Assembly (NCBI RefSeq): GCF_009834915.1
Contig: NZ_WVHS01000003.1
Location: 496,001-560,000, forward strand
Origin: Hufsiella ginkgonis
GTDB lineage: Bacteria; Bacteroidota; Bacteroidia; Sphingobacteriales; Sphingobacteriaceae
Length of the DNA: 64,000 bases
Reading direction: 5' to 3'
Shown here piece by piece: positions 1 through 64,000 of this stretch. How positions within the stretch are numbered: the first letter of the stretch is position 1; each line of letters starts with the position of its first letter. Under the pieces are notes generated by a model. It was not told the DNA's origin, did no database searches, and saw nothing but the letters and a program-made list of their open reading frames with translations. Made by a program: the position numbers and the translations under genes.

Positions 1-1
1 T

Positions 2-982
2 CCCGGCGACTATCCCCAGATCGATACCCGCTGGGAAGGCGAGGAGCGCAAGTGGACGGCTTGCCTGGTGAACGCCATCGGGTTGAGAGGAATAAAAATT
101 ACCGGTCCCGGCAGGATAGATGGCTCAGGAGAACTGTGGAATGAACGGGCGAGGAGGGTCGCCCCGCAACCCTCTTCGTCTGCCGCTCCACGATATGGCA
201 GACCGAGGCTCATCGGTTTCCAGAACTGTACCGGTATAGAGATCTCCGGGCTGTATATTAATAACCAGGCCTCGTGGGGCGTATTTGTGTTGTACAGCCG
301 AAATGTGAAGATCTCGAAACTGAAGATCACCGCCGCACACACCATCCCGAGCTCTGACGGGATTGATATCGACTCGAGCCAAGATGTGCTGATAACAGGC
401 TGCGACATAGATGTGAACGATGACTGCATCTCCATAAAAGCGGGTAAAGACGAAGATGGCCTGCGCGTAAATCGCCCTTCGGAAGATATCCTGGTAGAGA
501 AATGCCGGTTCGGATACGGGCACGGCGGCGTGGCTATGGGCAGCGAAACTTCCGGCGGTATTCGCAACGTACTGGTGCGGAATTGTGTGGCGGAGGCAGA
601 AAACTGGGCGCCCATCCGGTTTAAGTCGCAACCAAGCAGGGGCGGGGTGGTGGAGAATATCACCTACAAGGACATCACCTTAAAAAATACAAAGAAGGCC
701 TTTGAGTTTAACATGGCCTGGCGGATGGTAAACCCCAAACCTCCCGCTAAGATACTGCCGGTGGTACGCAACGTAAAGATCATCAACGTGTCGGGCACGG
801 TAGCCACGGTAGGCGATATGAACGGGTTGCCGGAGAGCCCGGTACTCGGTGTAACCTTTAAAAAATGTACCATTACGGCCAGCAAAGGGTTCGTGATAGG
901 TCATGCCCGTAATGTAGACCTGGCCGGTTTAAAGATCGTGGGCGTTACAGGCGAACCAATTATCAGGAACAACATACAATGA
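2..982 (+). CDS. Glycoside hydrolase family 28 (polygalacturonase-like), 5' partial
   Basis: The reading frame is open from the window edge, so the true start lies upstream; the in-frame GTG at 68 is internal. The product should cleave alpha-1,4 galacturonide bonds in pectin, probably in the periplasm. GH28 hallmarks appear in order: the opening YPQIDTRWEGEE-type stretch, the catalytic Asp pair in NDDCISIKAGKD (about 416-450), GHGGVAMGSE (about 518-550), and the substrate-binding RFKS (about 616-627). The parallel beta-helix pattern continues to the end. The stop overlaps the next start (ATGA), so the two genes are translationally coupled. The substrate could be plain homogalacturonan or rhamnogalacturonan; the PL11 lyase downstream makes the latter plausible. 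Confidence 0.93.
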   Translation, partial: PGDYPQIDTRWEGEERKWTACLVNAIGLRGIKITGPGRIDGSGELWNERARRVAPQPSSSAAPRYGRPRLIGFQNCTGIEISGLYINNQASWGVFVLYSRNVKISKLKITAAHTIPSSDGIDIDSSQDVLITGCDIDVNDDCISIKAGKDEDGLRVNRPSEDILVEKCRFGYGHGGVAMGSETSGGIRNVLVRNCVAEAENWAPIRFKSQPSRGGVVENITYKDITLKNTKKAFEFNMAWRMVNPKPPAKILPVVRNVKIINVSGTVATVGDMNGLPESPVLGVTFKKCTITASKGFVIGHARNVDLAGLKIVGVTGEPIIRNNIQ

Positions 983-2751
983 ATTTGACAATCAAACCTG
1001 TAACGAAGCTCGCGCTGGTGCTGCTGGCTGTATCGTTTTCACTGGTAACTCGCCCTGTGTCCGGCCAGGCTTACAGCCCGCATCCCGGTGCGGTGGCAAA
1101 GGGGTTCCTGGTAATTCCGGCGACGGATTTTATCGATGAGTTTCCGAAAGGCAATAAATTAACGGAAGCGGCCACGCTCAAAACGGAATGGCAGTTTAAC
1201 AACACAGCCATCGTTTTACAGTCGGAAACCAACCTGATAGCCCGCGTAACGGTGCCCGAAGAAGGCAGCTATTACTTATATGTGAGGAGCAAGGGCGCAG
1301 GTGCCGGTGCATTTAAGATAGCCGTGAACGACCGGGTAACAGATTCTGTTTTTGGCAAACAACCGCAACTGTGGAAAAAAGGCGGCTCCTTTAAACTGAG
1401 CAAGGGCGTGGCATACGTAAAGATCACGCGCATTACTCCGGGAGCTTCGTTCGATGTGGTGGTGCTTTCCAAAAAACCAGATGTAACGGAGGAGGAGATC
1501 CGTCCTTTCCAATTGAATGAAGAAGTAAGGCTGCTAAAGCAATATAACGTCCCGCTTTCTAATGCCGTAAAGTTCGGCGATGTGAACGGCGACGGACTGA
1601 CGGACTTCATGGTGCTGACACCCGACTTTTCGGCCTATGTATTTGATAACGCTGGCAAGGAGCTCTGGAACTGGAAATCGCCGGAAACCAACGCCAAAGC
1701 CCGTTCGGAATTTGAAGCGCCGGGCGTGGTCTGGGACTTTGACCGCGACGGAAAAGCGGAGGTGGTCCACTGGCGTTTCCTCGACGGGAAAGAATGGCTG
1801 GTAATAGCCAGCGGCGAAACCGGCCAGGTAAAAAAACAGGTGGAATGGCCCACTCGTCCGCTGCCCCACGAGTACAATAATTTCAGGCTCGCCATTGCGA
1901 AACTAACCTCCGGCAGCCCCAACGAGCTGGTGGTATACACAGACATGGGCGGAACCGTGAATGTAAATGCCTATACCAGCAACCTGGAGCTGTTATGGGA
2001 ACATACCGAAACCCGGAAAAAAGACAACCTCGGGCATTACGTTTACCCGGCAGACCTTAACGGCGATGGTATAGACGAGGTGTTGGTGGGATCGCTGCTG
2101 CTCGATGCAAAAGGCAAAGAGATCTGGAACCGCTTCGGCCTGCTGCCGGATAACCACGATCATGCCGACAGCTACAAATTCGCCGACATAAACCTGGACG
2201 GTAAACCCGACATCGTTACCGCCAACAGCGAAACAGGTATTTTTATCTACGAGGCAATGACCGGCAGGATCATATGGCAGGCGGTTGCCGAACACGCCCA
2301 GCAGATCCAGGCAGGTTACTTTCTAAAAGGAGTGAAAGGCCCGCAGGTGGTGGCCGGTGGCAGGACTTACGGTAACAGGCAGCTAAATGAACCTTATCTA
2401 TGGAGCCAGCTTTACTGGTTCGATAACCAGGGCAATACGCTGCTAAAATGGCCGGGGCAGCCCATTAACGGCAATCCCGATTTCATAAAGGGCAACTGGC
2501 GCGGCGATGGGGCGGAACACCTCTTCTGGTATAAGTTTAAGCTGGGCGATAACGGGAAAGGTACCTGCTATTTTCCGGCCCCGGTCTTTCATATGTTCGA
2601 TTTTATGGGCAAGGGCGCAGAAGAGGTGATCACCCTGGCAAACGGGATATTAAGCGTTTATGGAAGTAAGTATGCCACCTATCATAACAAAGACACTAAA
2701 AAAGACCTTAATTACCTGAAAAGCTCAGTAGTTAACCATACCCATTATTAA
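979..2751 (+). CDS. Secreted FG-GAP/VCBS beta-propeller protein of pectin locus
   Basis: A 590-residue protein with an N-terminal signal peptide. An N-terminal beta-sandwich-like part (about residues 30-165) is followed by a propeller containing repeated calcium-loop motifs: DVNGDGLTD, DFDRDGKAE, DLNGDGIDE and DINLDGKPD. These loops resemble those of PL11 rhamnogalacturonan lyases. The protein lacks the long catalytic region seen in the PL11 gene at 8638-10557, so it may be a binding protein or a divergent lyase. It overlaps the GH28 stop by 4 bp, which ties it to pectin use. No catalytic residue could be identified. Confidence 0.8.
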   Translation: MNLTIKPVTKLALVLLAVSFSLVTRPVSGQAYSPHPGAVAKGFLVIPATDFIDEFPKGNKLTEAATLKTEWQFNNTAIVLQSETNLIARVTVPEEGSYYLYVRSKGAGAGAFKIAVNDRVTDSVFGKQPQLWKKGGSFKLSKGVAYVKITRITPGASFDVVVLSKKPDVTEEEIRPFQLNEEVRLLKQYNVPLSNAVKFGDVNGDGLTDFMVLTPDFSAYVFDNAGKELWNWKSPETNAKARSEFEAPGVVWDFDRDGKAEVVHWRFLDGKEWLVIASGETGQVKKQVEWPTRPLPHEYNNFRLAIAKLTSGSPNELVVYTDMGGTVNVNAYTSNLELLWEHTETRKKDNLGHYVYPADLNGDGIDEVLVGSLLLDAKGKEIWNRFGLLPDNHDHADSYKFADINLDGKPDIVTANSETGIFIYEAMTGRIIWQAVAEHAQQIQAGYFLKGVKGPQVVAGGRTYGNRQLNEPYLWSQLYWFDNQGNTLLKWPGQPINGNPDFIKGNWRGDGAEHLFWYKFKLGDNGKGTCYFPAPVFHMFDFMGKGAEEVITLANGILSVYGSKYATYHNKDTKKDLNYLKSSVVNHTHY

Positions 2752-2800
2752 GCAGGCCCCGAATACTGTAATCGCGTAATCGCCTAATTAACAGGAAGTT

Positions 2801-3454
2801 TTATGCCCGGTAGATCTCGTTAAAGAACTCTCCGAGCTTTTTCTCATCCAGCTTACCGCCGGTGCGCACACTGCTGCAAAGATCCAGCCCGTACGGGCCA
2901 ACCTCATCCATCGCCCTGCGTACATTCCCGGCATTCAGGCCTCCGGCCAGGAAAACGGGTAGCTTTACGCTTTCGCGGATCATGCGGCTGATCTTCCAGT
3001 TATGAACGTTGCCCGTACCGCCCAGGATCTTTATTTCGAGGTTGGGATTGCCCGAGTCGAGCAAAAGCGCATCCACGTAAGTTGCGGCACGCTGGGCAAG
3101 TTCTATATCTTTTTCATCGAGTACGTGTACCACCTGCACGAGTTTAATAGCAGGCAGCTGTGCACGCAGCTCCCGGTATACCTGTTCATCCGGGTAATCC
3201 ACCAGCTGCAGGGTATTGGTACGGGTAAGATCGTGGTGAGCAATGATCCCGCCGGCGCCCGTTTCGCTGGTAAGCAGGAAAGTGGCTACCGCAGGAGGGG
3301 CGCCGGCGGCAATCTCGCGGATAAGGGTGTCGCTGATCACGCCTGGTCCCGAAGGCATCTTGCCAACAAGTCCAAGCGCCGATGCGCCATATTTTACCGC
3401 GATGGCGGCTTCATTTACAGAGCTGATGCAGCAGATCTTTACACGCGGGTACAT
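2801..3454 (-). CDS. Divergent phosphoribosylanthranilate isomerase (TrpF) homologue
   Basis: A 217-residue TIM-barrel protein. TrpF landmarks are present: an N-terminal VKIC with the catalytic-type Cys, LLLDSG carrying the candidate general-acid Asp, GGTGNVHNW, the LAGGLN phosphate loop, and a C-terminal GLDLCSSVRTGGKLDEKKL block. Several usual residues differ. The Gly after KIC is Cys (KICCI), the Arg of the SPR/SKR loop is missing (MPSGPGVIS), and QLHG has become QLVD. No other trp gene is nearby. The fold assignment is firm, but whether it isomerises phosphoribosylanthranilate is open. It ends convergently with the propeller gene. Confidence 0.75.
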   Translation of the reverse strand: MYPRVKICCISSVNEAAIAVKYGASALGLVGKMPSGPGVISDTLIREIAAGAPPAVATFLLTSETGAGGIIAHHDLTRTNTLQLVDYPDEQVYRELRAQLPAIKLVQVVHVLDEKDIELAQRAATYVDALLLDSGNPNLEIKILGGTGNVHNWKISRMIRESVKLPVFLAGGLNAGNVRRAMDEVGPYGLDLCSSVRTGGKLDEKKLGEFFNEIYRA

Positions 3455-3532
3455 TATTACAGGCCGAATTGTTATTGCAAAGGAGACAATAAAATGCCTG
3501 ATACCGTCACGTCTTATGAAAAAAATATTTTT

Positions 3533-3557
3533 ATAGTCTATAGGAATTATAGACTAT
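3533..3557 (+). promoter_or_regulatory. Perfect inverted-repeat operator candidate
   Basis: ATAGTCTATA (3533-3542) and its exact reverse complement TATAGACTAT (3548-3557) are separated by GGAAT. The site lies just upstream of a TAnnTTTG element and would cover the -33 region, so a dimeric repressor bound here could block the promoter of the riboswitch/cysteine desulfurase transcript. The regulator is not identified. Confidence 0.6.
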
Positions 3558-3562
3558 GTGAT

Positions 3563-3570
3563 TATATTTG
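3563..3570 (+). promoter_or_regulatory. Bacteroidota -7 promoter element
   Basis: TATATTTG fits the Bacteroidota -7 consensus TAnnTTTG. It lies 27 bases upstream of the SAM-I riboswitch P1 stem and 6 bases after the inverted repeat. A clean TTTG -33 element is not obvious. Confidence 0.5.
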
Positions 3571-3596
3571 CATCGCAATAGTTCTTTTATTTCATG

Positions 3597-3693
3597 CTTA
3601 TCCAGAAAGACGGAGGGAAAGGCCCTGTGAAGTCTTAGCAACCTGTAATGTACAAGGTGCTAATTCCTGTTCGCCATTGGCGAAAGAGATAAG
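3597..3693 (+). promoter_or_regulatory. SAM-I (S-box) riboswitch
   Basis: The complete S-box core is readable. P1 is CTTATC (3597-3602) with GATAAG (3688-3693). P2 contains AGAC/GTCT around the GGAGGGA and GGCCCTGTGAA blocks. The conserved TTAGCAACC is followed by the P3 arm and AAGGTGCTAATTCC. P4 is TTCGCC/GGCGAA (3670-3684). It lies about 80 nt before the cysteine desulfurase start. A GTTTTCC/GGGAAAC hairpin follows, but without a T-run, so control may be translational or via another fold. It should bind S-adenosylmethionine and lower expression when SAM is plentiful. Confidence 0.95.
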
Positions 3694-3773
3694 TTGGTGT
3701 TCGTTTTCCTTCCGGGAAACTACCAGCCTGCCACACCTGGCGCTTTTAAGATAAGCTTTAATTTTTCTACAAC

Positions 3774-4919
3774 ATGAAAGTTTATTTTGACAATGCCGCC
3801 ACCACACCACTTGATCGCGAAGTATTTGAAGCGATGGAACCGTACTTGTTCGGGAATTTCGGAAATCCCTCGTCCGCACATGCGCATGGACGCGAAGCGC
3901 GCATAGCCATCGAAAGGTCGCGCGCCACCATTGCCGGGCTGCTGGGCACTGCTTCCGCGAATATCATTTTTACGTCGGGAGGTACAGAAGGCGATAATAC
4001 CGCCATTCTTTCAGGCATTCGCCGGCATAGGATCCGGTTGGCGATCACCACGCCGTTCGAGCACCATGCCGTGCTTAATACCTTACGCTCGCTGGAACAG
4101 AAAGGGGAGATAAGGCTGGTCTTGCTTCAGCATGATGATGCGGGGAACCTTTCGCTCACGCACCTGGAGACGCTGCTTGCCGGGAACGAGCGCGCTTTTG
4201 TTTCCGTTATGCACGGGAACAACGAAACGGGTAACCTGCACAACCTCGAAGCGATCGGCGCCCTGTGCCGGCAATACGACGCGGTGTTCCATTCGGATAC
4301 CGTGCAAACCATGGGGCACTGTTGGCTAGACCCGCAAAAGCTTCACCTCGATTACCTGGTAGGTTCGGCACATAAATTTCATGGCCCGAAAGGAGTGGGG
4401 TTTCTCTATAATTCCGGCAAAGCCGATGTGCTGCCGTTGTTATTAGGCGGGTCGCAGGAAAAGGCGCAACGGGGAGGTACCGAAAATGTATCAGGGATCG
4501 TTGGATTGGCCAGGGCGCTCGAGATCGCTTATCGCGATATTGAGGCAGACAGGCAGCATATCCAGTCGCTGAAAAATAGGATGACGGCCCGGCTGACTTC
4601 GCGGATAGCAGACGTTCAGTTTAATGGGAATGCCTTGTTAGAAGATAAAAGCCTGTATACCATCTTAAGTGTATCATTGCCAAAAACAAGCGTCCCTGTA
4701 TTAACGCACCTGGATCAGCATTTTATTTCGGCATCTGGCGGAAGTGCGTGTACCAGCCATTCCGCATCGCGCTCGCACGTGCTGCAGGCGCTGAACTTTG
4801 ATTTTGAACGCACCGCCGTGAGGTTTTCTTTCAGCAAACACAATACTACGGCTGAAGTAGATCATGTGGCAGATACGCTGGCGGAGGCGTTTAACTGGAA
4901 GTATGCTAAAGCAGGCTAG
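3774..4919 (+). CDS. Cysteine desulfurase-like class V aminotransferase (NifS/IscS family)
   Basis: A 381-residue PLP enzyme expected to take sulfur from cysteine, leaving alanine and an enzyme persulfide. The N-terminal YFDNAATTPLD, the PLP-binding Lys201 in SAHKFHGPKGVGFLY, the RGGTEN loop and the catalytic Cys326 in GGSACTSHSASRSHVL are all present, at normal family length. It stands alone: no iscU, suf or thiI is adjacent. The leader holds a SAM-I riboswitch and an operator-like palindrome, which suggests a role in sulfur amino acid metabolism rather than general Fe-S assembly. Activity on selenocysteine or another sulfur donor cannot be excluded. Confidence 0.92.
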   Translation: MKVYFDNAATTPLDREVFEAMEPYLFGNFGNPSSAHAHGREARIAIERSRATIAGLLGTASANIIFTSGGTEGDNTAILSGIRRHRIRLAITTPFEHHAVLNTLRSLEQKGEIRLVLLQHDDAGNLSLTHLETLLAGNERAFVSVMHGNNETGNLHNLEAIGALCRQYDAVFHSDTVQTMGHCWLDPQKLHLDYLVGSAHKFHGPKGVGFLYNSGKADVLPLLLGGSQEKAQRGGTENVSGIVGLARALEIAYRDIEADRQHIQSLKNRMTARLTSRIADVQFNGNALLEDKSLYTILSVSLPKTSVPVLTHLDQHFISASGGSACTSHSASRSHVLQALNFDFERTAVRFSFSKHNTTAEVDHVADTLAEAFNWKYAKAG

Positions 4920-4961
4920 CGTGGTATTCCACCAGGGCGCAAAATTCCGGGGAATAATATC

Positions 4962-5525
4962 CTACGCCGTATTCTTTAAACAAACCCTCAGGTATTTCAG
5001 CGCGACCGTGATCTGGTTCTCCACCGACCTTTTCGAGATGCTGAGCCGCTCCGCGATCTCCTTGTTAGAGAGATGTTCTTTACGGCTCAGGAAAAAGATC
5101 TCCTGGCAGCGTTTGGGCAGCAATTTCAACTTATCGTCGATCGCGCTCTCGAGGTCGTGGTAAAGCATCTTTTCCTGGCCGGTATTGATGGCGCTCAACG
5201 TTATGCTTTGCTTTAGCAGGCTTACGTCTTCCCGGTATTCGAGCGCGGACCTCTTGCAGCGTTTAAGATAAGTATATACCTGGTACCTCGTGGCGGCCAC
5301 CAAATATCGTTCGAAATCCAGGACGACGAGGTGTTTTCGCTTTTCCCAGATGTTTACAAACAGGTCGTGCACCACTTCGTCGCAGGCAGCGTGATCTTTT
5401 GTGTATCGTAATGCGGTTTTATAGAGCCTTAACCAATGCCGTTCAAATAAAACGGTAAAGGCCCGGTAGTCGTCCGAGATAATTAAGGTCCATAATTCGG
5501 CATCGTTCAGTGAACTTATAGCCAT
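4962..5525 (-). CDS. ECF-type RNA polymerase sigma factor
   Basis: A 187-residue sigma-70 family protein of the Bacteroidota FecI/RpoE-like type. Region 2 is seen in YRAFTVLFERHWLRLYKTAL and CDEVVHDLFVNIWEKR. Region 4 is the C-terminal helix-turn-helix with LSNKEIAERLSISKRSVENQI. It directs RNA polymerase to a specialised promoter set. It is divergent from, and shares a 120-bp intergenic region with, the putative membrane anti-sigma at 5645. No TonB receptor adjoins the pair, so the signal is unknown. Confidence 0.92.
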   Translation of the reverse strand: MAISSLNDAELWTLIISDDYRAFTVLFERHWLRLYKTALRYTKDHAACDEVVHDLFVNIWEKRKHLVVLDFERYLVAATRYQVYTYLKRCKRSALEYREDVSLLKQSITLSAINTGQEKMLYHDLESAIDDKLKLLPKRCQEIFFLSRKEHLSNKEIAERLSISKRSVENQITVALKYLRVCLKNTA

Positions 5526-5644
5526 ATGTGTGTGGTCAGTAGCGTAAATTTACAGTTATAAAGCACATTTGCAACTATTTTTTTAGAAGTTGTGTGTGTG
5601 CGTTTAGAAAATATACTCGATAGCTTTAGAACCAATGTAAACTT

Positions 5645-6061
5645 ATGACGAGCGACGAATTCCTGGCGCTGTTTGAGAAATACCTCGACGGCAGCGCCAC
5701 CCCCGAAGAAATAAAAATAGTATTAGATTATAAAGACGATTTTGAGCTGCCGGCACGCGAAAAGCACGGGCTCACCCTGCATGAGCGGGATGTGCGAGAC
5801 AGGATCCTGCAACAGGTGAGCTATACTGCCGGCGAACAGCGCACCAACGTTTATAGTAAGCTTTTCTGGCCTACGGTAGCTTCCGTCGCCCTCATCGCTG
5901 TCAGTTTTTTTGGGTTTCGCGAACAGCCGGAGACTATCCCGAAGTCAGCTATCCCGCCAAAACCGGTCGTTAATACCGTGCCGAAAGCAGGTAAAGCAAA
6001 CACTGTCCGGGATGAGCCCGTGGAGACCGCTCCGGCTTCCCGCCGGGGATCGCCCCGATAG
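5645..6061 (+). CDS. Short membrane anti-sigma factor-like protein (FecR N-terminal-like)
   Basis: 138 residues. The N-terminal part (about 1-60; EFLALFEKYLDGSATPEEI) resembles the sigma-binding DUF4880-like domain of Bacteroidota FecR anti-sigma factors. One membrane segment follows at about residues 77-93 (FWPTVASVALIAVSFFGF), then a Pro-rich tail of about 45 residues. The periplasmic FecR sensor domain of the usual 330-390-residue proteins is absent, and no continuation is seen downstream in any frame. It probably holds the divergent sigma factor at the membrane. It could be a compact anti-sigma or the stub of a longer gene. Confidence 0.7.
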   Translation: MTSDEFLALFEKYLDGSATPEEIKIVLDYKDDFELPAREKHGLTLHERDVRDRILQQVSYTAGEQRTNVYSKLFWPTVASVALIAVSFFGFREQPETIPKSAIPPKPVVNTVPKAGKANTVRDEPVETAPASRRGSPR

Positions 6062-6141
6062 CTAGGGTATTCGCGATCTATTTCTTATCTTCACCTCCCT
6101 AACTTATAAACCGATTTACTAACCCCATTAAACAACAGGTT

Positions 6142-7563
6142 TTGAAAAGAAGAACGTTCCTCCAGCAATCCGGTCTGCTCACCGGGAGCCTTTTGCTCAA
6201 TCAGTCGTACTCGTATGCTAAAACGATTTATCCTGAGTTTCCCGTTGTGCGTACAGCAGTGGCCGGGCGGAACTTCAGCAGCCGGTCTGTTGAAGCGGCC
6301 ATCGTCGAATTCCAGTCGAAAGTAAAAGACCCCGAGCTTGGCTGGCTGTTTAACAATTGCTTTCCCAATACGCTCGATACCACGGTTACCCACACGCAAA
6401 AGAACGGCCGCCCGGATACGTACGTGATCACCGGCGATATCGATGCTATGTGGCTACGCGATTCAAGCGCGCAGGTATGGCCTTACCTGGCATTTATCAA
6501 AAAAGATCAGCCTTTACAGCAATTGATCGCCGGCGTGATTAATCACCAGACCGCTTGCGTACTCAAAGACCCGTACGCCAACGCATTTTATAACGACCCT
6601 GCCAAAGTGGGCGAGTGGGCGAAAGACCATACCAAAATGCAGCCAGGTATCCACGAACGCAAGTGGGAGATCGATTCGCTGTGCTACCCCATCCGCCTTG
6701 CGTATAAATACTGGAAGCTCACCGGCGATACCGCCCCGTTCGATGCGCAATGGAAACAGGCGGTTACGCTTACCCTCAAAACATTTAAAGAACAGCAGCG
6801 TAAAAATGGCGATGGCCCGTACTCGTTCCAGCGTACTACTTCCTGGGCTACGGATGGTGTGCCGATGAACGGTTATGGATACCCTGTTAAACCGGTCGGG
6901 CTTATCTGCTCTTCCTTCCGTCCGAGTGATGACGCCACGGTGTACTCTTACCTGGTGCCGTCGAATTTCTTCGCGGCGGTAAGTCTTAAACAGGCGGCAG
7001 AAATGGTGAAAACCATCAGTAACGACCTGCCTTTGTCTGCAGAGCTTACCGCATTGGCCGTAGAAGTAGCTGCGGCCCTGAAAAAGCATGCGGTGATCAA
7101 CCATCCGCAGTATGGCGTGATCTACGCCTACGAAGTAAATGGTTTTGGCAGTTATAACCTGATGGACGACGCCAACGTGCCAAGCCTGCTTAGCCTGCCG
7201 TACCTGGGTGCGGTGCCCATGAACGATCCCATCTACCGCAATACCCGTAAAATGCTGCTTTCGCTGAATAATCCCTTCTTTTTTAAAGGAAAAGCGGGCG
7301 AGGGCATCGGCGGCCCGCATGCAGGGAAAGACATGATCTGGCCGCTGGGCATTATTATGCGCGGGTTAACCAGCACCAGCGACACCGAGATCAAGGCATG
7401 TATCGCCGCGCTGAAAGCAAGTCACGCGGACACCGGTTTTATGCACGAATCGTTTCATAAGGAAGACGCTAAACGCTTTACCCGCAAGTGGTTCGCGTGG
7501 GCAAATACGCTGTTCGGCGAATTCCTTTGGGAAACGTACCAGGCGAAACCGCATTTGCTTTAA
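6142..7563 (+). CDS. Glycoside hydrolase family 125 (exo-alpha-1,6-mannosidase-like)
   Basis: 473 residues with a Tat-type signal (KRRTFLQQSGLL), so it is exported folded. GH125 (former DUF1237) enzymes remove terminal alpha-1,6-mannose. Family motifs include DIDAMWLRDSSAQVWPYL, the HERKWEIDSLCYPIRLAY block, SSFRPSDDATVYSYLVPSNF and, near the end, HESFH. No ATG precedes the twin-arginine signal, so TTG at 6142, after AACAGG, is the best start. It sits beside an isomerase and a PL11 lyase and probably clips mannose from plant or fungal glycans entering the same locus. Confidence 0.92.
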   Translation: MKRRTFLQQSGLLTGSLLLNQSYSYAKTIYPEFPVVRTAVAGRNFSSRSVEAAIVEFQSKVKDPELGWLFNNCFPNTLDTTVTHTQKNGRPDTYVITGDIDAMWLRDSSAQVWPYLAFIKKDQPLQQLIAGVINHQTACVLKDPYANAFYNDPAKVGEWAKDHTKMQPGIHERKWEIDSLCYPIRLAYKYWKLTGDTAPFDAQWKQAVTLTLKTFKEQQRKNGDGPYSFQRTTSWATDGVPMNGYGYPVKPVGLICSSFRPSDDATVYSYLVPSNFFAAVSLKQAAEMVKTISNDLPLSAELTALAVEVAAALKKHAVINHPQYGVIYAYEVNGFGSYNLMDDANVPSLLSLPYLGAVPMNDPIYRNTRKMLLSLNNPFFFKGKAGEGIGGPHAGKDMIWPLGIIMRGLTSTSDTEIKACIAALKASHADTGFMHESFHKEDAKRFTRKWFAWANTLFGEFLWETYQAKPHLL

Positions 7564-7709
7564 AACGCGCTACGTATTGCTCGTAGCTGCCCGGCTGGAA
7601 AGTATCGCCGGCTTTTTCGAAAGTTAAAACGCGGCGATCAATAGGAAATCCGCCGTCATGTCGTATTTTGCAGCGCTCAACCAATAGTCACTGCATAAAT
7701 TAAATCGAT

Positions 7710-8624
7710 ATGACACTTTTCGAACTTTCCCGTCGCGACTTCCTCGCCCAGTTAAGCATCCTAGCCGCGTCGGCTGCCATCAAGCCGTCCACAGAACTGT
7801 TGCTCCCGGCTGGCGGTCCCATTAAATTCGGTTATTCTGCCATTACCTGGGGCGGAAACGATGTGCAGGCCATAAAAGATATCGCCTCTTTGGGTTTTAC
7901 CGGTATCCAGCTCAGGGCAAATGCTTACCAGGAATACGGCCAGAAAGTAGACGAACTGAAGAAAATGATAGCCGACGCGAAACTTGAACTTGTAATGTTT
8001 TCTTCGGGTAACGCAAATGTGAATACGCCTGATGACCAGGCACAGATCGCCCCGCACGTTACCCATGCGAAATTTGTGAAAGCGCTCGGCGGGAAACGCA
8101 TCCAGGTGACTAATTCCGCGCGTCCCAAATCGGGTGAAGTGGCAGAAGCCGACCTGGTAAAATATGGCAACATGCTTACCGTGATCGGCAAACAGACAGC
8201 CGCCATCGGCATCGAAACTACCTACCATAATCACATGGGGCAACTTGGGCAGACACCGGCAGAGGTAGACACGATCCTGGCGAACACCGATCCCAAATAT
8301 GTGGGTTTCCTGCTTGATGTGGCGCATTACCAGCAAGGGGGCGGCGATCCGGCGGCGGCCATCCTTAAATATAAAGACCGGATCCACTGCCTGCACATTA
8401 AAGATGTGAAAACCACCAACGACAAAGGCGGTTACCAGTTCGTTGAACTTGGCCAGGGCCGTGTGGACTTCCCGGCGATCTTTGACGCCCTTAAAAAGAT
8501 CAAGTTTAAAGGTTATACCGTGGTAGAGCTTGACGGCGTACCGGTTAAAGGCCGTACTCCCCTGGAAAGCGGGCAAATGGCCAAGGACTACCTGAAAGAT
8601 AAGCTTAAATTCAGCCTTAGCTAA
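7710..8624 (+). CDS. Tat-exported sugar phosphate isomerase/epimerase-like protein (AP endonuclease family 2 fold)
   Basis: 304 residues. The N-terminal SRRDFLAQLSILAASAA is a Tat-type signal, followed by a TIM barrel of the xylose isomerase-like/IolE class. Metal-site motifs are visible: ETTYHNHMGQ, LLDVAHYQQGG, CLHIKDV and VVELDGV. The likely reaction is isomerisation or dehydration of a free sugar or inositol-like compound in the periplasm. It ends 13 bp before the PL11 lyase and is probably cotranscribed with it, so a rhamnogalacturonan-derived substrate is possible. The substrate is not known. Confidence 0.82.
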   Translation: MTLFELSRRDFLAQLSILAASAAIKPSTELLLPAGGPIKFGYSAITWGGNDVQAIKDIASLGFTGIQLRANAYQEYGQKVDELKKMIADAKLELVMFSSGNANVNTPDDQAQIAPHVTHAKFVKALGGKRIQVTNSARPKSGEVAEADLVKYGNMLTVIGKQTAAIGIETTYHNHMGQLGQTPAEVDTILANTDPKYVGFLLDVAHYQQGGGDPAAAILKYKDRIHCLHIKDVKTTNDKGGYQFVELGQGRVDFPAIFDALKKIKFKGYTVVELDGVPVKGRTPLESGQMAKDYLKDKLKFSLS

Positions 8625-8637
8625 ACGCTCGCCGGGC

Positions 8638-10557
8638 ATGCGCTTGCTAAGAATACTGTTGGTGCAGGGCCTCCTTTGCCCGTTGTTCCTCTCCGCCCAA
8701 CGGCAGATGGAGTATCTCGACCGCGGGCTGGTAGCCGTTAACCAGGGGAATGGACGGGTGTTTCTAAGTTGGCGCCTGCTTGCCACCGACCCGGAAGGGA
8801 TCGCGTTTAACCTGTACCGTGTGATAAATGGAAAAGCCGCCCGTTTAAATACACGACCGCTTGCCGGCGCTACCAATTACGCGGATTTAGGGGTGGCGAA
8901 CAACGCCCCGGTTTCCTGGTTCGTAAAACCTGTACTGAAAGGTGCGGAGCAAGCCACTCAGGCAACGTTTACCCTGCCTGCCAACGCACCCGCGAGGCAG
9001 TACCTGCCCGTGCCCATCCAGCCTCCTCCTCCCGGGGAAATCGGGGGACAAAAGTTCACTTACACGGCCAACGATGTGAGTGTAGGCGACCTGGATGGCG
9101 ACGGCCGGTACGAGATCGTCCTGAAATGGGAGCCTTCCAACAGCCGTAATCCCCCGCAACCCGGTGTTACCGGTCATGACCTCATCGATGCATATAAACT
9201 GGACGGTACGCGGCTTTGGCGCATCGATCTTGGAAAAAATATCCGTGCGGGCGCCGCTTACACTCAGTTCCTGGTGTATGATTTTGATGGCGATGGCAAG
9301 GCCGAAATGATCTGTAAAACAGCCGACGGGTCCATCGATGGCGCCGGGAAGCCTATCGGCGACGCTACTAAAGACTGGCGCTCGCTCGATGACCCTCAAA
9401 GTCCGTTTTACGGGAAAATAGTGACCGGTCCCGAATACCTTACCGTATTTAACGGTATGACCGGGGCTGCAATGGCTACCGCCGGTTACCTGCCCGACCG
9501 TTACCCGCTGGATGGCTGGGGCGGCATTGGCGGCAACGGCGGCAACGATGTGACCGGGGGGCGCCCCGACCGCTTTACCGCTTGCGTGGCTTACCTGGAC
9601 GGGGTGCACCCCAGTGCGGTGTTTGTACGCGGCTGGTATGGACGTACCGCGCTTACCGCCTACGATTTTAAAGCAAATAAGCTTACTGCCCGATGGCTCT
9701 TCGATTCGAAAGACGGCAAAAACCCGTACTCAGGCATGGCCAACCACAACCTGTCGGTAGCCGATGTGGACGATGATGGCAAAGACGAGATCTGTGTAGG
9801 CGCCATGACCGTTGACGATGACGGCCGGGGCCTGTACACCACCGGTCTGCGGCACGGCGATGCGCTCCACCTCACTGCAATGGACCCTGATCACCCTGCC
9901 ATGAAGCAGGTTTTCGGCATCCACGAAAATGAAGAAAAAACCATTGCTTTAAAAACACCCGGGGTAGCGATGTTTAACGCAAAAACAGGCGCGGTGTTAT
10001 GGTCGCTCGGGGAAAGCGAAGACGTAGGGCGCGGCGTGGCGGCCGACATTGATCCCACGCACCCGGGCTTCGAAAACTGGGGCGGTCCGGGCGGCTTGAG
10101 AGACCTGCACGGCAAAACGATTACCCCGAAGGTGCCTTCGTCTGCCAATTTCCTGGTTTGGTGGGATGGCGATCTTACCCGCGAACTGCTGGATAAGAAC
10201 CGCATAGATAAATGGGATTGGAAAACCGAAACTACCGTAAACCTGCTTACCGCGGAAGGATCCGTATCCAATAACGGCACAAAGGCTACGCCCTGCCTGA
10301 GCGCCGACCTATTCGGCGACTGGCGTGAAGAGGTGATCTGGCGCACGCCCGACAATACGGAGCTCCGGATATACACCACTACCATCCCTACGGATTTCAG
10401 GTGTTACACCTTAATGCACGATCCGCAATATCGCCTCGGCGTCGCCTGGCAAAACACGAGTTATAACCAGCCCCCGCATACCGGTTTTTATTTCGGGTAT
10501 GGCATGGTACAGCCGCCAAAACCACGGATCGTGATAGTAAGAGCAGGTAAAAAGTAA
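8638..10557 (+). CDS. Rhamnogalacturonan lyase, polysaccharide lyase family 11
   Basis: 639 residues with a signal peptide ending near LFLSAQ. The N-terminal fibronectin-like part (QMEYLDRGLVAVNQGNGRVFLSWR) and the eight-bladed calcium propeller are typical of YesW/YesX-type PL11 lyases. The propeller contains DLDGDGRYE, DFDGDGKAE, DVDDDGKDE and the long CKTADGSIDGAGKPIGD segment. The length matches the family. It cleaves the rhamnose-galacturonate backbone by beta-elimination and would supply substrates for the GH28 enzyme upstream. Endo or exo action cannot be told from sequence. Confidence 0.95.
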   Translation: MRLLRILLVQGLLCPLFLSAQRQMEYLDRGLVAVNQGNGRVFLSWRLLATDPEGIAFNLYRVINGKAARLNTRPLAGATNYADLGVANNAPVSWFVKPVLKGAEQATQATFTLPANAPARQYLPVPIQPPPPGEIGGQKFTYTANDVSVGDLDGDGRYEIVLKWEPSNSRNPPQPGVTGHDLIDAYKLDGTRLWRIDLGKNIRAGAAYTQFLVYDFDGDGKAEMICKTADGSIDGAGKPIGDATKDWRSLDDPQSPFYGKIVTGPEYLTVFNGMTGAAMATAGYLPDRYPLDGWGGIGGNGGNDVTGGRPDRFTACVAYLDGVHPSAVFVRGWYGRTALTAYDFKANKLTARWLFDSKDGKNPYSGMANHNLSVADVDDDGKDEICVGAMTVDDDGRGLYTTGLRHGDALHLTAMDPDHPAMKQVFGIHENEEKTIALKTPGVAMFNAKTGAVLWSLGESEDVGRGVAADIDPTHPGFENWGGPGGLRDLHGKTITPKVPSSANFLVWWDGDLTRELLDKNRIDKWDWKTETTVNLLTAEGSVSNNGTKATPCLSADLFGDWREEVIWRTPDNTELRIYTTTIPTDFRCYTLMHDPQYRLGVAWQNTSYNQPPHTGFYFGYGMVQPPKPRIVIVRAGKK

Positions 10558-10933
10558 CAGCTGTACCTAAGTTATGTGCCAACTGATCGACGCCCGGCTG
10601 CCCGACTCGCACGCATAATGGATGGATATCCGCTTCGCCTGTTCCTACTCTTATGGTCTTGGGTCAACGGCCTCGTCCTTCCCGGCAGATAGACCGAAAG
10701 ATTGTACGCGGCCGGGATGCTTGTGCAGAAGAAAGCTCAGGTCACTGGCAGGGTAATGCGTGGTGGTAACGGTAAGAAGCATGTTTTATCGTGTTGCGGT
10801 AATTACAATGTTAAACTGGTACAAAGTAATATGCAAACTGCGTACTCTTTTTGCGCAGATAAAAAAGATCGAATATTTTTCGCGGCGCCGACGGCGCCAG
10901 CCTATTCATTGCTTCACTTTCAGACTGATTCCC
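10558..10933. other. Intergenic stretch without a recognisable gene
   Basis: About 375 bases between the PL11 lyase and the end of the VOC operon. Only short frames occur and none resembles a known protein. No strong hairpin terminator was seen. Confidence 0.5.
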
Positions 10934-11317
10934 CTAGCCTAGCGTGAAATATGGGTTGTGGATCAACCCTACTACGTTTCCCCATGGATCTTTCACGGTT
11001 GCAGCGATGATCCCTTCACCTACATCGGTTGGCTTTTCATGTTCCGTTGCACCTGCTGCGATAAAGGCGTCGTAAGCCACCTGTACCTCTTCCACTCCCC
11101 AGTAGGCGGCAACGCTCTCCGCTTTCCGGGTTACCGGTTGCTCTTCCGGCTGAAGGCCAAGCTCGTACCCGGCGATGTTAAATCCAACGTAAAAGGGCTC
11201 ATCAAAGTAAGGCTTTGTGTTAAACACGCCGGCGTACCACGCTTTTGCTTCGCCGATGTCGCTCACTTGGTAAATCGTTGTTCTTAATCCCAGTATTTTA
11301 TAAGTTTCCATAGTCAT
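10934..11317 (-). CDS. VOC-family (glyoxalase/bleomycin-resistance-like) protein
   Basis: 127 residues with the paired beta-alpha-beta-beta-beta pattern of the vicinal oxygen chelate fold: LRTTIYQVSDIGEAKAWYAGVF, the central Tyr/Gly strands, and the C-terminal KDPWGNVVGLIHNP. It is the last gene of a five-gene minus-strand run that starts with an ArsR regulator at 13403, 10 bp after the DUF4256 gene. Substrate and metal dependence are unknown. Confidence 0.85.
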   Translation of the reverse strand: MTMETYKILGLRTTIYQVSDIGEAKAWYAGVFNTKPYFDEPFYVGFNIAGYELGLQPEEQPVTRKAESVAAYWGVEEVQVAYDAFIAAGATEHEKPTDVGEGIIAATVKDPWGNVVGLIHNPYFTLG

Positions 11318-11327
11318 CTAGTTTATA

Positions 11328-11894
11328 TTACGCCCTTAATGAGCCGCGAAATCCGCGGGCCGCATAATAAGATTCCGCCCCGTTGTGATATACAAATATC
11401 GTGTCATAACGGAAATCGCCAAAGAGTGCACCGCCGAGTTTCCGGATATGGGCCGGTGTAACTATCCAGCTGGATGTTTTGGTGTCGAATTTGCCAAGTT
11501 GCTGGAGGTGCCGGTATTGTTCTTCTGTTAAGAGATCGATGCCCATAATGGCGGCCATGTTCACGGCGCTGTCGGCCGGTTTGTGTTCTTTCCGGGCTTC
11601 AAGTGCTGCATGATCATAACAAACGCTTCGGCGGCCTTTGGGGCTTTCAGCGGCGCAATCAAAGAAAATGTATTCGCCGGTGTTTTCATCGTACGCCACT
11701 ACATCCGGTTCTCCGCCGGTGCGCTCCATATTGTCAAGCACCCATAGTTTTCCGGGATCGGCTTCTAGCTTTGCCTGTACGACCGCCCAATCAAGGCCAG
11801 GGTGACGGTCCGCGTGTTTCGTAAACCGGGCTTTTAACGTGGTAAGGAGCTCTTCCCGTTGTTGGGGGGATAATTGGTTTCGGTTGTTTTTCAT
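11328..11894 (-). CDS. DUF4256 family protein
   Basis: 188 residues matching the DUF4256 pattern: an N-terminal LSPQQREELLTTLKARF helix, a W..V...L segment, the central ERTGGEPDVV, FFDCAAESPKGRRSVCYD, and a C-terminal FGDFRYDTIFVYHNGAESYYAARGF. It is a cytoplasmic protein of unknown function, often found with SRPBCC and VOC genes, as here. It lies 33 bp after the YdeI-like gene in the same operon. Confidence 0.82.
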   Translation of the reverse strand: MKNNRNQLSPQQREELLTTLKARFTKHADRHPGLDWAVVQAKLEADPGKLWVLDNMERTGGEPDVVAYDENTGEYIFFDCAAESPKGRRSVCYDHAALEARKEHKPADSAVNMAAIMGIDLLTEEQYRHLQQLGKFDTKTSSWIVTPAHIRKLGGALFGDFRYDTIFVYHNGAESYYAARGFRGSLRA

Positions 11895-11926
11895 TGTTTT
11901 AAGTTACCAACTTAAGTTGATCACCA

Positions 11927-12514
11927 TTAATCATTCAATCCTTTTCCGTCGAGGATTTGCGGGATCCATTTCTCAATCCTGGTTTCCCTGGTTTTGGCTT
12001 GTTTGGGTGCGGAGAAGTGCAGCAGGTACCCGCGCTGACGTCCCGGGGTTAACGACCCGAACGCTGCTTTCAAAGCGGGGAGCGCATCCAGCTTATGCTG
12101 AAATTCTTCCGCCATGGCGAACCCGGCGGTCTTTTTTAGGTTTACTTTCAAGCCGGCCTTTTCTACTTCAATGGCTTCGAGAATATAGGCCTCCAGGATG
12201 TGTTTCATCTCCGTTATCTTTTCAATGCCGGTGAACCGGATCTGTCGTGCCGCCTGCACGTTCTTCGTTTGCTGCAGCAGGATCCCATCGGCATCGTTTA
12301 ACAAAACGCCTTTAAAAAACAGGAACGCACAGTATTCTTTAAATTCGTGGATTAAAACGACGTTGCCTTCCTGGAAGGTATAGCAGGGGCAACCCCATTT
12401 CAGTTCTTCGGTGAGCCCGCAGCCGAGCGCGATGGTACGCAGGAGCTCCAGTTCTTTCTGCCATTTCCTGCTTTTCCGGAAAAAGAAATCGACTTTAGGA
12501 TTCATGGGATTCAT
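11927..12514 (-). CDS. YdeI/OmpD-associated family protein with DUF1801-like N-terminus
   Basis: 195 residues. The N-terminal two thirds resemble DUF1801/YdhG: LKWGCPCYTFQEGNVVLIHEF, then a CAFLFFKG strand. The C-terminus holds the bacteriocin-protection YdeI-type helical segment (LDALPALKAAFGSLTPGRQR, then RIEKWIPQILDGKGLND). It is a soluble protein of unclear role, third in the ArsR-led operon. A second in-frame ATG three codons downstream could also be the start. Confidence 0.82.
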   Translation of the reverse strand: MNPMNPKVDFFFRKSRKWQKELELLRTIALGCGLTEELKWGCPCYTFQEGNVVLIHEFKEYCAFLFFKGVLLNDADGILLQQTKNVQAARQIRFTGIEKITEMKHILEAYILEAIEVEKAGLKVNLKKTAGFAMAEEFQHKLDALPALKAAFGSLTPGRQRGYLLHFSAPKQAKTRETRIEKWIPQILDGKGLND

Positions 12515-12603
12515 TCGTTAATTAACTGAACTGGTTTCTCGTTTGCCGGTCTTAAGTGCCATGATGCTACCGTGAGTGCGGGGTCATCCGTTTATCTCTT
12601 CCT

Positions 12604-13074
12604 TTATTTCAGGTCGTTTACAGCCTCCTGCAAGCGGTTATGCGCCATATTGATGCCTTGTGCAAAGGGTAACTTAAGCATCCCGTCCCGGTCTGCCACC
12701 GATTTATAAACGATCTGCATGGTAAGTTTGCTGGTATGGGCGGTAAGCTTTTCAAATTCCAGGAACTCCAGCTGTACCGGGAACGGCGTATTCTCCATTT
12801 CGAAGGTCCGGGTGATCTTTTGGCCGGGAACGAACTCGTGCACGACCCCATTGGCCCTGAACACCACGTTTCCTTGCGGGTCGCTCGTTTCGAACTGCCA
12901 GCTGCCGTGCTTCCTGCTTTCGAGCTTTAATACTTTGGTTCCCATCCATTGTTCTACGATCTCCGGTTCCACGTACGCCCTGAACAGCAGGTCAAGGGGC
13001 AGGTCAAATTCCCTGGTAATTACCAGGTCTTGTTTGCCCGCTTCGGCGGTGATTTTTGTTTTTAGTCCCATCAT
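12604..13074 (-). CDS. SRPBCC/AHSA1-type START-like domain protein
   Basis: 156 residues. The family opening VITREFDLPLDLLFRAYVEPEIVEQWMG, the central GSWQFETSDPQGNVVF and the C-terminal amphipathic helix (MAHNRLQEAVNDLK) define the helix-grip fold. Such proteins bind hydrophobic ligands or act as Aha1-like factors. It starts 8 bp after the ArsR gene, the common ArsR-AHSA1 pair, so it is very likely repressed by that regulator. The ligand is unknown. Confidence 0.88.
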   Translation of the reverse strand: MMGLKTKITAEAGKQDLVITREFDLPLDLLFRAYVEPEIVEQWMGTKVLKLESRKHGSWQFETSDPQGNVVFRANGVVHEFVPGQKITRTFEMENTPFPVQLEFLEFEKLTAHTSKLTMQIVYKSVADRDGMLKLPFAQGINMAHNRLQEAVNDLK

Positions 13075-13082
13075 TCCAGGAT

Positions 13083-13403
13083 TTATGTCGATTTGAATTT
13101 TTGCATCACACTTTCCAGCTTATTAAAGCGCTCGTCCCATAGGAGGCGGAACGGTTCCACGAAGTCGGCCACTTCCTTCATTTTCTGCGGGTTAAGCTGG
13201 TAGTAAACTTCCCGGCCTTTTTGCTCCTGCTTCAGCAGCTCGCATTCCGTGAGTACCAGCAGGTGTTTTGAAACGGTGGGACGCGCCGTATCAAAGTTCG
13301 CTGCGATGGCGCCGGCGGTCATCGCCTGCGTGGTGACCAGCAGCAGGATGGCTCTGCGGGTAGGATCGGCTATGGCCTGGAAAACGTCTCGTCTTAAATT
13401 CAT
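13083..13403 (-). CDS. ArsR-family winged-helix repressor
   Basis: 106 residues with the [10 protein letters not shown] opening, the recognition region [12 protein letters not shown] and the wing ([13 protein letters not shown]). No Cys-based metal site is present, as usual for ArsR proteins paired with AHSA1 genes. It leads the five-gene minus-strand operon and is divergent from katG across about 205 bp, so it could influence both promoters. Confidence 0.9.
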
Positions 13404-13563
13404 CGCGTAGTTATTTGGCTACAAATATATGTGTAGCTATTTAACTACGCAAATGTTTTTATTACCGGTGTGGCGGCGGGTTGGAGCGGAAGGTTCAATA
13501 AATAGTTTTTACTTATAGAAATATAGAATTAATCGATTATAGTTATCCAGGTTAAAAGCATAA

Positions 13564-15879
<2,316 letters not shown>

Positions 15880-15907
15880 TCCGCGCAGTAGTGAAGTGAC
15901 TTTTACC

Positions 15908-15952
15908 AGGCACTGCTTGCAATAGGTTGCTATTGCGGGCGGTGCCTTTTTA
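15908..15952 (+). terminator. Rho-independent terminator of katG
   Basis: An 18-bp stem, AGGCACTGCTTGCAATAG against CTATTGCGGGCGGTGCCT, with a GTTG loop, is followed by TTTTTAT. It begins 29 bases after the katG stop. Confidence 0.92.
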
Positions 15953-16476
15953 TTGAAATAACCATTGTGTTTTTCTATATTTGGATTACTGTGTCATAGC
16001 AGTATTTCTAATTATGGAATTTCCGTGGCGAGGCCGGAATTCAATACATAAACTTTATCGCGTTGGTAACATGGAGCCCTAAGATGTGCATTTTATGAGA
16101 TAAGAAAAACGTCTCACTCAAAACAGGACTGTTGGAATAACACATGTTGTCGGTCTCCTACCTTTCCAGGGCGTTGTTGTCCCTTTGGCGGTTTTGTTAC
16201 CCATCGCCGCAGCATGCATGTAAAAGTGTATCGTCGGAATGCTTTGCTGCCGGTGTTCGGGTATTTAATATTTGCCGGCCTGGTTAATATAGCTGCCGCG
16301 ATCATGGCATTTAACGTAATAGAGAGGTGGCTTATCCGCTCATATGGCGATTCGGAAGACACTTGCTCGCCGCTGCAAGGCGATGGTCTCTGTTGAGATC
16401 ACTATTACATCCCGATATCATAACCGTAACGCAAAATCGAAAAAACATTGCTGCACAACGACTGTTATGCCTTCCT
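15953..16476. other. Intergenic region, no supported gene
   Basis: About 520 bases. A 60-codon frame on the plus strand (16214-16396) has a hydrophobic stretch but no recognisable homology and no clear ribosome site. The rest holds the upstream region of the DksA-like gene. Confidence 0.45.
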
Positions 16477-16866
16477 ATGGAAAACAAAAAGGAAAACTCA
16501 GCCCGGTATTCTGATACCGAACTCGAGGAGTTTAAAACCGTCATCCTCGAAAAAATATCCCTTGCCCGTGAGGACCTTAACGACCTGACTGCCTCGCTGC
16601 AAAGCAATAATCCGAACGGGACAGACGATACCAGCGGGGCAAACGCGGGGCTGGAAGACGGCGCAGCAACCCTCGAAAAAGAGTCGATCCTCCAGCTGGC
16701 CGCCCGCCAGAAGAAGTTTATCGAACAGCTGGATGCCGCCCTATCGAGGATCGATAACAAATCCTATGGCGTTTGCCGCGAAACCGGTAAACTGATCCCC
16801 AGGGAAAGGCTGATGGCGGTGCCGCATACGACGCTAAGTATGGAAGCCAAGCTGAAGCAGGCATAA
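16477..16866 (+). CDS. TraR/DksA-family protein with degenerate zinc finger
   Basis: 129 residues from ATG 16477; the frame is open further upstream, but similarity starts here. A coiled coil of two long helices (residues about 10-95) is followed by SYGVCRETGKLIPRERLMAVPHTTL. DksA proteins bind the RNA polymerase secondary channel and change initiation. The first Cys pair is reduced to one Cys and the second pair is absent, a form common in Bacteroidota homologues that probably folds without zinc. The downstream DinB-like gene is separate. Confidence 0.85.
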   Translation: MENKKENSARYSDTELEEFKTVILEKISLAREDLNDLTASLQSNNPNGTDDTSGANAGLEDGAATLEKESILQLAARQKKFIEQLDAALSRIDNKSYGVCRETGKLIPRERLMAVPHTTLSMEAKLKQA

Positions 16867-17111
16867 GGTAGCGTCCCCGCCCCTGACGATAAATAAAGGG
16901 GTATAGCTACTTCTCCTGCGAAGTGGCTGAAGCGCTCCATTTTTATGGAAGGCGATTCATCACCCTGGCGGTATTGGAACCGCTCGACGGCCGCGTAAGT
17001 CGAAAGATCCCGGGCGACTATTTCCGGCAGGCTGCGCTCGCAGAAAAGACCTGCCAACGGTAAGGTGCCTGGCAGACATGCTGCTTTATAATTAATCAAA
17101 AACTATTGAAT

Positions 17112-17618
17112 ATGATGCTGCAATTCCTGACACAAGAATTCGAACATGAAGTAACCAGCACCCGTAAATTGCTGGAGGCGATTCCCGAAAAAGATCTTCG
17201 TTATAAACCTTCAGAAATTTCATGGACGATGGGGGAGCTGGCACAGCACATCGCCACTATTTACTACTGGTATGTAGGAACGTTCACGCAAGATGTGTAC
17301 GATATGGCTACGGATCGCCTCGAGCGCGGCGATACGAATGATATCAAAGCCACCCTGGCGCTTTTTGAAAGCAACGTCGAAAAAGCAAGGGCGGCGTTAA
17401 CCTCCCTTACCGAGGAGAAACTGCAGGACAACTGGACCATGAAAGTTGGCGACCGGGTGGTGCTTGGGCCTATGCCAAGGGGAGTTGTAGCACGTGGATT
17501 TCTCTTTAACCATATTTATCACCATCGCGGTGAAATGATCGTGTACCTGCGCGCTACAGGGAATAAGGTGCCCGGGATGTACGGGCCTACTTATGAGGAT
17601 AGCAGAGGGGGGAGATGA
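17112..17618 (+). CDS. DinB-like putative metal-dependent hydrolase/transferase
   Basis: 168 residues from ATG 17112. Four-helix bundle DinB signatures are the N-terminal WTMGELAQHIATIYYW with the first metal His and the C-terminal FLFNHIYHHRGEMIVYLR with two more His. Members of this superfamily bind a divalent metal and often transfer bacillithiol or similar thiols; the reaction here is unknown. It is monocistronic. Confidence 0.85.
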   Translation: MMLQFLTQEFEHEVTSTRKLLEAIPEKDLRYKPSEISWTMGELAQHIATIYYWYVGTFTQDVYDMATDRLERGDTNDIKATLALFESNVEKARAALTSLTEEKLQDNWTMKVGDRVVLGPMPRGVVARGFLFNHIYHHRGEMIVYLRATGNKVPGMYGPTYEDSRGGR

Positions 17619-18111
17619 GCCGGGTTCCTGGCGGGCCTGTGTCATGAACGAGGCTGTATCACGAGTCAGATTCACTCGCGCCACAAATATTTGACTGAGT
17701 AATTATTTTGCAGCTTGATACAACCTCGTTTTCTTTGGTGTTGGTTGATCATACCGGTTTACTATTTAATGAAGGCGATCAGGTAACACGAAGCTTTGTA
17801 TTACATTAACTAAGTAACCATGGAACAATTAGAGCAGAATATCATATTGAGATTGCCTCTTCGTTTACTGATCTTTTAATTAAGCTTGATAATGGCCAGT
17901 AATGGTTTAATGACTGAGTGATCATATCTCGCAGCACTTGCACAGGTTGACAAAGAAAAGCTACGGATACGTTTCCCGAAAGGACCTGCCGTTGAGATGT
18001 ATCGGAGCGCGGTATACTTTCGCGCAGAATCTTTTTCATCTGGACTTTTAGCTACCCAGTCTATCCAGCCTTTTAGCATTATATTAGCTGTGTCCCTCGA
18101 CATTACCTCTA
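17619..18111. other. Intergenic region before FAD oxidase operon
   Basis: About 490 AT-rich bases. A 75-codon minus frame at 17876-18103 is the longest open stretch and is not recognisable. The region probably contains the promoter of the operon starting at 18112; no clear operator or hairpin was seen. Confidence 0.4.
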
Positions 18112-19869
18112 ATGCGATTTAAACAAAAACTGCCCGTAAGTCATATCCTTTTTACCTTCGCAGATAGGATTTCACGAAGCGCCTATTGGACAGCATCCCT
18201 TTTTTACTGGTGTACTTTTTATGTATTGTACAACCTTCTGTTACTTTCCCAATGGTCAGCCATTACGCTGATCCTATACCCTTTACTGCTTTGGGCGATA
18301 TTAGGAACGTCTGTTAAACGCCTTCATGATCTAAATAGATCCGGCTATTGGTTGTTTGCGGTTATAATACCCGTGGCTGGCCCCCTTTGGCTGCTCTATT
18401 GCCTCGGATTTAAAAAAGGAAACAAGCATATCAATAGGTTCGGACGTGTTCCGGGTACGGCCGCCGATTACCTGAGTAATGATAACGGGGTCGTTTTACC
18501 GGATTCTAAAACTGGTGAGCGAATAATCAATGATGTAACAAAACTAAATCCTATAGTGGTTTCCGGCACAGCAAGGCCGGAAACTGTCGAAGAGCTTTGC
18601 GACATTGTAAAAAAGACCGATGGCCCGATTTCCGTAGGCGGAGGCCGCTTTAGCATGGGAGGGCAAACTGCCAGCGCTCATAGCCTGCATATCGATATGA
18701 GAAGTTTAAATAAGGTGCTCCGGTTTTCAAAAGAGGACAAATTCATCAAAGTGCAATGTGGCATTCGCTGGTGCGATATTCAACAATATATAGATGAGTA
18801 TGACCTGAGCGTTAAAATCATGCAAACCTACGCCAACTTCACTGTAGGAGGCGCATTAAGTGTCAACGCACACGGAAGATATATGGGGTTGGGACCAGTG
18901 GTATTATCGGTTAGATCCATAGATATAGTGCTGGCCGACGGCTCATTTCTCCATGCCGATCGGAGCGAAAATTCAGAGGTGTTTTACGGCGCGATAGGGG
19001 GTTATAACGCCATTGGCGTAATTGTACAGGCGGAACTGGAACTGGCTGATAACGTGGCGATAAAACGGGTTCATCAAAAGATGGATGTGAGCAATTACAA
19101 AGAATACTTCTTCAAGAATATTCGCGACAATAGCAAGGCAGTTTTCCATAACGGCGACATCTATCCACCAGGATACAAGCGGCTTCGGGCTGTTACCTGG
19201 ATTGAGACCCATGAGAAACCGACCGTTAAGACAAGATTGATGCCGCTAAAAGAGTCCTATCCGTTGGAACGATATTTTTTATGGTCATTTACAGAAACAC
19301 CTTTTGGAAAGTGGCGACGGGAGTTTCTGATTGACCCTTTATTACTTCGCAGCAAAAGAGTTCATTGGCGCAATTATGAGGCTGGCTATGATGTAGCAGA
19401 GTTGGAACCCCGTTCGAGAAATGATACCACCTATGTCTTACTGGAATATTTTGTGCCGGTACAGCAGTTCGATCAATTTGAAAAAGCGATGGCAGAAATA
19501 TTTATACGCTACCGGGTAAACGTCTTAAATGTTTCCATCAGGCACGCCAAAGCAGATCCTGGCACCTACCTTGCCTGGGCACGCGAAGAGGTGTTCGCCT
19601 TCGTTATTTACTACAAACAACATACCGACCCTGCATCAAGAAATGAAGTGGCCGTTTGGACACGCGAGCTTGCCGATGCGGTAATTGCTGTGAATGGCAG
19701 CTATTACCTGCCTTACCAGGTGCATGTCACCCCAGAAAAGTTCCACAAGGCCTATCCAAGCGCAACAAAACTATTTGAACTAAAAAACAAGCTGGATCCG
19801 AACTATAGATTCAGAAATACCCTGTTGGAAGCCTATTATAATCCTTCAAAACCTGCCAATCATGCCTAA
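18112..19869 (+). CDS. DUF805 membrane domain fused to FAD-linked oxidase
   Basis: 585 residues. Residues about 10-110 form a DUF805-like module (RISRSAYWTASLFYW, four hydrophobic helices, VKRLHDLNRSGYW). From about 145 a VAO/PCMH-type FAD domain follows (PISVGGGRFSMGG, FTVGGALSVNAHGRY, GAIGGYNAIGVI), then a sugar-lactone-oxidase-like C-terminus (RNTLLEAYY near the end). The usual GGGHS with the covalent-flavin His is GGGRFS here, so FAD may be bound non-covalently. It overlaps the methyltransferase by 8 bp and heads a three-gene operon. The substrate is unknown; the DUF805 fusion places the flavin domain at the membrane. Confidence 0.85.
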   Translation: MRFKQKLPVSHILFTFADRISRSAYWTASLFYWCTFYVLYNLLLLSQWSAITLILYPLLLWAILGTSVKRLHDLNRSGYWLFAVIIPVAGPLWLLYCLGFKKGNKHINRFGRVPGTAADYLSNDNGVVLPDSKTGERIINDVTKLNPIVVSGTARPETVEELCDIVKKTDGPISVGGGRFSMGGQTASAHSLHIDMRSLNKVLRFSKEDKFIKVQCGIRWCDIQQYIDEYDLSVKIMQTYANFTVGGALSVNAHGRYMGLGPVVLSVRSIDIVLADGSFLHADRSENSEVFYGAIGGYNAIGVIVQAELELADNVAIKRVHQKMDVSNYKEYFFKNIRDNSKAVFHNGDIYPPGYKRLRAVTWIETHEKPTVKTRLMPLKESYPLERYFLWSFTETPFGKWRREFLIDPLLLRSKRVHWRNYEAGYDVAELEPRSRNDTTYVLLEYFVPVQQFDQFEKAMAEIFIRYRVNVLNVSIRHAKADPGTYLAWAREEVFAFVIYYKQHTDPASRNEVAVWTRELADAVIAVNGSYYLPYQVHVTPEKFHKAYPSATKLFELKNKLDPNYRFRNTLLEAYYNPSKPANHA

Positions 19870-20722
19870 TACAACGTCCGAATTTAAAGCAGTATTTAAC
19901 GACACCCGTTGGAGTGATGCATTTTACCAATTCCTTCAGGTGATCTTCCACTTATACCCGGAAGCAAAATTCCACCAGCTGATAAAAGAAGAAACCGCCG
20001 CTAATACCACTGACGAAGCGATTTATAAGTCGATACAAGCCAAATTAAAAACAATCAAGCCTTTCCTGTCAGAATTAACTTATGCGTTACCGGCGCTAAA
20101 GAAGCAAAAGAAAGAGATCACCCGGCAAACAATGCTTTTGCTCGGCAGTAGAAAACAGATTAACGGTTATGTTGAGATTGGCTCGACAGGCCGCTATATC
20201 AGCCAGCTGAGAAAAGAGATTAAGGTTACCGATCCAATCATTTTATTGAACGACATTGCTCCCGGTAATTCTCCGGGCGATTTTATGGAGCGGGGACAGA
20301 TCGGCAAGTTAGGGACGTTTGTTGATATTTCCGGCTACCAGCCAATTAATGAGCAGGTTGTCCCAGGTGCCAGTATTGATGTGGTTACCTGCTATATCGG
20401 GTTGCACCATTGCCCGGTAAATAAGCTAGACGGCTTTATCCGTTCGGTTCATCGTGTCCTTCGTCCCGGCGGTTCTTTTATAATGCGCGACCACGACGTG
20501 CGAGATGCAGAAACGGCTACGTTCGTTTCCCTGGTTCACACCGTGTTTAATGTCGGGTTAAATGAGACCTGGGAGTTCGAAAAGAATGATTTCAAGAACT
20601 TTAAGTCTGCTGAGGAATGGTCAGAACTGGTGATCAGTGCGGGCTTCTCTGATTCCGGGAAACGCATACTACAGGATAACGATCCGTCTGACAATACCTT
20701 AATGTTGTTCAATAAGTTATAA
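19862..20722 (+). CDS. Class I SAM-dependent methyltransferase
   Basis: 286 residues. The SAM-binding core shows VEIGSTGRYIS (motif I), IDVVTCYIGLHHCPVNKLDGFIRSVHRVLRPGGSFIMRDHD (post-I to motif III) and a typical final strand. An N-terminal helical extension of about 95 residues may provide substrate specificity. It is tightly coupled to the FAD oxidase upstream (8-bp overlap) and to the next gene (2-bp gap), so the three act in one pathway. The methyl acceptor is unknown. Confidence 0.88.
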   Translation: MPNTTSEFKAVFNDTRWSDAFYQFLQVIFHLYPEAKFHQLIKEETAANTTDEAIYKSIQAKLKTIKPFLSELTYALPALKKQKKEITRQTMLLLGSRKQINGYVEIGSTGRYISQLRKEIKVTDPIILLNDIAPGNSPGDFMERGQIGKLGTFVDISGYQPINEQVVPGASIDVVTCYIGLHHCPVNKLDGFIRSVHRVLRPGGSFIMRDHDVRDAETATFVSLVHTVFNVGLNETWEFEKNDFKNFKSAEEWSELVISAGFSDSGKRILQDNDPSDNTLMLFNKL

Positions 20723-20724
20723 TT

Positions 20725-21819
20725 ATGGCACGGCTCAGGCTATTGACTCTTATCGCGGTGGTATTTGCCGCGATCATCTTTATGGCAAAAAACCAGCAGT
20801 CGACCACCACTGCTGGAGAAGGTTTACTTGTTGATAAGGACTGGCTGACCACGAATGCCCATCCGATAACTCCGGCCAAAGACATCCGCCCGGCAGACCA
20901 AACATTCTTAACATATCCTGAATGGTTCCTTGTTTTTAGCCCGGCAGAGCAAGCGGATTATTTTACTTCACATACATCCACTTCATTTCCATACATGACG
21001 CATGTAAGTCAGTTGTGGGAGGGTTATAGAGTTGTTTACGATCAGGTGAAGGATAATTATAAGTTTAACACCGGCTACCACGTGATGATCATGGTAATTG
21101 GTGTTAGTACCACCGTGGAATATTTTATAAAGTCGGTATATGAAACGGTGATCGGGCGGATTACAGACAAGTCGACTGGATCGGTAATAACCGCTGAAGA
21201 TCGCTTTAACGCAAATTATATGCGCCGGTATGTGAATTTCATAGAGGATACTCCGTGGTATGAATATTCGTTTAGCACTGATTTGAAGAGATTGTGGAAG
21301 TTACCTCTATTTTCCGGATCTAGCCTGTTTCGAAAACTCGAGCGTCGATACTATCTCACCACCGAACTTCTCGTTAAAGGCGGATATGGATGGCTGATTA
21401 AGCAAGCAACGAAGTCGGCCTATGACGCGGCCTTACTTAACACCGCGGTAGTAGTTGATCATTTTCCACGAGATGCAGCGCGTAACAACGGTTTTGGCAA
21501 AGTTCGCTTGCTTCCTGATAGTTTAGTGCTTATCGATTTACCCAGGTATGCTGATTTCAGTGTATTTGCCGGAAAACTGGCAGAACTAGGTGCTGATTTT
21601 AAAGAGGTCGCAGGGAATAGGTCTGCCATTATGCTTACTGTACTATCTTCGGAACCGATGAAATCCGGTGCTGATTATAATGTACTTTTTAATCAGCCGA
21701 TAGTGACGCAGCCGGGTGTACAGCGGGTTGCCATAGCTGTAAAGGTTAGTTCTTTAGCGACCGTGCTTAGGGAGCTGCATCGACGAAGGATAAGGGTTGA
21801 ACATATTTATGATTATTAA
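20725..21819 (+). CDS. Membrane-anchored protein of unknown function, oxidase/methyltransferase operon
   Basis: 364 residues. An N-terminal signal anchor (about residues 4-21) is followed by a soluble domain with the distinctive TFLTYPEWFLVFSPAEQADYF and YRVVYDQVKDNYKFNTGYHVMI. The name and family are not recognised. Its 2-bp distance from the methyltransferase means translational coupling. It could be a carrier or scaffold that presents a lipid or quinone-like substrate to the two enzymes. That is inference from gene order only. Confidence 0.7.
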   Translation: MARLRLLTLIAVVFAAIIFMAKNQQSTTTAGEGLLVDKDWLTTNAHPITPAKDIRPADQTFLTYPEWFLVFSPAEQADYFTSHTSTSFPYMTHVSQLWEGYRVVYDQVKDNYKFNTGYHVMIMVIGVSTTVEYFIKSVYETVIGRITDKSTGSVITAEDRFNANYMRRYVNFIEDTPWYEYSFSTDLKRLWKLPLFSGSSLFRKLERRYYLTTELLVKGGYGWLIKQATKSAYDAALLNTAVVVDHFPRDAARNNGFGKVRLLPDSLVLIDLPRYADFSVFAGKLAELGADFKEVAGNRSAIMLTVLSSEPMKSGADYNVLFNQPIVTQPGVQRVAIAVKVSSLATVLRELHRRRIRVEHIYDY

Positions 21820-21922
21820 ATCGATAGAGTACGATATGCAGCTAACATACAAGGAGACAGAATTTATTTTCGGCCATTACTACTTCTTTAGATAGGAGAG
21901 TTTATACCATGCTATTACTCCA

Positions 21923-22378
21923 TCAAAGGAGCGCTAAACCTTCGGAGTAAAATGGTTCACCGGTCTCAGTCAAAGGAACATACATAGGGCCATAAGTCGG
22001 CAAGGAAGCCAGTACTTTGAATAACTTTGCGGCCCTAAGTTCTTCATGCCAATAGCATAACCCGCTTTCAGAAAAAAGGCCCGAATCTATATATCGAATT
22101 ACAAACTCAGTAAATGAGCTTGTCAGGGTTAACGTTTCAGCCGAGTTGTGATCGGAATTCACAATCTCATAACTGTCAGGATCAGAGGAAGTCAACCTTA
22201 AAATCCATGAATCCGAGTATATCATGTATTCGGCAAGAAATAGTTCGTTTGGGTTGAGTTCCTTTTTATATTTAATCATCTCTTCTACAGGCAGCATCCA
22301 AAACAGGCAGTCGAGTGTTTCGAAGATGAGTTCTGTCTCGAATTGTTGCAGGTTCTCGCGCCGCGAGCTGAAAGCCAC
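21923..22378 (-). pseudogene. 5'-truncated SMI1/KNR4 (SUKH)-like fragment
   Basis: 151 codons. The central part (FLAEYMIYSDSWILRLTSSDPDSYEIVNSD, then SSFTEFVIRYIDSG) resembles the second half of SUKH/SMI1 immunity domains. The first seven or so codons, from a GTG, are antisense to a toxin-antitoxin vestige at 22362-22412, so the natural N-terminus has been lost. SUKH proteins neutralise nuclease toxins; no toxin partner is seen. The assignment is tentative. Confidence 0.4.
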
Positions 22379-22412
22379 AAAAGAGCGGATAAGTGATAAA
22401 TTATATTACCCC
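22362..22412 (+). pseudogene. Vestige of an AbiE-type antitoxin (DUF6922-like) C-terminus
   Basis: The frame encodes RRELKATKERISDK, almost identical to the C-terminal part of the intact antitoxin at 30372-30662 (ARELKATKERISDK). At the DNA level the two stretches also align over about 45 bases with scattered changes. Only this scrap remains; no AbiEii-like toxin follows. Confidence 0.6.
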
Positions 22413-22454
22413 CTCCGAACAGGAGAGCAAGTTAAAACAGTTGTTACTGCCGAG

Positions 22455-22613
22455 ATGATTAAAACGGCATCGCTTAACCTCCCCATAGTTTATCGGAACG
22501 AACTATGTGTGACGCCTGGCTTATTCATTCACCAGTACTCCGCTGGTAAAAAACTGCTCATTGAGCAAGATCCATACACCTTTGCCCAACGAACCATCCG
22601 GGTGTTAGCTTAA
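22455..22613 (+). CDS. Small protein next to zeta-toxin remnant, possible antitoxin
   Basis: 52 residues from ATG 22455 (MIKTASLNLPIVYRNELCV and on). It stops 6 bp before the ATG of the truncated zeta-like gene, the usual spacing of a toxin-antitoxin pair. No DNA-binding motif is seen. The frame is also open upstream into the DUF6922 vestige, so the N-terminus may not be original. It may be an orphan antitoxin. Confidence 0.4.
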   Translation: MIKTASLNLPIVYRNELCVTPGLFIHQYSAGKKLLIEQDPYTFAQRTIRVLA

Positions 22614-22619
22614 TTGACG

Positions 22620-22796
22620 ATGGCGGTTCAAAGACTGTACATCGTTGCCGGGCCGAACGGATCGGGGAAAAGCCTGTTTTCCCGGATACTTGCGGTAACT
22701 GATTACGAGGTGTTGATGGCGATGAACACCATTGTCTCCAAGCAGTATAAAAATAAGCTCGGGCTAAACAAGAAACTAGAAATCTTATATATTTGA
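22620..22796 (+). pseudogene. Truncated zeta-toxin-like kinase
   Basis: From ATG 22620 the frame encodes RLYIVAGPNGSGKSLFSRIL, the P-loop start of zeta/UDP-N-acetylglucosamine kinase-type toxins. After about 30 codons the similarity ends and the frame runs through unrelated sequence to a stop at 22796. A functional zeta kinase needs about 190-280 residues, so this is a remnant. Confidence 0.65.
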
Positions 22797-22798
22797 AT

Positions 22799-23017
22799 AT
22801 GATCTCCTACCAGATTGATATATTAAACCCAAAGGCAACCAAGCTTCTGCAAGATCTGGCAGATTTACAGCTTATTGCCATTAAAAAACCTTCTGATGAT
22901 GGGTTCTTAAACGTTGTAAAGCGCCTGCGCACTAAAGCCGCTGCTAATCCCCCTTCGTTAGAAGATATTACCGCAGAAGTTGAATTGGTAAGGGCTAGAC
23001 GTTATGCCGGCAAATGA
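22799..23017 (+). CDS. Antitoxin of a PIN-domain toxin-antitoxin pair
   Basis: 72 residues from ATG 22799 (MISYQIDILNPKATKLLQDLADL...). This is the short antitoxin type that precedes PIN toxins in Bacteroidota, with the C-terminal LEDITAEVELVRARRY that binds the toxin. It overlaps the toxin start by 14 bp. The antitoxin frame is intact although the toxin is broken. Confidence 0.7.
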   Translation: MISYQIDILNPKATKLLQDLADLQLIAIKKPSDDGFLNVVKRLRTKAAANPPSLEDITAEVELVRARRYAGK

Positions 23018-23417
23018 TCGGGTTATTATCGACACCAACCTGTGGATCAGCTTCTTATTAACGAAAGACTTTTCGAAGCTCGACGCGATACTTACCGACT
23101 GATCTGTTACCCTACTATTCAGTGAGGTTCTTTTAGAAGAGTTTGTAGAAGTCGCCAGGTGGCCAAAGTTTAAGAAATACTTTTCACTGCCACATCTCGA
23201 AGCCCTTCTTTAGCATATTAGCTTACGTGCGGAATTTATAGCTGTAACCAGCGAAATCACGCTTTGCCGGGATGCGAAGGATAATTTCCTGCTGTCTCTT
23301 GCAGAGGATGGCAAGGCAACTCATCTGATTACAGGGGACAAGGATTTATTGGATCTTAAAAAGGTCGGAAGCACATCGATACTTGTTATGAGCGATTACC
23401 TGCTAAAAAAGCATTAA
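23004..23417 (+). pseudogene. PIN-domain toxin (VapC-like) with two in-frame stops
   Basis: Read through, the frame gives a full 137-residue PIN RNase. VIIDTNLWISFLL holds the first acidic residue, LLEEFVEVARWPKFKKYF a second, and CRDAKDNFLLSLA and ITGDKDLLDL the rest. TGA at 23100-23102 and TAG at 23211-23213 interrupt it; the rest is colinear with no indel. All catalytic acidic residues are kept, so the decay is recent or selected. The partner antitoxin overlaps its start. Confidence 0.85.
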
Positions 23418-24174
23418 TTTATCTGATGTCAATACAATTTGGCGCTGATTTTAACGTCGTTGATAAAGCATCGAATTTTAATACTATCAAATCCGTTAAA
23501 TTGAGCAGTTTTTATTTTCGAAGACTTATGGACAGAGTGCTTAGGTTAGTGCAGATCCGGTTTTCCTAGCAAGTTCAATAGGTCTAAAACTCGGAATTGA
23601 ACAGGAAACACTTGTTGGGGGCGACAGCAACGGCAGGACATAATAAAGCCCCTTATCTCATCGACAGGGGCAGTATCTCTTTAAAGGAGACCGAACTTTT
23701 AGTTAGCCAGCCTGGTACAATGAGAGCACCTCGGCCGACTATCTGTGCCACTTCTTTTATTGGCCGGTTCGATGTTGTTTCCTTCCGTGCATTTATCATT
23801 GTCATGGTAAACATTCGGGGTGTTTGGTTTTACTGAATGGAACGGTGATACTTTTGCCATTTGTTTAATTGTTTAATGTTATCAACTTATCGAAGTTGCA
23901 GACATTTTTTAGGTCGAAAAAACGGGTTCCCGTAAAGAGGCGATTTGTATTAACTTTTGTTGGTCGTTGGATAGGTACAGAATCCGCCGCTTGGAAAAAC
24001 CGGATTAACACCCAATGCCCATAGTTGTAGGGGGTTTTAACGTTATTGAACAACAAATTAAGATCGACATGGTCGACAGATAGGAATACCTGATTTCACG
24101 ACAACTTTCTTGTTACTCTGCAAATATATCATAGGTTTAAACACCAGCCAATCCCCTAAAAAAGTAACTGATAT
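23418..24174. other. Non-coding, decayed region
   Basis: About 750 AT-rich bases without a recognisable gene. Short frames occur on both strands; none shows homology that I can name. Confidence 0.5.
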
Positions 24175-24345
24175 ATGTACTTTGATCTAATCAATAATAA
24201 GATTTTCTTCGGCAATACAAATAAGCTGGAAGAATGGACAACCGAAAACCTTTATCAAAATAAGATCATCGATAAGATCAGGTTTATGCTGAAAAATTAT
24301 CTTGAATTGGATAACGTTAGCTTCCTATTCGGATCGGGGACCTCA
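24175..24345 (+). pseudogene. N-terminal fragment of a SIR2-like defence protein
   Basis: 57 codons (MYFDLINNKIFFGNTNKLEE..., ending NVSFLFGSGTS) match the start of SIR2-domain antiphage proteins, where FLFGSGTS is the NAD-binding Gly-rich loop. The reading then passes abruptly into transposase sequence. The rest of the gene is missing, so the ISL3-type element or a later deletion removed it. Confidence 0.65.
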
Positions 24346-24834
24346 GGAAAACCTGAAGATCGCACTGGCCAGAACTCGATAAAAACTATGTCCCAGACAT
24401 CCTTGAAAACGGTGACACCAAAAAACAACTGCTGGCCAGAAGCCGGTACCTGCTCTTTAAGGATGAAACCAAATGGACGGCTTCCCAGCATCATCGGGCG
24501 GAGATATTGTTCCGATTATACCCTTCGCTGGAAACGGCCTACCGGATCAGCAGGAAGCTGTCGCATATCTTCTCCTCAACTAAAGACAAAGGGGTAGGCT
24601 GTACACGACTGGCCAGGTGGTATAACCAGGTCGAAGAGGCAGGTATTAATCCTTCCGCACTGTATCCCGCACAATCCAGATCATTACCTCACCATCCTCA
24701 ACTACTTCGATAACAGGAGTACAAACGCTTCGGCAGAGTCTTTTAATGCAAAGGTCAAGGCCTTCAGGGCAACGTCCAGAGGCGTGAGAAATATCGACTT
24801 CTTCATGTATCGATTAGCCAAAATCTATGCTTAG
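24346..24834 (+). mobile_element. ISL3-family transposase C-terminal remnant
   Basis: Frames shifted relative to each other encode LLARSRYLLFKDETKW, LFRLYPSLETAYRISRKLS, TRLARWYNQVEEAGINPS and NYFDNRSTNASAESFNAKVK, then RGVRNIDFFMYRLAKIYA and a stop at 24832-24834. This is the C-terminal half of an ISL3-type DDE transposase. The N-terminal half is missing and at least one frameshift lies near 24660. It joins the SIR2 fragment without a spacer. Confidence 0.75.
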
Positions 24835-25064
24835 TCCCCAACTTTTACGCTTGATCCTGTTTCACCTTTGCTAACGCTGGTTAATTCAAAATAATCGAGA
24901 AGGCCTTCCGGCAATAATAAGCGGACAAGAGTTTCGTACGTGTCTTGCAAAACTGAGATCAATTTGGTCGCACAAAACAACTCTTTTTTTCTATTCCCCC
25001 CAAGAATTCTGCTTGATCCTTGATCCCGTTTAATATGAATATTTTGGTGTTTTAACTGAAACAT

Positions 25065-25097
25065 AAAACCCTTTAAATATTTGATTTAGAGGGTTTT
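25065..25097 (-). terminator. Hairpin terminator, probable original tRNA-Lys terminator
   Basis: AAAACCCTTTAAAT (25065-25078) pairs with ATTTAGAGGGTTTT (25084-25097). In the tRNA-Lys orientation it lies just beyond the left att copy. It is laid out like the terminator at 44259-44294, which follows the intact tRNA gene. Confidence 0.6.
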
Positions 25098-25119
25098 AGA
25101 GATTTTTGGAGTCTTACTA

Positions 25120-25135
25120 TGTGATCCCGCTGGGA
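25120..25135. repeat. Left attachment site of the integrated element (attL)
   Basis: TGTGATCCCGCTGGGA is an exact copy of the tRNA-Lys 3' end at 44316-44331, in the same orientation. The bases to its left also resemble those left of the right copy, including a terminator. It marks the distal end of the island. Confidence 0.85.
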
Positions 25136-25369
25136 GATCAAAATATGAAATAAGTAATTCTTATTCAGATATTTAGTAAAACTGCCTCACCAAAACACTC
25201 ACGTATTTTTTGATGCGAAAGAACGGCGTTTATATTCTCAAAGTTATAAAATATTTTTAAAAAGGAAAAACGTGAAGTCCTTGCCGGATCACAACCCGGG
25301 ATCCCTGCAAGTTGTTGGCAATTTCAAGCTAATTTTGAGCGTTTTAGTTATACATTAATTGATCGCCCT

Positions 25370-26116
25370 ATGACTACTGCTTATTTTCAGCATCGGCGCC
25401 CCTTCGATTTTCACCCGCATCCTTTCCAAATTGGCAACCTGTTAGGCGTAAAGACAGGATATGAGGATAACCAGTTTTGCTTAAAGCTATATGGCCTGCC
25501 CAGCGAGCAATTCGCCGAATTTTATGAGTGTCATCTGAAGCCGTTCTTGGAGGCTAACCCCGGAATGGAGCGTGAGTTCTTTGCGCATGTGTGGAAGATC
25601 GTGAATAATAGGATTAGGCATTATGATAGTCGAGATCCGTTTTCAGGCAGCCATGCCCTACATGTGGCGAATGGTGAAAAGCTGACCGCCTTTAAAGATT
25701 ATTTAGTGACGATGGATCATTGGAAGGTACATTTTCCGGTAGAGGCCATAATTGGGGATAAGGACCAAGAAATTCAGATATTAAATGAAAGGATAAACAA
25801 ACTCGAGGCCGAGCTGGCTAAGTTACGACTGTATGAAGCTTCGGAGAAAATTAGCATTGCTGACGGGAAATTGGCGGCGGTAATTCATCTTTTCAGACAG
25901 TTGCAGGATTTGCTATTGCCCAATAGTAAAAAGCTGTTTAGGTATCAGACACAAAGCGGCTGGTATAAAATGTTAGCAAAATACTTCGATCATGGCGGGA
26001 ACGAGATTCCCGTTAATACGGCGAGGAATTATTTCCCAGCTCAAAGAAATGTACCTTTAATAAAGGGGTCAGAAGTTAAGGATGAGGATAAGTTATTCAA
26101 TATCAACCCCTCATAG
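25370..26116 (+). CDS. Hypothetical protein with central coiled coil
   Basis: 248 residues, not recognised. The N-terminal part is rich in aromatic residues (FQHRRPFDFHPHPFQ). A coiled coil spans about residues 125-155 (DQEIQILNERINKLEAEL), and the C-terminal YFDHGGNEIPVNTARNYFPAQ looks like a nucleic-acid or effector domain. It is the first gene inside the left end of the element and overlaps the SIR2 gene end by 6 bp (convergent). It may be an element maintenance or regulatory protein. Confidence 0.6.
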   Translation: MTTAYFQHRRPFDFHPHPFQIGNLLGVKTGYEDNQFCLKLYGLPSEQFAEFYECHLKPFLEANPGMEREFFAHVWKIVNNRIRHYDSRDPFSGSHALHVANGEKLTAFKDYLVTMDHWKVHFPVEAIIGDKDQEIQILNERINKLEAELAKLRLYEASEKISIADGKLAAVIHLFRQLQDLLLPNSKKLFRYQTQSGWYKMLAKYFDHGGNEIPVNTARNYFPAQRNVPLIKGSEVKDEDKLFNINPS

Positions 26117-27490
26117 ACCTGGCTTCAGCCAGTTTGTGCGTATTGTGTTGCTAGCGGGAAATTTCATTATCGAAAGTCGTTCAGCTAATTGACTTTTGGA
26201 ATCTGTTTGTAAAATCAGAAATTCCTCAAACGTTAGGGCATAAACTAAAAAGCTACCATTCATGAACGCATAAACATGATCGCTGACATTTGTTGGAGAT
26301 AAATTTCCGGTCTGCCGAAAAGGATTAAATTTTAGTGCAATCTCCAATTCTCTATTGTTCTTTATAAAAAATGGGTCAATCAGAAAAATCTTCACCTCCG
26401 GATTATGCCTGATAGCAGTTTTAACACTTTCGTTAATGTGTTCGTCGGCCAATGAGTACCCGATTATAAAGATATGGTCTGCAAAGCAGCAGTCCCGATC
26501 AAAGGCGGCCTGCATTTGCTTAAAAGGGCTAATCATCGCCTTTTGCGCTTTTTGATAGCCCGTAACAATATTTGTTACCATTAAGGTTTTACCCTTTTCC
26601 ACTTGAAAGGTGGCGGGGCTGTTATCAATAGGCAGATTCATACCAGCAGTAAGAACAATTTCCGCATTTGGTAGCTGCTCTTTATCTAAATCTAAAACCT
26701 TCCAGAAGGCAGATCCATGCAGGTTATAGTGAACATTAGCGTCTGAATCGGAATGAATGCGCTTAATATTAGCGCGAAGAAGATCCGTATAGCCAACACA
26801 TTCATCACAGTCAAAACCCTCAAACACTTTAATATCAGACCGTGCTAAAAGCACTTTAAATATTCGCTCGTAATTCAATGTGTACAATCGGAGGATAGTT
26901 GATGGCTGCAATTGCTGCATCCATTTAACAAATAATCCGCTTATCTTACTTTCATGATCGATCACAGAATGCCCGGCCGCGTGGTAGGCATAAGAACTGA
27001 TGCGTGCGCTTATGGAAGTTAGTAATTCGTTAAGTAGATGCTGAAAGAAAAATTGAGATGGCGGCTCACTGTGATACGCATAATGGCTGTGTTGATAATT
27101 AATCCCCGCAGGTGTCTGGATTTGATAACCGTGTTTTATTTCCCCACCCTTTACTGTGAAATTTAGTAACTCTTTTTCAAATGTAGGCGTGAAGAAGCAG
27201 TAAAGTAGGGAAGGTAGGAGATTCTTATCGAAATGTTCTGCATAATTGAACTTCCCATAGTATACTATAAGTTCTTCGACAACATTTATAATGGTTTCGA
27301 AGTTCACACTACCCGCAGTAAAGCCGTTTGCTAATAATTTGTCGTAAATAAATTGGGTAAGCGTTAGTTTGCCGTCCGTAGTGCTAAAACCGGATTTAAG
27401 TACGATTTCGGTTAGTTCGGCCGTGGAGGGCGAACCCCATTCAAGGGTAGCTCCCGCGCCAAAAAGGAAAACTGATTTTTTTTTCGACAC
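26111..27490 (-). CDS. SIR2-like putative NAD-consuming defence protein
   Basis: 459 residues. SIR2 motifs: the Gly-rich loop FLFGAGATLEWG (residues 8-19), LYTLNYERIF in place of the usual TTNYD, NLHGS with the catalytic-type His, and the late FIIGYSLADEHINESV. Stand-alone SIR2 proteins in such islands degrade NAD+ on phage infection. No obvious partner (HerA, Argonaute, TIR) adjoins it, so it may act alone. The position near attL, inside an island with other defence genes, supports the role. Confidence 0.78.
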   Translation of the reverse strand: MSKKKSVFLFGAGATLEWGSPSTAELTEIVLKSGFSTTDGKLTLTQFIYDKLLANGFTAGSVNFETIINVVEELIVYYGKFNYAEHFDKNLLPSLLYCFFTPTFEKELLNFTVKGGEIKHGYQIQTPAGINYQHSHYAYHSEPPSQFFFQHLLNELLTSISARISSYAYHAAGHSVIDHESKISGLFVKWMQQLQPSTILRLYTLNYERIFKVLLARSDIKVFEGFDCDECVGYTDLLRANIKRIHSDSDANVHYNLHGSAFWKVLDLDKEQLPNAEIVLTAGMNLPIDNSPATFQVEKGKTLMVTNIVTGYQKAQKAMISPFKQMQAAFDRDCCFADHIFIIGYSLADEHINESVKTAIRHNPEVKIFLIDPFFIKNNRELEIALKFNPFRQTGNLSPTNVSDHVYAFMNGSFLVYALTFEEFLILQTDSKSQLAERLSIMKFPASNTIRTNWLKPGL

Positions 27491-27669
27491 TTGAGTGGCT
27501 TAGATTCTAAAATTACGGAATAAGGTTAGATGTGAATGTCATTACGCACCAATAATTTTGTAATGCTCTAAGCTCCCAGTGCTTCGCATGACCAAACACC
27601 CCCATTGGTCATATAAAATAGCCCCCACGTGCTCACCTTTGCGATATCATTTATCAAACAGAAGACACT

Positions 27670-27936
27670 ATGAACGTAGAACTGATCACACTGGAAGACC
27701 TTCAGCAATTCAAGACTGAACTCATTCATGAGTTAATGCAAGTGCTTAACCAGCCAACCCAACAAGCCAAGCAATGGCTTAAAAGCGCGGAAGTCCGCAA
27801 GCTCTTAAACATTTCGCCTGGCACCTTGCAAAACCTGCGAATCAACGGGACATTGCGATTCACCAAGATTGGCGGCATCATGTTTTACAAAGCAGCCGAC
27901 ATTTACAAAATGCTTGAAGGCGATGACGCAGGCTAA
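27670..27936 (+). CDS. Excisionase/MerR-like helix-turn-helix protein
   Basis: 88 residues. After an N-terminal helix the HTH_17 motif appears (WLKSAEVRKLLNISPGTLQNLRINGTLRFTKIGGIMFY). Such small proteins sit at the start of Bacteroidota mobilizable-element operons and act as excisionase or transcription regulator. It overlaps the next gene by 14 bp. AT-rich sequence with no gene lies upstream (27491-27669). Confidence 0.82.
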   Translation: MNVELITLEDLQQFKTELIHELMQVLNQPTQQAKQWLKSAEVRKLLNISPGTLQNLRINGTLRFTKIGGIMFYKAADIYKMLEGDDAG

Positions 27937-28213
27937 TTCCCTTGCCCGACTCGTAAGCCGGATCGCTTACGACGGCAGACTAACGGTCACCCACATTAGC
28001 CTTTACATGGGATTGCTCGTTTTATGGCAGGAAAGCGGGTGCTTAACGCCGTTTCGGATCAGTCGCCTGGATTTGATGGCGATCAGCAAGATCGGCTCCA
28101 TCGCTACTTATCACAAGCGGCTTAAAGAGTTGATCAGTTTTGGATATGTCCGTTACCAGCCATCTTATCATCCCACGAAAGCCAGCAATGCCGAGCTTCT
28201 AACAGGCAATTAA
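27923..28213 (+). CDS. Winged-helix-like small protein of mobilization region
   Basis: 96 residues from ATG 27923 (MTQANSLARLVSRIAYDG...). A predicted winged helix lies in the centre (RISRLDLMAISKIGSIATYHKRLKELISFGYVRY). It resembles the small transcription-regulator-like proteins found before mob genes in these elements. Translationally coupled to the HTH gene. Its job, control of transfer or replication, is inferred from position. Confidence 0.65.
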   Translation: MTQANSLARLVSRIAYDGRLTVTHISLYMGLLVLWQESGCLTPFRISRLDLMAISKIGSIATYHKRLKELISFGYVRYQPSYHPTKASNAELLTGN

Positions 28214-28285
28214 ATGTAAAGCCGAAAAGCCTTATTGAACCTTTCTACAGGCCATTGGTAAACGCGCCCCACTATCGGATTAGCA

Positions 28286-28359
28286 GGGAGCAAGTTTGTG
28301 TTTTTGTTCCACAAAAACCCTTCCGGCGGTAGCCGGAACCAACTTGCCCCCTTGCTCCC
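28286..28359 (+). other. Candidate origin of transfer (oriT)
   Basis: Nested inverted repeats lie 39 bp before mobC. GGGAGCAAG (28286-28294) pairs with CTTGCTCCC (28351-28359). Inside are a hairpin GTTTTTGT/ACAAAAAC (28300-28318) and another TTCCGGC/GCCGGAA (28321-28338). Position just before mobC-relaxase genes and the structure fit an oriT; the nick site is not identified. Confidence 0.45.
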
Positions 28360-28397
28360 GATGGTCGCAAGGCGGAGCCACCTTAAACGATCTGACA

Positions 28398-28790
28398 ATG
28401 GAAATAAACGATTTGAAACCGGAAGCCGATAAGCGAAACAAAGGAGGACGACCACCTAAACGGATCCGGCGAAGCAACGATATGCGCGTAAGGTTAACCG
28501 ATATCGAACGCATCCTGATCGAAGGCAAAGCCAAAGAAGCCGGGATGCGCCCCAGCGAATGGTTCCGGCAGGCGGCGAAACGAGCCACGGTAGTATCCAG
28601 ACTCACACCCGACGATCTCAGCATTTTACGTATGCTGGCAGGTATGGCCAACAACCTGAACCAGATCACCAAACTGGCGCACCAGGAAAGTTTGCTTACC
28701 GTGCAGAAGCGCTGCCGCGAGATTCTGGCAGAGATAGATACCACCCTTAAATACCTTAACAGCGATGATCGGAAAAGTAATGACCGGTAA
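28398..28790 (+). CDS. mobC: Mobilization protein MobC (relaxosome accessory)
   Basis: 130 residues from ATG 28398; the frame extends upstream through the hairpin region, but similarity begins here. A basic stretch KRNKGGRPPKRIRRSND is followed by a ribbon-helix-helix-like part (MRVRLTDIERILIEGKAKEAGMRPSEWFRQAA) and the MobC signature MLAGMANNLNQITKLAHQ. It helps load the relaxase at oriT. Overlaps the relaxase start by 26 bp. Confidence 0.9.
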   Translation: MEINDLKPEADKRNKGGRPPKRIRRSNDMRVRLTDIERILIEGKAKEAGMRPSEWFRQAAKRATVVSRLTPDDLSILRMLAGMANNLNQITKLAHQESLLTVQKRCREILAEIDTTLKYLNSDDRKSNDR

Positions 28791-29715
28791 AAGTTTCGGC
28801 GGCTGTATCCGCTACAACCTGGAAAGGGAACAGGCAACTATCCTTCATGCCGAGGGAATACGCACGGGCAGCGTTCAGGACATCATTCACGATTTTAATA
28901 TGCAGCGCAAAATGAATTCTGATTTGGGAAAGGCAGTCGGCCACATCGTTTTAAGCTGGAGCAAGCACGACCGCGACAAGCTCACACCCCAAGCGATGAC
29001 CGAACGAGCTAAAGAATACCTGCAAAAAATGAAGATCACCGGCACGCAGTTTCTAGTGATTCGGCACACCGACCGGGAGCATCCGCACCTTCATATCGTG
29101 TACAACCGGGTGAACAACGATGCCAAAACCATATCCGACCAGTACCAGCGCAAACGGAACGCTGAAGTATGCAATCAGCTTACCAAGAAGCACAGTTATT
29201 ACCTGGCGACCGGGAAAACGGAGGTAAAACAGGAACGGCTTACCGGGGCCGACAAAGTAAAGTATGAATTATATGCTGCAATAAAGCAGGCGGCAGGGAA
29301 AGCGACCAGCTGGCAGGAACTTGAAGGCTGGCTGAAAGAAAAGGATATCGGCATCCAGTACAAATACAAAAGCGGGACGAATGAAATTCAGGGTGTTTCT
29401 TTCAGCAAGGACGGCAACCAGTTTAAAGGTTCCGAGGTCGACCGGGGCATGAGCTATTCGAAGTTGAACCAGCAGATCGAACAAAACGGCCAACAGGAGC
29501 AGCACATTCACCGCGACGTACACCACCACACAGAAGAGCACGAAGAAACGGAAACCCGTTGGCTTCAGCATTCCGGCGGTAGAAACACAAACGGTGCTGT
29601 TGATCTACTATCCGGGATGCTGGCACCGGCACCGGTGGACAATTCTCCCATTCCCGACTTCCTGAAAAAGAAGAAGAAAAAGACACATGAACAATCAAGA
29701 GGAATAACACGATGA
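28765..29715 (+). CDS. MOBP-type relaxase
   Basis: 316 residues. The N-terminal GKSFGGCIRYNLER region, and motif III with the three-His metal site HTDREHPHLHIVYNRV (His101, 106, 108, 110) define a HUH relaxase of the Bacteroidota MobA/BfmA group. It nicks oriT and pilots the strand during conjugal transfer. The C-terminus ends in a Lys-rich tail (KKKKKKTHEQ). No type IV secretion or coupling protein genes are in the window, so it depends on a helper conjugative element. The stop overlaps the next start (ATGA). Confidence 0.92.
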   Translation: MIGKVMTGKSFGGCIRYNLEREQATILHAEGIRTGSVQDIIHDFNMQRKMNSDLGKAVGHIVLSWSKHDRDKLTPQAMTERAKEYLQKMKITGTQFLVIRHTDREHPHLHIVYNRVNNDAKTISDQYQRKRNAEVCNQLTKKHSYYLATGKTEVKQERLTGADKVKYELYAAIKQAAGKATSWQELEGWLKEKDIGIQYKYKSGTNEIQGVSFSKDGNQFKGSEVDRGMSYSKLNQQIEQNGQQEQHIHRDVHHHTEEHEETETRWLQHSGGRNTNGAVDLLSGMLAPAPVDNSPIPDFLKKKKKKTHEQSRGITR

Positions 29716-30266
29716 ACACATCAAACGACAATCGCCTGGAAGAACTCGAAGAAGTTGTCCAGCACACGGTAAACAAAGTAAAGGAACTCGAAAACCGTAA
29801 GGTTGAACTGCCTGAAATCCGGCTTCCCAATTATACGCGCCTGCTTGAGGCCATCGAAACAGAACTGAAACGGGTTCAGCATTCGTACCCGGTAGATCGG
29901 ATCGATAAGCAGGTAAAGGATTTCAAAACACTGGTAGATAAAATTCCCGACCGGATACAGTACCAGCACCGGCATTATTTCCAGGACGGATCGAAGGGGT
30001 ATATTGTAGGGATGATCGGGATGATCTTGCTTACGGTACTATCTGTTGGGCTGATGGTCACGTCATGGATTGATAATCGGAAAATGACCGATAATTCGGT
30101 GAAGTTTCGGATGATCCGGCAGTATTATCCGGTGGCGGCGAGGTGGGCGAATAAGGAATATCATCGGAATCCGGAGATGGCGACTAAGAATGTTGATCGG
30201 TTGGAGGCCAAACAAGAAGCGGATAATGAGGGAAAGTCTACGGCAGCGGAAAGGGAACTTAAATAA
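29712..30266 (+). CDS. MobD-like coiled-coil membrane protein of mob operon
   Basis: 184 residues. N-terminal heptad-rich region (RLEELEEVVQHTVNKVKELE), a central basic/aromatic part, and one membrane segment at about residues 97-117 (GYIVGMIGMILLTVLSVGLMV) followed by a charged tail. It is fused by ATGA overlap to the relaxase, the usual third gene of these mob modules. It may couple the relaxosome to the membrane. Family function is not established. Confidence 0.7.
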   Translation: MNTSNDNRLEELEEVVQHTVNKVKELENRKVELPEIRLPNYTRLLEAIETELKRVQHSYPVDRIDKQVKDFKTLVDKIPDRIQYQHRHYFQDGSKGYIVGMIGMILLTVLSVGLMVTSWIDNRKMTDNSVKFRMIRQYYPVAARWANKEYHRNPEMATKNVDRLEAKQEADNEGKSTAAERELK

Positions 30267-30371
30267 AGAGGTAGTCTTTCGCTTGTTTAGTACAGGCACA
30301 ATTATTGACCTTAATTATCGTCCATTCGACGTAATATTGTTGATGACCATTAAAAAGCATAAATTTGCGTA

Positions 30372-30662
30372 ATGTCAAGCCGCAACGTACATATCGATAA
30401 GGTTTTCCCAAAGCACCTGTTTTGGGACGTAGATATGTCTGCCCTCAACGTTGAAGCTGATCGTGATTTGATAATTCCCCGTGCATTGATGGCTACCACA
30501 GCGGAAACGTTTAGTAACGATATTTCCCGTCTGGAAGCTTTCTACGCTAAAGCAGTTATCGCCAGGGAATTGAAAGCAACAAAGGAGCGAATAAGCGATA
30601 AGGTATGCTTGCTGGTTGCCCGCCGTTATCATGTAAAGAAATTTACGCGCTACGCCAGATGA
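30372..30662 (+). CDS. AbiE-type antitoxin (DUF6922-like)
   Basis: 96 residues. The opening VFPKHLFWDVDMSALNVEADRDLIIPRAL fits the antitoxin that accompanies AbiEii-like nucleotidyltransferase toxins in Bacteroidota. It overlaps the toxin start by 4 bp (ATGA). The C-terminal ELKATKERISDK recurs as a vestige at 22362-22412. Expression from a separate promoter after the mob operon is likely, because 105 bp separate them. Confidence 0.75.
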   Translation: MSSRNVHIDKVFPKHLFWDVDMSALNVEADRDLIIPRALMATTAETFSNDISRLEAFYAKAVIARELKATKERISDKVCLLVARRYHVKKFTRYAR

Positions 30663-31417
30663 AGGCTATCGCTGAGCATCTATTACAAACCATACACGAA
30701 CTTCAGGCTCTGCCATCGCTCAGCGCGAGTTGCCTGGGCGGCGGCACCAATTTCGCAATCCGTTATCAGCACCGCGTATCGGTGGATATTGATTTGTTCT
30801 TTCCCGATATTATTGGCAAACCTGGATATGAACGAATAAAGGAAGAGGCAATCGAATTTTTTGGTGATAACGTACTAAATTTTGATTACCCCTGTGATGT
30901 AGATGATCAATATATCTTTCAGCGATTTTACGTTCGGAAAGGTGACGAGCTAATCAAAGTCGAGATCCTCCAAAATATGAAATTCTATGAAAAGCCTGAT
31001 TTAGTAGATGGGATAAGGTTAATGACCGAGAATGACATTTCTGTACTTAAGATCGTGACTGCTTGCAATAGGGCGAATGAGAAAGATATTTACGATCTTG
31101 ATTACCTGACGGATCGAATTGCGCTCGACAAGGTTATCGAACTACTGAAAGAAAAAGAGGATCGTTGTTCTGATCCCGTTCACCGGAGCATTTTTGGCTT
31201 GGATGACGAAAGAAGCCCGATTGCCGAACCCGATCTTCTTTTAAAGTTCGAAGAACCTATTAAGGGAAAGCATGCCCGTCCGGGGCATTCAAATCCGAGA
31301 GTTGACGTGTTACCTGACCAGAAAAATTGGATGCAAGCGAGAAGTAGCTGGCGAAGAAAGGTTAGGAGATATTTTGACGGGATAGGGAGAGCTTTTCCGG
31401 CTGCGCAGGGTTTCTAA
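30659..31417 (+). CDS. AbiEii-like nucleotidyltransferase toxin
   Basis: 252 residues from ATG 30659, which overlaps the antitoxin stop; the longer frame from 30605 is not needed. The nucleotidyltransferase core LGGGTNFAIRYQHRVSVDIDLFF holds the GG-T motif and the DxD pair; a later Lys-rich helix (DISVLKIVTACNRANEKDIYDL) fits the fold. AbiEii-family toxins add nucleotides to tRNA and act as type IV toxin-antitoxin and abortive-infection systems. The C-terminal SSWRRKVRRYF...FPAAQGF is a family tail. Confidence 0.85.
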   Translation: MKAIAEHLLQTIHELQALPSLSASCLGGGTNFAIRYQHRVSVDIDLFFPDIIGKPGYERIKEEAIEFFGDNVLNFDYPCDVDDQYIFQRFYVRKGDELIKVEILQNMKFYEKPDLVDGIRLMTENDISVLKIVTACNRANEKDIYDLDYLTDRIALDKVIELLKEKEDRCSDPVHRSIFGLDDERSPIAEPDLLLKFEEPIKGKHARPGHSNPRVDVLPDQKNWMQARSSWRRKVRRYFDGIGRAFPAAQGF

Positions 31418-31444
31418 GCCATATACCAAGATCACATATCAAGT

Positions 31445-33598
31445 TCATTTCTGTGAGGATAATTCCGTGGTTTCTTTTTGATACCACTTATAAAATTGCC
31501 TGACCATATTTAATAAGGTGAAATTTTGGTCGGTCATATCGATCCAATATGGATCTTCTGCCTTGATTTCTTCGATCGAAAAATTTAGTAGCAAACGGCT
31601 GTATATATCATTTTTATCAAAATAAGACATTATATAATCATATTGTTGTTTACTAATGTCCGTTTTATGCTCTCCTTCACGGAAGCTAGTTCGTTGGACC
31701 GGAACGAATGATTTAAGCAAATTTAAGACAGCCTTATTATTTTTATTTAAGTATTCCTTAACGTAACGTTGAAAGGATTCATTATCTCGCTCTCTCCATG
31801 TAGAAGCCAAATAATGAATTTGGTCAGGAAATCTTTCAAATATACTTTCATCTCCAGCCTCCTCTTTTGCTCTATCTGTTAAAATTTTTGCTAATTCCTG
31901 ATACTGAGGTAAATTGAACAACTTCTCCTCCGGACGATCCCCCGTCCTTAACCAATTATTCAGATTGTAAGCAAATGCAAAATCTTTTGCATTTGTCATT
32001 AATTCTTTCGCTAATTCGAAAGTATTCTCAGTCTTGTGTTTATTTAATAGTTGATAGATAAAGATTGCCGCCTGCCCAGCCTGAGTATCGAATCCGTATC
32101 CAAGCATGCCACCCGTGTTAGAGAATAAATCAGTGATCAAGCAAAGTGCTTGGGCTATATTCTTGCTGGCGCCCCATTCCAAATCGGTTTCGTGCGATCT
32201 TAGTTTTTGCAGTAGGGTACCTGTATCACTTCGGCTTATTATCTCACGTATCTGATCTGCAACTTGTTGGGATGTGTTGGTGCTTAGGTTTTTTAATAAG
32301 TTATCAAACTCTATATCAGATATATCACCTTCGATCACAGCATAAGAAAAGTATCTATCGAAGTATTGAGGAGATACGATTCGCTTAGCAACGTACCAAT
32401 CATTTTTGTTGTCGTCAGAAAAATGAAAGTTCCCATAAACAGTATCTAGATTTGGAAAGAGGTTGCTTAATAAATCAATAATGTTGGCTTGGTTATTTTT
32501 ACTTAAATTTTTACCAAGTTCTTCGAAATTAGCCTTTAGGTTATTTATCTTTTGCTGATCATTGCCAATTCCAAAATGCTCGTAAGACCCCACAAAATAT
32601 TCAGCATTTGCTTTAACAAACTGATAATGTTCAGGGTAAAATATCTTAACAGCTTCAACAAGCATCAAATCGATCATATTGGCTTCACCTTTTAGCAAGG
32701 GGAGTGAAAATGATATGGCGTTTCCGTATCTTACGGCTAGACGAGGCGTGTTTAAGCGAGGTAAGATGTTTGTACTAAATTGAAAAACGAACCTTTGTAC
32801 TTCTTTTTCCGTCAGCTGTATAGTTGCTGCATCAATGGCATTGTTGACCATATCGAAACAGAACTTTTTCAACGCCTCTGGTTGGGCTTTCGGAATAGTC
32901 AGCGGAACCTGAATGATTTTTTCTAAAAAGCTAACGCCTGAACTTTTATCGCCAGCACCAAATCTTTCCCCTATTGCTGCTGCTACCATTGCCTCATCGA
33001 AAGATAAAATATAGGTAGTATTTGAAAAATCAGCTGTTAATTTCACCAGACGGAAAAGCGTGTAAATTTCTTGCTTGTCTAACCGATCTATATCATCAAC
33101 AAAGATGACTATCTTGCTAGTACTTTCTTCTAAGAAGTCATCCACTCGTTTTTTAAGCTCTTCAATCTTAACATCCGATATTGAATTTCCAATTCCTGAG
33201 ATGTCAAAGCCAAACATGCGTCCAGAAGACCCATATTTCTTCACAAACCCTCCCAACTGTTCCATCTTCGTGTTTAGTTTTTTGTCAAGAGCTTCGGATA
33301 TTTTTTTAAAGAAGTTAATTAGCAAGCTGTCTTCATCGCTATATCGCCAAGGATTTAAATTAATTCTGACGATATCCTCTTCTTTACTAAGTTCCTCATC
33401 AATGAAGTTTAATACGGAGGATTTCCCTTCTCCCCAGGCACCAAATAAGCCGAACACTAGGCTTTCCTTGCTTTTCCGGTTTATTATGGTTTCGGCAATT
33501 CGTTTAGAAAAATTATAGCGCTGGAACCTGTCTTCTTTTGCGTCTTTAATTGGTCGATCTGCTATATAGTTTTCTGGGGAAGGGTTTTGGTTTGTCAT
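31445..33598 (-). CDS. KAP-family P-loop NTPase
   Basis: 717 residues. Walker A GAWGEGKSS (53-61), the INLNPWRYSDEDSLL sensor block, and Walker B IVIFVDDIDRLD define a KAP NTPase. Unlike the classical KAP members there is no clear pair of transmembrane helices between the motifs; a helical C-terminal half of about 350 residues follows. Some KAP NTPases take part in defence or surface-signal responses. It is a single gene, convergent with the AbiEii toxin (27 bp), and is more AT-rich than the core genome. Confidence 0.82.
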   Translation of the reverse strand: MTNQNPSPENYIADRPIKDAKEDRFQRYNFSKRIAETIINRKSKESLVFGLFGAWGEGKSSVLNFIDEELSKEEDIVRINLNPWRYSDEDSLLINFFKKISEALDKKLNTKMEQLGGFVKKYGSSGRMFGFDISGIGNSISDVKIEELKKRVDDFLEESTSKIVIFVDDIDRLDKQEIYTLFRLVKLTADFSNTTYILSFDEAMVAAAIGERFGAGDKSSGVSFLEKIIQVPLTIPKAQPEALKKFCFDMVNNAIDAATIQLTEKEVQRFVFQFSTNILPRLNTPRLAVRYGNAISFSLPLLKGEANMIDLMLVEAVKIFYPEHYQFVKANAEYFVGSYEHFGIGNDQQKINNLKANFEELGKNLSKNNQANIIDLLSNLFPNLDTVYGNFHFSDDNKNDWYVAKRIVSPQYFDRYFSYAVIEGDISDIEFDNLLKNLSTNTSQQVADQIREIISRSDTGTLLQKLRSHETDLEWGASKNIAQALCLITDLFSNTGGMLGYGFDTQAGQAAIFIYQLLNKHKTENTFELAKELMTNAKDFAFAYNLNNWLRTGDRPEEKLFNLPQYQELAKILTDRAKEEAGDESIFERFPDQIHYLASTWRERDNESFQRYVKEYLNKNNKAVLNLLKSFVPVQRTSFREGEHKTDISKQQYDYIMSYFDKNDIYSRLLLNFSIEEIKAEDPYWIDMTDQNFTLLNMVRQFYKWYQKETTELSSQK

Positions 33599-33770
33599 TA
33601 GATATTCGCAATTAGAAATTACACTGCATTCAAATTTTTGCGCAAATTACAGCAGCTGAATTAGTTAAAAATGCGGTTTCCCGTAAATCTATAGGAAATA
33701 ATGTATGATATGCCAGCGGTAGCTCAGAATATTATGACGGATATAAAGAATAAAGCGACCGGCAGCGCAC

Positions 33771-34064
33771 TCAGACATGGATCAGCGTCCGTTCTACGTA
33801 AGGTAAATATCCGGCTTTAATCCCCCGGCGGGAAACCATATCGATCTTATGCTGAAAGATATCTTCGAATTCATGCGCCAAGCGGATGTAATCAAATCCG
33901 TCGATACGGTCGTTGAAGTCGACTAGAATGTCGATATCGCTATCCTCGCGGTAGTCGCCACGGGCAAATGAGCCAAATAAACCCAGTTCGGAAATCGGAT
34001 ACTTCCTAATTAAGGCAGCTTTATGCTGCTGTAAGATGTCGATGATCCGCTCCCGAGTATACAT
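33771..34064 (-). CDS. MNT-type minimal nucleotidyltransferase
   Basis: 97 residues. GLFGSFARGDYREDSDIDILVDF gives the GSx10DxD catalytic motif of MntA-type antitoxins, which AMPylate or adenylate a HEPN RNase toxin. It starts 2 bp after the XRE gene, so they form an operon. No separate HepT follows, but a large protein with a HEPN domain is encoded divergently at 34583. Confidence 0.88.
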   Translation of the reverse strand: MYTRERIIDILQQHKAALIRKYPISELGLFGSFARGDYREDSDIDILVDFNDRIDGFDYIRLAHEFEDIFQHKIDMVSRRGIKAGYLPYVERTLIHV

Positions 34065-34066
34065 GC

Positions 34067-34468
34067 CTACTGTTTATTCTTTAAAATATCAACTTTTTCC
34101 CGCTCACTGTCCAGTAAACGCTCATAGAGCTTTTTGTTTTCATCAAGTGCTTCCATCAGCTTATCCAGCGGATTAAACGTGCACTGGAAATTGAACTGAC
34201 TATGGTCGTAAAAAGAATTGATATTGCTGATCACAGCTTCCTCGCTGAAGTTTTTAATGCCTTGAGGTGCCACGCCTAATACCTTGGCAATCTTTTCCAG
34301 CACCTCTTCCTTTACCGTTTCACTCCGCTCGATCTCCGAAATCGTCTGCTGGCTCACCCCGATTTCCAGGGCAAGGGCTTCCTGTTTCATGCCGCGAAGT
34401 TCGCGTACGCGACTGATCTTCCGTCCGATGTGATTGCTCATGGTTTTGGTAGCTGTTTCCATACTCAA
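34067..34468 (-). CDS. XRE-family transcription regulator
   Basis: 133 residues. The HTH_3 motif spans about residues 15-70 (ISRVRELRGMKQEALALEIGVSQQTISEIERSE), followed by a coiled C-terminal helix (LDKLMEALDENKKLYERLL). It probably represses its own operon with the MNT gene and, from the 114-bp shared region, the divergent HEPN gene. Confidence 0.88.
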   Translation of the reverse strand: MSMETATKTMSNHIGRKISRVRELRGMKQEALALEIGVSQQTISEIERSETVKEEVLEKIAKVLGVAPQGIKNFSEEAVISNINSFYDHSQFNFQCTFNPLDKLMEALDENKKLYERLLDSEREKVDILKNKQ

Positions 34469-34582
34469 AGATAAAAAATTTAATTCCAGTAGAAAACCGG
34501 AACGTGAAAGTTAGTTACCGGTCGAAGCGGTTCGGTACGGTAAACCGCTGTCCGTCATTTGCTTTCAAACAAGGATGAAGAT

Positions 34583-36013
34583 ATGGAAAAGATCGAAGCA
34601 ATAGTCAATGGAGGCATCAGCTCCAACAACGAACGGCTGCTGGAGGCTCAACAATGGATCGGGGAAGTTTACGAAGCATCAGACATTGAATATATCCGAA
34701 CGGAATTGTGGCAACTTTTCAAGGCGGTTACCTCCTGCGAACCCTGGTCGTTCAGAGGCGATCCGTCAACCGCCATCCACTTCGAAAAGATGATTAGGAA
34801 ACTGATCACCGCATGCAGGCAAATCCTAGACGTGGCGGAGGCAGAAGACAACGAAATCCCGGTGATCGACTTCCAGCCTTTCTCCGATGAAAAAACCGAA
34901 GCCGACCGCGATTACATGCGCAACCTCTACGATGTCAGAGACCGGTATCAAGGTACCATCCGTAGGCTAAGCCTTGCTGAAACTGAACGCCCGATTATTG
35001 CAATTAAACGATTCTTCGGCTACGGCTCTATCGATGAATGGAAAGCCATACTCGAAAATTGGGTAGAATATGGTTTAAGCCGCATGAGTATTTGCGAGGC
35101 GACCTGCGAATGTGCCGAAGTTGAGCAATACGAACTCCTGGAAGGCTTGCTTGAGGCCGTTCACCTCACGCATTGCCGAACGCAGAATATCCCGGTCACC
35201 CGCGTAAATCCTTTCAACAGGGTTCAAGCGGCTACCGGGTTGAATCCTATTGTCGATCTAATCATCGCTGCCATGCAGCCGGAAATGATCTTCCGGGTAG
35301 CGCATCCGGCAAACGGAGACGAGAACAACTATACCGATCTGCTGATCGTTCTTCCCGATACTAACAATACACCGTTTGAACAGTTGGAGCCGCTCGTTGA
35401 GTTCGTTACAATCAGCGACGAGTGGGTTTCCTTCTCGCTGCATAAATCCGCATCGCTTATTCTGGCGCTTCAAAACGGACACATTTATTATTCATTGGTA
35501 TGCACTAAAGAAAACCTGATCTATGAGAACGGTGAGAGTAAATTGCCGAAGCTACCTATCGAGCGTCTTGCTGATATCGTAATCAAAGCGAAAGAGGCAT
35601 TTAGTACCGGGATCGCAAAAGCTGTCACGTTTTATACAGGGGCAAAATTTTATCAGGAAGCCAAAGAATCGGCAATGGCGATGTTTATGCTACAGCAAGC
35701 CGCCGAACTCACATTTAGAACGGTGGCGATCGCGCTGTATGGTATGGAGCGGAGAACTCATTCCATCAGATCCCTTAAAAAGCTAAATAGACGACTGGCA
35801 CCACAATTAAACAGCATCTTTCCGGCTGATACCGAGATTGAGGAACATTTGTTAAAGGTGCTGGAAGATGCTTACCTCGACGCCCGGTATGCCGAGAATT
35901 ATACCTTAAGCGACGAAGATATGCTAACTTTCCTATCGCGCGTGGAAAATCTGATCGAGACTGCTCAGATTGTATTTAACGCTCGAATGAGCTGCTTTGA
36001 TATTGCTGAATAG
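34583..36013 (+). CDS. MNT-like/HEPN two-domain protein
   Basis: 476 residues from ATG 34583, after a purine-rich stretch; the upstream TTG at 34559 is less likely. The C-terminus is a HEPN domain (MFMLQQAAELTFRTVAIALYG, then THSIRSLKKL and LEDAYLDARYAENY), where the usual R-x4-6-H is R-x4-Y. The centre (about residues 215-330; IFRVAHPANGDENNYTDLLIVL) looks like a decayed nucleotidyltransferase. The N-terminal 200 residues are helical and unrecognised. It may be the effector of a cassette with the divergent XRE and MNT genes. Confidence 0.7.
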   Translation: MEKIEAIVNGGISSNNERLLEAQQWIGEVYEASDIEYIRTELWQLFKAVTSCEPWSFRGDPSTAIHFEKMIRKLITACRQILDVAEAEDNEIPVIDFQPFSDEKTEADRDYMRNLYDVRDRYQGTIRRLSLAETERPIIAIKRFFGYGSIDEWKAILENWVEYGLSRMSICEATCECAEVEQYELLEGLLEAVHLTHCRTQNIPVTRVNPFNRVQAATGLNPIVDLIIAAMQPEMIFRVAHPANGDENNYTDLLIVLPDTNNTPFEQLEPLVEFVTISDEWVSFSLHKSASLILALQNGHIYYSLVCTKENLIYENGESKLPKLPIERLADIVIKAKEAFSTGIAKAVTFYTGAKFYQEAKESAMAMFMLQQAAELTFRTVAIALYGMERRTHSIRSLKKLNRRLAPQLNSIFPADTEIEEHLLKVLEDAYLDARYAENYTLSDEDMLTFLSRVENLIETAQIVFNARMSCFDIAE

Positions 36014-36104
36014 ATTATTACATGGAAATTATCATGCTCAAAATGCACCAAGCGTTGCACTCATATATTGCTCCGATCAGGTATTTTTGTTTAAAAGAAT
36101 TGCC

Positions 36105-36317
36105 ATGCCAATTGCTATTAAGGGATACTATGAGAAGGGGCAAATCATTATGGAGGAAGATGCACCTGTACATACGAGGACGGAAGTTATCATTACATTT
36201 TTAACCGCCGAAAAACACCAAAGCGAAGGCAAAAGAATTCCCGGTGCTTTAAAAGGTAAAGTATCAATACCGGACGATTTCAACGAACCTTTAGATGATC
36301 TGAAAGATCACATGTAA
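36105..36317 (+). CDS. Antitoxin of PIN-type module (DUF2281-like)
   Basis: 70 residues from ATG 36105 (MPIAIKGYYEKGQIIMEEDAPVH...). A short beta-sheet N-terminus and a C-terminal KRIPGALKGKVSIPDDFNEPLDDLKDHM arm that wraps the toxin. The stop overlaps the ATG of the toxin fragment (TAATG). The antitoxin is intact while its partner is cut down to ten codons. Confidence 0.7.
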   Translation: MPIAIKGYYEKGQIIMEEDAPVHTRTEVIITFLTAEKHQSEGKRIPGALKGKVSIPDDFNEPLDDLKDHM

Positions 36318-36358
36318 TGGCAGTTAACCGTTACCTGCTGGATACTTTGCCTTATTAA
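36317..36358 (+). pseudogene. PIN toxin N-terminal stub
   Basis: Fourteen codons: MAVNRYLLDT, the beta-1 strand and first Asp of a PIN domain, then three unrelated residues and a stop. The break lies just before the 167-bp repeat. The C-terminal part of a closely similar PIN toxin appears at 42341-42556, before the second repeat copy, so each copy of the module has lost the opposite half. Confidence 0.65.
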
Positions 36359-36362
36359 GGCG

Positions 36363-36529
36363 ATTTGGTAACCCGACTGCCATTTCACCGCCAACCGCAA
36401 AGTTACCGCCGCCGGTCAACGTGTCAAGGCTATACAAGCGGGAACTCGTCCCTCGTTCCCGGCCTTGACACATTGCCCGACTTTGCGCTCTTTGCTGCTT
36501 AGGCGGAGAAAATGGCCGGGTGTGATCAA
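36363..36529. repeat. 167-bp repeat, copy 1
   Basis: This stretch is a near-exact direct copy of 42548-42714, with six substitutions and no gaps. It is more G+C-rich than the genes around it and contains a compound hairpin at 36421-36471. It lies between the end of a PIN toxin and higA sequence in both copies. Confidence 0.9.
36421..36471. other. Compound hairpin in repeat copy 1
   Basis: GTGTCAAGGC (36421-36430) pairs exactly with GCCTTGACAC (36462-36471). An inner stem CGGGAAC (36439-36445) pairs with GTTCCCG (36455-36461), with an 8-base bulge on one side. The structure is identical in copy 2. Function unknown; candidate small RNA, transfer or replication site. Confidence 0.6.
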
Positions 36530-36702
36530 CTTACTGGTGGCGGTACTGGATGGCGCTCATTCTCGTATTCCTTTATCAGGATACTTAATGCTTCTGCTTC
36601 ATTGGATTCCAAGCTGCCCTCTAAAATATCCGTCTGCATAAGCTCGTACAGACGAGCCAATGCCAAATTATACTGGTGTTCGTTATTAATTGACGTCTTC
36701 AT
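36526..36702 (-). pseudogene. HigA-like N-terminal fragment
   Basis: 58 codons (MKTSINNEHQYNLALARLYE..., then LIKEYENERHPV) that match the N-terminal dimer region of HigA-type antitoxins, without a helix-turn-helix. It ends inside repeat copy 1. It is separate from the intact HigA just upstream, so it belongs to another, mostly deleted HigBA pair. Confidence 0.55.
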
Positions 36703-36712
36703 TTGGCAAATT

Positions 36713-37156
36713 TCAAGAGACCAGTTCTTTCGTAGTGTTCATCACGCTGGTGTTCCTCAGATGCAAATTCTCCGGCACGTGCAACTTGTAAGGTCGGTTA
36801 AACGCTTCCTGGGCAACTTTAAAACGTTCGGCCAGTTTCCGGATCACATCTTTCGATAAACCCTTTTTATAGTTCAGGATATCGGATACATAGCCTTTGC
36901 TTACCCCAAGCAATTCGACCAGGTCCTTTGCTTTAAGATCGTGATCGGTCATGAAGGAGCGAAGCAATGCAACGGGGTCAACCTCGCGAAAAGTGTTGTT
37001 CGCCTCGTCGTATTTTTCGATCAGGAGCGTGACGAGATCAACTTCATCGATAGTAGACGGATCGTCGGATCCGGTTTCGAGCAGCTGTTCCAACACCTTG
37101 CAATAGGCATTGTACTGCGCGATCGATTTAATCACTGTGTATTTTAGTGCGCTCAT
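36713..37156 (-). CDS. higA: HigA-type antitoxin with XRE domain
   Basis: 147 residues. The N-terminal YNAYCKVLEQLLETG... and LIEKYDEANNTF give the HigA dimer part; the HTH lies at about residues 75-125 (DLKAKDLVELLGVSKGYVSDILNYKKGLS). It binds the HigB toxin and represses the operon. It starts 8 bp after higB, the reverse order (toxin first) typical of higBA. Confidence 0.88.
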   Translation of the reverse strand: MSALKYTVIKSIAQYNAYCKVLEQLLETGSDDPSTIDEVDLVTLLIEKYDEANNTFREVDPVALLRSFMTDHDLKAKDLVELLGVSKGYVSDILNYKKGLSKDVIRKLAERFKVAQEAFNRPYKLHVPENLHLRNTSVMNTTKELVS

Positions 37157-37164
37157 ATTTCAAT

Positions 37165-37494
37165 TTAATATACGTTTACGGTGTACTGGTTGCCAGCATC
37201 ACACAATTTATCGTATTCGGTATGGGTACCCATCCAGCAAACAAACAAATGGATCTGCTTTGCGCCGAACACGTATTTGCAGATCATCCGGTAATTGTTC
37301 CCTGCAATATTAAAAACCACACGTTTACTGTTACCTAACAAATCCGCAGCATTGAACGTCTGCCTAATATCATTAGGTGTTTGCCAATCAGCCTGCTTTA
37401 TTTTCTCCAGCCAGTCTTCCAATGACGTCCTGCTTCTTCCATGTTCCCATATAAAGGCTTCCAGCGTCGCCCTTTTAATCAGGTGTATTTTCAT
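37165..37494 (-). CDS. higB: HigB-type mRNA interferase toxin
   Basis: 109 residues of RelE-like fold: IKRATLEAFIWEHGRSRTSLEDWLEKIKQADWQTPNDIRQTF, then the strand NKRVVFNIAGNNYRMICKYVF-type core and the C-terminal WMGTHTEYDKL. It cleaves mRNA at the ribosome when HigA is lost. It is the first gene of the pair and intact. Confidence 0.9.
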   Translation of the reverse strand: MKIHLIKRATLEAFIWEHGRSRTSLEDWLEKIKQADWQTPNDIRQTFNAADLLGNSKRVVFNIAGNNYRMICKYVFGAKQIHLFVCWMGTHTEYDKLCDAGNQYTVNVY

Positions 37495-37559
37495 AAATAC
37501 ATTTCAAATATAACTAAAGTTCTCAAAAAGTGAACAATTGCCTCGATTTGCGCGGATGG

Positions 37560-37852
37560 CTAACTTGCTTTAACAATATGCTTGGTCGCGTATTTCTCTT
37601 TAAGCAGTTGCATGTCGTTGCTCACCTTCGTATCCAGGATTTTCGCGTATAGCTGCGTAGACTGTTATGGCCGAGCATTTTGCCCACCGTTTCGATAGGG
37701 ACGCCATTGCTTAGCGTAACGGTGGTTGCGAACGTATGCCGGGCGCAATGAAAAGTGAGTTCCTTCGATATGCCCAGGCAATCGGCAATTTCTTTCAGGT
37801 AGGAGTTCATGCGCTGGTTGCTGATCGACGGAAAAAGGAGATTGGCGTTCAC
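37560..37852 (-). pseudogene. Tyrosine integrase C-terminal remnant
   Basis: Reads NANLLFPSISNQRMNSYLKE, ELTFHCARHTFATTVT and ETVGKMLGHNSLR, then a frameshift; the shifted frame continues AKILDTKVSNDMQLLKEKYA to a stop at 37560. It matches the C-terminus of the intact integrase at 42827-44068 but with several amino-acid changes, so it came from a second, related element. Confidence 0.85.
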
Positions 37853-38054
37853 AGGGTCGTCCCGGAACGTTTGGAAATTTTATTTAAAAATATAGCTGAG
37901 ACATAATGCAACAATTAAACTGCGAAACGGAACGAGCACTTACTTTGACACGCAGAATCGCCAAGTTTCAGTTCGATTGGTTCAGATGATCGACAGCTAA
38001 TTATTTAGAAGTGACATAATACATCAATACTGATAACGTACCCGTTGTGCGAAA
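37853..38054. other. Short non-coding gap between integrase and IS remnants
   Basis: About 200 bases with nothing recognised. Confidence 0.4.
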
Positions 38055-38650
38055 TTAAGCGCGGGCATGTTTGATTTGATTTTGTGGCCGATGGTTGATG
38101 ATGACATTGATGTACTGCAGCAAAGAGAAAGCGGCGATTTTGCGAACGCTGCGAGCGGCGAGCCCCAGGAATGATTTGGCGTAATTTCGTTTGATGTTGA
38201 ACTGATCACAGAGCTGAGAGAAGGTGGTTTCAATTCGTTTTCTGATGCGGACAGCGGATTTGGGGAAGTTCTGATAGCGGTTTTTATACGCTCTTGCGGG
38301 AGCAAGCAGTCGGATAGTATGCTGCTCAAAAAGCGAGAGCTGTGTGGGTATGGCATCGTAGGCTTTGTCTCCAATAATGTGACAGTTCGCCTTCTGATGG
38401 CGGACATCTTGCAGATAATGCAGGTCGTGGACATTTGCCGCGCTCAGATCATACTGGTCGATCATACCGTTCATACCGACCAGCGCATGCAGTTTGTATC
38501 CATGATAGAATAGTTTTTGGTAGCGCAGTAACGGGGTATGATGGACTGGCCCGAACTGGTGCTGATGGTGGAAGGTATCCTGGTGGAGAAGAGCCGCAGG
38601 AGCAAACGGTTCGTCGTGGAAAAAGTGGCCGTTTGAAGCGATAAAAGACG
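38055..38650 (-). mobile_element. IS982-family transposase remnant
   Basis: The C-terminal 140 residues read cleanly: MIDQYDLSAANVHDLHYLQ, GDKAYDAIPTQLSLFE, RIRKRIETTFSQLCDQFNIKR and SLLQYINVIINH. Upstream, frameshifted pieces (LLRYQKLFYHGYKLHALVG, SRYEKASVRASEKRL) represent the middle and start. The element ends are not seen. Inactive. Confidence 0.8.
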
Positions 38651-38693
38651 TTTTTCACTTGCCCGTACCGATGCTTTTTCGTATCTTGAAAGC

Positions 38694-38987
38694 ATGCAGA
38701 CGGCACTGGAAGAACTATCAAAAGAAGAAGTGATCGCCGCTTTCCGCCGTTTGGAACAGGAAAAATCGGAGAAGAAGGGAAAGAACTTCAGGTTGCTGCA
38801 TCGCTGCATAATGATGTTCAAGGCCTGGCTGCGGGGAACCCATCATTCGGTAAGTCTTCTTCAGGCTTACATCAACGAGTACACCTGGCGATTCAACAGG
38901 CACTCGATGAAGGAGGGCATTTTCGAAAATCTTATCCGTTGAATGATCAAAAACAAACCCTATACCTATAAAATGATTATCAATTAA
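38694..38987 (+). mobile_element. IS1595 (ISXO2-like) transposase C-terminal remnant
   Basis: Encodes MFKAWLRGTHHSVSLLQAYI, NEYTWRFNRHSMKEGIFENLIR, then an in-frame TGA at 38940-38942, and continues MIKNKPYTYKMIIN. The phrase WLRGTHHSV...YTWRFNR is the C-terminal signature of ISXO2-like transposases. The N-terminal two thirds are absent. It abuts the IS982 piece tail to tail. Confidence 0.75.
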
Positions 38988-39005
38988 ACGCCTACTTCAA
39001 TAGGC

Positions 39006-42000
39006 TTATTTTAAAGCTAAATACGCCTTTAAAATAACTAATTGTGCCTTATGCCTATCTTTGGCATTGCTTAAGCTTTTAGATAAAGCATATGCTCGTT
39101 GAAATTGTTCGGCTTTCACATGTAAGTTAATTATTACAGGAATTAGTGCCAGATCTTGTTCGGTTGCCAACACAGAGAAATGCTGATTCTCTTTCCCTAT
39201 ATCTTTCATATTTGCAACTGCTTGGGCTAGCTTAGAACAAGCTTCCATTTTAAAGCTATCATAGTTTACCGTTCGAGCTATTTCAATGGCGAGATTTAGG
39301 TAAGCATTCGCCTTAGCAGGATCATTAAACTTAGTTGCTACTTCAATCATAACACTATACACTCCAATTTTATAATTTTTGTCTCGTATATATTGAGTTT
39401 CAGTCCACAATTTATCTAAGTAAATAGTAGCAATTTTTACATCATTGAATTTGACTATCGCTTTGGCTACATCAACGTATAGATCCTCTATTCCTAACTC
39501 TCCAAAACCATCATCAGTTGGTCGAATTCTGCTAATGGCAGAATCTAGATAAGCTATAGCCCTGGCAGAATCATTGAGATTAATTGCGGTTTCAGCTAAA
39601 GCAGGGAATAGTTGCGATTTGTTATTTGGGGATTCATCTCGCAGAGTTGCCTGCATAGCTAAGTCAAGGTAAGCATTGGCTCTAGCAGGATTGTCGAGCC
39701 CAGTTGCTGCATTTGCTAAAAGACTGTAAGCATATTGTTTGAAGCTGCTATCTTTGATATTATTGGCAAATATGTTTTGGCATAACTTTTCAGTATGATC
39801 AATACAATTAATAGCCTTTATTGAGTCGCCAAGCATGTTTGCCGCTTCAGCTAAGGTCGTATATATGTGCACTTTATACGGTTCATATTCTTGTTTCTCC
39901 ACAGTCGTTAAAGCATAACTCAGATAAGTATTAGCTCTAGTAGAATCATTAATCCTAATTGCTGCTTCAATTAAAGATCTATATATATGCCCGGTAGAAG
40001 GATCATATTCTAGCCGTTTAGTAGCATTAAATATCCGGTCCAAACAAGTGGCGGCTATAGAAGAGTTACTTATTTTAGTAGTGGCTTCAGCAGCTTGAAT
40101 ATATATATCATCTTTATATAATACTTGCTGGGCTGATTTAAGTATATTATCTAAATTTTCAACTAAAATATTCTCCACTGGTATATACGTAGTATCACTG
40201 ACTAAATACCAGTTATTATGCATTGCTAACTCACTTTTTAATTCAGATTGAAGTTTTACTTTAATTATCCACCAATTTGTCTGTGTAACGCCCAATAAAA
40301 TTAGCATTATAAATAAAATGCTTGTTGCGACTGCGATTAGTCTAATAAACTTACGCCTCGAAACTCGTAATAAATCTTCGCGAGATACATTGGCTTCTAA
40401 CTGCGGTTTTAATTGCTGAATTAACAATAGTTCCTTCAGAGATAGAGTATATTTCAGTTTACGGTTATTGGCTAGCCATTCGCTGGTACGTTGCTCCCAC
40501 AGTTGACGTGCTTTTTCTATATCGTTTAATTCTATTTGGCTAAGGATACGAATTGGGTTTACTAGCCGCTCGTGAGCTAGCTCGTATTGCTCGTCTTGTA
40601 CGGGATCGATGTACAGGACTATTAGGCGTAGCTTTTGCAACCATTCTAAGGCATAATGCACATGATCATCGCTAATTGAGGTTGAGAGTTTTTCTTTTAT
40701 CTGCCCACAAGTCAATCGCCCCGCCCGCGTATCATTTTTTTGGTCGATCAGAAGTAATAATATACGTAAGCAAAGCCCATCCTTATTAAAGATATTTGGT
40801 TCTTGAAGTTTCTCTTGTAGATAACGTACAAAAAGGCCGCTACTCCCGCCCAGGCTTTGAATAGATTTTTCATTGAAACCTATTAGCTGACTAGAAGCAG
40901 AATTAGCAATTATAGAGGCTACGATCTGAATATCTACTGCTGAAACAAGACCATTTTCTTTAGAAGAAAGTTCTATTTCGGTTAAGCGTTGGACAAAATT
41001 ATCATTGAAAGGCAACTTTATTTCCTCTGCCATAACTTTAAGGATAGCCGTTGCCTGTTTAGGTTTAAACTTCATCAATCGGAACGAGTTTTCATTAGCG
41101 GTCAAAGCAAATTTCATTACTTCCTGTAGCTCGTGACAATGTGCCATAAAATCTAACCTAATTGAGAATAAAATCTTCAAATTTGGAATATCACGAGAGC
41201 AAAGATCAAGTTGATCAATGAACTCTCGGCGTTGTTCGCTTTTCTTGAATTGAGTAAAAAACTGCTCAAACTGGTCAAAGACTACAACTAGCTTAATGCT
41301 TTGGTTCGGAGTGCAAGTCGACAATAAAGTGTATAGATCTGCGACATTTTCAAGTTTAGAGTGAGTGCCGATCTGAGCAAGATGCGCTTTACTTGCCGAC
41401 ACGAGAGGGGACTCATTAGATAAAGTGACAACTAGACACAAAGCTCCTTTTTCTTCCAAAGATGGCTTTACACCAGCTTGTAGAAAGGATGATTTTCCGC
41501 AACCTGATTCACCGAATAAAACACCTGCCTTGTAGTTATCTTGAAAAATGCAATCGGTTACTAAACGAATCTCTCGATTACGCTGCAGCGTCCGGAATAT
41601 TTCTTTATCAGTATAATTAAATGCGTACAACCCTTTGATGGCTGAAACTGATCGGTAGAAATCGAGTTGATTATTTTGCGTGTGCTCCTTATTAATTTCA
41701 ATGGCGCGCAAAACAACAGCCATAATAATTGCTCCTACCAAAACACTATAAAAAACGGGAGCATAAAAATCCCCAATTTTAGACCAAATGTTAATGGGAA
41801 AAGCATTCAGGTAGATTTTTACTAACAGGGGGTTAAAGAACACTAAGAGTAATGTTGCTAGAGCAATTACTCTGTTTTTAAGAGGTTTTTTAAATATATC
41901 TAGCAAGGTAATGGCTGCTAGATCTACTAAATCATTGACGTTTTTATGTGTGTCTTGATAATTCTTTGTTACCTTGCTAATCCTATCTTGTGTCTCTTTT

Positions 42001-42053
42001 GAGAAAACATCCTCGGAAGACTCGTTTTTTGAGGAATTATCAGGAGAATTCAT
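39006..42053 (-). CDS. Membrane-anchored nSTAND-type NTPase with TPR-like C-terminus
   Basis: 1015 residues. Two membrane helices lie near residues 61-83 and 98-118, followed by a P-loop NTPase: Walker A GESGCGKSS (181-189) and Walker B LVVVFDQFEQFF (255-266), the STAND hallmark. A winged-helix-like stretch (about 440-520; ELAHERLVNP) leads to a third membrane helix (about 575-600) and a long region of tandem helical repeats with a recurring A-N-A-Y-L-D/N-L-A phrase, much like TPRs. STAND proteins sense a ligand and oligomerise; many guard against phage. No separate effector domain is recognised, so signalling may work at the membrane. Strongly AT-rich compared with flanking genes. Confidence 0.8.
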   Translation of the reverse strand: MNSPDNSSKNESSEDVFSKETQDRISKVTKNYQDTHKNVNDLVDLAAITLLDIFKKPLKNRVIALATLLLVFFNPLLVKIYLNAFPINIWSKIGDFYAPVFYSVLVGAIIMAVVLRAIEINKEHTQNNQLDFYRSVSAIKGLYAFNYTDKEIFRTLQRNREIRLVTDCIFQDNYKAGVLFGESGCGKSSFLQAGVKPSLEEKGALCLVVTLSNESPLVSASKAHLAQIGTHSKLENVADLYTLLSTCTPNQSIKLVVVFDQFEQFFTQFKKSEQRREFIDQLDLCSRDIPNLKILFSIRLDFMAHCHELQEVMKFALTANENSFRLMKFKPKQATAILKVMAEEIKLPFNDNFVQRLTEIELSSKENGLVSAVDIQIVASIIANSASSQLIGFNEKSIQSLGGSSGLFVRYLQEKLQEPNIFNKDGLCLRILLLLIDQKNDTRAGRLTCGQIKEKLSTSISDDHVHYALEWLQKLRLIVLYIDPVQDEQYELAHERLVNPIRILSQIELNDIEKARQLWEQRTSEWLANNRKLKYTLSLKELLLIQQLKPQLEANVSREDLLRVSRRKFIRLIAVATSILFIMLILLGVTQTNWWIIKVKLQSELKSELAMHNNWYLVSDTTYIPVENILVENLDNILKSAQQVLYKDDIYIQAAEATTKISNSSIAATCLDRIFNATKRLEYDPSTGHIYRSLIEAAIRINDSTRANTYLSYALTTVEKQEYEPYKVHIYTTLAEAANMLGDSIKAINCIDHTEKLCQNIFANNIKDSSFKQYAYSLLANAATGLDNPARANAYLDLAMQATLRDESPNNKSQLFPALAETAINLNDSARAIAYLDSAISRIRPTDDGFGELGIEDLYVDVAKAIVKFNDVKIATIYLDKLWTETQYIRDKNYKIGVYSVMIEVATKFNDPAKANAYLNLAIEIARTVNYDSFKMEACSKLAQAVANMKDIGKENQHFSVLATEQDLALIPVIINLHVKAEQFQRAYALSKSLSNAKDRHKAQLVILKAYLALK

Positions 42054-42132
42054 TTTTAAAGGATTTAAAGATCTCCAAAATTGGAAATTTAGTTTATGCT
42101 ATACGCCAATAATGATCGAGACAAGTTATTAT

Positions 42133-42272
42133 CTAAATTAAATTATTCCTTTTCTCAACAGTGAATTCCTTTGCTCTAGCAGTATTTAAATCGGTTTTCG
42201 TCCGCTTTCGAATCAAATCTCGCTCGACTTCAGCTAGTGAAGCAAATATATTGAAAGTTAACAGATCTTGAA
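42133..42272 (-). pseudogene. Serine resolvase fragment
   Basis: The minus strand encodes LLTFNIFASLAEVERDLIRK, RTKTDLNTARAKEF and a stop at 42133-42135. FNIFASLAEFERDLIRERT is the conserved helix of resolvase/invertase recombinases. The catalytic Ser domain and the DNA-binding end are missing. Confidence 0.75.
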
Positions 42273-42340
42273 CTGTGGCAGTATCTCAGTTTGAATTATT
42301 ATGGGATAAGCCAGACGAAATCCTCTAGCTCCACCGGCCC

Positions 42341-42556
42341 TTGCAGCAAACTAGCCTCATCGCAGGCATAACTTGTAGGGTTTTGTGTATACAGAACCAA
42401 CATATTTTCAGATACGGGGATATTCCACTTATCGAACAACATCGCGATCCCTTCGATAGACTGCTGATCGCTACAGCTATGGAAGAAAATGCCGATATAT
42501 TATCCGCAGATGAAAAGGTGAGCTTATACCCCGAAATAGTTAGGGTAATTTGGTAA
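42341..42556 (+). pseudogene. PIN toxin C-terminal fragment
   Basis: From about 42395 the frame reads HIFRYGDIPLIEQHRDPFDR, LLIATAMEENADILSADEKV and SLYPEIVRVIW, the second half of a VapC-like PIN toxin with the RDPFDRLL Asp pair. The first half is missing and the frame starts in unrelated sequence. The stop is followed directly by repeat copy 2. Confidence 0.8.
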
Positions 42557-42714
42557 CCCGGCTACCATTTCACCGCCAACCGCAAAGTTACCGCCGCCGG
42601 TCAACGTGTCAAGGCTATACAAGCGGGAACTCGTCCCTCGTTCCCGGCCTTGACACATTGCCCGGCTTTGCGCTCTTTGCTGCTTAGTCGGCGAAAATGG
42701 CTGGGTGTGATCAA
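42548..42714. repeat. 167-bp repeat, copy 2
   Basis: Direct copy of 36363-36529 with six substitutions. Begins within the last codons of the PIN toxin fragment and ends 113 bp before the integrase stop. Confidence 0.9.
42606..42656. other. Compound hairpin in repeat copy 2
   Basis: Same two nested stems as copy 1: GTGTCAAGGC (42606-42615) with GCCTTGACAC (42647-42656), and CGGGAAC (42624-42630) with GTTCCCG (42640-42646). No base differs from copy 1 in this stretch. Confidence 0.6.
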
Positions 42715-42719
42715 TGGCA

Positions 42720-42826
42720 ACGGCTCCCTTACATACCAGCTCTTTCGTGTTGTCGCCAACTTTGCACCCAGTGAATACGCTTTCTTCGGCCCATGCAATT
42801 TGTAAGGTCTGTAACGCGCTGGGCAA
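42720..42826 (-). pseudogene. HigA C-terminal vestige
   Basis: The minus strand reads ALQTLQIAWAEESVF and then NTKELVCK, which lines up with the end of the intact HigA (AFNRPYKLHVPENL, TTKELVS). DNA similarity to 36720-36825 is patchy but clear (TTGTAAGGTC, GGGCAAC). It is all that is left of a higBA pair beside the second repeat. Confidence 0.55.
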
Positions 42827-44068
42827 CTATATGGCCGACTTTGTACCTGCCTTAATCGCGAATCGATCTTTCAGCACCTGCATATCGTTACTTACCTTAA
42901 CATCCAAAATCTTCGCGTATTGCTGTGTAGTTCGCAAGCTCCGATGTCCCAGCATTTTACTCACCGTTTCGATAGGCACGCCATTCGTGAGCGTTACCGT
43001 TGTAGCAAAGGTATGACGGGCACAATGGAACGTCAGCTCCTTTTGAAGACCAAGACAATCTGATATTTCCTTCAGGTAGGAGTTCATCCGCTGATTGCTG
43101 ATGCAGGGAAACAGACGACCTTCCGCCTGAACCTTCGGATGATCCTTGTATTTCTCAATAATGGAAAGCGCAGTTGGTAACAAGGGAATTCGCGAGTTCG
43201 TATCCGTTTTGGTGCGCCGGGTATGAATCCACATTTCCCGGTCGATGCCGATTGCTATGTCTGTGGAACTCAATTCTGCAACATCTGAGTAGGAAAGCCC
43301 GGTGAAGCAGCTGAAAAGGAAAAGATCTTTAACCAAGTTTAACCTATCGGTTGGGAAATGCTTATTCGCTAGTAGTTCGAGATCTTTTTCCAGCAGAAAT
43401 GCGCGATGCGTTTCACGCGTCTTTATTTTATATGAAAGGAACGGATCTTTAGCCAGCCAGTCATTCGCCACGCATTGTCGGATGATCTTTTTCAGCTTTT
43501 TGATCATGCCCATAGCCGTGTTGTGCTGGACGCCATGAATGCTTTTCAGGTAAAATTCATAATCCGTAATGAACTGGTGATTCACCTGGGTAATTGCTAC
43601 ATCCCGCACGCTGAACTTCCAGGTGATGAAATTCTGCAAGGCGGCAAGAGCAGTTTTAAACTTCTTTAGCGTCCCCGGCGCGAAGTCTTTACCCACCAGC
43701 TGGGCGAACTGCTCATTATGATACTCGAAGACTTCGATCAATGTGTGTACCTTTTCGTCACCCTTGCCCTGAATCTTATTGCGGATGGCAAGCGCTGTCG
43801 GTTCCTTACCCATGTGGGCGAGGTGCCGTTGGGTATCGAACACCTGCACGTGAAGTTGCTCCAGCCAGGCATTTACCGATTTTGCATCCTGTTTCGTTCC
43901 GATCATGCGGCCCGCCTGCGCGTTCCAGCGTTCGGGATCGCATTCGCGCTGGGTGTGCCATTCCACACGTTCCCCGTCAACAGTTAGTCGTAAGTAGATC
44001 GGCACGGTGCCGTCCGAGTAATTTTTTGGCTTCCTCACGAAGAAGAGCACCTTGAATGTTCTTTTCAT
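42827..44068 (-). CDS. Tyrosine-type site-specific integrase
   Basis: 413 residues. An N-terminal arm-binding domain (MKRTFKVLFFVRKPKNYSDG...), a core-binding SAM-like domain, and the catalytic domain with HCARHTFAT (His, Arg) and GHRSLRTTQQYAKI (His, Tyr nucleophile). The first catalytic Arg position reads TGLSYSD, as in many Bacteroidota conjugative-transposon integrases. It lies 248 bp from the tRNA-Lys 3' end and should insert the element there by recombination over the 16-bp core. Confidence 0.94.
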   Translation of the reverse strand: MKRTFKVLFFVRKPKNYSDGTVPIYLRLTVDGERVEWHTQRECDPERWNAQAGRMIGTKQDAKSVNAWLEQLHVQVFDTQRHLAHMGKEPTALAIRNKIQGKGDEKVHTLIEVFEYHNEQFAQLVGKDFAPGTLKKFKTALAALQNFITWKFSVRDVAITQVNHQFITDYEFYLKSIHGVQHNTAMGMIKKLKKIIRQCVANDWLAKDPFLSYKIKTRETHRAFLLEKDLELLANKHFPTDRLNLVKDLFLFSCFTGLSYSDVAELSSTDIAIGIDREMWIHTRRTKTDTNSRIPLLPTALSIIEKYKDHPKVQAEGRLFPCISNQRMNSYLKEISDCLGLQKELTFHCARHTFATTVTLTNGVPIETVSKMLGHRSLRTTQQYAKILDVKVSNDMQVLKDRFAIKAGTKSAI

Positions 44069-44163
44069 AACATTAACATTAAGTGGTTAAAAATAGGTTC
44101 AATGTTCTTTAAGATCAAGATGTTCGATGTGCGAACAGGTTGTGAATCAGCGAATTGCGACCT

Positions 44164-44214
44164 AATTCGGGAGTAAGGTGTTCCGGGTGCCTGTTGACTC
44201 CCGAATTACTCCCG
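44164..44214. repeat. Inverted and direct repeats between integrase and att site
   Basis: AATTCGGGAGT (44164-44174) is the reverse complement of ACTCCCGAATT (44197-44207), and a further ACTCCCG follows at 44208-44214. Location upstream of int, next to attR, suits integrase arm sites or an int operator. Confidence 0.5.
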
Positions 44215-44258
44215 TTTTAGTTGTTTTCAGATGCATAATTTGGGGGTCCCCTGAAACA

Positions 44259-44294
44259 AAAAACCCCTCAAATGATGTCATTTGAAGGGTTTTT
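44259..44294 (-). terminator. Terminator after tRNA-Lys
   Basis: AAACCCCTCAAATGA pairs with TCATTTGAAGGGTTT around a TG centre, with A- and T-runs on both sides, so it can work in either direction. It lies 24 bases beyond the tRNA 3' end in the direction of tRNA transcription. Confidence 0.8.
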
Positions 44295-44315
44295 GCAATT
44301 TTTGGAGGTCATCTC

Positions 44316-44331
44316 TGTGATCCCGCTGGGA
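44316..44331. repeat. Right attachment site (attR) in tRNA-Lys 3' end
   Basis: TGTGATCCCGCTGGGA overlaps the last 14 bases of the tRNA-Lys gene and is repeated exactly at 25120-25135. Confidence 0.85.
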
Positions 44332-44390
44332 CTCGAACCCAGGACCCCAACATTAAAAGTGTTATGCTCTACCGGCTGAGCTACGGAATC
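44318..44390 (-). tRNA. tRNA-Lys (TTT)
   Basis: 73 nt on the minus strand. Acceptor GATTCCG/CGGGATC (one G-T wobble), D stem GCTC/GAGC, anticodon loop CTTTTAA with TTT, T stem CTGGG/CCCAG with TTCGAGT, discriminator A. CCA is not encoded. The gene is complete although its 3' end is the integration site. Confidence 0.97.
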
Positions 44391-44539
44391 ATCTTTTTAA
44401 GTTCTTTTGTTGGCGTTTCCCTTAAAAGTGGTGCAAATATAGGATTATAACCAACATTGCGCAAGCTTTGGTTTCGTATTTTTTAAAATTACCTGTAAGT
44501 AATTAACTCTCAGCGAAAAAATTGATCCGGATAGATGGC

Positions 44540-44975
44540 GCCGGGCTACAATGGCGCGTCGATCACTTTTATTGCATTTACCAGGCTTCAGCGAGCGATG
44601 CGCTGGCCATGGGCGTGCTGCCGTTCAACCAGCCGCTCCGTTTGCCAGGCGAGTACCTTTGCTTCGAGCCGTGCCGGATCCCGAAGGACGTGCACGCCTC
44701 GTACCGCAGTCTCTACTTTGTTCACGTTCTGCCCGATGGGCCCCGAGACTCTCATCGTGTCTGTTTTTACGTCGTTTACATCGCATTTAACGAGCTGGTG
44801 CACATCGACGCCAGAAATATCAATAATCAGTTCCTGCGCTTGTAAAGCTTGCGGCAGGGGCTTTAGGCGACCCGTTGAACTGTTCCCTGCCATTCGGCGA
44901 GGAATGCCGGGGCCCTTCGCCTGCTTAAGCAACATTCCCTGTGCCTGTAGTGATCTGTACAATTACCTTTTTCAT
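44540..44975 (-). pseudogene. Decayed peptide chain release factor-like gene (prfH type)
   Basis: Starts at ATG 44975 with KKVIVQITTGTGNVA and a stop; another frame then carries LQAQELIIDISGVDVHQLVK, and TDTMRVSGPIGQNVNKVETAVRG. The last is the peptide-release loop of RF-type proteins (normally GPGGQNVNKV), here GPIGQ. The C-terminal Lys/Arg helix is degraded. It sits next to rtcB remnants, the usual prfH partner. Confidence 0.7.
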
Positions 44976-44979
44976 ACCG

Positions 44980-45943
44980 TTAATCCTTGTGTATCCTAAC
45001 AGTTGCCGGTAAAAAGCGACCCTCTATCCTCACTAGCTCGTGCCGGGCACGGATCACTGTTTCGATATCTTTATACGCCTGCGGGTTTTCCTCTACGGTT
45101 CCACCGGTCAGGGTTACGCCGGCTCGGCTGAGCATCTTTTTCATGGCAGAAACGGTTATGCTTTCCCTTGCCCGTTGCCGGCTCATGGCGCGCCCCGCCC
45201 CGTGCGAGGCAGAATGCAGTGCGTTTGCCACGCCCTTCCCGGTTACTAGGTAAGCGGCGGTAGTCATGCTTCCCGGAATGATCCCGGGCTCTCCTGTATG
45301 CGCCGGTGTGGCGCCTTTCGATGTACGATCGCTTCGCGGCCATCCGCAAGGCACTCTTTCCAGGCGAAGTTATGGTGGTTTTCGATCACGGTGATCGCCT
45401 GCAGACCCAGTTCCTTCAGCAGGTTGGCATGGATACGCTGGTGACAGGCACGGGCATAATCCCCCGCGAAGGTCATTCCCCTACAGTATTCATGGCCGGC
45501 ACTACTGTTTATATCGAGCCAGGCGAGTTGTTGTGCATGCCGCGGAAGCTTGCAGGTGTTCATCGCGATCTATGTGTAATGCTTTGCGATAGCGACCCCG
45601 AGGCCGCGGCTGCCGGAGTGCGACAGCAACGCCGTGTACTTTTTGGCAGGAAGGCCGAAATAGTTGCCTTCCACCAGTTCCAGCTCGCCAAATTCACGAA
45701 ATGGGTCCCGTTGCCGGAGGTTCCCAGTTGGCGGACGGCTTTGCCGTGCAACCCTTTCAGGACGGGCAGTTCGCCGAACATGGGGCTGTCGGGGACCTCG
45801 TGCTCCTGGTGGATGCCTAAGCCGCCATCCATCCCAAAGTGCGTGAAGTTCCTGATCGCCAGTTCTGCCTGGTATTCGTTTCGCTTCAGGTAGCTATCGG
45901 TTTCGTCGCCAAGACACAGGAAAAAGGAAACCCCTGAGCTCAA
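44980..45943 (-). pseudogene. Decayed RNA ligase RtcB gene
   Basis: Three successive minus-strand frames carry RtcB blocks. They are PMFGELPVLKGLHGKAVRQLGTSGNGTHFVNLA (45560-45943), SAGHEYCRGMTFAGDYARACHQRI (45264-45563), and GATPAHTGEPGIIPGSMTTAAYLVTGKGVANALHSASHGAGRAMSR (44980-45354). The order is correct but the frame changes at least twice, and the N-terminal part is missing. RtcB seals RNA 3'-phosphate ends; this copy cannot. Confidence 0.85.
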
Positions 45944-46189
45944 TGGAGCTCCCTATAAACAAAGGGGCGATATGGAGATAAATTCTGTATGATTCCCGGA
46001 TATTAATAGCCGACAGGTCAGGAACGGCGCAAAAGTAAATTAAAAGAGACCGGCTATACGCGCTCGGAGACCTGCCTGATTTTTATGTTAAATGTCTCTT
46101 TTCTATTGAGTTATGTCCCGTAATAATGCTTTAACAAAAAAATAATATTCCTTGTTGCAGATTAAGCCAGCTTTTGTACTTTTGTCCCC
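45944..46189. other. Intergenic region before tRNA-Ser
   Basis: About 245 AT-rich bases; no gene or N-terminal rtcB sequence found. Confidence 0.4.
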
Positions 46190-46279
46190 GGAGAGTTGGC
46201 AGAGTGGTCGATTGCGGCAGTCTTGAAAACTGTTGAACTGTGAAAGGTTCCTGGGGTTCGAATCCCTAACTCTCCGCCA
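46190..46279 (+). tRNA. tRNA-Ser (TGA), CCA encoded
   Basis: Acceptor GGAGAGT pairs with ACTCTCC; anticodon loop CTTGAAA gives TGA; a long variable arm as in type II tRNAs; T loop TTCGAAT. Discriminator G at 46276 followed by encoded CCA (46277-46279). Confidence 0.95.
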
Positions 46280-46361
46280 AATACAAATGCTGCCCGAAGG
46301 GTGGCATTTTCTGTTTATAGCTCAACCTTAACGTGTACATTTAATAAATATTAAACTGTCG

Positions 46362-47384
46362 ATGAAGAAAATAGGGTTTTTATCATTTGGGCATTGGTCT
46401 GACCATCCTTCCTATCAAACCCGTACGGCAGGCGATACGTTGCTTCAGTCAATTGATCTGGCGGTTGCCGCAGAGGAAATTGGTTTGGACGGTGCTTATT
46501 TCCGGGTACATCATTTTGCCCGCCAATTAGCGTCACCATTTCCTTTGCTTTCGGCCATAGGCGCCAAAACCAGCAAAATAGAGATTGGAACCGGCGTGAT
46601 CGATATGCGTTACGAGAATCCCCTGTATATGGTGGAAGATGCTGGTGCTGCCGACCTGATCTCGGGAGGGCGTTTACAATTAGGGATCAGCAGAGGTTCG
46701 CCGGAACAAGTGATCGACGGCTGGCGTTATTTCGGTTATAAAACTGCTGAGGGAGAAACTGATGCGGACATGGGGCGCCAGAAAGCCCTGGAATTTCTGG
46801 ATAAATTAAAAGGGACTGGATTTGCCCAGCCCAACCCGTACCCGATGTTTCCGAATCCACCAGGGTTATTACGGCTGGAACCATATTCGGAAGGACTGCG
46901 GGAACGTATCTGGTGGGGAGCCGCATCCAATGCGACTGCTATTTGGGCGGCAGAGAACGGAATGAACCTGCAAAGCTCTACGTTAAAATACGATGAAAGC
47001 GGGAAACCGTTTCATGTACAGCAGGCGGAACAGATCAGGCTGTACAAAGAAGCCTGGAAAAAAGCGGGACATAAGCGGGAACCCAGGGTTTCCGTGAGCC
47101 GTTCCATTTTTGCAATTGTGAACGATCAGGACAGGTATTTATTCGGGCAGCAAACCAATGGGGCGGATAAGATAGGTTACATCGAGGCTGATAAACGGGC
47201 GATCTTCGGGAAAAGTTATGCTGCCGGGCCGGATCAGCTCATCAAAGAATTAGCGCAGGACGAGGCTATCCAGGAAGCAGATACCCTGCTTTTAACCATA
47301 CCCAATACTTTAGGAGTTAATTATAATGTACACGTTTTGTCCTCGATCTTAGCGCATGTTGCACCTGCGTTGAAGTGGCGCTGA
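46362..47384 (+). CDS. LLM-class flavin-dependent oxidoreductase
   Basis: 340 residues of luciferase-like monooxygenase fold: IGFLSFGHWSD, IGLDGAYFRVHHFARQLASPFPLLSAIGAKT, EIGTGVIDMRYENPLYMVEDAGAADLISGGRLQLGISRGSPE. An FMNH2- or F420-type cofactor is expected; in Bacteroidota, FMN is more likely. The substrate is unknown. It is a single gene downstream of the tRNA-Ser gene. Confidence 0.9.
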   Translation: MKKIGFLSFGHWSDHPSYQTRTAGDTLLQSIDLAVAAEEIGLDGAYFRVHHFARQLASPFPLLSAIGAKTSKIEIGTGVIDMRYENPLYMVEDAGAADLISGGRLQLGISRGSPEQVIDGWRYFGYKTAEGETDADMGRQKALEFLDKLKGTGFAQPNPYPMFPNPPGLLRLEPYSEGLRERIWWGAASNATAIWAAENGMNLQSSTLKYDESGKPFHVQQAEQIRLYKEAWKKAGHKREPRVSVSRSIFAIVNDQDRYLFGQQTNGADKIGYIEADKRAIFGKSYAAGPDQLIKELAQDEAIQEADTLLLTIPNTLGVNYNVHVLSSILAHVAPALKWR

Positions 47385-47722
47385 TAAACGTAATGCAGCT
47401 GTGCTAACTTAGCGGCTTGCGCCCTGATCCTTAACACTTTTTTACTTTTCGCCTTTTTCGTAACGATCTTAATAAGGCGATTTCAACTCCGAAATCGGTT
47501 CTGCCGGAGCTTTTCGATAACAATATGGAGCAGCGTCTTCTCGTCCACCCGGTATCAGGCATAGTCGGCCGATGAGCTTACCGTCGATCAGAAATAAAGC
47601 AGGTTACCGCCGGGATCCGTGTGCTTGTCCTTTAGTGGCCCGGTGGGATTTTAGTTTATGGGCGAACGGAGCTTGTCACGGTGGGGCAACAGGCAAAGAA
47701 TTTCATTGCAAATAAGCTATTG
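47385..47722. other. Intergenic region with unrecognised decayed sequence
   Basis: About 340 bases. The minus strand has short protein-like pieces but no family that I can name. Looks like an old pseudogene. Confidence 0.35.
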
Positions 47723-47762
47723 AAAAACCCCGGTTGACGCTTGAGCAACCGGGGTTTTTATT
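47723..47762 (-). terminator. Bidirectional terminator after chitinase
   Basis: AAAAACCCCGGTTG (47723-47736) and CAACCGGGGTTTTT (47746-47759) form a perfect 14-bp stem with a 9-base loop, with T-runs in both directions. It lies directly after the chitinase stop at 47777. Confidence 0.92.
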
Positions 47763-47776
47763 TTATTACTTCAATA

Positions 47777-49162
47777 TTATTGGTTGATTCTAAAATATTC
47801 CCATGCGTCGGCGGCATCCCTGGTACAGGTCATGGCTTTTGTGCCATTTTCACTTGAAACAAATTTTCCATTGTTACCTCTTAACGCAACTTGACCATCG
47901 GCATTCACGATCCAGTCAAACTTCTCCCAATCCCCGATCGTTGTTCGCGTACAGGTGATCGCTTTGGTTCCGTTTTCTGATGAAACGTATTTGCCCTGGC
48001 TTCTTAAGGCTACTTTACCTCCTCCGGCATCTATTACAGTAAATCTTTCCGGATCCTCAACAGTCAAGTCAGTGCAGATCATTCCCGACGCCCCGTTTTT
48101 AGTAGTAACATACCTGTCATTCACCCCCTTAAGACTAATAATCGTACCGTAGGGTATCGAAGGTGCGTTAACTCTTTGGACCACCACCTGGTCAATTGCC
48201 GTCAATAATGAATTAGCGCCCGTAGCGTCGGCATTGAGATCCCAGATCATTATTCCTCCGGCCTCGTCATACGCCAGGTTGGTCTTGCTTTTAATAGTTG
48301 GTATCCCGTTATAACCAACATTTCCGAAGGTATCAGAATTCGGATTGCCGCCCTGGGCCAGTATGTCTTTATAATCCACATAAGAACTTGAAGATCGGCC
48401 GTAAAAAGGCACACCCAAAGTGGTTTTGGCTTTAGACAAGCCTCTGCCTTGCCAGTAAGTGATTGAATTTGAAGCGAAAGTATATGTTGAGTGATTCGCT
48501 CCCCCGCCATCATATGCCATTAGGTTCAGGTAGTCTACGACGTTAAACACCGCAGTTTGAATACTTGTTCCGTTGCTTGCTACAACTGCCGCCGATAATA
48601 GTTTTCCATTATTATGCATCGCAGTGGAAAGTTGCTGCATCAGCAGGGTGAAGTTACCGGCGGTACTATTCTCCGGGTATTCCCAGTCAATATCTACGCC
48701 GTCCAGGCCATATTGGTTTACCAGGTTAACGAGAGCGGTTACGAATGTATTTCGGGTTGATGCATTCTGCGCTAATGCTTCAAACGCAGAATCATTTCCA
48801 TCATTCCAGCCTCCAACTGCGATCAGCACTTTCACACCGGCTGCGTGACCAGCGCTGACCAGGCTCGTTAATTTCGATGGTCCCGGTACTCCTTGTAAAG
48901 TACCGTTCGCATTTGGTAGTATAAATGCATAGTTTACATGAGTAAGTTTAGAAAATTGAATTTGATTTACCGCGCCTGCCCATGAGGGCATATATCCAAC
49001 TACCCTGAAATTCGAGCCGGGCACCACGCTGGTGCTTGCCGTATTCTTAGGATTTAAAGCATGATTTTTATCCGATTCTTCAGGAATGGACTGGTTTTTT
49101 TTGCATGAAAGTAAAGCTGTCATCAACAGCCACATGCCGAGCAGAGTTTTAATAGTTTTCAT
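47777..49162 (-). CDS. GH18 chitinase lipoprotein with beta-trefoil/fascin-like tail
   Basis: 461 residues. A lipobox (LLSC, Cys20) places it on the cell surface or outer membrane. The GH18 barrel has VLIAVGGW and DGVDIDWEYP with catalytic Glu161. From about residue 330 three related blocks of 35-40 residues (ISLKGVNDRYVTTKNG, VALRSQGKYVSSENG, VALRGNNGKFVSSENG) form a fascin/trefoil-like carbohydrate-binding module. It hydrolyses chitin or related GlcNAc polymers. No susCD adjoins it. A strong terminator follows. Confidence 0.94.
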   Translation of the reverse strand: MKTIKTLLGMWLLMTALLSCKKNQSIPEESDKNHALNPKNTASTSVVPGSNFRVVGYMPSWAGAVNQIQFSKLTHVNYAFILPNANGTLQGVPGPSKLTSLVSAGHAAGVKVLIAVGGWNDGNDSAFEALAQNASTRNTFVTALVNLVNQYGLDGVDIDWEYPENSTAGNFTLLMQQLSTAMHNNGKLLSAAVVASNGTSIQTAVFNVVDYLNLMAYDGGGANHSTYTFASNSITYWQGRGLSKAKTTLGVPFYGRSSSSYVDYKDILAQGGNPNSDTFGNVGYNGIPTIKSKTNLAYDEAGGIMIWDLNADATGANSLLTAIDQVVVQRVNAPSIPYGTIISLKGVNDRYVTTKNGASGMICTDLTVEDPERFTVIDAGGGKVALRSQGKYVSSENGTKAITCTRTTIGDWEKFDWIVNADGQVALRGNNGKFVSSENGTKAMTCTRDAADAWEYFRINQ

Positions 49163-49388
49163 TAGTAATTGATTTGGTTAGTCGGCAAAGATAAATGAGA
49201 AGGAATGACAAAACCAAGAAAAAATTACTGTAATTAATTGATAATTAGTAAGTTACTGTTATTTTTTGACGTTTAAAGCGCAACCGGATCTTTACATAAA
49301 CTATTGATTGTCAATGCAAAATCATTATGTGAATTTTCTGTTACAATACGCTTTGCCCGCACGGAAAAAAACGAGGAGCTGTTAAGAT
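49163..49388. other. Intergenic region upstream of chitinase, after phytase
   Basis: 225 AT-rich bases that contain the chitinase promoter and the phytase end. No hairpin terminator seen for the phytase. Confidence 0.4.
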
Positions 49389-50471
49389 TTACGGCAGGTA
49401 TTTCGCTAGCATTCTCCAGTCATAATAATGGAACACTTTTCCGTTGCTCATGGCAACAAAAAGGCCTTTGGGAAATTTTTCGCCGAGGTTTACATTGGTT
49501 ACCTCCGAGCCGTCGCTTTCAATAGTGGAAACGGGAATTTCGGCGATAAGCGTATGTTGGTGCGGGTTGTTCCGCGCGCCTTGCCGGGGGTATACCATAA
49601 ACGTATTGGCCTGCTGGTTAGACACCAGGATATAGCCGGTACTGTCGCCTGTTTCATAAATAGAGATACCTTCGTTATCTCCTTTAAATTGCCCCTGGCC
49701 GAATAAAGCCAGCTCGGTATTCCCTTTGGACGGATCAGCATAATACTTGCGTACGCCTGCCGTTTCGTCGGAATAATAAACATAGCCTGATTTATCATCA
49801 ACGGCGATGGATTCTATCTCCTTTTTTCCGCTGAATATGCCGAACTTCCTTACCAGTTTCGCGCTAACGTTTCCGGTTCCGTCATCGCCTAATTGGTATT
49901 GCCACAAATAGGAGCCGTTAACCGGGCCGGTTTTCCTGCCTACGATGGCATAGATCTTTCCCAGGGGATCTTTATAAAGAGAAATTCCCATCAGGTCGCG
50001 GTATTCGGGTTGGCTCTCGCCTTCAAAAACGGGAATCCCGCCGTTGTCAACCGGCTTCATATCCGGGAGGCGGTAGATCCGAAGTTTATGTGTCATCCGT
50101 TCTGTTGCTACCGCAATATCCGTGGGTGCCCCGTTCAGTAAAAGACCGTATTCGATATCTACGTTATTTGGTCGTTGCAGCCCCTTTACTGTTTTACTCT
50201 TTATTTCTTTTCCGTCCAGGTCGAAAACATACAAGCCGCCGTGCTCATTCTTATCGGTGCCAATAATCAGGCTCTTGCTTTTATCCACGGGATTGATCCA
50301 GATAGCCGGATCATCCGTATCAAATTCCACCATTTCTGTGAGGAGCGTTGGTTTAAGCGGGGCTTTCTCGCTCTGTTCTTCAACACCTTGTTTTGTAACG
50401 TCGCCTCCGCAGCCGGCGAGCATTATCAGCGCCAATGCTGCTGGCAGTTTGTGGAAAAATCTTCTTTCCAT
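49389..50471 (-). CDS. Beta-propeller phytase (3-phytase-like) lipoprotein
   Basis: 360 residues; lipobox MLAGC (Cys21). The BPP signature DTDDPAIWINP, then IIGTDKNEHGGLYVFDLDGKE, RPNNVDIEYG, EGISIYETGDSTGYILVSNQQANTFMVY. The propeller binds Ca2+ ions that bridge phytate, from which it takes phosphate in the periplasm or at the cell surface. It is probably the last gene of an operon with the beta-helix lipoprotein and the TonB receptor upstream, pointing to uptake of phytate or phosphorylated products. Confidence 0.95.
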   Translation of the reverse strand: MERRFFHKLPAALALIMLAGCGGDVTKQGVEEQSEKAPLKPTLLTEMVEFDTDDPAIWINPVDKSKSLIIGTDKNEHGGLYVFDLDGKEIKSKTVKGLQRPNNVDIEYGLLLNGAPTDIAVATERMTHKLRIYRLPDMKPVDNGGIPVFEGESQPEYRDLMGISLYKDPLGKIYAIVGRKTGPVNGSYLWQYQLGDDGTGNVSAKLVRKFGIFSGKKEIESIAVDDKSGYVYYSDETAGVRKYYADPSKGNTELALFGQGQFKGDNEGISIYETGDSTGYILVSNQQANTFMVYPRQGARNNPHQHTLIAEIPVSTIESDGSEVTNVNLGEKFPKGLFVAMSNGKVFHYYDWRMLAKYLP

Positions 50472-50491
50472 TATCCTTATCCTTTATAAAG

Positions 50492-50723
50492 AGGAGGTTG
50501 TATCAAAGCTGCATAGGAATTACTTTAACCAAATAATATTTGACGCCCATGCTCCTGCGACCTCTGTGAGTTTCCGCTGTGTGTTCCGTGTGTAAATGGC
50601 GCTTTGTTTTTAACACGGAGCACACAGCGGTTTTCACCAAGGGCTACAGATTGGTTGCGCAGCGTAACGACTGCGAAATAAATACGGCGAGTTCCAGGCA
50701 ACCTGGCATTGATACAGCCTCCT
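50492..50723. repeat. Inverted-repeat-bounded element with long internal hairpin
   Basis: AGGAGGTTGTATCA (50492-50505) and TGATACAGCCTCCT (50710-50723) are inverted copies with one mismatch. Between them, CCGCTGTGTG and TCCGTGT (50574-50591) pair with ACACGGA and CACACAGCGG (50613-50630) in an 18-bp stem. No gene lies inside. The layout is like a small non-autonomous element (MITE) or a REP-type palindrome in the transcript between phytase and lipoprotein. Confidence 0.55.
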
Positions 50724-50765
50724 GTTTTTACAAAAATCTCTTTTATTATTAGAAAATGGTACGAC

Positions 50766-52355
50766 TTAATTGGTGCCAAATGCGCCGAAGAACGCCGAAG
50801 CGGCAGGCGATTTATAAGTGGTACCGTTAACGGTAACGCCAGTGGTGATAAAGTAAGGAACGACATCTGTTTTGGCGCCTGTAAGCGCCGGGGAACCTGC
50901 TTTTAGGTGAAAGTTCCAGGTACTGGTGTAAGCAAAATCGAGCAGCCCATTGGTTGCGAACGGGAAATTCACAAACAAAGGATCTTTGTCACCGGCGGCG
51001 GTACCAGAGATATCATGTGCGCCGTAAACAGCGTCCTTTACGCCTGTTTTAAAGCCGTCGTAACCGTTGGCGGTGCCATTGGCGATGTGTTGCGGAACCG
51101 CGCTCGTTTGTGCGCCCGCGGCATAATAGTTATAATCAATTTTGCTGTTCAGGTCGGGGCCATCGGTCGCGTCTTTTTGCCAGCTTGGGGCTTTAGTGCG
51201 GAACATGGCGTTAATAACCAGGTTGTTGTAAACGTTCACCAATGCACCTTTTTCGGCCCAGACAGAGCCTCCTTTAGGCCCGTTAGGATCTCTTCTCCAG
51301 CCGCTGGCTACGATGGTATTGTTATAGGCATTGATCTGCGCTTGCGCACGCGTGGCGGAAGAACCGGAGTTAGACAGTTTAAAGGCATTTGTGTTTACGC
51401 TGTACATTAAGTTGTAAGCGGCATCTACTTTGCAACCTGCTTTTACGTTTATGGCCTCGCCGCCAGCTTCGCCAATGGCATAGAATGTATTGTTGGTGAA
51501 TATGCAGCTGCCGCCCTGTACGTAAATGGCATCCTCGCCGGTACTGCGGAAAGTGGTGTTCTGGACCACATATTTACCCTGCGGATTGTTGGTGTTAAAT
51601 GCCACCATACCTTCGCCGCCCCCCGCTTTGAACAAACCGGCTGTTACTGAAGGGGAAGTAGCAGTGGTAATAGCGCCGGTATATTCAATAATGGCATTGT
51701 CGATCAGCATCTCCGGGCAGGCGGCAGAACCGATAATACCCCCCCACAGGCGTTTAAAAGTGTTGGCCGCAGTTCTTTCTGCCGCCGATACCGAAATGAG
51801 TACAGGGCTGGCGGAAGTACCTTTGATATAAAGGCTGCCCTCTACCACCCATTCGATTTTGGTGTTATTGGCGTCCTGGCCGCCGGTGCCGATATTTACT
51901 TCTACGCCTTCCTGGATAGTTAAGGTTTTACCTGCCGGGACCCTGATGTGGCCCGTTACGTTGATCACGGAGTACTTAGCCCAGGTTCCTTCCACGTTAC
52001 CCGTTACGGTGATGGCATCGCTCTTAGTGACAACTACCGCACAGGTCGCTTTTTGCGCGCCTTCTTCAGTAGTGATGGTAATAGTGGCGCTGCCTGGTTT
52101 TACTGCGGTAACCACACCTTTATCAATAGTTGCCACTGTAGCGTCTGAGGTTGACCATGTTGTGTTTTTGTTCGCAGCGTTTTCCGGGAAGATAGTGTAG
52201 GTCAATGTTTGGGTTTCGCCTACTTTTAAGGTGGCGGTTGTTTTTGCCAGCGCGATCCCTTTTACAGAGGTATCGATCTTGTCTTTTTTACAGCCGGCGC
52301 CCAACAGGGTGATTACTCCGATAGCCAGCAATAACTTGAATGTTAATTGTTTCAT
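50766..52355 (-). CDS. Lipoprotein with Ig-like (Big_2) and right-handed beta-helix domains
   Basis: 529 residues; lipobox LLGAGC (Cys22). Residues about 30-110 form a Big_2 domain (VKGIALAKTTATLKVGETQ, WSTSDATVATIDKGVVTAV). From about 120 to the end, repeated short strands (IDNAIIEYTG, VVQNTTFRSTGEDAIYVQGG, INAYNNTIVASG, VYNNLVINAMF) indicate a parallel beta-helix. No lyase residues are recognised, so it may be a surface binding protein acting with the TonB receptor, 40 bp upstream in the operon. Confidence 0.82.
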   Translation of the reverse strand: MKQLTFKLLLAIGVITLLGAGCKKDKIDTSVKGIALAKTTATLKVGETQTLTYTIFPENAANKNTTWSTSDATVATIDKGVVTAVKPGSATITITTEEGAQKATCAVVVTKSDAITVTGNVEGTWAKYSVINVTGHIRVPAGKTLTIQEGVEVNIGTGGQDANNTKIEWVVEGSLYIKGTSASPVLISVSAAERTAANTFKRLWGGIIGSAACPEMLIDNAIIEYTGAITTATSPSVTAGLFKAGGGEGMVAFNTNNPQGKYVVQNTTFRSTGEDAIYVQGGSCIFTNNTFYAIGEAGGEAINVKAGCKVDAAYNLMYSVNTNAFKLSNSGSSATRAQAQINAYNNTIVASGWRRDPNGPKGGSVWAEKGALVNVYNNLVINAMFRTKAPSWQKDATDGPDLNSKIDYNYYAAGAQTSAVPQHIANGTANGYDGFKTGVKDAVYGAHDISGTAAGDKDPLFVNFPFATNGLLDFAYTSTWNFHLKAGSPALTGAKTDVVPYFITTGVTVNGTTYKSPAASAFFGAFGTN

Positions 52356-52395
52356 GTTGTTTATTTGTTGCGTTTTTATTTATTGCATTTTTGAT

Positions 52396-55191
52396 TTAAT
52401 AGCTGAACCGCAGACCGACCAGGACAGTCTGACCATAGGTGTCGCTCCGGGTCATTGTGCCATGATGGAAGGTCTCATAACCGGGAGCTTTGTTATTGGC
52501 TGGATTAATGGCCTTCACATAATCTTTAACCGGTGTATTCAGCAGGTTGGTCGCTTTAGCGAACACTACATACCTGTTGCCGAATTTTTTCTCCGCCGAA
52601 GCATCCAGTTGTACAAATCCGCTCTGCCAGATATCGTTATCAACATACCGGGATACCGCAAATAGCCTGTCGCCCGTATATGCCAGCGACATTTGCGCGT
52701 TAATACCCTTCGCTATGCTTTTATATAATAAGGTGAAATTGGCCACGTGTGCAGCTTGCCCTGCCAGCCGGCGTTTTTCGTCCACGTTCTTCACCAATAC
52801 ATGTTCAGTAGCGCTGGGGTCGGGATTGTTAAAGTAGAGAAGCTTGGTGGTGGTGATGTTTGAATTGGTATAAGTATAATTAACCTTGATCCCAAAGTTG
52901 TAAGCATATTTTGTATAGTCCAGTTCCAGGCCGTAGTTGGCGGCATCCCCGAAATTTGCGGGCATATAGAAAGATCCTTGTCCCTGCAGTACCATTCCAA
53001 ATTCAATAGGGTTCGATATTTTTTTATAGAATGCGCCCACCATAAGCTGCTCGGAGGCCTTGGGAAACAGCTCATAGCGCACGTCGGCGTTGTGTGCAAC
53101 GGTGTGCTTTAAGTTCGGGTTACCGGCCTCTGTGAAGTCGTCATTCACCACCCTGTAGGGAACGATCTCGAAAAAGCTGGGACGATTAACGGCTTCATAA
53201 TAAGAAGTCCTAAGGTTGGTTTTGTCGTTCAATTTAAATTTCAGGTTTATACTGGGCAGTAAGTCCGTGTATTCCTGTTCGCCTTCATTTTGCAGGCCCG
53301 CCACCACATGTTCCAGGTGATACCCCTGGCTGGTATTTTCCACGCGCGCGCCGGCCAGCACCTCAAATTGCTTACTGGTTAGTTTTCCCTGTAAGTAACC
53401 TGCACCAATTTTTTCAGACGCCCCATAGTTTAGCGGGTCTCCGGGCGAGCCGAAGGGATTGAATACGGTGAATTTTATACCGCTGTAGCTATTCCAGTCG
53501 GTCCCTTCTATCAGGTTGGTTTGCGTACCCGCCGGCTTCGAATCGTCCAGGGGCCGGAACTGGTATTCATTAAAGAAATTAGTTCTTTGTTTATCACGGT
53601 ACATACCGCCCGCCGAAATAATGACGGGCATACTTTCGCTGCCAAAGCTGTACCTGAAATTCAGGTAGCCTGCCTTGTCTTCGTCTGAATTATGTTCCCA
53701 TCTTCTTTCTGCACCACCCAGTACTACCACAGATTTGGGGTTTTCTACACCTTTTCTTACGGTAGATGCCATATGTACCTGGCTGTTGTCTGGCACCTCA
53801 TTAGTAGCTTTTGAGTAAACTGCCGACCAATCTATCGCGAACCGCTTGCCAAAAAAGCTATGATCACCTTTCAGGGTGTTGTTGGATATTTGCTGATGCG
53901 TATATCGAAACCTCCTGTTATAGCTTAAATTGTAGTTGTTATTTTCAGGATCGTAGCCAACAGACAGGTCTGTTCTGCGGTCGTCTCTCACCTGGTAGGT
54001 CCCGAAGTCCAGGAAAGCGCCGTAGAACTGCAGCTTGTGGTTTTCTGAAAGGCGATAATCTAGTTTGCCGTGCAAACCGGCACGGGTTTGTTCTTCCGAA
54101 AACGTTCTGTAGGAGCGGTTCGTTAATACCGGCAGGTTGGAAGCATCGCTGGTGGCCGTGTTAAAAGAAAAGTAGGTGCCGTTGCTGCCTCTTAAACTAT
54201 TCTGATAGGTGCCGGCCACCAATACGCCAAACTTCCCTTTGAAGAAGCGGTCGCCCAGCGAAATCCCTCCATAAAGATTGGGTTTAGTGCCCATCTTTTT
54301 CACATCCAGTAAGCCCGGGTTGAAATCCCTTGATTGTGAAGGATAGGCGGCGCCTAACAATTCGTAGGGAGACTGGGTTTGTATCTGTGATTTATCGTAG
54401 GTATAAAAAGGTCGGTCGAAGAAAAGCGTGTTAAACCCGGTAGCTATATTCGCGGAAATCAACAGCTTGGCGGGAGCGTCTTTCATTACAAGGTTTATGG
54501 CTCCGCCAATTCCGTCGCCTTCCATATCAGGTGTAAGCGATTTAGTTACTTCCAGCCGATCAAGTAATTCGGCCGGGAAAATGTCCAGCGGCACAAACCT
54601 GTTCTTGTTGTCGGGGCTGGGGATTTTTACACCGTTTACCAGCGTATAGTTGTAACGTTTATCCATCCCCCTCAACAGGGCGTATTGTCCATCGCCCGTA
54701 TTGTTTCTTTCTATGGTGATACCGGAAACGCGCTGTATCACATTGGCTACCGTTAAATCGGGGGAAATTTCAATCGCCCTCGCCGATACAATGTTCATAA
54801 CCTGGTTGGCTGTTCTTTCCAGGTTCCGCGCCTGTAAGTCGTTATTTTTCTGCTGGGTGGTGGTTATCGTAATGGTGGAAAGCTCCTTTTGGTCTGTCTT
54901 AAGCTTAATCACCGGCAGTACGACTATGCCGTTATCCAGTTTCAGGTTACGGGTTTCCGTTATAAAGCCCACCATCGAGACGGTGATTTTATAATCGCCT
55001 TTCGGCATATTCCTGATAACGAAACTGCCATCAAGCCCCGAGACGGTATGGTAAGTGGTCCCGTCCGCCTTTATAACCGCCCCGATAATTGTTTCTCCTG
55101 TTTGGTCGGAAATGATCAGGCCCCTTAATGTTTGCGACATTGCCGGCGCTGCCATGAACAGGAACGATAATAAAGTAACGATTCGACGCAT
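52396..55191 (-). CDS. TonB-dependent outer-membrane receptor, CarboxypepD-regulatory-like N-terminus
   Basis: 931 residues. A signal peptide is followed by a carboxypeptidase-D-regulatory-like domain (LRGLIISDQTGETIIGAVIK), the plug (QVMNIVSARAIEISPDLTVANVIQRVSGITIERNN, TLVNGVKIPSPD) and a 22-strand barrel ending in the aromatic LRFSY. No SusD partner follows. With the lipoprotein and phytase downstream it likely takes up phytate, inositol phosphates or another phosphorylated compound. A tandem half-site array lies upstream (55277-55317). Confidence 0.94.
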   Translation of the reverse strand: MRRIVTLLSFLFMAAPAMSQTLRGLIISDQTGETIIGAVIKADGTTYHTVSGLDGSFVIRNMPKGDYKITVSMVGFITETRNLKLDNGIVVLPVIKLKTDQKELSTITITTTQQKNNDLQARNLERTANQVMNIVSARAIEISPDLTVANVIQRVSGITIERNNTGDGQYALLRGMDKRYNYTLVNGVKIPSPDNKNRFVPLDIFPAELLDRLEVTKSLTPDMEGDGIGGAINLVMKDAPAKLLISANIATGFNTLFFDRPFYTYDKSQIQTQSPYELLGAAYPSQSRDFNPGLLDVKKMGTKPNLYGGISLGDRFFKGKFGVLVAGTYQNSLRGSNGTYFSFNTATSDASNLPVLTNRSYRTFSEEQTRAGLHGKLDYRLSENHKLQFYGAFLDFGTYQVRDDRRTDLSVGYDPENNNYNLSYNRRFRYTHQQISNNTLKGDHSFFGKRFAIDWSAVYSKATNEVPDNSQVHMASTVRKGVENPKSVVVLGGAERRWEHNSDEDKAGYLNFRYSFGSESMPVIISAGGMYRDKQRTNFFNEYQFRPLDDSKPAGTQTNLIEGTDWNSYSGIKFTVFNPFGSPGDPLNYGASEKIGAGYLQGKLTSKQFEVLAGARVENTSQGYHLEHVVAGLQNEGEQEYTDLLPSINLKFKLNDKTNLRTSYYEAVNRPSFFEIVPYRVVNDDFTEAGNPNLKHTVAHNADVRYELFPKASEQLMVGAFYKKISNPIEFGMVLQGQGSFYMPANFGDAANYGLELDYTKYAYNFGIKVNYTYTNSNITTTKLLYFNNPDPSATEHVLVKNVDEKRRLAGQAAHVANFTLLYKSIAKGINAQMSLAYTGDRLFAVSRYVDNDIWQSGFVQLDASAEKKFGNRYVVFAKATNLLNTPVKDYVKAINPANNKAPGYETFHHGTMTRSDTYGQTVLVGLRFSY

Positions 55192-55276
55192 AAATTGATG
55201 CCGTTTTTTTGCGTCACAAAGCTGGGTAAAGCCTTTTTAGAAAAGAAAAAAGTAGCGTAAACTAAAAGGCAACAAC

Positions 55277-55317
55277 GTTAACAACAGCCGTTACAAGTCG
55301 TAACAAGTGTAAACGAT
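55277..55317 (+). promoter_or_regulatory. Tandem half-site array upstream of TonB receptor/phytase operon
   Basis: GTTAACA (55277), GTTACAA (55290), GTAACAA (55300) and GTAAACG (55309) follow one another at 9-13-base steps; GTTAC/GTAAC also form an inverted pair at 55290-55304. Spacing near one helical turn resembles Pho-box-type tandem sites, TTAACA-like, but the regulator is unidentified. It lies 86-126 bp upstream of the receptor start. Confidence 0.4.
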
Positions 55318-55421
55318 ATAGTATTAATCAATTGATTATCAAGCTATTTTATCGAAACAAAACCTCCCATTATCAAATTGTTACCGTAACATTAAGAGAA
55401 TGGGTGAAGGCAGGGCGCGAT

Positions 55422-57074
55422 TTAAAGCGATTGCAGGAAAGTGCTGAGGGTTTCTCCCTGGCCCAGTTTCAGTTTTTTACGAAGGCGGTACCTGATCACC
55501 CGCAGGCTGTCCGGAGAAATGCCCAGCAGCGTAGCGATATCAGTCGAGCTAAGATTCATTTTAAGTAAGGCAACAAGTCTGAGGTCGTTAGCCGTCAGGT
55601 CACCACATATCGCTTTAACTTTATCGAAGAAGCTTTCGTGCACCTGCTCAAAGATCACCCTGAACTCTCTCCAGTAAGTATCCTGGCTCACGCTAATGTT
55701 TATTTTGTGTATGAGTTGTTTTAGTTGCTTCTTATGGTCTCTTTTATCGTCGTTCAGCAGCGCATTCATATCCGTTTTTATCGTTTCCAGCACTTCGTTC
55801 TTTTGTATCAGGTGCAGGACATGCGAGGAAAGTTCCTTGCTTTTAAGCTCCAGTTGCTGTTTGAGCCTGGATTCTTCCAGCTGTTTATTTTTAAGTTCGG
55901 CTTCCAGTAACCCATTCTCGGTTTTGAAGATAAGCTGTTGTGTTTGCCTTATTTCCTGCTCCGTTTTGATCTTTAGCTTTTGCCGCAGGTAAATCAACAC
56001 CGCAAGCAGCAGCAGCAGGAAAAAAATGATGACGGAAGCTGTGGTAACAATGATATTTACGCGCTTTTCGGCATTGAGCCTGGTGATCTCCGAGCTTTTT
56101 TTTTCGGTATCGAAGAGCACTTGTGTTAACGCGATCTGCCTGCTGTTCTCGGTATCGTAAACTTCCGTTGATGAAACACGGGCCAGCTCGGTATAATAAT
56201 AAGCGCTGTCATATTGCTTCATTAACCCATAACTTCTGCCGATATCCCGGTAAGCGCTGCTCAGCTGGTATTTTTCATTCATTTGTTGCGCCATTACCAG
56301 GGCGCGTTTTGAATATTGCAGTCCCGTGGAATACCGGCCTGTTTTGCGGTAAATATCTCCCAGGTTATTAACTATTTCTATTTGGGCGACGGTGTTGTGA
56401 AAACGTTCATTTAGCCGGAGGGAAGCCCTGTAGTAATATAAAGACGAGTCGTATCTTTCCTGATCCTCCATAATGCTGGCAATATTCTCGTATATCTTGG
56501 CCAGTGAAGCGCTGTCGCCGATATGTACCAGGTGGGTCATGGCTAGTTGCTGGTAAAGGTAAGCCGAATCGTAGGTCATCTTTTTTTCATAGAGGTGACC
56601 GATCTCGCCGTAGCTTTCAGCGATGCCTTTATCGTCATTCAGCTTCCTGAACAGGCGAAGAGCTTCATTAAACTCCTTCCTGGCCTGCCGGGGCTGCTTA
56701 TTATAATAATAAACATTGCCCAGGTAATTAAGCGTTTGCGCGAGGTAGCGGGTTTGATTTTCTTCCTGGAAAATTTTCCGTGCCTCCAGCAAGTGACTAA
56801 TGGCGCCGGCATAATTGCCTTCATAATGGAGCACCTGTCCCATTTGTTGCAAACTGGTAGCTTCTGCGATGCGGTTTTTGTCTTGCCTGGCTTTGACTAC
56901 CAGTATTTTGAGTTGCGTATAGGCAGAATCGGGATGCTCGGTAGCTAGTTTAGCCACGATATTCATCCGTTTTAGTTCGCTGTTAGATTGCGCTTTGAGG
57001 GTTGCCGGGCGCAATCCCGGAAGCATGTATAAAAAACTTAATAGCAGGTACCACTTTAGTTTGAAATCGCTCAT
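55422..57074 (-). CDS. TPR-containing membrane regulator with LuxR-like C-terminus
   Basis: 550 residues. A signal/anchor region is followed by about eight TPR repeats (residues about 35-300; AQTLNYLGNVYYYNKQPRQA, AESYGEIGHLYEKKMTYDSA and so on), a membrane helix near 330-355, a long coiled coil, and a C-terminal LuxR-like helix-turn-helix (DLRLVALLKMNLSSTDIATLLGISPDSLRVIRYRLRKKL). Such proteins sense a periplasmic signal and bind DNA at the membrane. It lies upstream of, and in line with, the receptor/phytase operon and probably controls it. Confidence 0.88.
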   Translation of the reverse strand: MSDFKLKWYLLLSFLYMLPGLRPATLKAQSNSELKRMNIVAKLATEHPDSAYTQLKILVVKARQDKNRIAEATSLQQMGQVLHYEGNYAGAISHLLEARKIFQEENQTRYLAQTLNYLGNVYYYNKQPRQARKEFNEALRLFRKLNDDKGIAESYGEIGHLYEKKMTYDSAYLYQQLAMTHLVHIGDSASLAKIYENIASIMEDQERYDSSLYYYRASLRLNERFHNTVAQIEIVNNLGDIYRKTGRYSTGLQYSKRALVMAQQMNEKYQLSSAYRDIGRSYGLMKQYDSAYYYTELARVSSTEVYDTENSRQIALTQVLFDTEKKSSEITRLNAEKRVNIIVTTASVIIFFLLLLLAVLIYLRQKLKIKTEQEIRQTQQLIFKTENGLLEAELKNKQLEESRLKQQLELKSKELSSHVLHLIQKNEVLETIKTDMNALLNDDKRDHKKQLKQLIHKINISVSQDTYWREFRVIFEQVHESFFDKVKAICGDLTANDLRLVALLKMNLSSTDIATLLGISPDSLRVIRYRLRKKLKLGQGETLSTFLQSL

Positions 57075-57394
57075 TCAATTACAAGTTAGCCACAGGTCAA
57101 AATTGGGAATTATAGCCGGTTTGGCTAACATCGGCGCATTGTTTAACAAAAACATAACAGAGAAGGGTACCTGGTGAGCTTACAAACTATATAGGTCCTT
57201 TCTTCCCGATCACCTGCCCGGTGGAAAGCTTGTCTGGCGTAAGGCAGCAACTCCCGGGTATCGATTACCCGGGTAGGTTGAGCCCATTATGCGACATCGT
57301 TTATCCTGGTTACATTCCCTCGCAGAAATGACGAAATATGCGAAGGTGTTGTGAAATAATAAACATATTCCTACTTTCGCAGACTGAAAAATCC

Positions 57395-57481
57395 GGAGAG
57401 ATGTCAGAGTGATCGAATGTGCCTGATTCGAAATCAGGTGTACTGTCAAAGGTACCGGGGGTTTGAATCCCTCTCTCTCCG
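57395..57481 (+). tRNA. tRNA-Ser (CGA)
   Basis: Acceptor GGAGAGA/TCTCTCC, anticodon stem CCTGA/TCAGG with loop TTCGAAA giving CGA, long variable arm, T loop TTTGAAT, discriminator G. CCA is not encoded. Confidence 0.94.
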
Positions 57482-57486
57482 CTAAG

Positions 57487-57512
57487 AAAAAGCACTGATC
57501 TCAGTGCTTTTT
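57487..57512 (+). terminator. Terminator of tRNA-Ser (CGA)
   Basis: AAAAAGCACTGA (57487-57498) and TCAGTGCTTTTT (57501-57512) form a palindromic hairpin 5 bases after the tRNA. Confidence 0.88.
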
Positions 57513-57687
57513 GTGTTATATTGAAAAAGGGATTGGCGTAAAATCTGAGAAAAGTATTATTTATTAGCTGAAAGCCGTAAGGTCGCCCCCAAAGGAGATA
57601 AGGCTCACGCAATCAAAACGTTATTAATAACAGTGGATTAACTGTTGCCCTGTCTTCCTCCGGGGGAGAAAGGCGGGGGAGAATTAA

Positions 57688-58503
57688 TTAAACTAAAGGG
57701 GCAATTGAAAATACGTCGATCACCTGTTTTTTGAAGTTCCTGGTGCGTTTGTATACCCCGTTGCCGTTGTTGGATCCATCGTTATTGGTATTGCCCTCGA
57801 TGGTGACCAGGCTGTCGCCGTTAACCTCCATGATCAGGCCGGTGTGGTACCAGTCGCTGACCGATTTCTTTAACAAAAATATATCCCCCGGTTTTGCCAG
57901 GCTTGGGTTGGCTACCAGGGCCTTGTTAGTGATGAGAAGCTGCTTTTCAATACCTTTTATCGCCACCACGTCGCAGCTGTAAGTTAGCGGCATCAGGGTC
58001 TTGAAACTTTTTTGAAACTGGGAGGCTGCCTGGTCGATAATGGCTTGTACAAACCCCATGCACCAGAACCAGTCCGTCCCTTCGTTGCCATCCATGTAGC
58101 TCCGCACCCAGGGTCCGGTATTGGCCTGCTGGTTAATGATCAGCTCGTACGCGTGCTGGCCCAGGTGCACATGCGCCAGTTCGACAATACGCCCGCGTAA
58201 GCCCGTTGCTGCGCCGGGAGCGGTAAACGCTTTTTGAAGCGGCATAGAAAGCTGGCTAAACACGCCGGCGTCTACCACACCGGTTTGCGGCAGGCCTTTT
58301 GCTTTTTGAAAGTTCTTAACCGCCAGTTCGGTTGAAGATCCGAAGTCGCCGTCGATGGCGGTGGCTGTTCCCGCTGCCGGCTGCACCTGTGCGAATAGAT
58401 TTAACCAGGATTGGATTTTAAGTACGTCGGGTTTTTTGTTCGCCGATTTGCTGGCGCAAGTGCCTGTAATAGCAAGCTCTTTGAGGTACTGGTTTTTTAT
58501 CAT
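57688..58503 (-). CDS. Peptidoglycan-binding protein with CHAP/NlpC-like C-terminal domain
   Basis: 271 residues. The N-terminal PG_binding_1 domain lies at about residues 25-90 (VLKIQSWLNLFAQV, DGDFGSSTELAVKNFQKAKGLPQTGVVD). The C-terminal part (about 105-265) has a Cys in WFWCMGFVQAI and a His in WYHTGLIMEV with GDIFLLKK and TIEGNTN, the order of a CHAP-type Cys/His amidase. It has no signal peptide, so export is by another route or after lysis. It may cleave peptidoglycan. Confidence 0.8.
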   Translation of the reverse strand: MIKNQYLKELAITGTCASKSANKKPDVLKIQSWLNLFAQVQPAAGTATAIDGDFGSSTELAVKNFQKAKGLPQTGVVDAGVFSQLSMPLQKAFTAPGAATGLRGRIVELAHVHLGQHAYELIINQQANTGPWVRSYMDGNEGTDWFWCMGFVQAIIDQAASQFQKSFKTLMPLTYSCDVVAIKGIEKQLLITNKALVANPSLAKPGDIFLLKKSVSDWYHTGLIMEVNGDSLVTIEGNTNNDGSNNGNGVYKRTRNFKKQVIDVFSIAPLV

Positions 58504-59201
58504 CGCTATAATTGTTTGTAATAAGTCAGGATTTAGGTGTTGTTGCTTATGGAAGCAACAGGCAACGGATTGGATTCTAAAAACAATGTGTTGAAGTTAC
58601 ACTAAAAAATTAGAATTAAAATAAGAAAATGTAATTATTATAAGACCGTTTTGTATTGTCATTTCGTAATATCAGGTTGCAGACTGATAGTTACTTGTTA
58701 ATTTGTAGACCAGCATGCTTATGCAATATCACATTTTTTTTCTTTAATTAAACGGCCCGCTTTTTATGACCCGGCCCGGGCTGTATTTTATGATCTATAG
58801 AGCGCCAGAATCAACGTATGGGATATTTTAATAGCGGCAGGTGTCGTCCGCCCGGTAAGTTAAATTGTATTTTTCTGAATTGGATAGCCGCTTTTTACGA
58901 TAGAATCCCCTTGTAGCTTAGCACATTTTCTCCATATTTTGCACTATATTAACCCGGCTGAGCGAGATCGGCGGACGCAATCACAAGTGTTGCGCGCGCC
59001 GCTTTCCCGGATCAGGCGACCCCTGCCGACCCTGGATTCGGCCGGGGCGCTGAACGAAATGATCAAACGGGTCATCGCCAAAACGCGCGTACAGGCATTA
59101 GCGTAAGCGGGTTATACTGTACTCAGGGAGGTTTTTTCACATTATTCCAAAATTCCAAAACTTCCTGCTAAACTTGTGTCCTGCCCATAAACCTCTATGT
59201 A
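58504..59201. other. Long intergenic region with a gene 3' remnant
   Basis: About 700 bases. From 58970 to 59106 an open frame ending ...NEMIKRVIAKTRVQALA looks like the tail of a lost gene. The rest is AT-rich with no clear gene, RNA or repeat. Confidence 0.4.
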
Positions 59202-61406
59202 ATGAATGTACGTTGTTTGTTAAACCACGCAAAATTGCTTCTGCCGCCGTTGCTGATGATCATTTCCGTAACCGCGCATGCCCAATCTACCTATATCCCC
59301 ATCGAGAGCCGCAATAACGCGCTGGTGCTCCAGGCCGAAAAAGGCAAAGCGCCCAGGATCATTTACTTTGGCAGGAAGCTGGTAAATGCCGCCGAGTACG
59401 GCAAGGTGGCCGGGTTATACCGCCAGGGCGACGATTATTCGGGGGTACTAAATGCCGCCTACACGTCCTCGGGAACGCATAACCTGGTTGAGCCCGCGGT
59501 GAGGGTAACGCATAGCGACGGCAATACGTCGCTCGATCTCCAGTTCGTGAGCTCGGCCACCCAAAAGTTGGATGACCAGGTGACGCTTACCAGCGTGTTG
59601 CTCAGGGACCCGGTGTACGCATTCGAAGCCACGTTGTTTTACAAGGTATATGCCAGCGAAGACGTGGTAGAGCAATGGACAGTGCTGAGCCACCAGGAGA
59701 AAAAAGCGGTTACGCTGCATAAGTTCGCCTCTGCCAACCTGTACTTAAAAGGGGAGGGCTTCTGGCTTAAACAGTTTCATGGCGATTGGGCAAAAGAGAT
59801 GCAGCCGGAGGAGTCACAGATTACCCACGGCATCAAGGTGCTCGATACCAAGCTGGGCACGCGGTCGCACCTTTACCAGCCGCCGTTCTTTATAGTGTCG
59901 CTTGGCGGACCCGCCCAGGAAAACGAGGGCAAGGTACTGTATGGCAGCGTGGAATGGTCGGGTAATTTCAGGGTCGACCTGGAGCTCGATCCTCTCAATA
60001 ACCTGCGGGTAATAGCCGGTATGAACGATTTTGCGTCGGAATATTCACTCAAAGCCGGTGAACGGTTTACCACCCCGGCATTCCTGTACACCTTTTCCGG
60101 GCACGGGACCGGCGAAGCCAGCCGCAACCTGCAGCGCTGGGCACGTAAGTACCGCGTAATAGATGGCAACGGCTCGCGTTTTACGCTTCTCAACAACTGG
60201 GAGTCTACATTCTTTGATTTTAATGAGCAGAAACTGGCACAATTGCTCAAAGATACGAAGCAGCTGGGCGTAGACCTTTTCCTGCTCGACGACGGATGGT
60301 TCGGCAACCAGTATCCCCGCAATAACGACCGCGCCGGCCTGGGCGACTGGCAGGAAAACAAACAGAAACTTCCCAACGGTATCAGCTCACTGGTAAAGGA
60401 GGCCGAAGCCAACGGTGTAAAGTTCGGCATCTGGCTGGAACCGGAAATGGTAAACCCTAAAAGCGACCTCTATCTTAAACATCCGGGTTGGGTGATCAAA
60501 CAGCCGGGGCGCGCCGAACACTTATACCGAAACCAACTGGTGCTCGACCTGTCCCATCCGCAAGTGCAGGATTTTGTTTTTAATACCGTGGACGGGATGT
60601 TTACCAGGAATCCTGGCCTGGCTTATATTAAATGGGACTGTAACGCGGTGATCTACAACGCCTATTCCGCACATCTCGAAAAGCAATCGCATTTGTATAT
60701 CGAGTATGTACGGGGACTTTATAAGGTGCTGGAACGGATCAGGGCCAAATATCCCGCCGTGCCTATGATGCTTTGCTCGGGTGGTGGCGGTCGTGTCGAC
60801 TATGCCGCCTTAAAGTATTTTACAGAATTCTGGCCAAGCGACAATACGGATCCGCTGGAACGCATATTCATCCAGTGGGAATACTCGTATTTTTACCCGG
60901 CCATTACCAGCGTCAACCACGTTACCGACTGGGGGAAACAACCGTTGAAGTTTAAGATCGACGTAGCCATGATGGGGAAGCTGGGCTTTGATGTGGACGT
61001 AAGCAAGCTGAGCCCGGCCGACCTCGCGTTCGCCCGGCAAGCCGTACAAACGTACAGCACGATTAAAGATATCGTATGGCATGGCGACCAGTACCGGCTG
61101 ACAAGCCCCTGGAAGAGCGACTTCGCCTCGGTGATGTATGGCACAGCCGATAAGTCTTCGGCCGTGTTGTTTGCCTACCTGGTGAGCAACCGCTACGGCG
61201 CGGCAAGCAAGGAACCTGTAGTGTTAAAAGGGCTGGATGCGGCGAAGAAATACCGGGTACAGGAAATAAACCTGTACGGCACGACTCGATCGGCCATTGG
61301 CCCTGATGCGGTCTATTCAGGCGATTTCCTGATGTCGGCAGGAATTAACCCCGTGGTGAATGCGGGGAGGGGGAGTGTGGTGCTGAAGATTGAGGAAGTG
61401 AGGTAA
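59202..61406 (+). CDS. Alpha-galactosidase, glycoside hydrolase family 36
   Basis: 734 residues with a signal peptide (to about residue 27). N-terminal beta-supersandwich, then the catalytic barrel: LLDDGWFGNQYPRNNDRAGLGDW, GIWLEPEMVNPKSDLY, YIKWDCN with the nucleophile Asp, CSGGGGRVDY and WPSDNTDPLERIFIQ with the acid/base Asp. Length and motifs match GH36 class I enzymes such as RafA/AgaR. It hydrolyses terminal alpha-galactose from raffinose-type sugars or galactomannan. Confidence 0.97.
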   Translation: MNVRCLLNHAKLLLPPLLMIISVTAHAQSTYIPIESRNNALVLQAEKGKAPRIIYFGRKLVNAAEYGKVAGLYRQGDDYSGVLNAAYTSSGTHNLVEPAVRVTHSDGNTSLDLQFVSSATQKLDDQVTLTSVLLRDPVYAFEATLFYKVYASEDVVEQWTVLSHQEKKAVTLHKFASANLYLKGEGFWLKQFHGDWAKEMQPEESQITHGIKVLDTKLGTRSHLYQPPFFIVSLGGPAQENEGKVLYGSVEWSGNFRVDLELDPLNNLRVIAGMNDFASEYSLKAGERFTTPAFLYTFSGHGTGEASRNLQRWARKYRVIDGNGSRFTLLNNWESTFFDFNEQKLAQLLKDTKQLGVDLFLLDDGWFGNQYPRNNDRAGLGDWQENKQKLPNGISSLVKEAEANGVKFGIWLEPEMVNPKSDLYLKHPGWVIKQPGRAEHLYRNQLVLDLSHPQVQDFVFNTVDGMFTRNPGLAYIKWDCNAVIYNAYSAHLEKQSHLYIEYVRGLYKVLERIRAKYPAVPMMLCSGGGGRVDYAALKYFTEFWPSDNTDPLERIFIQWEYSYFYPAITSVNHVTDWGKQPLKFKIDVAMMGKLGFDVDVSKLSPADLAFARQAVQTYSTIKDIVWHGDQYRLTSPWKSDFASVMYGTADKSSAVLFAYLVSNRYGAASKEPVVLKGLDAAKKYRVQEINLYGTTRSAIGPDAVYSGDFLMSAGINPVVNAGRGSVVLKIEEVR

Positions 61407-61488
61407 TATTATCGCTCTGCTTTATAAGGTGCCTGTAATTGTCCCCGTTTGCACGGCGGCCCCGATTCATTTATCTTAGCCGCCGCAT

Positions 61489-62355
61489 ATGCTTCTGAAA
61501 ACTCTCTTACTGGCATTTATACTGGCGTTTGCCGGTACACTCTCCTTTGCCCAGCACGTAACCGAACCCGCCAATACTCCCAAAGAATGGTCAAAACCGT
61601 ACCCGCCGTTCAGGATCGCCGGAAATCTTTATTATGTAGGCACTTACGACCTTGCCTGTTACCTCCTCGTTACGCCGAAAGGAAATATCCTGATCAATAC
61701 CGGGCTGGCGGCCTCGGTTGAAGAGATCGAGTCGAACATCGAAGCCCTGGGATTTAACCTGGCCGATACACGCATCCTCCTAACTACGCAGGCGCATTAC
61801 GACCATATGGGCGCCATGGCTGTCATAAAAAGGCTGACAGGGGCTAAAATGATGGTCGACAAGAAAGACGCCGGTGTAATGGCCGACGGCGGAAAGTCTG
61901 ATTATGCCCTCGGCGGCGATACCTCGTACGAACCCGTAAAAGCCGATAAGCTGCTGCAGGACCGCGATGTGATTTCGTTGGGCGGCACACGCCTCACATT
62001 GCTGCACCATCCCGGGCATACCAAGGGCTCGTGCAGCTTTATTTTTGAGGTGAAAGACGGTGCAAAAACTTATAAGGTGCTGATCGCCAATATGCCTACG
62101 ATCGTAACGAATGAGAAGTTTAACGAAATAACGACCTATCCCGAAATTGTTAAGGATTATGCCTACACGCTGGCAGCCATGAAAAAGCTTTCTTTCGACC
62201 TCTGGCTTTCTTCACATGCCAGCCAGTTTTTGCTGCATGAGAAACACAAGCCGGGCGATCGCTATAACCCTTCGGCTTTTACCGATCAAAAAGGATATAA
62301 CGCGATACTTGCCAGCCTGGAAGAACAGTACCGGAAAAAGATAGCTGAAAAATAA
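61489..62355 (+). CDS. Subclass B3 metallo-beta-lactamase (GOB-like, Gln variant)
   Basis: 288 residues with a Sec signal peptide. B3 zinc site: QAHYDH (Gln101, His103, Asp105, His106), HPGHTKGS (His177), SSHASQF (His243). The first ligand is Gln in place of the common His, as in GOB-type enzymes. Sequence TTPKGNILINTG... and HMGAMAVIKR are typical B3. It hydrolyses beta-lactams, likely including carbapenems, in the periplasm. Related environmental B3 enzymes exist in Pedobacter-like bacteria. Confidence 0.9.
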   Translation: MLLKTLLLAFILAFAGTLSFAQHVTEPANTPKEWSKPYPPFRIAGNLYYVGTYDLACYLLVTPKGNILINTGLAASVEEIESNIEALGFNLADTRILLTTQAHYDHMGAMAVIKRLTGAKMMVDKKDAGVMADGGKSDYALGGDTSYEPVKADKLLQDRDVISLGGTRLTLLHHPGHTKGSCSFIFEVKDGAKTYKVLIANMPTIVTNEKFNEITTYPEIVKDYAYTLAAMKKLSFDLWLSSHASQFLLHEKHKPGDRYNPSAFTDQKGYNAILASLEEQYRKKIAEK

Positions 62356-62491
62356 GGATCCTGAAGTGGCGAAGGTGCTTATCGCGCATGGCGCAAAAGT
62401 AAATGAGCCCGACACGACAGGCGATACACCGCTTATACCGGCGGTGCGCGCCTGCGTAAATTTATACCAGACTTACCGGAGGTCGCCGTAA
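62354..62491 (+). pseudogene. Ankyrin-repeat remnant
   Basis: The frame KDPEVAKVLIAHGAKVNEPD, then TTGDTPLIPAVRA is one ankyrin repeat; the start is absent and a stop follows 46 codons on. It begins at the stop of the beta-lactamase gene. Confidence 0.65.
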
Positions 62492-62515
62492 TCGGTAAGG
62501 ACATTGCCGGAAAGA

Positions 62516-62749
62516 TCACGTTATGGCCACCCTGTCCTGCGGCCGCAGTTGTTCCACCAGCATTTTCATAGACGACTGCACCAGCGGGAGCTTGTTTTGT
62601 TCGTCCATCGACCCGGAAACGTCTACCAGGAATACGAGGTCGCTTGCGGGGAGTTTCGCCGTGCTCATCGTCTTCGCCTTAAGGCTTACCCGTAGCAGGC
62701 GGTGCTGCGTGCCCTTAGGACCAGAGGCGTTACGGGAAATTGTCGACAT
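62516..62749 (-). pseudogene. VWA-domain protein fragment (YfbK-like)
   Basis: The minus strand reads RLLRVSLKAKTMSTAKLPAS, DLVFLVDVSGSMDEQNKLPL and LRPQDRVAIT, then a stop. DVSGSMDE is the MIDAS metal site of the VWA domain of YfbK-like proteins. Only about 78 codons remain; the signal peptide, N-terminal part and C-terminal half are absent. Confidence 0.75.
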
Positions 62750-62763
62750 CAGCCGCTGCGGCC

Positions 62764-63771
62764 TTACAGGTTTTTCAGGCGGTTGCCTTCAAATTTCTCG
62801 TCGACCGGCTCCTTAAACGAGTTGAACTTTGGTTTTACGATGCGGATGCTGCGTTTGGAAAGGTCGATACTGGCATTGAGCTCGAACCCTACCAGGATGA
62901 TAAGGGAGTTGATATAGAGCCACACCATTACCACGATAAGCGTACCGATTGAGCCATAAAGCTTGTTATACGAAGTGAAATTACTGATGTAGATGGCAAA
63001 GCCCCAGAACGTAAGCAGCGCGAGGGTGGTGGCCATCCATGCGCCGGCGCTGAATAAACGCCACTTTTTCGCCGTCGCCGGTCCGTAACGATAAAGGATA
63101 GAGATGGTGATAAAGTACACGCAAACGAGGATGAACCATTTACCGAGGTCGATGAGGAAGGTCCAGAACGATTCTTTGAGGTGGAAATCGGGCGTGTTTG
63201 AACGGATCACGCTCAGGATGTATTCCCCGATGGTGATGATGCCGAGTCCCATGATCAGGGCGGTAACCGTTACCAGCGTAAGGGCGAGGGCTACCAGGCG
63301 CTGCTTGAGCCACGAACGGCTCTCGAGCGTGAGCGACGACTTGTTAAATGCCTTCATTAATCCATGCAGCCCATTGGTGGCAAAAAAGAGCGCCGTAACG
63401 AAACCGAAGGAAAGCAAGCCGCCGTTTTGTTTTTTGATGATCTCCTCGAGGGTAGATTTTACGGCCATAAAGGCATTCTCCGGCAGTACCAGCTTGATCA
63501 GCTCCAGCAGCCCGTCCTGGAAGTTTGTAATGGGAATGTACGGGATGAGCGTACACAAAAAAATGCTGCCCGGGAAAATGGCCAGCATAAAGTTATAGGC
63601 CAGCGAGGAGGCCTTGGTAGCCAGCGACTCGCGGGCGATCTCCCGGAAGAAAAACGTTGCAATGGTGTAAATAGGCAGCGGGCTGAACCCGCGCAGCACG
63701 GTCACCTTCGTCCATTCGATAAATGCATGTACCGGCTTTAATCTTATGAAGGCGCGCTGCAGTCTGTTCAT
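62764..63771 (-). CDS. YihY/virulence factor BrkB family membrane protein
   Basis: 335 residues with six hydrophobic helices. Family signatures ATKASSLAYNFMLAIFPGSIFL, FFATNGLHGLMKAFN, YRYGPATAKKWRLFSAGAWMATTLALL and YGSIGTLIVVMVWLYINSLIILVGFELNA are all present. These are inner-membrane proteins of uncertain transport role. It leaves a 6-bp gap to the thioesterase gene, so the two are probably cotranscribed. Confidence 0.94.
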   Translation of the reverse strand: MNRLQRAFIRLKPVHAFIEWTKVTVLRGFSPLPIYTIATFFFREIARESLATKASSLAYNFMLAIFPGSIFLCTLIPYIPITNFQDGLLELIKLVLPENAFMAVKSTLEEIIKKQNGGLLSFGFVTALFFATNGLHGLMKAFNKSSLTLESRSWLKQRLVALALTLVTVTALIMGLGIITIGEYILSVIRSNTPDFHLKESFWTFLIDLGKWFILVCVYFITISILYRYGPATAKKWRLFSAGAWMATTLALLTFWGFAIYISNFTSYNKLYGSIGTLIVVMVWLYINSLIILVGFELNASIDLSKRSIRIVKPKFNSFKEPVDEKFEGNRLKNL

Positions 63772-63777
63772 GTAATG

Positions 63778-64000
63778 CTAAACGAAAAATTTCTCCAGTC
63801 GTTGCAGGAAATCGGCCGGGGGCAGGCAGGGCCGCTTGGTTTCGATATTTACAAACACGAGGGTCGTTTCGCCGATATTGATCAGGTCGCCGGTTTCGTT
63901 AAATAGCTCATAATCGAACTTAATGCGCACGGCTGGCATGTCTTTAAGTGTCACTTTCAGGGTGATCTCTTCGTCGTACAGCGCGGGTTTAATGTATTTG
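63778..64000 (-). CDS. Acyl-CoA thioesterase (4HBT/YbgC-like), 5' partial
   Basis: The last 73 codons are in the window; the gene begins beyond the right edge. YIKPALYDEEITLKVTLKDMPAV, IKFDYELFNETGDLINIGETTLVFVNIETKRPCLPP is the second half of a hot-dog-fold thioesterase of the 4-hydroxybenzoyl-CoA/YbgC type. It hydrolyses acyl-CoA esters. The active-site Asp region is outside the window. Confidence 0.85.
   Translation of the reverse strand, partial: KYIKPALYDEEITLKVTLKDMPAVRIKFDYELFNETGDLINIGETTLVFVNIETKRPCLPPADFLQRLEKFFV

Follow-up and report, generated by a model that had tools for sequence, protein, structure and literature searches.

A putative operator and a SAM-I riboswitch before a cysteine desulfurase of Hufsiella ginkgonis recur before genes outside methionine synthesis, among them tRNA-Cys genes, in Sphingobacteriaceae

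Why does a single cysteine desulfurase gene of Hufsiella ginkgonis stand behind both a palindrome and a SAM-I riboswitch? The locus lies in the window, by which we mean the whole 64-kb stretch of DNA that was analysed, and has the following features:

2801-3454, minus strand: PRAI-like (TrpF) gene, divergent neighbour of the desulfurase (profile search)
3533..3557, no strand assigned: putative operator dyad, a perfect 10-bp inverted repeat spanning 25 bp (shuffles, and recurrence in the same genome and in the family)
3563..3570, plus strand: TATATTTG, TAnnTTTG-type -7 element, 5 nt past the dyad (sequence, and spacing in relatives)
3595..3695, plus strand: SAM-I (S-box) riboswitch aptamer (Rfam RF00162, 89.5 bits against a gathering threshold of 44.4)
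3596..3602, plus strand: GCTTATC, P1 5' strand (sequence, aptamer match, fold)
3688..3694, plus strand: GATAAGT, P1 3' strand, the partner in the SAM-bound form (sequence, aptamer match)
3750..3756, plus strand: GATAAGC, an alternative pairing partner for the P1 5' strand (paired with 3596-3602 in the unconstrained fold)
3774..4919, plus strand: NifS/IscS-type cysteine desulfurase, 381 aa, single gene (profiles, tree)
4962-5525, minus strand: sigma-70/ECF gene, convergent neighbour of the desulfurase (profile search)

We consider it probable that the desulfurase belongs to a small regulon for sulfur scarcity that is controlled at two successive gates: first a regulator, most likely an Rrf2 protein, that would bind the dyad, and then the SAM-I leader. 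Our comparisons, all of them of sequence, establish that dyad and aptamer are present, that they come in a fixed order and that the pair is confined to genes that do not serve methionine synthesis.

Read rightwards, the locus runs from the dyad (3533-3557) through TATATTTG (3563-3570) and the aptamer (3595-3695) to the ATG at 3774 and the end of the desulfurase at 4919. The perfect 10-bp inverted repeat described in the initial annotation is exact: 3533-3557 reads ATAGTCTATA-GGAAT-TATAGACTAT. At up to three mismatches this palindrome has its sole site in the 64 kb there, and none of 100 dinucleotide shuffles contained one. The TAnnTTTG motif, which we take to be the Bacteroidota -7 element, follows the palindrome as had been proposed, and a covariance search with the SAM-I model returned the complete S-box that had been read ahead of the desulfurase (model positions 1-108). 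Since the PRAI-like gene is divergent and the sigma factor gene convergent, the desulfurase transcript most likely holds one gene, in agreement with the earlier description of a single desulfurase.

The H. ginkgonis genome (5.2 Mb, 25 contigs) has four SAM-I riboswitches, before the desulfurase, a SusC receptor (L002, profile above cut-off), metX (L003, profile below cut-off) and metH (L004, assigned by eye), and only those of the desulfurase and SusC carry the dyad. Searched with the pattern WWARTCTAYN7RTAGAYTWW at up to one mismatch, the genome contains five sites, against none for a reversed control. Two are the sites before SAM-I and the desulfurase in the window and before SAM-I and SusC at L002. 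A third, C12:1064899, precedes a TonB receptor read leftwards; a fourth, C20:481016, is followed by a tandem tRNA-Cys pair called by ARAGORN; and the fifth, C20:194484, has no evident sulfur gene by eye. The housekeeping tRNA-Cys at C12:791266 has no dyad.

We then turned to the family. Of 101 family genomes, 98 have a match to RF00162, and 93 of the listed SAM-I matches were examined (30 as loci, 60 by E-value order and 3 others from the H. ginkgonis genome; a match of G059 near a contig end was left out). The dyad was scored against the same pattern, taking the best site within 110 nt upstream of SAM-I. At up to two mismatches it is present in 24 of the 93, with 0.37 expected from shuffles, and at up to three in 31, with 2.6 expected; these 31 loci come from 21 genomes. 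Sorting by downstream gene separates the leaders sharply: at up to three mismatches the dyad precedes 31 of 32 non-methionine units and none of 61 methionine units (Fisher p about 7e-24, a value that ignores, and is inflated by, relatedness). The palindrome thus recurs near sulfur genes of relatives, before the SAM-I riboswitches of non-methionine genes, which supports the dual control of the desulfurase, with the palindrome as an operator, that had been suggested from the window. By first downstream gene, the two groups are composed as follows:

Methionine units (61, dyad in 0): O-acetylhomoserine sulfhydrylase/cystathionine-synthase-like 37, metH 9, homoserine dehydrogenase 5, metX 5, metE 5
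Non-methionine units with the dyad: TonB/SusC 12/12, desulfurase 8/8, peroxiredoxin 5/5, TlpA/ResA-like 3/3, PA-domain protein 1/1, lone tRNA-Cys 2/2

Gene classes are BLAST clusters whose representatives were named by profile, some being fragments or copies below cut-off. The 32nd non-methionine unit (L164, a DUF4833 protein) has the order dyad (two mismatches), tRNA-Cys, SAM-I, gene. Aptamers of the non-methionine units start mostly with ACTTATC(C/A)AGA, those of the methionine units mostly with GATTTATAAAGA. Genome-wide, a stricter palindrome at up to two mismatches was found in 62 of 301 family genomes, with a reversed control pattern also often matched; among 29 such loci inspected, several sites lie inside or between genes without a visible sulfur link, and SAM-I was found in only 2 of 20 loci scanned. 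The dyad signal is separated from background by position relative to SAM-I or tRNA-Cys, not by genome-wide count alone.

The same arrangement can be followed along the desulfurase itself. The best 80 of 593 named loci with desulfurase relatives were all scanned for Rfam families, and a same-strand SAM-I stands upstream in eight of them. It directly precedes the desulfurase in six Sphingobacteriaceae (five Mucilaginibacter, one Pedobacter), and in all six a dyad with 0-2 mismatches lies 31-45 nt before the aptamer (two or fewer mismatches were reached by 0.7% of shuffles). The remaining two are Dyadobacter (Spirosomataceae), with the order SAM-I, TlpA-like gene, desulfurase; the standard 110-nt stretch before their SAM-I has no dyad (7 and 5 mismatches). 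We considered these as a clean extension to another family and rejected this, the two-mismatch site that they share being weak evidence, since it runs into the start of the aptamer.

The desulfurase leader offers the P1 5' strand a second possible partner. The unconstrained minimum free energy fold of 3595-3776 (-59 kcal/mol, z -3.84, with 1 of 200 shuffles equally good) uses GATAAGC at 3750-3756, close to the desulfurase start codon, and in this model that element is probably part of the expression platform. An intrinsic terminator was sought in the window leader and no clear one was found; shut-off there may act through termination or on translation. Among the 93 leaders, terminator-like hairpins occur in 8 of 32 non-methionine leaders, at least one of the eight (L130) lying past the gene start, and in 3 of 61 methionine leaders. 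The clearest are in five TonB leaders (L134, L135, L136, L138, L175), whose terminator stems hold a CTGATTT stretch that is complementary, by eye, to the P1 3' side. Non-methionine leaders are enriched for a downstream stretch strongly complementary to the P1 5' strand (mean score 15.4 vs. 11.9 for shuffles; p<=0.05 in 13 of 32), and methionine leaders are not (12.66 vs. 12.52; 4 of 61 at p<=0.05).

Which protein would bind the dyad? Rrf2 genes are common in any case. H. ginkgonis has one, downstream of sulfite/nitrite reductase-type and CysG-N (siroheme) genes. Its product scores above cut-off with PF02082 (117 vs. 30 bits) and with the NCBIfam Rrf2 superfamily model, and under cut-off with CymR (72.3 of 195) and IscR (69.6 of 207.55); among solved structures, the nearest chains belong to an Rrf2 protein (4cic) and to CymR. 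Four cysteines are invariant in 31 Rrf2 proteins, which suggests that the protein may hold a metal or Fe-S cluster. We examined 30 Rrf2 loci from 30 genomes, each the best match of its genome irrespective of orthology. In eight of them a dyad with up to two mismatches lies between the Rrf2 gene and the operon that follows (3' of the gene) and nowhere else in those loci. Six of these dyads are within about 80 nt of Rrf2 (L219, L221, L223, L224, L225, L228), and two lie directly in front of sulfite reductase, about 760 nt from Rrf2 (L227, L229). The next gene could be assigned in all of the eight but L221: it is SUMT-like by eye in L219, L223, L224 and L225 and sulfite-reductase-like in L227, L228 and L229. 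The sulfite reductase/Rrf2 operon of H. ginkgonis itself has only a poor dyad, with three mismatches and overlapping the start codon.

A different regulator (LysR, CRP/Fnr or another HTH protein) might instead bind the dyad, with Rrf2 merely lying near sulfur genes. This reading draws on the 22 of 30 Rrf2 loci that have no dyad at up to two mismatches between Rrf2 and the next operon, and we regard it as rather unlikely. It leaves aside the eight loci in which the dyad sits at just that place, and a further dyad, in G090, between an Rrf2 gene and a divergent tRNA-Cys; an Rrf2 gene is also present in all 21 genomes with dyad-SAM-I loci (85 of 101 overall). The 25-bp dyad has the size of IscR-type sites, and its sequence differs from that of the IscR type-1 site. 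The four-cysteine Rrf2 protein is thus the likely candidate for the dyad binder, the evidence being one of association. Of the earlier guess at an Rrf2-type regulator, the part that stands is the genome's only Rrf2 gene, with its sulfite reductase and siroheme neighbours, together with the eight dyads; the majority of Rrf2 loci in relatives speak against it. A literature search for Rrf2 in Bacteroidetes with sulfur, cysteine or riboswitch control, which covered few subscription papers, found nothing.

Taken by itself, the desulfurase adds a new member to kinds already known. Its best NCBIfam profile is NifS (354.7 bits, under the cut-off of 530.75), and DndA (280.7 of 480) and IscS (260.9 of 643.2) are likewise under cut-off, while Pfam Aminotran_5 (PF00266) is above it (226.8 vs. 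21.5 bits). The motifs GSACTSH and AHKFHG, which we take to carry the catalytic-loop cysteine and the PLP lysine of a desulfurase, are both present by eye. The nearest named desulfurases are from Mucilaginibacter and Pedobacter. A tree of 89 desulfurases accounts for its 14 SAM-I-labelled rows with a single change of label, where shuffles need 13.3; the tree was made by a quick method, with support of only 39 for a single SAM-I clade, and is compatible with one origin of the SAM-I-linked desulfurases, from which the H. ginkgonis paralogue stands apart. The two Dyadobacter rows, labelled "no" before their Rfam scan, fall inside the same 28-row set. Elsewhere the genome has an iscS-iscU-iscA operon, in which iscU and iscA were assigned by eye, and a further NifS-like paralogue (52% identity) that has no SAM-I. 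We considered the window enzyme as the housekeeping IscS and rejected this on account of these genes and their separation in the tree.

The same paralogues bear on another reading, in which the desulfurase is a spare sulfur donor for Fe-S clusters or tRNA thiolation and its control by SAM is indirect, the sulfur serving SAM-dependent methylthiolation and tRNA thiolation rather than methionine. Desulfurases do feed tRNA thiolation, and tRNA-Cys genes occur in the regulon, sometimes in the operon itself. Two further desulfurase loci without the riboswitch are nonetheless at hand for such work, and the receptors and redox proteins of the regulon point to sulfur supply, so that we hold this explanation to be improbable, though worth weighing.

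We found the tRNA-Cys genes to be linked to the dyad and SAM-I in several ways. Eight of the 93 SAM-I matches examined have a same-strand tRNA downstream (opposite-strand tRNAs were filtered out), and all are tRNA-Cys(GCA). In three genomes a lone tRNA-Cys lies behind dyad and SAM-I (L196, L201 and L314, the last with a long insert in its SAM-I match). In the available flanking DNA, no same-strand gene of 80 aa or more follows it in L201 and L314, and the sole same-strand frame of that size in L196, of 86 aa, lies inside an opposite-strand 334-aa frame and is not a plausible gene. A T run, by eye 7 long in L201 and 9 in L314, stands right before the tRNA. Other copies lie behind peroxiredoxin (L139, L150, L160, L165, L203 with two, L311) or behind the desulfurase (the named loci L023 and L045, and L131, where 9 nt separate the two genes), and in named L040 a tandem pair runs in the opposite direction from the intergenic region that it shares with the desulfurase. 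The dyad also precedes tRNA-Cys without SAM-I, in H. ginkgonis (L007) and in L252, L309, L312, L315, L318 and L319, as well as L310 at 163 nt. Dyads near the tRNA-Cys of G096, G109 and G051 were not counted, because they follow the tRNA on its 3' side or are about 1 kb distant.

These extra copies form an unusual class. They have a GCA anticodon, U73 and a cloverleaf (ARAGORN, Rfam), and their cysteine identity follows from the anticodon and U73; ARAGORN misses three degenerate copies (L255, L313, L324) or gives them another identity. We surveyed tRNA-Cys in 111 family genomes, 107 of which had a match. Among the matches listed, the housekeeping tRNA-Cys is near-identical in the genomes with a match, starting GGTCG with G1-C72. 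By hand count, 23 further copies in 22 genomes start with A (20 A1.G72, 1 A1.A72 and 2 A1-U72) and five start with G. The dyad (up to three mismatches) lies 5' in the copy's own transcription unit in 17 of the 23 A1-type genes; those of G054, G051, G109, G096, G018 and G083 have no dyad 5' in the unit. Across all loci examined, deduplicated 1:72 combinations are 22 A.G, 2 A.A, 3 A-U, 2 G.G and 50 G-C (a single A-C row is a mis-set 5' end). A Watson-Crick 1:72 pair is therefore absent in the 22 A.G, 2 A.A and 2 G.G genes and present in the 3 A-U genes. Of the 22 A.G genes, 21 keep the other six acceptor pairs intact, and all have U73. In the tandem pair of H. ginkgonis, copy 1 has G1-C72 and copy 2 a bulged acceptor stem; by eye, the 3' acceptor strand of this second copy contains one additional A, as does that of the second copy in L040. 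A strict A1.G72 pattern, which misses A1-type copies known from other genera, matched 6 genomes, which belong to a single genus, among 395 of the class. Of 20 A1-type sequences tested, 11 have the D-loop GGATAGG, which none of five housekeeping types has; it can pair with CTTATCC of the P1 5' strand, which we note as a lead, not a result.

Between the dyad and TAnnTTTG lie 3-6 nt at 19 sites and 12-15 nt at 11, with one site lacking a readable element; the dyad would therefore cover the -33 region. This overlap, with its two spacings, is what one could expect of a strong AT-rich promoter variant, a reading that we find very unlikely: the 61 methionine SAM-I promoters have no dyad, only 1 of 44 housekeeping tRNA-Cys has one within 300 nt at up to two mismatches (3 of 44 at up to three), and among 24 sites each position of TCTA is kept in 23-24 and each of TAGA in 20-24. 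That the tRNA-Cys links are chance neighbours, tRNA genes having neighbours of many kinds, is hardly credible when all eight same-strand tRNAs behind the 93 SAM-I are tRNA-Cys and 17 of the 23 A1-type copies have the dyad in their own unit.

Under the two-gate regulon that we prefer, the first gate would be transcription start, where the regulator, most likely the four-cysteine Rrf2 acting as a repressor that may sense Fe-S or cysteine status, would bind the 25-bp dyad over the -33 region. The second would be the leader, in which the SAM-I aptamer is expected to shut the transcript off at plentiful SAM. In a shortage of sulfur or SAM, release of the dyad by the regulator would be joined by opening of the leader. 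The co-regulated TonB/SusC receptors could then import sulfur compounds and supply part of the cysteine, and the redox proteins of the regulon could handle thiols. The desulfurase would free sulfur from cysteine, from which the SAM-I-controlled O-acetylhomoserine sulfhydrylase may rebuild homocysteine, methionine and SAM. The extra divergent tRNA-Cys genes, under the same gates, would be induced in the same state. As a 1:72 mismatch weakens EF-Tu binding, we suggest tentatively that, in SAM and sulfur shortage, a second and dedicated tRNA-Cys is switched on by SAM-I jointly with an operator that responds to sulfur, and that this tRNA is a poor EF-Tu client which may act outside elongation. Possible roles would be a charging sensor, a decoy, a donor to a non-ribosomal enzyme or a partner of the leaders of the regulon.

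Riboswitches are known as controllers of mRNAs, and a lone tRNA behind a SAM-I aptamer in three genomes would place tRNA supply directly under a metabolite sensor. A literature search that covered few subscription papers returned no description of a link between a SAM riboswitch or desulfurase regulon and tRNA-Cys, and none of a SAM riboswitch governing a cysteine desulfurase in Bacteroidetes. We provisionally regard the riboswitch and operator that appear also to control a distinct tRNA-Cys class as a new variant. The initiator-like 1:72 defect of most of these tRNAs poses the question of what a starvation-induced cysteine tRNA is for, and the Sphingobacteriaceae gain a testable sulfur operator with a candidate regulator.

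How does this arrangement compare with known systems? The window has a full SAM-I aptamer with the consensus core of RF00162, from which SAM-off logic is expected, and in several related leaders the terminator shares bases with a P1 partner. The leaders studied here differ in standing before a desulfurase, receptors and even tRNA-Cys rather than methionine genes, in having a dyad upstream, and in the second P1 5' strand partner that is enriched in non-methionine and not in methionine leaders. The candidate regulator resembles the CymR/IscR branch of Rrf2 in matching PF02082 and the superfamily model above cut-off, and differs in falling under both equivalog cut-offs and in its own four-cysteine pattern. 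The desulfurase is like the NifS/IscS group I enzymes in its best profile, NifS, and in its active-site residues (by eye), and unlike them in being under every listed NCBIfam equivalog cut-off, in being a single gene outside isc/suf/nif and in grouping with other SAM-I-linked copies.

For the tRNA, one likeness is to the bacterial initiator. A 1:72 mismatch (C1.A72) is its hallmark and favours formylation (PMC7949028), and the extra tRNA-Cys shares with it a non-Watson-Crick 1:72 on an otherwise good acceptor stem. The extra tRNA-Cys differs in its GCA anticodon and U73 and in the lack, by eye, of three GC pairs in the anticodon stem. A non-elongator role is not proven by the mismatch, because tRNA-fMet joins elongation via EF-Tu when formylation is deficient (PMC7949028). 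In Xanthomonas campestris, a SAM-I leader is described that senses and binds uncharged tRNA-fMet (PMC7270179). There too a SAM-I leader is linked with a tRNA of broken 1:72 pair, but in that system the tRNA is the ligand of a methionine-gene leader, whereas here tRNA-Cys is the gene behind the leader.

In the window, the desulfurase locus is flanked on both sides by genes for pectin/rhamnogalacturonan-type and other sugar degradation (68-2751 and 6142-10557, names assigned mostly by eye). The gene divergent from the desulfurase (2801-3454, minus strand) is PRAI-like, with a TrpF fold; it scores far under every NCBIfam PRAI cut-off listed, and is perhaps not a tryptophan gene.

Several SAM-I matches in other loci (local coordinates) were of odd size or number. 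At L314:737-936 the match covers 200 nt versus 108 positions in the model, implying a large insert inside it, and a lone tRNA-Cys lies immediately 3'. Additional matches, each weaker than and close to the first, were found in L023, a relative's desulfurase locus (4717-4829, 57.5 bits), and in L164 (2070-2167, 53.6 bits).

Unusual tRNA genes were noted too, some of them near the dyad, the 25-bp inverted repeat considered a candidate operator. A tRNA-Cys-like gene at L315:130-200 (minus strand), with an A1.A72 pair and T37T38 in the anticodon loop, has a dyad with 0 mismatches 28 nt upstream. In two tandem tRNA-Cys pairs, the 3' side of the acceptor stem is one base longer in the second copy (L007:1684-1754, own genome; L040:2312-2384, minus strand, a relative). 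The tRNA at L324:823-892, which starts AGCCGGA, ends GGCGTC and is called tRNA-Phe by ARAGORN, looks like an altered relative of the A1-type (A-starting extra) tRNA-Cys. In L128 (genome G205), a dyad (1501-1525) lies about 216 nt ahead of tRNA-Met(CAT) (1742-1812); no SAM-I was found in that locus.

By eye, a TlpA-like protein whose N-terminal part is of the GNWRG(V/I)FK type repeatedly adjoins dyads, its gene being either divergent from a TonB gene or within a SAM-I operon:

L125:194-1432, minus strand, TlpA-like gene (by eye)
L072:1706-2959, TlpA-like gene (Pfam AhpC-TSA)

In two Dyadobacter loci, SAM-I (L072:1457-1549; L082:1447-1539) is followed by the TlpA-like gene and a desulfurase, and a dyad-like site overlaps the aptamer start. 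These loci bear on whether the dyad/SAM-I pairing predates the family.
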